Part shown: positions 1-23,208 of the stretch, piece after piece
Position numbering within the stretch: position 1 is the first letter of the stretch
Layout: each line of letters starts with the position of its first letter
IMG/VR virus record: IMGVR_UViG_3300021197_000661
Location: 1,358-24,565 of that record
Length of the DNA: 23,208 nt
Strand: one strand, 5' to 3'
Source: a virus
Position numbers and translations under genes: made by a program
The notes under the pieces: generated by a model
Seen by the model: only the letters and a program-made list of their open reading frames with translations
Databases searched by the model: none
Told to the model about the DNA's origin: nothing

Positions 1-7
1 CTTTCAT
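1..7 (-). CDS. Start of a gene running off the left edge
   Basis: An ATG at 7-5 on the minus strand, read as ATGAAAG, is preceded by an A/T-rich leader ending TTACACTATATG. That resembles the leaders of other genes in this window, for example the gene starting at 19222, which also reads TATATGAAAG. Only two codons are visible, so nothing can be said about the product. The call rests on leader similarity and on a promoter-like pair of boxes 36-66 bases upstream. Confidence 0.3.
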
Positions 8-42
8 ATAGTGTAATTTACATATTATTAGCCTCCACCCAC

Positions 43-73
43 CAAAGGTCGGACATTTTTTTTAAAAAGTCAA
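43..73 (-). promoter_or_regulatory. Candidate Bacteroidetes-type promoter for the next leftward gene
   Basis: On the minus strand a TTG (73-71) is followed after 20 nt by GACCTTTG (50-43). The second box differs from the Bacteroidetes -7 consensus TAnnTTTG only in its first base. The 20-nt spacer equals that of the better candidate at 6651-6682. It lies between the holin stop at 93 and the ATG at 7, where a new transcript would be useful. The match is short, so chance is possible. Confidence 0.35.
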
Positions 74-92
74 TAGAAATAATTATTTTTTT

Positions 93-512
93 TTACTTAT
101 GGTTCTTGTTGCCCATAACTTTCTCGTAAGACCTACCCCCGAAATATCCTGCAAAAACTACAAATAGCAGTTCTTTAACGATTGACAAACCGTCTATTTG
201 CATATACCACCCTACAACAAAAGATACCGTTAAAAAGATTAATGTAAGGGGTCTAACGTTTTGTGGTAACCAAGACTGTGAACGTGAATCAGCTACCCAC
301 CTTCTAGTAATACCATCGAACTCGTGTATTTCTTGCTCTAGTTTTTTAAGTGCAATTTGTTTATCTTCATCTGTAAGCTCACTACCACCAATAAGAGCGC
401 GTACGACACCGCCAACGGGACTATCATCAGCAAGACTGCCAACAACTGCAGGAATCTTATTAAGTAAGAACTGACCAACTTTAGTATCTTTAAATTTTTT
501 CTTGTTGCTCAT
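93..512 (-). CDS. Phage holin, 3-TM (GTA-type) family
   Basis: Protein of 139 residues. It resembles the three-transmembrane holins described for gene transfer agents and tailed phages. The central segment SRSQSWLPQNVRPLTL is the family hallmark (Trp followed by the RPLT run) and leads into a hydrophobic stretch (LTLIFLTVSFVVGWYM), with a second hydrophobic stretch near the C-terminus (IVKELLFVVFAGYFGG). The N-terminus is Lys-rich and the end is basic (GNKNHK). Such proteins form the membrane lesion that releases endolysin, consistent with the M15 peptidase encoded upstream at 791-1159. I chose the ATG at 512. The frame is open to a TTG at 551, but that region is used by the overlapping 36-aa gene (490-600), which shares 23 nt with this start. 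Confidence 0.78.
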   Translation of the reverse strand: MSNKKKFKDTKVGQFLLNKIPAVVGSLADDSPVGGVVRALIGGSELTDEDKQIALKKLEQEIHEFDGITRRWVADSRSQSWLPQNVRPLTLIFLTVSFVVGWYMQIDGLSIVKELLFVVFAGYFGGRSYEKVMGNKNHK

Positions 513-600
513 TATCTTTGTGTTTGAGCCAAAGCGTTTGCGCTTGTTCAATAGTTATTTCACCATCTTGTAGTTGCTCTCGTATTTCATCATACGTCAT
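490..600 (-). CDS. Small acidic/amphipathic protein of unknown function
   Basis: A 36-residue ORF beginning MTYDEIREQLQDGEI. It starts inside the end of the preceding gene (11-nt overlap, 590-600) and ends inside the start of the holin gene (23-nt overlap, 490-512). The sequence is charged, Gln/Glu-rich and predicted helical, with no hydrophobic segment. No family is recognised. Support comes from bridging two genes exactly by coupled start/stop overlaps, the prevailing arrangement in this window. Confidence 0.5.
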   Translation of the reverse strand: MTYDEIREQLQDGEITIEQAQTLWLKHKDNEQQEKI

Positions 601-772
601 TTTGCAACACATCATTTTTACAGTTGCAATTAAGGCAACCATTGTTAGAACTCTTTTCATATCGTGCGTGTGTTTGTGCTATAATAGCGTTAGTCAAGGA
701 ATCAATGCTTTTGCGTATTTCCTTTAGTTCGTTTCTAAGTCCATTAGACTTAATCTTTATTTCGTTAGGCAT
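590..772 (-). CDS. Small coiled-coil protein with a Cys cluster, unknown
   Basis: Sixty residues from the ATG at 772. The N-terminal 40 residues are helical and heptad-like (GLRNELKEIRKSIDSLTNAI). The C-terminus carries a short CLNCNC cluster that could bind metal or form disulfides. It lies 18 nt after the endolysin stop and overlaps the next small gene. Its position in the lysis cassette makes a lysis accessory role conceivable, but there is no signal peptide or membrane segment to support a spanin call. Function unknown. Confidence 0.55.
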   Translation of the reverse strand: MPNEIKIKSNGLRNELKEIRKSIDSLTNAIIAQTHARYEKSSNNGCLNCNCKNDVLQNDV

Positions 773-790
773 AAGGTATTTCCTGCTGTA

Positions 791-1159
791 TTAGTAAAGC
801 CAGACAGATGGGTTCTTGTCAGGGTCATTGTCTGCGTGGATAAAAGTTTTGGCGATTCCAATTCTTTTGAACCCTGCTTCAATAAGGGCATTAAGTATAA
901 TTTCCCTTTCTGCCCCACTTGTACAGGCAATGTCTGCTGCATACCCAAACAAGTGTGAACTTCCTTTGCTTTTAAGTCCTGCTTGTACCCCACCAACATA
1001 GGCGTTATGTGATGGCGTTCTAAATCCACTTGTGATTTTAAAAGGTATTCCTGCCCATCCTCTTGCATCGTCGAGCATTTCCAAAAAAGTAGCATCCATA
1101 TTAGACCCACTACCAACCTCATCTGGCGAATCAAATTCACTAAGTTTAAAGTATTTCAT
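791..1159 (-). CDS. Endolysin: peptidase M15 (D-Ala-D-Ala carboxypeptidase-like)
   Basis: A 122-residue single-domain Zn peptidase of the M15 type, which cleaves peptide cross-links of peptidoglycan at lysis. Visible motifs are SGFRTPSHN at 44-52 (substrate-pocket Arg47), SSHLFGYAADI at 67-77 with Zn ligands His69 and Asp76, and FIHAD at 106-110 with the third ligand His108. The length matches the minimal phage M15_3 form with no separate wall-binding domain. There is no signal peptide, so export depends on a holin, and holin candidates flank it on both sides. The ATG at 1159 lies one base after the TAA of the upstream gene (TAA-T-ATG). Confidence 0.9.
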   Translation of the reverse strand: MKYFKLSEFDSPDEVGSGSNMDATFLEMLDDARGWAGIPFKITSGFRTPSHNAYVGGVQAGLKSKGSSHLFGYAADIACTSGAEREIILNALIEAGFKRIGIAKTFIHADNDPDKNPSVWLY

Positions 1160-1160
1160 A

Positions 1161-1505
1161 TTATTTATCTAATATACTTTTAAACGCTTCACTTCCTGCG
1201 CTTATAATCTCTTTCTGTAAAGTTATCATCTGTGCCTCGTAAGCATCTTTCTGCTCTACCAGTGTATCAATGTGCTTCTGTTGGCTTTCTACCTTACTTT
1301 GTAATTGATTTACCTCGTCAGGGTTGCGCCCTATAATAGCATAGATAACAACTGATAAACTTCCTACAATCATACCCACGATAGATACTATAATATCTTT
1401 GTTTTCTCTAGGAATAGAATTATTTGCTAAATATAACAATAATAAAATTACTAGAACAAAAATACCTGCTGCTCCTGAATAGTGTATTAAGTCTTTCTTT
1501 TTCAT
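1161..1505 (-). CDS. Two-TM membrane protein with C-terminal coiled coil; holin or lysis accessory candidate
   Basis: 114 residues. The first hydrophobic segment is about 10-27 (AAGIFVLVILLLLYLA) and the second about 38-58 (IIVSIVGMIVGSLSVVIYAI), followed by a helical charged tail (LQSKVESQQKHIDTLVEQKDAY) of coiled-coil character. The lysine cap MKKK and the hairpin topology with a soluble tail fit a class II holin or antiholin. It is immediately upstream of the endolysin in the transcript. The start at 1505 overlaps the stop of the 48-aa gene by ATGA. An alternative is a tail-associated membrane protein; no family is recognised with certainty. Confidence 0.65.
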   Translation of the reverse strand: MKKKDLIHYSGAAGIFVLVILLLLYLANNSIPRENKDIIVSIVGMIVGSLSVVIYAIIGRNPDEVNQLQSKVESQQKHIDTLVEQKDAYEAQMITLQKEIISAGSEAFKSILDK

Positions 1506-1648
1506 TTTATCTGCTTATAGATTTTAGTTAATGTATAAATTATCGTTAATACTAAAACGACCGTTTGTAGCTGTGCATTTATATTAGGTACTGTGCTAAA
1601 TACTATAGCACCTAAATTTAGTCCGTATATCTTCAAATCTTGTATCAT
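1502..1648 (-). CDS. Small membrane protein (48 aa), possible holin partner
   Basis: A 48-residue ORF starting MIQDLKIYGLNLGAIVFSTV. It has one clear hydrophobic segment near the C-terminus (TVVLVLTIIYTLTKIY) and a weaker one near residues 9-19, with a basic end (KIYKQIK). It fits exactly between its neighbours: its ATG overlaps the stop of the LamG gene (TAATG at 1648-1650) and its TGA overlaps the ATG of the next gene (ATGA at 1502-1505). This fit makes it a real gene. Small hydrophobic proteins here commonly modulate lysis, but the role is inferred. Confidence 0.65.
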   Translation of the reverse strand: MIQDLKIYGLNLGAIVFSTVPNINAQLQTVVLVLTIIYTLTKIYKQIK

Positions 1649-2352
1649 TATATTTCGTTTGCCAATGCACTTATTTCAATCGAAGTTAATTCTCTATTAT
1701 ATAAACGTACTTGGTCTATAAGCCCATCGCTATAAATTTTAGATGCATATCTTAATAAACCAATAGTGCCTTTAGTAGAGGTATTATAGGTGGGATAATC
1801 AATCCAAGAAGTGTTTGTACCGCTTCCTGCTGTTTGATATGTAATAGATTGACTTACTCCATCTAAGTATATTTCTCGGTCAGTAGATGTAAGCTGACAA
1901 AAAATATGCCTCCAACTAGTGTTGGCGGTAACATTTGTGTATGCAAAAGACTGATTTGATGTTGAACCATCTCTTGTGGCTACATATATTCTACCTAAAT
2001 CAGCTAACCAACCAAAATACCAATAATCGTTTGCTTGACTAGAACTCGAAATGCTTAAAGGAAAAACTCTACTTGTCGTTGTGTCTAACTTTACCCAAGC
2101 ACTAACTGATATTATAGTATTAGAATCGTTAAAAGGCGCACCCGAAGGTAAATCTATATATTTGTTTCCATTTCCATCTAAGGCTTGACCAAACTTACCT
2201 GTGGGATATGTTGTACCTGATACTGCTGTTCCGTTATAGTTTCCTGTTTCATCATTGGCGTTTCCATCTAACTTGTAATGCGCTAACAAACCATCAGTAG
2301 GTATTCCATCGCCTGATGGTTGAGAAACAAATAATCTTTTACCTAACCCCAT
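1648..2352 (-). CDS. LamG / concanavalin A-like domain protein, candidate receptor-binding tail protein
   Basis: 234 residues dominated by one LamG-type jelly-roll. The diagnostic start LLAHYKLDGNANDETGNYNG (about 22-41) is followed by KFGQALDGNGNKYIDLP, then SVSAWVKLD, a WRHIFCQLTSTDREIYLDG strand pair, and the closing GLIDQVRLYNREL near the C-terminus. These Laminin_G_3-type domains bind carbohydrate. In phages they occur in fibre or tip proteins that contact surface glycans of Bacteroidetes hosts. The leading ~20 residues could be a tail-attachment piece. It follows two other fibre-type genes and precedes the lysis genes, the usual place for adsorption proteins. Confidence 0.8.
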   Translation of the reverse strand: MGLGKRLFVSQPSGDGIPTDGLLAHYKLDGNANDETGNYNGTAVSGTTYPTGKFGQALDGNGNKYIDLPSGAPFNDSNTIISVSAWVKLDTTTSRVFPLSISSSSQANDYWYFGWLADLGRIYVATRDGSTSNQSFAYTNVTANTSWRHIFCQLTSTDREIYLDGVSQSITYQTAGSGTNTSWIDYPTYNTSTKGTIGLLRYASKIYSDGLIDQVRLYNRELTSIEISALANEI

Positions 2353-2353
2353 A

Positions 2354-2818
2354 TTAGTAAGTTATATCATACGACATTACTTGCGCCTTTGTCGTTTTGG
2401 CGTTTATAGCTGTTTCGTGATTAGCACAAGAAGTTCGTATAGCATCTCTTTCAGTTGTTATCTCACTAGGGATTGCTGTACCTTTTTCTTCTTTTCTTGT
2501 AACATACCAATCTGATGTAGACAGTTCATCGTTAGCTAATATCTTAGCTTCTTTTATCCGCTGTGTTTTTAGTTCTGATAATGTTTCACTCCAAGTAAGG
2601 TTGTTTACAGGATAAGTAAATTCGCTGTTTTCTGAATCAAAATAAATATCGCCTAAATCTTGTATTCTTCTATCATAATTAGGCACTACTACATCGTAAA
2701 ACCCGTGTCCTTGTAAATCACTATCTGATAGTAAGTCAAAACCTCCGATAACACTTCCGTATGATTTTGGTACTGTATTATATACTTTTATCGTTCCGTT
2801 GTAATCTTTTGCTTTCAT
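2354..2818 (-). CDS. Fibre-associated protein with a DUF4376-like C-terminal region
   Basis: 154 residues. The first ~70 residues look beta-rich (TIKVYNTVPKSYGSV and following). The second half is helical and contains LKTQRIKEAKILANDELS followed by STSDWYVTRKEEKGTAIP and ITTERDAIRTSC. Helical regions with the TDWYVTRK-type signature occur in tail fibre assembly or fibre-associated proteins (DUF4376-like) of many tailed phages. It sits between a probable fibre base protein and the LamG protein and is separated from each by a single base (TAA-T-ATG at both ends). It may be a virion component or an assembly chaperone. Confidence 0.6.
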   Translation of the reverse strand: MKAKDYNGTIKVYNTVPKSYGSVIGGFDLLSDSDLQGHGFYDVVVPNYDRRIQDLGDIYFDSENSEFTYPVNNLTWSETLSELKTQRIKEAKILANDELSTSDWYVTRKEEKGTAIPSEITTERDAIRTSCANHETAINAKTTKAQVMSYDITY

Positions 2819-2819
2819 A

Positions 2820-3332
2820 TTAGTTTGGTGTATTATCGCTAGTGTAAGTTTGGATAGTATAGTTATAGATAGCAGCAGAATCCGTATCGTCTATGCAAAT
2901 TATTTGAATATGATTGTCCGATGCTCCATCGTAAGTTACTTCGCCTAAATTGTTAAAGGTTTCAGAAGTATCATCAGAAGTTAGGGTTAAAGTACTCGTT
3001 CCTGTTGCTAGGATGTCAATTACTTGCCCTGTTTTCATATTTTGAAGGTTAAGGGTTTGCGTTGATTGTAAGTTAGCAGTAATATTAAAAACGCCATAAG
3101 AACTACCATCCAAATCAACTGTTGCCGTTGTTGTGCTTATCGTTTGAACTTCTGTGTATCTATCCGCTAACTCTGCGTGGTCTACAATGTCATCATTTAA
3201 CATTGCGTTAGTAACAAAGTTATTACCATACACCTCGTCAAAGTTGTCGTTTAATTTGTCAAATGCAGTTCTTAAAGGGTCTCCTGTACCGTCATTTGCT
3301 GATGTACCTAAATTTACTGTCTGTTTAGCCAT
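2820..3332 (-). CDS. Tail fibre / virion structural protein with N-terminal attachment motif
   Basis: 170 residues. The N-terminus, VNLGTSANDGTGDPLRTAFD followed by KLNDNFDEVY, is a motif I know from the start of many phage and cyanophage fibre and appendage proteins, thought to dock them on the virion. The remainder is Thr/Ser/Asp-rich and beta-prone (LNLQNMKTGQVIDILATGTS), as in short trimeric fibres. The start is in an unusually A-rich context (TAAAAAATAAAAAATGGC), like that of the capsid gene, suggesting strong translation in this host group. Confidence 0.68.
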   Translation of the reverse strand: MAKQTVNLGTSANDGTGDPLRTAFDKLNDNFDEVYGNNFVTNAMLNDDIVDHAELADRYTEVQTISTTTATVDLDGSSYGVFNITANLQSTQTLNLQNMKTGQVIDILATGTSTLTLTSDDTSETFNNLGEVTYDGASDNHIQIICIDDTDSAAIYNYTIQTYTSDNTPN

Positions 3333-3342
3333 TTTTTATTTT

Positions 3343-3510
3343 TTAATATTCTGTTGCATCTGCTTTATATGCTGTTGTGTCTGCTTTTATTGTGTTTACG
3401 TCTGCTGTTAAGTAAGAACCATCTGCATCAAAAGGGTAGCCAATACCCCATCCAATACTTTCGTTTGCATTACCAAACCACGTTACTTTATATATACTCC
3501 CCCAACTCAT
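3343..3510 (-). CDS. Small Trp/Gly-rich virion-type protein, paralogue B
   Basis: A 55-residue ORF starting MSWGSIYKVTWFGNANESIG, then GWGIGYPFDADGSYLTADVN, and ending in repeated ADxTxY-type units (IKADTTAYKADATEY). The start overlaps the TGA of the upstream 34-aa gene by ATGA. The opening WGxIYxxxWFG matches the opening of that neighbour, so the two are tandem paralogues. I recall similar short proteins beside fibre genes of Bacteroidetes phages, but no function is established. A fibre tip or decoration peptide is a guess. Confidence 0.62.
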   Translation of the reverse strand: MSWGSIYKVTWFGNANESIGWGIGYPFDADGSYLTADVNTIKADTTAYKADATEY

Positions 3511-3611
3511 AAACATTCAGGTTTTGAATCAATATCTATTGTTGATTGATTGGTATTGCTTCCCCACCAAGAACTGCAATAAATATTCCCCCAATTAATA
3601 CCGTTAGCCAT
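3507..3611 (-). CDS. Small Trp/Gly-rich protein, paralogue A
   Basis: A 34-residue ORF starting MANGINWGNIYCSSWWGSNT. It shares WGxIYxxxW[WF]G[NS] with the following 55-aa protein, spaced identically. The start carries the TATTGTA leader (3609-3623) two bases after the stop of a basic mini-protein, and the stop overlaps the next start (ATGA). The protein is almost entirely composed of the shared motif plus a short acidic tail ending CL. Function unknown; the duplicated motif and clean coupling argue that it is expressed. Confidence 0.55.
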   Translation of the reverse strand: MANGINWGNIYCSSWWGSNTNQSTIDIDSKPECL

Positions 3612-3612
3612 A

Positions 3613-3714
3613 CTAATACAATACTTTTTTCTTTGTTTTGTTACTCTTATTGAGGTACTTTGTTAGTTTCTCAATGTTTTTTGGTTTTGGTTTGTATTTC
3701 TTTATAGTACCCAT
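3613..3714 (-). CDS. Very basic 33-aa protein, unknown
   Basis: The ORF begins MGTIKKYKPKPKNIEKLTKY and ends KSNKTKKKVLY. About 12 of 33 residues are Lys, giving a strongly positive protein that could bind DNA or an acidic head protein. It starts inside the end of the head connector gene (13-nt overlap at 3702-3714) and stops just before the 34-aa gene. No family is recognised. Small basic proteins between connector and fibre genes may be virion components, but this is inference. Confidence 0.45.
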   Translation of the reverse strand: MGTIKKYKPKPKNIEKLTKYLNKSNKTKKKVLY

Positions 3715-4202
3715 CCTCCAAAAATGTCTTTATCTGGGTTTACGTCTTCATTGTTGTTCGTGTAATATTCAGGATATTTTGAACCTGCATTAAAAGAAAG
3801 ATGGTCAATTAGCCTGTCCGTATAGTATTGCGCTGTGTTTCTTTCCTTTTCTAATAGGTAATCAACCTCATCCCTTGAAGCGTTTTCTGCATTCTCCGAA
3901 CTATGTTTAAACACCCCTTTGTTTGCAATACTGTAAGCAGCAAAAGGCAAATACTCTACCATTGCCCAATGTATCAAACAAGGCTTTATCCATTCGTTTA
4001 CTAAGGTTAAATAGTCTCCTGCTAAATCATCATCAATAATATGCTGTTTTATCTTGTCTATTAAGTCAGAACCTAAGTAGTTTTCAATATGTTTGTCTTG
4101 TGCAATCTTGATGTACTGAATAAATTTATCAGTATCAACATTACCACTCATTGCAGTAAACTTAACTATGTCTTTTCTTGTTACTAAAAGTGCTTCTGCC
4201 AT
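3702..4202 (-). CDS. Head-tail connector / head completion protein, DUF6712-like
   Basis: 166 residues, largely helical: a short N-terminal motif ALLVTRKDIVKFTAMSGNVD, then YIKIAQDKHIENYLGSDLID, then a hydrophobic helix pair around WIKPCLIHWAMVEYLPFAAY and a terminal helix ERNTAQYYTDRLIDHL. This pattern resembles DUF6712-type proteins that follow the portal in Bacteroidetes phages and are thought to be neck or adaptor proteins. It lies directly downstream of the portal gene (stop 4206, ATG 4202), where adaptors usually lie. The 13-nt overlap with the next small gene supports one operon. Confidence 0.65.
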   Translation of the reverse strand: MAEALLVTRKDIVKFTAMSGNVDTDKFIQYIKIAQDKHIENYLGSDLIDKIKQHIIDDDLAGDYLTLVNEWIKPCLIHWAMVEYLPFAAYSIANKGVFKHSSENAENASRDEVDYLLEKERNTAQYYTDRLIDHLSFNAGSKYPEYYTNNNEDVNPDKDIFGGWVL

Positions 4203-4205
4203 TTC

Positions 4206-5984
4206 TTATTTATTTACGAATCCTTGATTAGGCATATCCTTTGGTCGCATAGCCACTTTCTTGTCGTTTGTTTCGGGTTTAAAACCTTCTTTCTTCGCCT
4301 TGTTTACAGATATTTCTGCGTTTGGATTGGTTGCATCAGGCTTAACTCCTTTTCCCATATACGTCTTGCGCATCCAAAAATGATGACAACCACCACCGCC
4401 TTTGTAAAGCCATATATCATAAGTATCAGCACCATTCAATCCCCATCCTGCATTTACCGCTCTTTGGCTCATTTGCATTATATCTTCTTTGCGATATATT
4501 TTTGCAGATGACACCATTTTCTTACAAAACTCTCTACTGTTTGCAGAAACTCTTAATGGCGCGTATTGGTATCTTACTTTAAATTTAAGTCCATCAGCTT
4601 CGCCATCTTGTTCACTCCCTGCATTCGGTCTTGCTGTTCCTGTACTCGGTCTTGCTGTTTCTGTACTCGCTAAACCTATCATTTTATCTAAGGCTTCTTC
4701 TTGGTCGTAGTCTACTTCTCTTTCATCTACAAGTTCCCAATTTTCTAAATCTTCTTCCTCTCCAAACTCATCTAGTAAGTCAAACATCTTATCATCATCA
4801 AAAGACTCTTCCTTAGCCAATTTAACGCCTGTTTCTTCCTCTCTAGCCTCGTCTGTGATGGCATTATCAGTTTCAATAAATTCAAGCGGTTGTAGGGTCT
4901 TAAAATAAAGTTTTAAACTAATACCGTTCACAGAAAGAATATCGTCTATTGCTTCAATTATTAGGTCTTGGTAAGGTCTAATAGTAATGTTGTGGAAAAG
5001 TAGGGATGCTGTCTTGATTTCGTCAGCGTTATTTCCCAGTCCACTATTTCCATCGCGAATACCTAAAAGCAAAGGTGATGTTACCCTGTGTGCTACCATT
5101 AACTTAGTAGAACATTCAGTAGATAAATATTCGTAGTGTGCAGGTGCATCATTTAAAGGAACGTCATCTATTGTAGTCTTGCTTTCAGCGTTGTTATTAA
5201 AGGCTATAATTACTTTTTCACCTCTTGAACCTGTAAGCTTGTTCATCACATCATTCTTGATGCTCATTTGCTTTTCTCTATCAGGTACACCGTTGTTAAA
5301 GTTTACAACCTTAGTACCACTAAAACCGTTTTGAACATCGTTGATAAGGTAGTCAGATATTTCTGATTCTAATTCAGAATATGCTAACCCCCCTTGATAA
5401 TCAACAGGGCAATAATAATCGTACCCACTTACATAACGCTTAACCATTTTTATTTCTGGTTCTTTTCCGTTACCGAATCCAAACGCTGCTATTCTTTGTG
5501 GTTTGTCCGCAGGTTTCTTACTTCCCCAGTCGTGGTGATAGTAGTATGCTTCTATTTTCCCATCCTTGTTACACTTTTCTGCACGTAGTGTTTGTCTTGG
5601 GAAGTGTTCGCTTCTTACTACTTTACCATCTTTGTATAACACTTGAAAAGATGCTTCACCTAATAATTTTAAATCAAGTGAGATTTTACGCAAACAATCG
5701 TTGTGAAAGATAGAACGTAATGCAGCGTACTCATTTGTCTTTGTGCTGCTGTCTAAGGCATCTAATCCTTTTCCGTATATCATATTGCTGATACCGTTAA
5801 TTATTGCATTAGAAGTCGTAGAATTAGTATATAAGTCTATAAGGTATTGATAGTAATTATTATCACTACCATAAGCAACCCAATCCTTTTTTTTATCTTC
5901 AGTTACCTTTGGTCTGTTGTAAGAAGATAAGCTAACAACGTGGATGCTGTCTGCATTAGCTTTTATTTTGTTGTTTCTTGCCAT
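4206..5984 (-). CDS. Portal protein with C-terminal extension domain
   Basis: 592 residues. The first ~380 have portal-like features: SYNRPKVTEDKKKDWVAYGS near the start, an early helix region (ATTSNAIINGISNMIYGKG-type segment about 52-70), PHFPRQTLRAEK-like beta strands, and a segment with HRVTSPLLLGIRDGNSGLGN preceding long helices, as in the stem and crown. An acidic linker follows (EEEDLENWELVDEREVDY). From about 466 to 545 there is a separate domain (YAPLRVSANSREFCKKMV, then TYDIWLYKGGGGCHHFWMRK). I know this piece from other Bacteroidetes phages as a portal-linked or stand-alone module of unknown role. The start overlaps the upstream stop (TAATG at 5984). Its place after the capsid and tail tube genes is unusual. 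Confidence 0.78.
   Translation of the reverse strand: MARNNKIKANADSIHVVSLSSYNRPKVTEDKKKDWVAYGSDNNYYQYLIDLYTNSTTSNAIINGISNMIYGKGLDALDSSTKTNEYAALRSIFHNDCLRKISLDLKLLGEASFQVLYKDGKVVRSEHFPRQTLRAEKCNKDGKIEAYYYHHDWGSKKPADKPQRIAAFGFGNGKEPEIKMVKRYVSGYDYYCPVDYQGGLAYSELESEISDYLINDVQNGFSGTKVVNFNNGVPDREKQMSIKNDVMNKLTGSRGEKVIIAFNNNAESKTTIDDVPLNDAPAHYEYLSTECSTKLMVAHRVTSPLLLGIRDGNSGLGNNADEIKTASLLFHNITIRPYQDLIIEAIDDILSVNGISLKLYFKTLQPLEFIETDNAITDEAREEETGVKLAKEESFDDDKMFDLLDEFGEEEDLENWELVDEREVDYDQEEALDKMIGLASTETARPSTGTARPNAGSEQDGEADGLKFKVRYQYAPLRVSANSREFCKKMVSSAKIYRKEDIMQMSQRAVNAGWGLNGADTYDIWLYKGGGGCHHFWMRKTYMGKGVKPDATNPNAEISVNKAKKEGFKPETNDKKVAMRPKDMPNQGFVNK
4623..4664 (-). repeat. Two imperfect 21-nt direct repeats inside the portal gene
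   Basis: Two adjacent 21-nt units differing at two positions encode a seven-residue repeat (TETARPS / TGTARPN) in the linker between the portal core and the C-terminal domain. This looks like a slippage-type expansion in a flexible linker. Confidence 0.75.
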
Positions 5985-6325
5985 TATAATACTATAAATT
6001 CATTTTCATCGCTATGTTGCGTGTAATCTGTATTGTTTACGCTATAACTGCTTATTGTTTGATTAGTGCAGAATATCTTATCTCTAAATATCAAATCGCT
6101 TCCTGCTTTAATTTCTAACGTGTACATTGTATCTTCTACTAGGGTAAAAGTGTCTGTATATTGGTAATAATAATCAACCAACGCAAAACTTGTTGTTGTA
6201 TTGCTATACACTTCTTTGTTTGTAGTTTCGTTTACTATCTTAATTGTGTAGGTAATTCCTGCCGTATAAGAACGTGGTATAAAACTAAACGTTTGGTCGC
6301 TATCAGACTTTTGTAGTACAATCAT
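5984..6325 (-). CDS. Small beta-rich virion-associated protein, unknown
   Basis: 113 residues from the ATG at 6325 (MIVLQKSDSDQTFSFIPRSY). Alternating hydrophobic and polar residues with TYTIKIVNETTNKEVYS and a terminal block FRDKIFCTNQTISSYSVNNT suggest one or two beta-sandwich units. Similar short proteins with the RDKIFCT signature occur just before portal or tail genes in Bacteroidetes phages, role not known to me. The reading frame is open to 6496, but the upstream part runs through a transcription terminator and the structured RNA. The 6325 ATG carries the TATTGTA leader, so it is the better start. The stop overlaps the portal ATG (TAATG). Confidence 0.65.
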   Translation of the reverse strand: MIVLQKSDSDQTFSFIPRSYTAGITYTIKIVNETTNKEVYSNTTTSFALVDYYYQYTDTFTLVEDTMYTLEIKAGSDLIFRDKIFCTNQTISSYSVNNTDYTQHSDENEFIVL

Positions 6326-6337
6326 ATATATACAATA
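6323..6337 (-). promoter_or_regulatory. TATTGTA leader at a start codon
   Basis: Read on the minus strand it is TATTGTATATATATG, ending in the ATG of the 113-aa gene. It is one of six copies of TATTGTA followed by an A/T-rich stretch (four reach the start codon after 12 nt, one after 13). It follows directly on a terminator. Either a promoter of a near-leaderless mRNA or a translation-initiation element; the sequence alone does not decide. Confidence 0.4.
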
Positions 6338-6367
6338 AATCTTTTTGTTTTTTGTTAAGTAAGGAGC

Positions 6368-6397
6368 AAAAAAAAGGGCATCATTTCTGACACCCTT
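6368..6397 (-). terminator. Rho-independent terminator, GAAA tetraloop type
   Basis: The minus-strand transcript forms a 10-bp stem, AAGGGUGUCA / UGAUGCCCUU, with a perfect GAAA loop, followed by at least six more U. The stem includes G-U pairs that would be A-C mismatches on the other strand, fixing the direction as leftward. It closes the candidate ncRNA and precedes the 113-aa gene. Confidence 0.85.
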
Positions 6398-6645
6398 ATA
6401 TATACTTGAGGACTTATAACATATTGTAAATAGCATCCTCAGACTATTAGGATTTTCTGTTCTTGTCTTGTCGCGTTGGTACTGACTCACCCGCACTAAG
6501 GGTGGTTGTAGATTGCTAGCTTACCTACATCCCAATCTTTGGTATCTATTATGTGTTTCTACACAACTTTACTACAAGACTCAAACAGATTTTACCCTGC
6601 TGTTTTAGATTATCTTAAAGAACGTTGTAACTGTATCAACAATTA
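6368..6645 (-). ncRNA. Candidate structured non-coding RNA of about 280 nt
   Basis: The block between two terminators (6398-6717) holds no credible gene but has a consensus-like promoter at its right end (6651-6682) and a strong terminator at its left end. Complementary segments on the minus strand give a coherent fold. A 5-bp stem pairs 6643-6647 with 6626-6630. A 6-bp stem pairs 6600-6605 with 6583-6588. A 7-bp long-range helix pairs 6574-6580 (GUCUUGU) with 6465-6471. This helix encloses three hairpins: 6552-6565, 6510-6538 (AGAUUG/CAAUCU) and 6488-6504 (CACCC/GGGUG). Next come a 6-bp stem 6436-6441 with 6407-6412 and the terminator hairpin. The segment inside the long helix is visibly less AT-rich than its flanks. 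It does not look like a tRNA or tmRNA, and I cannot place it in a known RNA family. The exact 5' end is inferred from the promoter. It could instead be a long attenuator leader of the portal operon. Confidence 0.55.
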
Positions 6646-6650
6646 CACTA

Positions 6651-6682
6651 CAAACATATAACGCTTTTTCGATATAAACAAA
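6651..6682 (-). promoter_or_regulatory. Bacteroidetes-type promoter upstream of the candidate ncRNA
   Basis: On the minus strand TTTG (6682-6679), a 20-nt spacer and TATGTTTG (6658-6651) match the Bacteroidetes vegetative promoter pattern TTTG / TAnnTTTG with a spacer in the accepted range. It lies just downstream of the tail tube terminator in a gene-free stretch, so its transcript would start near 6645 and run into the structured RNA. Confidence 0.65.
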
Positions 6683-6717
6683 TTATCAACTAAAAAAATG
6701 TGTTAAAAGTTTGTTAA

Positions 6718-6749
6718 AGAAAAAAGGGGTATCATTTCTAACACCCCTT
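6718..6749 (-). terminator. Rho-independent terminator after the tail tube gene, GAAA tetraloop type
   Basis: The minus-strand RNA forms an 11-bp stem (AAGGGGUGUUA / UGAUACCCCUU, including two G-U pairs) capped by GAAA and followed by six U. It lies 22 nt after the stop of the tail tube gene. The G-U pairs again fix leftward transcription. Confidence 0.88.
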
Positions 6750-6770
6750 CCTTAGTATAAAAGAATCTAA

Positions 6771-7319
6771 TTACGAATTAGTTCCTTCTGTTACCGTTAC
6801 CGTAGCACTTGCCATACCAGCAAATGGGTCAGCAGAAGTTGGTGAATCTACAAAGTTTGCAGGTTTCAACTCCTGTGCATTGAAGGTTAAAGTGTAACCA
6901 GATAAGTCAGCCATTGCTGCTCCTGTTACGATTGTACCCCCTGTAACCTCTGCACCGTGTTCTAATCCCATAACGAATACATTTCCATTATAGTCTTCAA
7001 CAGCGATGTGTGGTCTACCGTAAGCTAAAAGTTTAATCTCTTTGTTATCTTCCTTAGATAGTTTCTTAAATGTGATGTTTAAGGTCTGGTCAAAGAAAGT
7101 AGTTCCGTTTTCACGTGAAGAAGTAACAGCTTGTTCAAAGCTACTATTTCCTTTTAGTTCATATTTATAGGCAGTAAAAGTTCCTGTCATATCTGTAATT
7201 TCGTCATCCGTTTGGGTAACAGTTCCGTAATCACCGAAATCTGTAAAATATACTGCACGAATGCCGCCCACCACGTCTTTGCACGGTTCTTTTCTGCCTT
7301 TTATTATACTGCAACTCAT
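6771..7319 (-). CDS. Major tail tube protein
   Basis: 182 residues starting MSCSIIKGRKEPCKDVVGGI. The GRKEPCKDVVGGIRAVYFTDF opening is typical of tail tube subunits of Bacteroidetes siphophages. It is followed by a central TFTAYKYELKGNSSFEQAVT (strand plus loop), SRENGTTFFDQTLNITFKKL, and a C-terminal YTLTFNAQELKPANFVD that would complete the tube beta-sandwich. The length is as expected. It is alone between two strong terminators (7335-7366 before, 6718-6749 after), suggesting independent control for a protein needed in many copies. Here it lies after the capsid gene rather than next to the chaperone and tape measure. Confidence 0.8.
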   Translation of the reverse strand: MSCSIIKGRKEPCKDVVGGIRAVYFTDFGDYGTVTQTDDEITDMTGTFTAYKYELKGNSSFEQAVTSSRENGTTFFDQTLNITFKKLSKEDNKEIKLLAYGRPHIAVEDYNGNVFVMGLEHGAEVTGGTIVTGAAMADLSGYTLTFNAQELKPANFVDSPTSADPFAGMASATVTVTEGTNS

Positions 7320-7334
7320 CGTCTTTTTTGTATT

Positions 7335-7366
7335 AAAAAAGGGTGAGTAGGCTCATTGGCTCACCC
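7335..7366 (-). terminator. Rho-independent terminator after the major capsid gene
   Basis: On the minus strand GGGTGAG (7366-7360) pairs with CTCACCC (7347-7341) around a 12-nt loop and is followed by TTTTTT (7340-7335). It lies 28 nt beyond the capsid gene stop and 16 nt before the tail tube ATG. Readthrough would link the two genes. The loop differs from the GAAA-capped terminators elsewhere in the window. Confidence 0.8.
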
Positions 7367-7393
7367 ACCCTCTTAGGTTATTTATTTACTTTC

Positions 7394-8347
7394 TTAGTTT
7401 GCAGAGTTTGCAATACCATATGTAACTACATCCTCGATAACTCCGATTTGCGCTCCTGCTGTAAATCTCATTACAACTCTTACGTTATCAGAACCATCTA
7501 AGTCAGCCATATCTAAAACTTTAACTTCGTTGTGGTCTGCTAATAGTCCAGTTCCGAAGAATAAGTTTGATTTAGTAGTAGCGATTGCATCGTTGTCTCC
7601 AAGTCCGTTAGCTACAAATAATTTAACACCATCAAAAGAAAGTGAACCATTATTCCACCATTGAGTACCTTGAGCGTTTGTACCTGCTGCGCCTAATCCA
7701 GATGCACCAAATCCACCCAATGCACGAACATATGCTCTAGCGATGTTTTGAGAAACGTAGATGAACATATCTTCTTCACCGTATAAAGTAGAAGGGATAG
7801 CATCTACAATGCTTCCTAATTCTGTAATTACGTTGCCAGAATTTACGGTAGTACCAGCGATTTCTTGTGCTGCTGGAAGGGCTGCATCTTCTGATACTAA
7901 TTTAGTGATTCCGTTAAATTGTCCGTTAGTTGCTGTGTCTCCACTCCATAAAGAACGTTCTGTGCGGTCTGCTACTTTAGCTGCAACGTGTGCAATTAAG
8001 AAGTCAGAGAAAGAACTTGGTAAATCGTGGTGAGCAGAATATCCCATAGAGATAGCTTCCCAGTCAGAAATAAAGTCTTTCTTACATAGTTGTAAGTTCA
8101 CTTGTTGGTATTCTGGTTGTAGAATACGTTCAGTAAGTGTAATTGTAGAAGTTGCATCGAAATCACAAGAAGCATCTTTTACGATGTCGTTTGTAGATAA
8201 TTTCTTGATTACCTCTTTAAATTTTACGTTTGGTTTTACAGTTACACCACCGTTTTCGATAGTTGAACCGCTTAATAATGCAGCTGAAATGTACTGTCCT
8301 GCACTTTCCCCTGCATAAGTAGTAGTAATACTAGTTGTTGTTGCCAT
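7394..8347 (-). CDS. Major capsid protein (HK97-fold type)
   Basis: 317 residues starting MATTTSITTTYAGESAGQYI. The layout fits small HK97-fold capsid proteins of Bacteroidetes phages: an N-arm, then SCDFDATSTITLTERILQPE as the first beta strands, QVNLQLCKKDFISDWEAISM, a long helix (SDFLIAHVAAKVADRTERSL; spine-helix candidate), an A-domain core with YVSQNIARAYVRALGGF, and a C-terminal VVMRFTAGAQIGVIEDVVTY. The start is in the A-rich context AAATAAATAAAAAATGGC, expected for high expression. It directly follows an acidic scaffold gene and ends at a terminator. No linked protease domain; a separate protease gene lies upstream. Confidence 0.85.
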   Translation of the reverse strand: MATTTSITTTYAGESAGQYISAALLSGSTIENGGVTVKPNVKFKEVIKKLSTNDIVKDASCDFDATSTITLTERILQPEYQQVNLQLCKKDFISDWEAISMGYSAHHDLPSSFSDFLIAHVAAKVADRTERSLWSGDTATNGQFNGITKLVSEDAALPAAQEIAGTTVNSGNVITELGSIVDAIPSTLYGEEDMFIYVSQNIARAYVRALGGFGASGLGAAGTNAQGTQWWNNGSLSFDGVKLFVANGLGDNDAIATTKSNLFFGTGLLADHNEVKVLDMADLDGSDNVRVVMRFTAGAQIGVIEDVVTYGIANSAN

Positions 8348-8354
8348 TTTTTAT

Positions 8355-8939
8355 TTATTTATTAAAATTTCCAAATTTGCCAAGTACACGGTCTAAGGTG
8401 CTACTTGCTCTTTTTTGTGCAAAAAGGTTTAATTCCTTCTTAGCACTTGCTTCGGGGTTATGAGTAATTTTCTCAACTTCAGAAAGTTCCTCTTTAACTT
8501 CCTCCACAATATCTTCCACCGCTTCTTCTGCTAATTCCTCTGCGCTCATTTCCTCTTTAGGTTCGAGCATAGATTTAATTTCTTCAACCATTTCTCTGAT
8601 TTCAGAAAGTTCAGCTTTAGTCGCGTATTCCATTTCTTCTTCTTCCGCTGCTTCTACTTCTTCTTCGGCAGGGGCTTCTTCTTCCTCTTGGGCTTCACCA
8701 ATAGAAGCGATGATTCCTTCTTCTTCTACGATTAAGGCTTGACCATCTTCTAAAGTGTATTCGCCAACAGGCAATGCTACTTTCTCATCTTCTGTAACAA
8801 TGAATACTTCTTTACCTTCTGCCATTTCTTCGGCTTCGATAACAGTACCATTTTCCAAAGTAGCTTGTGCTAACTTCACTTCTTCTGTTTCGATAGAAAG
8901 AAGTTCTTTTGCTTTTGATAAAATTTCTGTTGCTTTCAT
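8355..8939 (-). CDS. Head scaffolding protein
   Basis: 194 residues, very acidic. The N-terminal 80 residues include a small beta region (LENGTVIEAEEMAEGKEVFI). A Glu/Ala tract follows, then helical coiled-coil segments (KAELSEIREMVEEIKSMLEP and EDIVEEVKEELSEVEKI). The C-terminus becomes basic and short-helical (KKELNLFAQKRASSTLDRVL, ending FGNFNK), like the capsid-binding end of scaffolds. It lies immediately upstream of the capsid gene (8-nt spacing), the classic position. The ATG at 8939 carries the TATTGTA leader. The shift from an acidic body to a basic tail within one protein supports the call. Confidence 0.78.
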   Translation of the reverse strand: MKATEILSKAKELLSIETEEVKLAQATLENGTVIEAEEMAEGKEVFIVTEDEKVALPVGEYTLEDGQALIVEEEGIIASIGEAQEEEEAPAEEEVEAAEEEEMEYATKAELSEIREMVEEIKSMLEPKEEMSAEELAEEAVEDIVEEVKEELSEVEKITHNPEASAKKELNLFAQKRASSTLDRVLGKFGNFNK

Positions 8940-8952
8940 ATATTGTACAATA
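8937..8952 (-). promoter_or_regulatory. TATTGTA leader at a start codon
   Basis: Minus-strand TATTGTACAATATATG ends in the scaffold ATG. It contains the palindrome TTGTACAA. It differs from other copies by one extra base between TATTGTA and ATG. It would allow separate expression of scaffold and capsid. Confidence 0.4.
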
Positions 8953-8977
8953 AATTAATATTTAGTTTGTTGTGTTT

Positions 8978-9319
8978 TTAACGAATTAATTGCAGCAAGT
9001 CTTTTCTTATAGAAGAAATTTTCTTCTGTAAATCTCTTGATTTTTTTATTTCAGGTAAACTTTTTTCATCAATACCTAATTCTTTTACCTTGCTAATCAT
9101 TTTTTGAGCAATACTTACAATATTGTTTTCTGCCTTTGATATTTGCTTAAAAACTGAATCAGCTTTATTGTCTAAAGATTTTAAAGTTTTAATTAAATTT
9201 TCAGCATCATCAATAGACTGTAAAGCATCCATAGCAGCACTTGCGTAATCTTGTGCGATACCTAACTCAACCTTTTCTTTAGCTAACTTGGTAAATATTT
9301 TTTGTACTTGTGGTTTCAT
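8978..9319 (-). CDS. Coiled-coil protein, unknown (head region)
   Basis: 113 residues, Lys-rich and nearly all helical: MKPQVQKIFTKLAKEKVELG, then heptad-like stretches (AAMDALQSIDDAENLIKTL; SISKAENNIVSIAQKMISK) and a basic end (KISSIRKDLLQLIR). No Cys or membrane segment. The neighbouring 121-aa protein has the same build, and both open with a helix containing KxxVELxx, so they may be diverged duplicates. Position between protease and scaffold suggests a head assembly or internal protein, but no family is recognised. Confidence 0.6.
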   Translation of the reverse strand: MKPQVQKIFTKLAKEKVELGIAQDYASAAMDALQSIDDAENLIKTLKSLDNKADSVFKQISKAENNIVSIAQKMISKVKELGIDEKSLPEIKKSRDLQKKISSIRKDLLQLIR

Positions 9320-9322
9320 ATC

Positions 9323-9688
9323 TTAATTATTGATGTATGTATTTAGAATTTGTCTTGTATCTATTAAGTTGTTTTCCCATCCTAAAAAACCTACTCCATC
9401 TATTTCAAAAAGATAAGAAGGTGCTTCAATGCCAAGACTTTTAAATTCAGCCTGTGCTTTATTAGCTTTTTTCTGTAATGTTTCTAACATTTTAAAGGCT
9501 TGCTCTACGTCTTTTTTAGATTGTCTTATCTCATCGATAGCATCTCTGTATTTAGCAGTAACATCATCTTGGTCTTTAAAAACTTTTTTAGCAAATTGTT
9601 TAAATTTGTTTTTTTCGTTTTCAAATGATGCTAACTCCACCTTTTGAGTGGAAAACTTCTGTAATATATCTTTTGTCTTTGAATCCAT
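9323..9688 (-). CDS. Coiled-coil protein, unknown (head region)
   Basis: 121 residues starting MDSKTKDILQKFSTQKVELA. It has long helices with heptads (IDEIRQSKKDVEQAFKMLET; KANKAQAEFKSLGIE), then a short globular C-terminus with SYLFEIDGVGFLGWENN and RQILNTYINN. The shared KVELA-type opening with the next gene (8978-9319) and the 3-nt spacing suggest the two act together. The leader reads CCTATTGTTATAATATG, a degenerate version of the TATTGTA leader. Function unknown; a minor head protein is possible. Confidence 0.6.
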   Translation of the reverse strand: MDSKTKDILQKFSTQKVELASFENEKNKFKQFAKKVFKDQDDVTAKYRDAIDEIRQSKKDVEQAFKMLETLQKKANKAQAEFKSLGIEAPSYLFEIDGVGFLGWENNLIDTRQILNTYINN

Positions 9689-9725
9689 ATTATAACAATA
9701 GGTTATTTAATTTGTTGTTGTATTT

Positions 9726-10094
9726 TTAGTTTGCTGCTTCACATTCTGCACAGTCATCATACTGAACAGATGCACTATTAATATGCACCCCTTCTGAATG
9801 GTGGGTAGAAGTTATAGTGTAACACTCGTTGTGATTGTTTTCTAAAGTAAGGTAATACACTTTACCTACTGTTAATTCAGTATCGTGCATATGAACGTGC
9901 CTTGTATGTTGGTCAGAACAAGCTGTGGCTAAATAACCATACCAAACACCTGCAAGACTTTCTCCTGTTATATTGCCTATCCCTTGTGCTTGGAAACTTC
10001 CATCACAGCACTTTCTGCTGTACGTTCCATCATCACATAGACAGGCTCTGCGGTCATTCTTAGGGCTTGGGGCGTATTGTTCGTAATCTCTCAT
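9726..10094 (-). CDS. Small Cys/His-rich structural-region protein, unknown
   Basis: 122 residues from the ATG at 10094, which overlaps the TGA of the protease gene (ATGA at 10091-10094). A TTG at 10109 in the same frame is less likely. The N-terminal block RRACLCDDGTYSRKCCDGSF followed by QAQGIGNI is a Cys motif I associate with small proteins near head genes of Bacteroidetes phages. The C-terminal half is His/Cys-rich beta sequence (HTRHVHMHDTELTVGKVYYL, then DDCAECEAAN). The Cys and His count suggests metal binding or disulfides. The role is unknown; a capsid decoration protein is one possibility. Confidence 0.65.
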   Translation of the reverse strand: MRDYEQYAPSPKNDRRACLCDDGTYSRKCCDGSFQAQGIGNITGESLAGVWYGYLATACSDQHTRHVHMHDTELTVGKVYYLTLENNHNECYTITSTHHSEGVHINSASVQYDDCAECEAAN

Positions 10095-11098
10095 TTTATA
10101 GGAACGCAATTAGGTACTCTTCTTCCGTTTTTCATCTTAAAGCCTATCATTTCATATCCTGCTTGACAAGGTTCTTTTAAATCAGCTTCTAATAGGTCTA
10201 ATTCTCTTAGTTTAGAACCTGCCCATCTAAGTCCTGCTTTACCACCCCACAATAAGTAAGAAATAGTACCACAGGCTTCGCTGTTGCCTTCATCGTAATA
10301 TTCCGCTGCTCTACTTAGGTAGCTGAACATTCTTTTTACGGTTTCCACAGTTACAGCTTTTCCCTGCGCAAGTTGTTGCGCTCTTACTTTTCCTACCTGC
10401 GTTGCACACTTGTTGTTTACTTTCTCGTTTAATTCTATTCCTCTTTTAGCGTTATTACTTACTGCATCTGGATAATCTGCAAATGATTCTAATTCTTCAC
10501 CTGCTAATATTTGTTTTAATTCTTCTAATAGAAAATCTTCTTCTGCTTGTTCCCAAGCTGATAAATCGTTAGGCTCGTTAGGTCTTTCCATCTTATCAGC
10601 AAAGTAGCCTTCTATTGAAAACCCTTTAACCTTACCAGTCTTAACGTAGTTATTCCAGACATCATCATTTAGAACTTTCATTGATAGCATCCAAGTACCT
10701 AATGGCATATCCATTCCGTAATGACTAGACTTGTCTTTTTCCTTGTTTTCTACTATCCAACTTTCAACCGCTACCAAGCCTTCTAAGGGCATTTGATGTT
10801 CTAAGGTACTCTTATTATGGTTGCCTCTAATAAAGAATAACTCACTTGCTTTACGGACTGTATCACGACTAAAGTAAATGTAGTATTCGTTATCTTCGTT
10901 TCTTCTGTAAATAGGTTTATTAGGAATCAAAGCAGCACCCATTAGAATACGCTTCTCTTTGTTCACTTCTGCAAATTTAAACTCTTGGTTTTTTAATGCT
11001 ACGAAATCTTCTTCAATTGCAGGGTTTTCTACTATTGATACTGCCTCAATTCCAGAAACATCGTCGTTTTCATCTATAAAAAGTTCTATAATGTCCAT
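10091..11098 (-). CDS. Prohead maturation protease, XkdF-like (S78-type), with C-terminal extension
   Basis: 335 residues. The protease part covers about 1-170: DVSGIEAVSIVENPAIEEDF at the start, STLEHQMP with candidate catalytic His101, GLVAVESWIVENKEK, MPLGTWMLSMKVLNDDVW, and KVKGFSIEGYF with candidate nucleophile Ser161. These match the XkdF-like serine protease family that cleaves scaffold and capsid during head maturation. A second domain spans about 207-298 (ADYPDAVSNNAKRGIELNEK, KCATQVGKVRAQQLAQGKA, YLLWGGKAGLRWA). I know it in other Bacteroidetes phage proteins without an assigned role. The tail, CQAGYEMIGFKMKNGRRVPN then CVPI, is also recurrent in such phages. Scaffold and capsid follow in the transcript. 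Confidence 0.82.
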   Translation of the reverse strand: MDIIELFIDENDDVSGIEAVSIVENPAIEEDFVALKNQEFKFAEVNKEKRILMGAALIPNKPIYRRNEDNEYYIYFSRDTVRKASELFFIRGNHNKSTLEHQMPLEGLVAVESWIVENKEKDKSSHYGMDMPLGTWMLSMKVLNDDVWNNYVKTGKVKGFSIEGYFADKMERPNEPNDLSAWEQAEEDFLLEELKQILAGEELESFADYPDAVSNNAKRGIELNEKVNNKCATQVGKVRAQQLAQGKAVTVETVKRMFSYLSRAAEYYDEGNSEACGTISYLLWGGKAGLRWAGSKLRELDLLEADLKEPCQAGYEMIGFKMKNGRRVPNCVPIK

Positions 11099-11110
11099 AT
11101 AAGTACAATA
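11096..11110 (-). promoter_or_regulatory. TATTGTA leader at a start codon
   Basis: Minus-strand TATTGTACTTATATG ends in the protease ATG, identical over 15 nt to the copy at 19220-19234. It lies at the tail-to-head module junction in a 29-nt gap after the tape measure stop, a plausible place for a new transcript. Confidence 0.42.
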
Positions 11111-11127
11111 CTTTTTTTGTGTTTTTG

Positions 11128-12693
11128 TTATCCTAGTGAAGCAGAATTAACAATGTTTCTGTCTAATGCTTGGGCGTTTGTTACTTCGTTAGATACTACA
11201 AATGCTTTTACTGGTTGCGTATCTCTACCATTTATAGCTTCTGCCAGTTGGTTTGTTCCTGATGCTCCTACCACGTTAAATGCAGGTGCTTGTGCTGCGG
11301 ATGTACCACCACCGCCACCACTTCCAACTCTAGGACTTCTTGCTGAAAATCCTGATTTGTTTGGTTTTGGTGTAGAAACTATACTTTTAATTTGTGATGC
11401 ACTAAAAGCTGCTGCCAATCCTGCTTGTACTATTGGGTATGCAGGGAAAAAAGCTGTTATTGGTGATTTTTGTGCAGTTGAGTAAGCATTTTGTACACCT
11501 TCAATACCACTAATAGTCGCAGATGTTACTGCTGCTGCTTTACCTAATGCACTTCCTTCACCTGCTAACTCAACAATAGAATTTAACGTGTTTACGCTGT
11601 CTTGAATTTTTGCTTCTGCAACTGCTCTGCTTAACGCTATTTGTTCTTCTGCTGCTTCTTTAGCTTTCTCCTTTTCCTCATCAATCAAATCAATTCTTTC
11701 TCGTTCTAAAGAATTTATATTCATCAACTGTTCTGAACGGAATCCTTCAATCTGTGCTAAGATACCCTCACGTTCTGCCTTTGCTTCTAGTAATGCAATT
11801 TGATTCTCGTCGTTTGCGTTCTTATCAAACTGCGCTTGTGCTGCTGCTATTACCGCATCTGCATTTGCCAACATTAATCTTTCTTGCTCGTCTAATACTT
11901 CTGCAAGTTTGTTGTTAGCTTCAATGCGTTCTGCAATGGTTTTGCTTTCGTCATCTCTGATTTGTCTTAGCTTTTCCGCTTCCCTATCCTTTTGCTCTAA
12001 GATGATACGGTTTTGAGCAATACCTACTTCTGCTTTTCTGTTTAAATCAACTATCGCTGATGCACTATCTATTGTACTTTTAGTATAATCTACTATTGCC
12101 TTTGTTGCGTTGGTTACCGTTTCAACAGATTTATCAAAAGTATTGTCTACTCCTGTAAGTACATCTAGTGATTCTTTTCCTGCATTTTTCACATCTTCTA
12201 ATGCACCCGCAAAATCATTGCTAAATACTTTCTTAACCGCACTTGCTAAATAGCCAAGCGTGTCTAAGAAGCTGTTAAATCGTTCTGTTAGATTTGCCTT
12301 GATACTATTACCAAAATCTACAATAGCTTGTTTAGGGTCGCTAAAAATACCCTTAAAATAGTCTATAATTGTTCCTACGTTAGAATCTAAGAACTTAAAG
12401 AAGTCATTAAAAGCTAAAGACAATCCTTCAAACGCTATATTAAATGCATTAGCTACCTTTTGGTTTTGGTTAAACACCTCACCTAGCTTTGCAAATGCTG
12501 CAATAGCAAGTCCAATCCCTGCTGCTTTTAATGCATTACCTATACCCTTTACACCTTTAGCTACACCGCTTGATGTATCTTTTACCTCTTCAAGGTTTTT
12601 GTCAATCTTCTGTACGCTCTTAGCAACCCCATCTAGGTCTTTTTCGGCTTTTTCAACCCTTGCTTCTATTTCTATTGTTTTCTTTATAGACAT
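11128..12693 (-). CDS. Tail tape measure protein
   Basis: 521 residues, mostly helical. The N-terminal coiled coil is MSIKKTIEIEARVEKAEKDL onwards. A hydrophobic segment at about 48-72 (KGIGNALKAAGIGLAIAAFA) is followed by long charged helices (IILEQKDREAEKLRQIRDDE and similar). A second hydrophobic region near 395-445 (LGKAAAVTSATISGIEGVQN; FFPAYPIVQAGLAAAFSAS) is typical of small tape measure proteins in Bacteroidetes phages. A Gly-rich patch (GSGGGGGTS) precedes the C-terminus. At about 1.5 angstrom per residue this length implies a tail near 80 nm. It comes after the large tail proteins in the transcript, the reverse of lambda-like order. Its start overlaps the end of the 48-aa gene. Confidence 0.78.
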   Translation of the reverse strand: MSIKKTIEIEARVEKAEKDLDGVAKSVQKIDKNLEEVKDTSSGVAKGVKGIGNALKAAGIGLAIAAFAKLGEVFNQNQKVANAFNIAFEGLSLAFNDFFKFLDSNVGTIIDYFKGIFSDPKQAIVDFGNSIKANLTERFNSFLDTLGYLASAVKKVFSNDFAGALEDVKNAGKESLDVLTGVDNTFDKSVETVTNATKAIVDYTKSTIDSASAIVDLNRKAEVGIAQNRIILEQKDREAEKLRQIRDDESKTIAERIEANNKLAEVLDEQERLMLANADAVIAAAQAQFDKNANDENQIALLEAKAEREGILAQIEGFRSEQLMNINSLERERIDLIDEEKEKAKEAAEEQIALSRAVAEAKIQDSVNTLNSIVELAGEGSALGKAAAVTSATISGIEGVQNAYSTAQKSPITAFFPAYPIVQAGLAAAFSASQIKSIVSTPKPNKSGFSARSPRVGSGGGGGTSAAQAPAFNVVGASGTNQLAEAINGRDTQPVKAFVVSNEVTNAQALDRNIVNSASLG

Positions 12694-12830
12694 AATTCCA
12701 ATTTAAATTGTTTGTACGCTTCTTTAATCGTTTCTGGGTATTTGTACTTGCCTAACGCAATGTGAGTAGTCTTACCTATCTCTTTTTGCTTCTTTGCTAT
12801 TTCAAGCATTTGTAATATGTTTTCTACCAT
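12684..12830 (-). CDS. Small basic protein before the tape measure, unknown
   Basis: A 48-residue ORF, MVENILQMLEIAKKQKEIGK and onward to ETIKEAYKQFKLELCL. It begins 4 nt after the stop of the large tail protein (12834) and ends 10 nt inside the tape measure gene, coupling the two. Helical, Lys/Glu-rich, without a membrane segment. Chaperone-like small proteins often precede tape measure genes, but this one resembles no family known to me. Confidence 0.55.
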   Translation of the reverse strand: MVENILQMLEIAKKQKEIGKTTHIALGKYKYPETIKEAYKQFKLELCL

Positions 12831-12833
12831 CTT

Positions 12834-14990
12834 CTAAAATATAAGTATAGTTTTATCCGCTGTGATTTCCGTATTGTCCGCTGTTGCAATCGAAGCATCT
12901 ACCGTTTGAACGGTTTCTTTAATAACATCGTTTGGCTCAAATGTAAATTCTTGTGTTTCGTTTACAAGTTCTAACGTAGATACATTTGTTTCAAAATTGG
13001 TCGTTAGCTTGTTTATCTTATATAGTTCATCAAATATTACTACCCTGTCATTTAGCGATATATTACTCAATACTGACAAAGGTAAAAATGCTTTAAACGT
13101 AAATATTCGACGTGAACTGTCAAACACTTCTTCTATATATGTTTTGTAATATGTTAAAAACAATGAATTTTTTGCGAAGTTTGCTGTGTATTCATTTTTT
13201 TCCGCTCCAAAGTGTATGCTTTGACTGTCGTTATCAGTAGGGTCTGCGTTGTTACTAGGTATGTAATAGTCATCTATTTGGTGCATCGTACCACCTAAAG
13301 TTTCCGTAAATTGTATTGGCGTTCCATTAGTAACTTTGTGCGCATAAAATATAAACGGATTGCCTAAGTACGGTTCTTGTTTTTTATCTACTGACCAACC
13401 CCATTGTACGGTTGTGTTTGGAAACCTCTCAAACTTATGATGCTCAAATGGCAATTCAATATTATATGAATCAGAAGTGTAATCAGCATCATTTTGGTAT
13501 GTTAAAGACCCCCATTCTTCGTTAAAGAACGTACTATGAAAAGAAGCTAAGAAAGTATCTAAACCCTTGTACTTAAAAGATACGTTAGAAAACGGATAAT
13601 TTATTTTGACTTCTGTTTTTTGTTTATCTATGTATTTTGTTATGTCAAAAACATTCGTTGATTCTGCGTAAAAATCATCTAACGGTAACACTTCAATTTT
13701 ATCCCCATTATAATAAGCAGTTAAATTAAACATCTTAAATAATGAAGTTATAAAATCAATTACCTTCATTTTAGGCATTTCTGCTGCTATCGTTGAACTG
13801 TAAGTGTTTGTGAAAGAATATGATTGAGTAGCGTGGGCTGAATTTGCATCTTGTATTTTTAATCTATCATAAATAATAACAGATAGAGTAATTGTTGCAT
13901 TAGTCTGACATCCCACTTCTATGTAATGATGCGGGTGATAAGTGTATGTGCCTCTACCTCTTGTCTTTGCCAAAAGCGCCTCATCTTGGATGGTTATAAT
14001 ATTATCATCACCTGTATGTTCCCCCTCATATAAAATGTTATTCCCTTCTTTAACTCTAACAGAATAATCAACACCAATGGGTGCTTCTGCCGAAATAACC
14101 ATATATCTGTTTGCATCTCTACTATCATAGTTTTGATAGCCCGAACCAGTTTTAAAACCTTGTCTAATTGTTGGATGACCGCCTGTTGTTACATCCCACC
14201 CAGTATTACTTGCTTTATAATTTACACTTTCGCCCTCTTCGGGTTCAAGACCTCCTTTTTGTTTGTGCAACCATAAATACAAATTATACCAATCTGGATT
14301 TGTAGAATTAAAAAAATCCCTAGAAAACGATAAGCCAAATTGCTTTTCTATGCCAAGCAATATAGCGTGTAAACGAATCGCAGGTTTTAATTGGTCAAAC
14401 ACTACACCGTGCTGCTGACCACTTGCATACAAATTAAATGTTCCTGCTGTACTATCGTTAGAATCATACACAAGTCTATTGTCATTAGATATTAGCGGAT
14501 AGATTAATGTATCTAATACATCTTCACCGTTTATATTATAATCTGCACCATCTTGCATTTGTGTCAATACAGTGTCAGGAAAATAGTTGATATTTGCATT
14601 CACCTCATATAAGTCAGATAGCATTGCATCACCAATAATTTCTTTTAATTGTATTGTGTTACCAAAAAATGTAATACGGTAATTTAATGGTGAACCATTT
14701 TGCAACTCTACACTTTCTTGTTTTATTCTTCCAGTCCTAAAAGGCTCGTGGTTTAAGTGTAATTCCGCAGGTCTTGATACTAGCGTATCTGTATCTTTGA
14801 TTATAGGATTGTGATAGTGCTTGAATATCTTGTTATTACTTTTTGATGCAGGTACATTAAAAGTCCGTGTATAGTCTGTAAATACTTTTTGTATATCAAG
14901 GACGTCTTGAAGGCTTTGTGTAAGCACCACGCTTTCGTTGTCGTGTAATTCTACTTCTTGACCATCTATGTAAAGTTGTAATTGTAGCAT
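12834..14990 (-). CDS. Large tail protein, putative distal tail / baseplate component
   Basis: 718 residues. The N-terminus (LQLYIDGQEVELHDNESVVL, then VFTDYTRTFNVPASKSNNKI) and the middle segment VVFDQLKPAIRLHAILLGIE with KQFGLSFSRDFF are features I recognise in large tail proteins of Bacteroidetes phages, where they occur near the tape measure gene. The remainder is beta-rich, with ITFFGNTIQLKEIIGDAMLS, EMPKMKVIDFITSLFKMFNL and an C-terminal strand region FTFKAFLPLSVLSNISLNDR. The FITSLFKMFNLTAYYNGDKI segment resembles hub-like folds in tail tip proteins, but I cannot prove this. The start overlaps the upstream stop (TAATG at 14990). Confidence 0.6.
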   Translation of the reverse strand: MLQLQLYIDGQEVELHDNESVVLTQSLQDVLDIQKVFTDYTRTFNVPASKSNNKIFKHYHNPIIKDTDTLVSRPAELHLNHEPFRTGRIKQESVELQNGSPLNYRITFFGNTIQLKEIIGDAMLSDLYEVNANINYFPDTVLTQMQDGADYNINGEDVLDTLIYPLISNDNRLVYDSNDSTAGTFNLYASGQQHGVVFDQLKPAIRLHAILLGIEKQFGLSFSRDFFNSTNPDWYNLYLWLHKQKGGLEPEEGESVNYKASNTGWDVTTGGHPTIRQGFKTGSGYQNYDSRDANRYMVISAEAPIGVDYSVRVKEGNNILYEGEHTGDDNIITIQDEALLAKTRGRGTYTYHPHHYIEVGCQTNATITLSVIIYDRLKIQDANSAHATQSYSFTNTYSSTIAAEMPKMKVIDFITSLFKMFNLTAYYNGDKIEVLPLDDFYAESTNVFDITKYIDKQKTEVKINYPFSNVSFKYKGLDTFLASFHSTFFNEEWGSLTYQNDADYTSDSYNIELPFEHHKFERFPNTTVQWGWSVDKKQEPYLGNPFIFYAHKVTNGTPIQFTETLGGTMHQIDDYYIPSNNADPTDNDSQSIHFGAEKNEYTANFAKNSLFLTYYKTYIEEVFDSSRRIFTFKAFLPLSVLSNISLNDRVVIFDELYKINKLTTNFETNVSTLELVNETQEFTFEPNDVIKETVQTVDASIATADNTEITADKTILIF

Positions 14991-15976
14991 TAGCGTACAT
15001 TGTTTATCTTGTTAAATGCAAAGTCAAAGTCCACCGTATAATTAATTAGTTTATCATTCAAAGAAGTCTTTTGTGTAAATGATTTACTTTTTGGTATTAT
15101 AGGTAACGTCTTGCCCTCAAATCTTATCCATACATTCTCGGATAAAAACATTTCTTCAATAGTACTAACCGATGTTTCTTTTATAAACCCTGTATTCATT
15201 TGTAAACTTGTTTGTCCGTTTACTGCATACCTTTGTCTTTGCCCTTGATATGTTGGATAAGTTACTGTTGAGGTATTTATGTTATTTACTTTGTATGTAT
15301 CATCTTGAACAGAAAAGGTTTCTACTGTTTTCTTAAAAAAGTAAACGTCTTGATATGCACCATACTTGTTTACGAAAGTTACTTTATATTCTGTGAATTT
15401 AGGTTCGCATATATTATTGACCGCAATAGTTTTTAATAAAGTAGAATCATCTGTATCATATACTTGAATCGTTGAACTATCAGCAGGAATAGTAACGTAC
15501 TGAATCTTTTGATTACTGTTACCACTATCCGTTATTTCGGTGTCTGTTAAATCAATTGTTACTTTACCAACTCCTTCTGCAAATATTGGTATCTTTCCCG
15601 AAACGCCCTCTGGAAGATATACGTCTGTTGCAGTTATAAGCGCATTGTCTGATAGTTGTGGGTTGACTTCATCTTCATAATTTCCATACCCATCAAAAAG
15701 AATATAATTATCAATCACAGGCGAACCAATAAATTCTTCATTAGTTGCCTCATCTATCAAAGTTTTAGATATTGTAATCCATTTCGTTGTAGAAGCATAG
15801 TCATCATTGAAGTTGTGTTCTATATAATCTCGAACTAAGTCAGCTATTTCAAATATGATATTGTCGCTGCTTGATATCCTGTCCTTTGACAAAGTGTACT
15901 TTAAATCACCGTTTGTATAGCTTCCTTGTATACCCTCGTATATGTAAATCTTTATTGTTGCTCTTTTTATTGCCAT
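14990..15976 (-). CDS. Tail protein, unknown, beta-rich
   Basis: 328 residues from the ATG at 15976 (MAIKRATIKIYIYEGIQGSY), one base after the TAA of the preceding gene. A longer frame reaches a GTG at 16024 inside that gene and is less likely. The sequence is beta-rich with IIFEIADLVRDYIEHNFNDD near residue 40-60, TEYKVTFVNKYGAYQDVYFF around the middle and a Phe/Lys-rich C-terminus (LINYTVDFDFAFNKINNVR). Its position between the repeat protein and the 718-aa tail protein, in one coupled operon, suggests a tail tip or baseplate subunit. No named family recognised. Confidence 0.55.
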   Translation of the reverse strand: MAIKRATIKIYIYEGIQGSYTNGDLKYTLSKDRISSSDNIIFEIADLVRDYIEHNFNDDYASTTKWITISKTLIDEATNEEFIGSPVIDNYILFDGYGNYEDEVNPQLSDNALITATDVYLPEGVSGKIPIFAEGVGKVTIDLTDTEITDSGNSNQKIQYVTIPADSSTIQVYDTDDSTLLKTIAVNNICEPKFTEYKVTFVNKYGAYQDVYFFKKTVETFSVQDDTYKVNNINTSTVTYPTYQGQRQRYAVNGQTSLQMNTGFIKETSVSTIEEMFLSENVWIRFEGKTLPIIPKSKSFTQKTSLNDKLINYTVDFDFAFNKINNVR

Positions 15977-15977
15977 C

Positions 15978-17531
15978 TTAAAAAAGTATATTATTTGAAC
16001 CCCCTGCGCATTCTCCGCTTTCACAGTTTACCTGTCGTATTTCACTAATAAAACCAAAAGAATCTATTCTTGCTACCGTAAATCCTATGCCTACATCACC
16101 AATAGTTGTATTCTGGAAATTAGATACTCCAAACCATTTGAAAGCACCATTAAATTGATTTCCATTTCTACATACAGGCTCATTTACTGCAATCGTTCCA
16201 TTTACTTCTAAATTGGTTAATGTAACAAAATCACAAAACCCACAAAGGCTATCTACCCCTGTGCTTGTAATATAATATGTTCCTGTTATTCCAACGCAAA
16301 GGTTTTTTGTTGGTGGCTGTTGAACTGATTGATTACAAGCAGAACCTACCGTGCCTCCTATTGTGCTTCCTGCATTTGCCCAACCGCTCGGAACTGTTAT
16401 TGTAACTCCTATTGTTCTTGGTGTAGTAACCGCAACTTCTGGAAACGCTGTTCCTGTTGTAACCCCCAATGTATTTACAGTAAAGTCTACGCTTACTCCA
16501 TTAACCAATACCCTTGCTTCACCTTGAAGGATATCGCCTGTTGAAGCTATTCTAAAATTTTCGTAAACAATCCTATCATCACCACAAGCTAATGTTTCTA
16601 AAGGTGCATCTGTTGGTTGCTGTGAAAATGGTTTATCACATTCTATTTCACCGCTGTTTGTATAATGACTTGGAATATCAAACACAAATGTTAAAGTTAC
16701 GTCTCTTGCGCTTCCTGTTGTATTTGCAGGATAACTTGTTATCGTGCTGTTTCCACTATCTTCTATTCGTTTTATATTTAGTGCATTTTGAAAACTTGGG
16801 CTGCTTATTGTTCCATCCGCTGCTATTGAACCGCCTTGAAGATTTATTGAATCATTATTATCATCATCTGTTGTACAGGTCAATGTTACGCTTGGGCAAT
16901 TTGCTGATATTGTAAATAGGTTACTTCTTGCAACACAAGAATCTTGGTCGTTTTGCGCTTCTATTCTAAAACTTGCTTCTGCACAAGTTAGCCCTGTTGT
17001 AAACGTAACCGTTTGATTTAAGCCTGTTCCACTAAACGAAGGCTTTATTGCAGCATCACCATATTGTATTACTCTATATGTATCAATGTTTGCATCTGCT
17101 CCTTCACTAAAGAAACTGTTTAATGTAATGCTAGAACCTGTATTGTCTAGCCCTGTAATGTTGGATATTGTACCACTAAAAGATGGGCAATTGTCGTTTT
17201 GTGTAGGGTCTTCTGATGCTGTTTGAGTAGGTTGGTCAAAATCCTGTGGGCATACAATAGTACCATCGTCTGAATTTGTGTATTCAGAAGGTATCAAGAT
17301 TGTATAGTTTACAGTTCTTGGTATTGCGCTTCCACTTGTGTTTGTTGCAAATGATGTATGGTCTTGACTAATTATTGAACCCTTTCTAATTAAGGGGTCT
17401 ATTATTGTACCATCACTATTAACCCTGAAATCTGTTAGCCCTGCTGTTGTACAAGTAAAAGCCCCTAGTGCTACCGTAGGTTCTTCTGCTTCTATGTAGA
17501 ATGGACTTCTTGCGTTTATTTTTGTACTCAT
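15978..17531 (-). CDS. Cys-rich tail protein with three internal repeats
   Basis: 517 residues starting MSTKINARSPFYIEAEEPTV. The INARSPFYI opening recurs in tail proteins of marine Bacteroidetes phages. Three units at about 27-102, 219-307 and 316-407 share the order: Cys start, DGTI-like turn, then R(T/D)V..T..IPS.(Y/W).N.G, a late Cys and an (F)xQQP end. Spacer regions (about 115-215) and the C-terminal ~110 residues are also Cys-rich (LCGFCDFVTLTN; NCESGECAGG). Units of about 80-90 residues with a paired Cys look like Ig-like or other beta-sandwich modules, perhaps disulfide-bonded outside the cell. This suggests an exposed tail appendage or adhesion protein. The start overlaps the upstream stop (ATGA). 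Confidence 0.6.
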   Translation of the reverse strand: MSTKINARSPFYIEAEEPTVALGAFTCTTAGLTDFRVNSDGTIIDPLIRKGSIISQDHTSFATNTSGSAIPRTVNYTILIPSEYTNSDDGTIVCPQDFDQPTQTASEDPTQNDNCPSFSGTISNITGLDNTGSSITLNSFFSEGADANIDTYRVIQYGDAAIKPSFSGTGLNQTVTFTTGLTCAEASFRIEAQNDQDSCVARSNLFTISANCPSVTLTCTTDDDNNDSINLQGGSIAADGTISSPSFQNALNIKRIEDSGNSTITSYPANTTGSARDVTLTFVFDIPSHYTNSGEIECDKPFSQQPTDAPLETLACGDDRIVYENFRIASTGDILQGEARVLVNGVSVDFTVNTLGVTTGTAFPEVAVTTPRTIGVTITVPSGWANAGSTIGGTVGSACNQSVQQPPTKNLCVGITGTYYITSTGVDSLCGFCDFVTLTNLEVNGTIAVNEPVCRNGNQFNGAFKWFGVSNFQNTTIGDVGIGFTVARIDSFGFISEIRQVNCESGECAGGSNNILF

Positions 17532-18034
17532 CTTTTAAGTGTAAATTCTAATAATTCTTCTACGTCTAAACCGTATGCTTCTATAAGTTCGTCTGGTAAT
17601 TTCTTAAAACCTTGTTCAAATGGTTTTGTAAAGAACAGACTTGGTTTAATGCCTTTTTCAAATATGCTTCTTTGGATTAAGAACGACATACTCTTGTAGG
17701 ATATAAACTTTCCGTTCTTATCTCTAAATTGAAATCTGCGTTTGCTTATCCATTCTTCTAATGTTTTGCGTGGCGGTCTTTTAGAGGTGTAGCTAAATGG
17801 TGTATTGTACTTCTTCTTTGTACCGCTCACCCCCTTGTCTTGGAATACACCATAATCTTCCATATAGAACGATAGACTAATAGAATTAGCACTAACCTTC
17901 ACATCACCATCAATACTGTTATATAGTTTCTTATTTACGTTCTTTCTACCCTTAGTAAGTCTGCTGCGTGATTGTTGTATCACAAACTTCTTAAAGGCGT
18001 TTAAGGCTTGATATGTGTACCCCTTTGTTAGCAT
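17528..18034 (-). CDS. Tail completion / neck protein (HK97 gp10-like candidate)
   Basis: 168 residues. Basic N-terminus (VIQQSRSRLTKGRKNVNKKL), then ISLSFYMEDYGVFQDKGVSG followed by TKKKYNTPF, a pattern typical of tail completion proteins around a YGxFxDxGxxG turn. A helical basic region (KTLEEWISKRRFQFRDKNGK) and a C-terminal LPDELIEAYGLDVEELLEFT complete it. These proteins join tail to head. Its ATG overlaps the stop of the preceding gene by seven bases, and its TGA overlaps the next start. The neighbour 18028-18483 is probably its partner in the tail terminus. Confidence 0.58.
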   Translation of the reverse strand: MLTKGYTYQALNAFKKFVIQQSRSRLTKGRKNVNKKLYNSIDGDVKVSANSISLSFYMEDYGVFQDKGVSGTKKKYNTPFSYTSKRPPRKTLEEWISKRRFQFRDKNGKFISYKSMSFLIQRSIFEKGIKPSLFFTKPFEQGFKKLPDELIEAYGLDVEELLEFTLKR

Positions 18035-18483
18035 ATAGTCATATCGTTTTCTACTACTACATCAAATGTAGCTACCCACCCTGCTAACTTGTTTTCAAAC
18101 CTATCTACAAAAGGTTCACATCCTACTGCACCTATCACTTGATACTTATCCGTATAGACATCGCCACGTTGTAATGTTGCTATTAGTCTGTTAAGGACTG
18201 CTAATTGTGTATTAAGTACGTCTTGCTCGTTATCGTTTCCTACAAACTCATCTTCTACTTCTGCTTTGCTTTCGTCCACTACATCCATTGATAGTACACT
18301 TATATTAAACGTTAGCGTATTGTTTGCCACGTTGCAGTTGTTTACTATCAAGTGTGATAAAGGAAATATAGTTTGTTTGTTTAAATCAACATCGTCTAGG
18401 CTTCCATAAGTAACTGTATTTACAAATGGTTCTGCTGCTAGTGTATCTTTGATTTTATCCGTTACGTTGTAGAATCCTGTCAT
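18028..18483 (-). CDS. Tail terminator-like / tail completion protein
   Basis: 151 residues, MTGFYNVTDKIKDTLAAEPF onward. It has an N-terminal helix, then strands around NTLTFNISVLSMDVVDESKA, a helix with NEQDVLNTQLAVLNRLIATL, and a closing strand pair (CEPFVDRFENKLAGWVATFD). This order (helix, beta-sheet with an acidic loop, long helix, final strands) fits small tail terminator folds and matches Bacteroidetes phage proteins I know in this position. The start at 18483 overlaps the stop of the -1 frame chaperone extension (TGA at 18480-18482), implying that ribosomes reach that stop in the shifted frame. Confidence 0.58.
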   Translation of the reverse strand: MTGFYNVTDKIKDTLAAEPFVNTVTYGSLDDVDLNKQTIFPLSHLIVNNCNVANNTLTFNISVLSMDVVDESKAEVEDEFVGNDNEQDVLNTQLAVLNRLIATLQRGDVYTDKYQVIGAVGCEPFVDRFENKLAGWVATFDVVVENDMTIC

Positions 18484-18734
18484 CTTCTTTTAATCTGTTG
18501 TCTTTCTAGTTCTATTTTTTCTTTTTCAAATGCTAAGTAAACCAAACATTCGTGAACATTCAGTTTAGTGATATTCTCAAACTTGGTAACATCTCCCTTA
18601 GCAATTCCATAGATGCTTTGATACCAACCCCACTTTTTTCCAAATGTTGAAGCTGCTGTGTAGTCATCTCCTTGCCCACTTCCTGTTCCAAAAAGTTCAG
18701 GGTAGTTTTCAGCAACTCGCTGTTTAAAGTCCAA
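18480..18734 (-). CDS. Tail assembly chaperone, -1 frame extension (T part)
   Basis: 84 codons in the -1 frame relative to the gene at 18560-19222, overlapping its last 175 nt. The frame has no ATG; its only possible start is a TTG at 18734, directly at the T9 run. It is best read as the C-terminal part of a frameshift fusion of about 247 residues: 163 from the upstream frame plus these 84. The content looks like a real protein, with TFGKKWGWYQSIYGIAKGD followed by VTKFENITKLNVHECLVYLA and a charged helix (FEKEKIELERQQIKRR). This segment resembles proteins next to tail genes in other Bacteroidetes phages. The stop overlaps the next start (ATGA). Confidence 0.68.
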   Translation of the reverse strand: MDFKQRVAENYPELFGTGSGQGDDYTAASTFGKKWGWYQSIYGIAKGDVTKFENITKLNVHECLVYLAFEKEKIELERQQIKRR

Positions 18735-19222
18735 AAAAAAACCATTGCCCCCATCACTACATCTAAAGGCATCTTCTTCATTCGTTCAGCGTTGTCTAAG
18801 CCATCGTAATCTTCTATTTGATACCTATCACCTTTGCTTAGTTTAATGGGTCTAAAAAGAACCGCCATTGCTTTATGCATACGTTCCCAATCAGTAAAGT
18901 TTTCATCAAGGTCTACATACTCACCTAAAGTCATATCATCAAGCACAGGAATAAATCCATACTCAATGCCACCCATTGTGAATCTAGGAATCAATTCTTG
19001 CTTAGGTTCAAACAGGTTGTTTATGTCGTTTAGTATCTCTTGAACGTAGGTGTATTTAATCTTTGCAATATCCTTTAGGTTAAGGTTGCAAAATATCTCG
19101 ACAGTCTTGTGCATCAAGAATCCTGTATCTGAATTATCTTCCGTATTAATCTTAGAAAACTTTTGATACTGCTCTAATGTTACTTCACTAAGGCTGCTTG
19201 GTACAAGTATATCTACTTTCAT
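18560..19222 (-). CDS. Tail assembly chaperone, zero-frame product (G part)
   Basis: 220 residues starting MKVDILVPSSLSEVTLEQYQ. Acidic and helical, with IPRFTMGGIEYGFIPVLDDM then TLGEYVDLDENFTDWERMHK AMAVLFRP in the centre and LDVVMGAMVFF before the slippery run. The layout, a short protein whose gene continues in the -1 frame after a slippery run, is that of lambda-type G/GT chaperones that load the tape measure before tube assembly. The zero-frame end after the slip site (57 residues: FLEQEVGKEMTTQQLQHLEK and so on) also reads as a plausible helix. The start at 19222 carries the TATTGTA leader and follows a terminator. Confidence 0.68.
   Translation of the reverse strand: MKVDILVPSSLSEVTLEQYQKFSKINTEDNSDTGFLMHKTVEIFCNLNLKDIAKIKYTYVQEILNDINNLFEPKQELIPRFTMGGIEYGFIPVLDDMTLGEYVDLDENFTDWERMHKAMAVLFRPIKLSKGDRYQIEDYDGLDNAERMKKMPLDVVMGAMVFFWTLNSELLKTTLNFLEQEVGKEMTTQQLQHLEKSGVGIKASMELLREMLPSLRISLN
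18733..18741 (-). promoter_or_regulatory. Programmed -1 frameshift site, T9 run
   Basis: On the minus strand nine T lie in the codons GTT TTT TTT TGG. The heptamer T TTT TTT (18740-18734) is in the exact X XXY YYZ register for a -1 slip. After the slip the next codon is TTG (18734-18732) and the 84-codon frame follows. A homopolymer sequencing error of one base would produce the same picture. Confidence 0.65.
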
Positions 19223-19234
19223 ATAAGTACAATA
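19220..19234 (-). promoter_or_regulatory. TATTGTA leader at a start codon
   Basis: Minus-strand TATTGTACTTATATG ends in the chaperone ATG, identical to the copy at 11096-11110. It comes about 20 nt after the U-tract of the terminator at 19254-19286, the position of the first gene of the tail module, so a promoter or initiation role is likely. Confidence 0.42.
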
Positions 19235-19253
19235 AAATAAGGTGGATTATGTA

Positions 19254-19286
19254 TAAAAAGAAAAGGGCGGTATTTCTACCACCCTT
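19254..19286 (-). terminator. Rho-independent terminator, GAAA tetraloop type
   Basis: The minus-strand RNA has a 10-bp stem (AAGGGUGGUA / UACCGCCCUU, one U-G pair) with a GAAA loop and a tail of U4-C-U5. It follows the terminase-associated small genes (stop at 19330) and separates them from the tail module starting at 19222. Confidence 0.85.
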
Positions 19287-19329
19287 AACCAATATTAACT
19301 AAATTATCTAAATGAAAAATATTTCCTTA

Positions 19330-19569
19330 CTAAGATATAAATTTTTTATAAATATACAAGTACATCTCGTTTATTTTTTCTTCTAGTTCTTTGCTGTTCT
19401 GTTCATACGAATCTGTTCCCATCTTCTTAAAGCCTTGTAAGTCCATCACAAGCTGTACAGGATAAGCCTTCTTAGACCAACCCCTTCCCATAGGGTGCTG
19501 CTCTACAAAGAAACCTTTATCCCAACAAGCCTTCATTACTTGCCATTCTTTTAAAGTCTCACTAGCCAT
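19330..19569 (-). CDS. Small protein after the terminase, unknown
   Basis: 79 residues from the ATG at 19569 (MASETLKEWQVMKACWDKGF). The same frame extends to an upstream start at 19635, but that would overlap nearly half of the membrane peptide gene 19551-19718. The shorter form overlaps it by only 19 nt. It contains VEQHPMGRGWSKKAYPVQLV followed by a helical, charged C-terminus (NSKELEEKINEMYLYIYKKF). No family recognised. It is the last gene before a terminator. Confidence 0.55.
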   Translation of the reverse strand: MASETLKEWQVMKACWDKGFFVEQHPMGRGWSKKAYPVQLVMDLQGFKKMGTDSYEQNSKELEEKINEMYLYIYKKFIS

Positions 19570-19718
19570 AAAAAGAAGTACATAAATGCGTACATACCTG
19601 CGTACACCGTTCCCATTGCAACAGGCACTTGCCACAATGCTTTTCTAAGTAGTTGCTTGTTTTCTTCCGATGTTAATTGTTTAACGATTCGGTACTCTTC
19701 TGTTTCTTGTATTCTCAT
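19551..19718 (-). CDS. Small single-TM membrane protein
   Basis: A 55-residue ORF. A charged N-terminus (MRIQETEEYRIVKQLTSEEN KQ) leads to one hydrophobic segment at about 31-53, with Gly and several aromatic residues (AMGTVYAGMYAFMYFFLWLV), and a short basic end. This looks like an inner-membrane anchored protein with a cytoplasmic N-terminus. It starts 11 nt after the Cys-rich mini-protein and overlaps the start of the next gene by 19 nt. Possible jobs include superinfection exclusion or lysis timing, with no specific evidence. Confidence 0.55.
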   Translation of the reverse strand: MRIQETEEYRIVKQLTSEENKQLLRKALWQVPVAMGTVYAGMYAFMYFFLWLVRL

Positions 19719-19728
19719 AATTTTTGTT

Positions 19729-19863
19729 TTACATTAAATATGCTTCAAAGCAATCGCCATTGCAGAAGTCTTTTTCTGTTGGTCTGCCACAAGTAGGGCA
19801 GGGTTCATCACATTCGCCAATGCGCTGTAAGTGTCTTTCGTATTCCTCTACTAAATAATCCAT
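19729..19863 (-). CDS. Cys-rich mini-protein, zinc-ribbon-like
   Basis: A 44-residue ORF starting MDYLVEEYERHLQRIGECDE. Cysteines fall as CxxxCPTCG, then DFCNGDCF near the end, giving two CxxC-type knuckles about ten residues apart, the spacing of small treble-clef or ribbon zinc sites (compare the CxxC...CSxxC endings in many mini-ribbons). Small zinc proteins near terminases can be regulators or packaging cofactors. It lies 48 nt after the terminase stop. The coding signal is the conserved-looking Cys pattern; no family can be named. Confidence 0.55.
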   Translation of the reverse strand: MDYLVEEYERHLQRIGECDEPCPTCGRPTEKDFCNGDCFEAYLM

Positions 19864-19910
19864 ATTGTTTTTTTTAATTGTTTTACTCTGCTAAAGTAAT
19901 AAACATTTTA

Positions 19911-21077
19911 TTAATAAACAAAATATTTTCCCTTATGTGGGTTTTCTAGTGTATCAGTTAGAATGTAACGTGCAGCATCAATACAGTCAGGATGTTCTCC
20001 TGTGGGTTTGTTAAGTGTATTCCCCTCTTTGTCCTTTGCCCATATATAGCCTTGCAGTTCTCGCTTCATATTTCTACTACTGCTTGTTACATATATTTCG
20101 TTTTGGTTTATTAGGTTGATTCCAAAGTTTACACTATCCCTACCCTTTGTACAGGGATAAATATTATGACCATCCCTGCGAAGAGTTTCAATACTTTTTG
20201 GCTCTGCGTTGTCTGCTATCAGGTTTTCTGTAATATTATTGTTTCGTAAGAACAAAGATAAATCCCTTAAAGTAGTACTCGACTTATAAAATACCTCATC
20301 AAAGATATAAGCATCATTCCATTTATATAATGCTATAATCACAGTTGGGTCGTTCCAACCAAAATCAACTCCCATTCCTAGTAACCTTGCTTCCTGTGGT
20401 ACAGTTCCTATCTCTTTCCAATCAGGAATACATACACCCTCTAGGCTTCCTATTTCACCTAGTCCATATACACGCCACCAATTCGCCCAATAGCTTGATG
20501 TCTTTGCTTTCTCCTTAGCTTTCTCTATTTCCTTTACAATGCTTTCGGGTAGTAAGTCATTGTCCTTGTAGGTTAGCGTGATGTAGTCTGTATCTTCTTT
20601 CCCTACTAATTCCTTATCCACCCAAAACACAGAAGAGGGGTTGTAGTCAAGCCATATATTTCCCGATGTTCTTACCGCTAGCTGTTGGTAAGCATCAAAG
20701 GGTACATTATTACACTCATTGATGTATAAGTCTGTTCTACGGCTACCTCTTAGTTTGTCAGGTTGGTCTGTTGAAAAGAACTCAACGTAGCTTCCGTTGG
20801 TGAATGTGTACTTTAAATTGCTACGATTGAACTGTGATTCTTTGTAACGGTTTAAGCCTTTTAAGATATTAATAAAGTCCTTCATCGCACCCCTGCGAAG
20901 GTGTGGAATAGATTCACTTACTACACTAATCTCTTTGCCTTCATTTTTTATGGCGTAGTCAGTCAGGATAGCTAAAATACAGATAGTCTTACCTGCGCTA
21001 GTACCACCCCTCACAATCTTTGTACGACTGTTAAGTTCTCTTAACTTATTTAGTGCTTGTGTTTTTTTAACGTGCAT
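19911..21077 (-). CDS. terL: Terminase large subunit
   Basis: 388 residues. It is the DNA-packaging ATPase and nuclease of tailed phages. Walker A is GGTSAGKT at 24-31. The Walker B region is DLYINEC at 116-122 with catalytic Glu121, followed by WLDYNP at 142-147, a coupling motif usual in this family. The RNase H-like nuclease has GVDFGW at 236-241 (Asp238), LIADNAEPKSIE at 286-297 (Asp289) and a final acidic site HPDCIDAARY at 362-371. All expected active-site residues are present, so it should be functional. The length is compact. The ATG at 21077 is 29 nt after the small terminase stop. Confidence 0.95.
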   Translation of the reverse strand: MHVKKTQALNKLRELNSRTKIVRGGTSAGKTICILAILTDYAIKNEGKEISVVSESIPHLRRGAMKDFINILKGLNRYKESQFNRSNLKYTFTNGSYVEFFSTDQPDKLRGSRRTDLYINECNNVPFDAYQQLAVRTSGNIWLDYNPSSVFWVDKELVGKEDTDYITLTYKDNDLLPESIVKEIEKAKEKAKTSSYWANWWRVYGLGEIGSLEGVCIPDWKEIGTVPQEARLLGMGVDFGWNDPTVIIALYKWNDAYIFDEVFYKSSTTLRDLSLFLRNNNITENLIADNAEPKSIETLRRDGHNIYPCTKGRDSVNFGINLINQNEIYVTSSSRNMKRELQGYIWAKDKEGNTLNKPTGEHPDCIDAARYILTDTLENPHKGKYFVY

Positions 21078-21106
21078 ATAAGTTACAGACAGGGTTTAGG
21101 TTATCC

Positions 21107-21349
21107 CTAGTCTATAAACAAAGGTACATCTTCATTGATAGAAATGTCCTTAGTTTCTTTTGGTTTCCCAAGATAGTAGTTAAGATAAAGAGTAACCCAT
21201 TTAATATCGCCAGACTTTACACCCTCTGATAACGCAGCTAATGCATCATCTTCTAATGGGGATAAACGTTCTACAAGCTGTATTTCTTCGGCTTTAGGTT
21301 TTCTACCTGCACCTGCTCTTGCTCCACCGTTAAACTTTCTTTTATCCAA
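21107..21349 (-). CDS. terS: Terminase small subunit candidate
   Basis: 80 residues. It has a basic Gly/Ala-rich opening KRKFNGGARAGAGRKPKAEE, the start seen in many small terminases and their relatives, then helices LSPLEDDALAALSEGVKSGD and KWVTLYLNYYLGKPKETKD, and an acidic end. It is shorter than many small terminases but sits directly before terL. The only start available is a TTG at 21349, because an in-frame stop lies 15 bases upstream and there is no internal Met. That is one of two TTG starts inferred in this window. Confidence 0.75.
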   Translation of the reverse strand: MDKRKFNGGARAGAGRKPKAEEIQLVERLSPLEDDALAALSEGVKSGDIKWVTLYLNYYLGKPKETKDISINEDVPLFID

Positions 21350-21375
21350 TTTGAAATAGATTGATTATTCAATAT

Positions 21376-21389
21376 CTATATGTACAATA
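21376..21389 (-). promoter_or_regulatory. TATTGTA element upstream of the small terminase
   Basis: Minus-strand TATTGTACATATAG matches the leader motif found at other gene starts, but here it is about 27 nt away from the TTG at 21349 and no ATG follows it. That spacing argues for a promoter or another transcription element rather than a ribosome-binding site. Confidence 0.4.
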
Positions 21390-21406
21390 AAAATTAAACT
21401 TTTTTG

Positions 21407-21487
21407 TTAATCTCTAAAGTATTCGTAAACTGCTGCTGCTAGTAACCCAAAGGATGTGATAGCAAATAACATTATTGAGTATTCCAT
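21407..21487 (-). CDS. Tiny membrane peptide (26 aa)
   Basis: The ORF MEYSIMLFAITSFGLLAAAV followed by YEYFRD has one transmembrane stretch (about 5-21). Its ATG overlaps the TAA of the DnaA-like gene (TAATG at 21485-21489), which is how neighbours are coupled here. It might be a lysis or membrane-associated peptide. Because it is so short, confidence is limited. Confidence 0.42.
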   Translation of the reverse strand: MEYSIMLFAITSFGLLAAAVYEYFRD

Positions 21488-21978
21488 TACACCTCTGCGT
21501 ATTTATCGTATGCATTAGGTTCGTATTTACTAAAGAACTTTAGCATATGGTTGTGTTTCTTTTTTAGGTCTAGGTATTGGGTGTTTATGTCTTGGTAAAT
21601 TTTAATCACCTCTTGCTTTTCTTTTTGGAGTCTTAGTTTCTCCGCTTTTACTTTCTCAATTAGTGTAGATGGGTTCTTGTCTGATTCATCAGTATATACT
21701 TCCATCACTTTGTTGTAAATTGATAGTTCGTATGTATAGTATGATTTCTGCATTAGGAACGCATCAAATATTCTTATACCGTGCAATACAGTAGCGTGGT
21801 CTTTATTCAACATCTTACCTATGTCTGTTAATGATGAATTGGTTATTTCCCTGCATAGCTTATAGTATACCGCTCTTGCGTAAACGTATTCTTGTTTTCT
21901 TGTCTTTGCGGTTAGGTGTAAGTTGCATTCTTGTTCTACTATGTTCCTAATCTCTTTTAGTATTTTAAAGTTTCTCAT
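21487..21978 (-). CDS. DnaA domain IV-like DNA-binding protein
   Basis: 163 residues. The first ~75 match the DNA-binding domain of bacterial DnaA: a charged helix (RNIVEQECNLHLTAKTRKQE), YARAVYYKLCREITNSSLTD, and IGKMLNKDHATVLHGIRIFD with the DnaA signature DHATVLHG at 60-67, the helix-turn-helix that reads DnaA boxes. The ATPase domains are absent, so this is a stand-alone domain IV followed by a long coiled-coil tail (about 104-150, EKVKAEKLRLQKEKQEVIKI onward). Such proteins could recognise a phage or host origin, recruit replication proteins, or regulate transcription. The start at 21978 overlaps the previous gene by 14 nt, and the stop is coupled to the peptide gene. Confidence 0.8.
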   Translation of the reverse strand: MRNFKILKEIRNIVEQECNLHLTAKTRKQEYVYARAVYYKLCREITNSSLTDIGKMLNKDHATVLHGIRIFDAFLMQKSYYTYELSIYNKVMEVYTDESDKNPSTLIEKVKAEKLRLQKEKQEVIKIYQDINTQYLDLKKKHNHMLKFFSKYEPNAYDKYAEV

Positions 21979-22159
21979 TGATGTTTGTTATTGTATCGTG
22001 TCGTGTTTCGTTTATTGCTTTTAGTATTCCTGCACAGGCTTCGTAATCTTCTACATCTTCATAGAGTTGTATTATATCTTCCAACTCCTGTATGCTTACT
22101 CCTTCTCTTATGTCTAGTAAGGTAAGGTAGTAAAACTCTTCTATTATGTCTTTATTCAA
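21965..22159 (-). CDS. Small acidic helical protein, unknown
   Basis: 64 residues, very acidic, helical: MNKDIIEEFYYLTLLDIREG then VSIQELEDIIQLYEDVEDYE and ACAGILKAINETRH. It has no ATG; the frame begins with a TTG at 22159, inside the stop of the methyltransferase gene (8-nt overlap), and ends 14 nt inside the next gene. That coupling on both sides supports expression. No family is recognised. Acidic small proteins in early regions are often inhibitors or regulators, but nothing here shows this. Confidence 0.5.
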   Translation of the reverse strand: MNKDIIEEFYYLTLLDIREGVSIQELEDIIQLYEDVEDYEACAGILKAINETRHDTITNINEKL

Positions 22160-22793
22160 AAAGTTCCGTTTGGTTGGTGTTTTGTTTTCTTATTATCCCT
22201 AAAGCTGTTTCTAGTATTGTTTTTCCTGCTTCATAGTCTACAAGGTTTCTTGCCATTTTATTTATGGGTTGTTTTCCTTTGTACTTATAGAAGTCGTAGT
22301 CGTGGAACTCACACCATTTTTTAACTTCATTAGCACTCTCCATTATACTTGCTTTTCTTTCATTAAGGCTTTTTGGCAAAACAAAATTAGACCAATACAA
22401 ATGCCTACCTATTTTTTTAGCAGGTATTAAAGGTTCATAATATGGCACAACGTTTTCCACTAAGTACTTCCCTTCAAACCACTTATCTAAAAACAATATT
22501 TCTTGATATAACTTCATATCAGGGTATGCAGCAGTTGTTGTGCTTCTTCTTGCAAATCTTGCTCTACTGTGTGTTGGACAAGGTGGTGAACTCCATATAA
22601 AATCAAACTCTTTGTAATGGTCTAGCAAATATTGATGTGCATCTGCTACAATTACTTTGTCGTTTGGGAATCTTTCTTGATACAACTTTGCTGCTTCGGG
22701 GTCTAGTTCCACAGCTGTTACTTCTACACTTGTAACTTCGTCCCATTTGTATCTGTTGCCCCCTAGACAGGCATATAAATTTAATATCTTCAT
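22152..22793 (-). CDS. DNA cytosine-5 methyltransferase, compact phage type
   Basis: 213 residues, about half the usual length. Motif I is LNLYACLGGNRYKW at 4-17 with the SAM loop, motif II AVELDPEAAKLYQERF, motif IV WSSPPCPTHSRAR at 67-79 with catalytic Cys72, and motif VI YLVENVVPYYEP with Glu113-Asn114-Val115. The C-terminal block QPINKMARNLVDYEAGKTIL resembles motif X-like ends of other small phage Dcm-like enzymes. The target-recognition domain is reduced, so sequence specificity is uncertain or needs a partner. It could protect phage DNA from host restriction. The gene overlaps its neighbours at both ends (TAATG at 22793; 8 nt with the TTG start). Confidence 0.82.
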   Translation of the reverse strand: MKILNLYACLGGNRYKWDEVTSVEVTAVELDPEAAKLYQERFPNDKVIVADAHQYLLDHYKEFDFIWSSPPCPTHSRARFARRSTTTAAYPDMKLYQEILFLDKWFEGKYLVENVVPYYEPLIPAKKIGRHLYWSNFVLPKSLNERKASIMESANEVKKWCEFHDYDFYKYKGKQPINKMARNLVDYEAGKTILETALGIIRKQNTNQTELFE

Positions 22794-23164
22794 TACATCT
22801 TTTGTTTTCTTATCATATAATAGTCATTCAAATAGGTTTCCATTATTGGTCTAAAATCTGTGATGGACGTAATCGCTAAATGGTTTTGCTTTGCCATTTT
22901 ACTATACATCTTAAAAAGATAATTCATTGCATTAATATCCTTTTTGCACTTTACATATCCTACTTGTATCATTTCCCTTACACAATAAGCTGCAATTTTC
23001 TTCTTGCCATATTCTTTGTTCAGATTAGAAAAGTTGCTAAGTAAATAATTTGCAAAATCAATATCATTAATTTTAGCCTTTCCTTCTTTAAAAGTTTTTG
23101 AACCACCACGATTGGATAAAGCAAAATAACAATTAACGACATTACCTACTGATATATTATTCAT
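22793..23164 (-). CDS. Unknown protein upstream of the methyltransferase
   Basis: 123 residues starting MNNISVGNVVNCYFALSNRG. Basic and helical, with NDIDFANYLLSNFSNLNKEYG, a central GKKKIAAYCVREMIQVGYVK and a Met/Lys-rich end (YYMIRKQKM). No catalytic motif is seen. The ATG overlaps the stop of the preceding partial gene (ATGA at 23161-23164) and its TAA overlaps the methyltransferase start. Function unknown; neighbourhood suggests early nucleic-acid or defence-related work. Confidence 0.55.
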   Translation of the reverse strand: MNNISVGNVVNCYFALSNRGGSKTFKEGKAKINDIDFANYLLSNFSNLNKEYGKKKIAAYCVREMIQVGYVKCKKDINAMNYLFKMYSKMAKQNHLAITSITDFRPIMETYLNDYYMIRKQKM

Positions 23165-23208
23165 ATTTGCTTTATATATATCATAGACTTTTCTATAATC
23201 ATCATTAA
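23161..23208 (-). CDS. C-terminal end of a gene entering from the right
   Basis: The frame is open from the right edge to the TGA at 23163-23161. It encodes 15 residues ending MIIEKSMIYIKQI. The stop overlaps the next ATG (ATGA), the usual coupling here. Nothing about its function can be said. Confidence 0.5.
   Translation of the reverse strand, partial: LMMIIEKSMIYIKQI

Follow-up and report, generated by a model that had tools for sequence, protein, structure and literature searches.

The locus studied here raises the question of whether a folded, protein-free block between two phage virion genes is an RNA gene in its own right or serves the genes beside it. The block occupies the minus strand at 6682–6368 of the window, by which we mean the whole 23,208-nt stretch of viral DNA analysed (positions 1,358 to 24,565 of IMG/VR record IMGVR_UViG_3300021197_000661), and comprises a Bacteroidota-type promoter, a strongly folded stretch and a GAAA-capped terminator.

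Genes around the block and its predicted transcription signals

On the minus strand, the block is preceded by a conserved gene (7319–6771) that belongs to PHROG 19091, annotated as of unknown function and called tail tube in an earlier note on this DNA. It is followed by a small gene (6325–5984) that precedes the portal gene (5984–4206, identified by a PHROG portal match). Elsewhere, the window encodes an M15-type peptidase, a possible endolysin (791–1159), and a C-5 cytosine methylase-like protein (22152–22793).

The promoter TTTG-N20-TATGTTTG that the earlier note placed at 6682–6651 of the minus strand is readily read from the sequence, with the −33 element TTTG at 6682–6679, the N20 spacer and the −7 element TATGTTTG at 6658–6651. 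This predicted promoter fits the Bacteroidota −33/−7 consensus TTTG/TANNTTTG (PMC6847099), the G of TATG being an unfavoured letter (TAHH). Counterpart promoter sequences lie upstream of the homologous RNAs of L010, L229 and L226 described below. The GAAA-capped terminator, also claimed earlier, was found at 6397–6370, as a hairpin at 6397–6374 with a T run. The same terminator resides at empty sites: in L006 and L007, two relatives without an insert, 29 of 29 positions are identical. A second, near-duplicate terminator (6752–6717) lies behind the upstream gene and bounds the insert, which is thus flanked by two near-duplicate terminators. We infer from these motifs that the host RNA polymerase would start transcription of the block at ~6646 and end it at ~6370.

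Fold of the RNA

The minus-strand sequence 6650–6368 has a minimum free energy of −76.2 kcal/mol (z = −4.71), and none of 200 shuffled sequences folded as well, in a comparison that the earlier note had proposed. For the minus-strand block z lies between about −4.3 and −4.7; it is −3.5 with the terminator left out and −1.9 for the opposite strand.

The computed structure begins with a 5′ leader hairpin (6647–6626), in which 6647–6639 pair with 6634–6626. An outer helix, P0, is formed by 5′ strands within 6598–6583 and 3′ strands within 6462–6449 (6598–6594 with 6453–6449, and 6589–6583 with 6462–6456), and its pairing is maintained despite changed bases in L229 and L226. The conserved core (6580–6465), delineated by alignment, RNAalifold, pair counts and the core model R2, consists of a closing helix, P1, that encloses four hairpins. 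The 5′ strand of P1 (6580–6571) pairs through 6580–6574 and 6572–6571 with 6465–6471 and 6473–6474. P2 (6567–6548) carries an invariant GAAA loop; P3 (6542–6532) is an invariant mini-hairpin, CCAA-AGA-UUGG; P4 spans 6529–6507; and P5 (6506–6485) has an invariant stem with the core CACCC-loop-GGGUG at 6504–6488. The single-stranded junction J5/1, CAGUACCAAC (6484–6475), which is near-invariant with one variable base, leads back to P1. The 3′ hairpin P6 (6447–6400) includes the pairing of 6440–6435 with 6413–6408. Overall, the RNA would fold as a compact multi-helix junction, with P0 and P1 around P2–P5, plus the 3′ hairpin.

Much of this architecture had been anticipated. The helix 6574–6580/6465–6471 and the three hairpins it was said to enclose are correct to within a few bases, P1, P2 and P4 being backed by covariation and P5 being invariant; the fourth mini-hairpin (6542–6539/6535–6532) was missed, and the leader hairpin and the boxA-like site behind it (6623–6613) had not been listed. 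The proposed 3′ hairpin 6407–6412/6436–6441 was right to within a base and shows a compensatory change in L010, where a window A-U pair is G-C. The proposed flanking hairpin 6583–6588/6600–6605 is unsupported and was rejected, P0 pairing of 6589–6583 being preferred.

Homologues and covariation

Three homologues were found in IMG/VR, two of them (L229 and L226) by exact-pattern scans with parts of the core. L010 and L229 carry the block at the same site as the window, with 96–97% and 80% identity, respectively. Two window A-U pairs are G-C in L010, and several other differences fall in loops. The L226 RNA (2399–2123, minus strand) is located between the gene for the large subunit of the terminase and that for an HK97-type portal. 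No similarity to the window's tail-tube, small or portal proteins could be detected in this phage. A covariance model built from the window and L010 only scored L229 at 173.5 bits and L226 at 107.5 bits, and the minimum-energy folds of L010, L229 and L226, each computed separately, give the same core.

The core alignment comprises 116 columns and four sequences, aligned by MAFFT without structure. Across its 35 pairs, 97.1% of the pair cells are paired, and 10 pairs show compensatory change on both sides, in a set of four sequences of which two are near-identical and all come from metagenomic contigs. These values were reached by 0 of 500 shuffles, and sliding the partner by 1–3 columns as a control left 0–3 compensatory pairs. 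Compensatory pairs make up five of eight in P2 and four of seven in P4; little or no variation is seen in P3, P5, the P2 GAAA loop and the junctions. The RNA is also more conserved than the genes flanking it, at 96% against 84–85% identity in L010 and 80% against 73–74% in L229. No conserved reading frame was found across the four RNAs.

The core-only model R2 recovered the four members and no more among 95 loci. Pattern matches at L082–L103, L227, L228, L230 and L231–L272 lack the core and were discarded as chance hits, mostly in coding sequence; weak matches of another model, R1, at other loci were to terminators or to the leader in L032. A blastn search of INPHARED phages with the block and the L226 core gave no match, a search of plasmids gave two chance 28-nt matches only, and neither the leader nor the tail-tube protein turned up in scans of genome contigs.

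The homologues and their covariation therefore strongly support the earlier proposal of a discrete structured non-coding RNA with its own promoter and terminator. We regard it as a new structured-RNA family.

Comparison with known RNA families

Rfam 15 was scanned whole, including its ROOL, GOLLD, pRNA, 6S, riboswitch, ribozyme and CRISPR repeat families, and at the gathering score no match was obtained for the window, L010, L226, L229 or the related inserts. At a relaxed threshold, the best sub-threshold scores were far under the cut-off. ARAGORN detected no tRNA or tmRNA in the window, in agreement with the earlier note, which did not recognise the RNA as a tRNA, a tmRNA or a member of any other known family. 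The 6S-Flavo RNA covariance model (RF01685) had no match in the window's record, a result to be read alongside its failure to match any control genome. The short pieces TAGATACC and CGGGTGAGT, which we take to resemble universal 16S rRNA words, were set aside, as such likeness is expected by chance at that length.

An insertion hotspot for small cassettes

Relatives of the region were collected through the conserved upstream protein (80), and further ones through the sequence ahead of the small gene. Among 108 distinct gaps, most are ~90–110 nt long (~95) and contain a single terminator and no RNA. L006 is an example without the RNA, its upstream and portal genes having 89% and 86% DNA identity to those of the window. 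The block thus separates genes that are direct neighbours in relatives. In 13 of the sampled relatives the same spot is taken by a different cassette that has a promoter and a terminator of its own; the sampling behind this count is skewed in favour of relatives of the gene found in the window. Most of these inserts encode small proteins and a few are further RNAs, and with the window and L229 they are all promoter-gene-terminator cassettes. They include cassettes for a 64-aa protein (L044 and L059, with relatives in L069 and L155), for a 129-aa protein of PHROG 3754 (L010, with a relative in L152) and for other small proteins (L022, L171, L115 and L150), as well as untranslated structured cassettes in L032 (438 nt), L064 (75 nt) and L009 (71 nt). 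A reverse-strand gene also sits at this spot in the cultivated Nonlabens phage P12024S, which is distantly related and shares the gene order. The promoter type and this relative lead us to infer marine Bacteroidota as the host group.

Because most relatives lack the block, other cassettes occupy the same spot and L226 carries the RNA in an unrelated HK97-type phage, the block behaves as an insert at a hotspot and as a mobile cassette that has spread horizontally between lineages. The sequence context marks the block as an RNA moron that occupies an insertion hotspot and whose family moves between phages.

Several of the other inserts have features of their own. In P12024S (L218), the hotspot gene is the hypothetical P12024S_04, and a similar reverse-strand gene, P12024S_07, lies directly behind the portal gene (coordinates 2750–2980 and 5123–5365). 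The structured RNA cassette of L032 (5664–6101, plus strand; z = −3.5) has no Rfam match, is unrelated to the window RNA body and shares with the window RNA solely the 5′ hairpin-boxA leader (59 nt, 91.5%). The promoter-hairpin-terminator cassettes at L064:979–1184 and L009:5544–5752 are very short and are candidate small RNAs (z about −4.2 and −4.8). The protein morons in the L022, L171 and L115 inserts and at L221:1215–1290 have a common leader, in which the hairpin GTCAATAATGAC straight behind the promoter is followed by conserved AGGnGTTAAGAGCnTCACAAAGATTTCA, in which a possible small stem varies compatibly between copies; the frame of L022 starts with no obvious ATG, and the leader may be a cis-regulatory RNA element. 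Another motif, GTTCTTTRAAATA, stands behind a short hairpin at L010:3607–3619, in the L150 insert and at 21190–21202 of the L050 record (G006). It heads two protein morons and is rare elsewhere, 3 of 27 records of these phages having the pattern.

A leader with a boxA-like site

Close to the predicted transcript 5′ end, behind the leader hairpin, lies the boxA-like site GTTCTTTAAGA (6623–6613), a perfect match to GYTCTTTAANA. This is the boxA consensus for gammaproteobacterial rRNA and suhB (PMC5725501). The match is the single one in the window, where 0.35 are expected by chance and 29 of 100 shuffles have one, and the gammaproteobacterial consensus may not be that of Bacteroidota. The leader hairpin is common to the window, L010 and L032, the last of which has the same leader atop a different RNA body. 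BoxA recruits NusB/NusE and shields untranslated transcripts from Rho. The 5′ hairpin and boxA-like site suggest Nus-factor antitermination in the window copy: they would recruit a NusB/NusE complex, and the untranslated transcript would be spared from Rho cut-off. Antitermination would not be general in the family, because L229 and L226 lack both the leader hairpin and boxA; their promoters lie close to P0.

Alternative explanations and the role of the RNA

The reading that we favour, with some caution, is that of an RNA moron, a self-contained structured-RNA gene of ~280 nt whose product most probably acts in trans on a conserved host protein or ribonucleoprotein, for host takeover or counter-defence. 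The position of the block could also suggest that it acts in cis, as an attenuator or riboswitch in the leader of the small-gene/portal operon: it immediately precedes that operon and ends in a terminator, the L226 RNA also precedes a portal gene, and conservation of the junctions is of riboswitch grade. The attenuation role suggested earlier is nevertheless very unlikely, as most close relatives retain the terminator and the same genes without the RNA, the terminator that parts the block from the portal operon is the resident copy of empty sites, and unrelated protein genes fill the same slot. In the minimum-energy and centroid folds, no competing antiterminator was seen. No conserved association with a regulated gene was found, the portal and other genes downstream of the window and L226 RNAs being unrelated. 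An assembly or packaging RNA, comparable to phi29 pRNA and working with the portal or terminase, would draw its main argument from the fact that both known positions adjoin the portal gene, in L226 between it and the gene for the terminase large subunit. Close relatives with 79–95% identical portals do without the RNA, the portals of the window and L226 show no detectable similarity and the whole Rfam library gave no match, and we regard this role, also raised in the earlier note as an assembly scaffold, as improbable. A trans-acting RNA is favoured over both because the block is conserved above its flanking genes, occurs in unrelated phages, is dispensable for this type of phage and retains the sequence of its junctions although its stems drift.

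The remaining alternatives concern the nature of the product itself. Single-stranded junctions that hardly vary, stems that drift and a GAAA tetraloop that does not change are features typical of RNAs with a tertiary fold and would suit a ribozyme or ligand-binding RNA with the conserved core as its active site, but no Rfam ribozyme or riboswitch matched and no catalytic signature was recognised, leaving this explanation with little probability. Counter-defence functions are common among moron-like accessory cassettes, and the patchy presence of the block would be in keeping with an RNA anti-CRISPR or another decoy mimicking a host defence RNA. Phage RNA anti-CRISPRs exist (PMC10651486). The absence of Rfam matches, CRISPR repeat families included, and a fold much larger than a lone repeat make such a decoy unlikely, if slightly less so than an active-site RNA. 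A decayed protein moron with an incidental fold might be imagined from the neighbouring protein cassettes and from a 29-nt stretch that resembles part of the L221 moron gene (25 of 29 positions). This origin from a degenerate reading frame was rejected and is barely credible: it is contradicted by compensatory changes over four genomes, by the missing frame and by conservation above that of the flanking coding genes.

A trans-acting regulator or effector, one of the roles suggested in the earlier note, thus stays the best reading of the RNA moron. A marine Bacteroidota phage would have acquired the block between two of its virion genes, with promoter, RNA and terminator in one cassette, and the RNA of the block would bind a conserved host protein or ribonucleoprotein in trans, favouring infection. 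Binding of a conserved host partner is suggested because the junctions and GAAA loop are near-invariant, the stems drift and the same RNA occurs in an unrelated phage. Given a covarying fold shared with an unrelated phage and the lack of a catalogued family, the RNA is probably a mobile tool that phages use during infection. A more speculative and on balance doubtful possibility is that it belongs to a class of phage RNAs with tertiary folds that has not been described before. Such an RNA would travel as a cassette among unrelated Bacteroidota phages, some copies being shielded from Rho by a captured boxA leader of the rRNA type, and would bind directly to a conserved host machine (ribosome, RNA polymerase or a defence complex) and so disarm or redirect it.

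Searches for accessory phage genes almost always look for proteins; here the candidate is an RNA with covariation, present in unrelated phages and outside Rfam. The hotspot also holds the RNA-only cassettes of L032, L064 and L009 and offers a practical starting point in the search for further RNA effectors of phages, with marine flavophages as a system in which to test them. The boxA-like site on a phage non-coding RNA would, if genuine, provide a testable example of viral recourse to the rRNA-type antitermination of the host for making an untranslated RNA.

Relation to known systems

The block resembles the morons of tailed phages in having its own predicted promoter and terminator, in its place between virion genes that relatives carry side by side and in its patchy distribution; it differs in that its product would be a structured RNA rather than a protein. 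As in rRNA leaders, a hairpin is followed by the boxA-like site near the 5′ end of a putative untranslated transcript, but the block is not an rRNA operon, and the arrangement occurs only in the window, in L010 and, with a different body, in L032. ROOL and GOLLD, structured non-coding RNAs of unknown function in phages and prophages (PMC12286853), are likewise phage-encoded; they are much larger (~600–800+ nt) and often near tRNA islands, and no Rfam covariance model matched here. Phage regulatory small RNAs such as PreS, VpdS, 24B_1, AgvB and others (PMC12197685) share with the block RNA a phage origin and its proposed trans-acting mode. Those of the PreS/VpdS type mostly pair with mRNA or use Hfq, whereas the block RNA conserves junction sequence and a complex fold, which suggests protein or tertiary recognition. 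Like phi29 pRNA, the block RNA is phage-encoded, structured and located near packaging genes; unlike it, the block RNA has no Rfam match and is missing in close relatives with the same portal.
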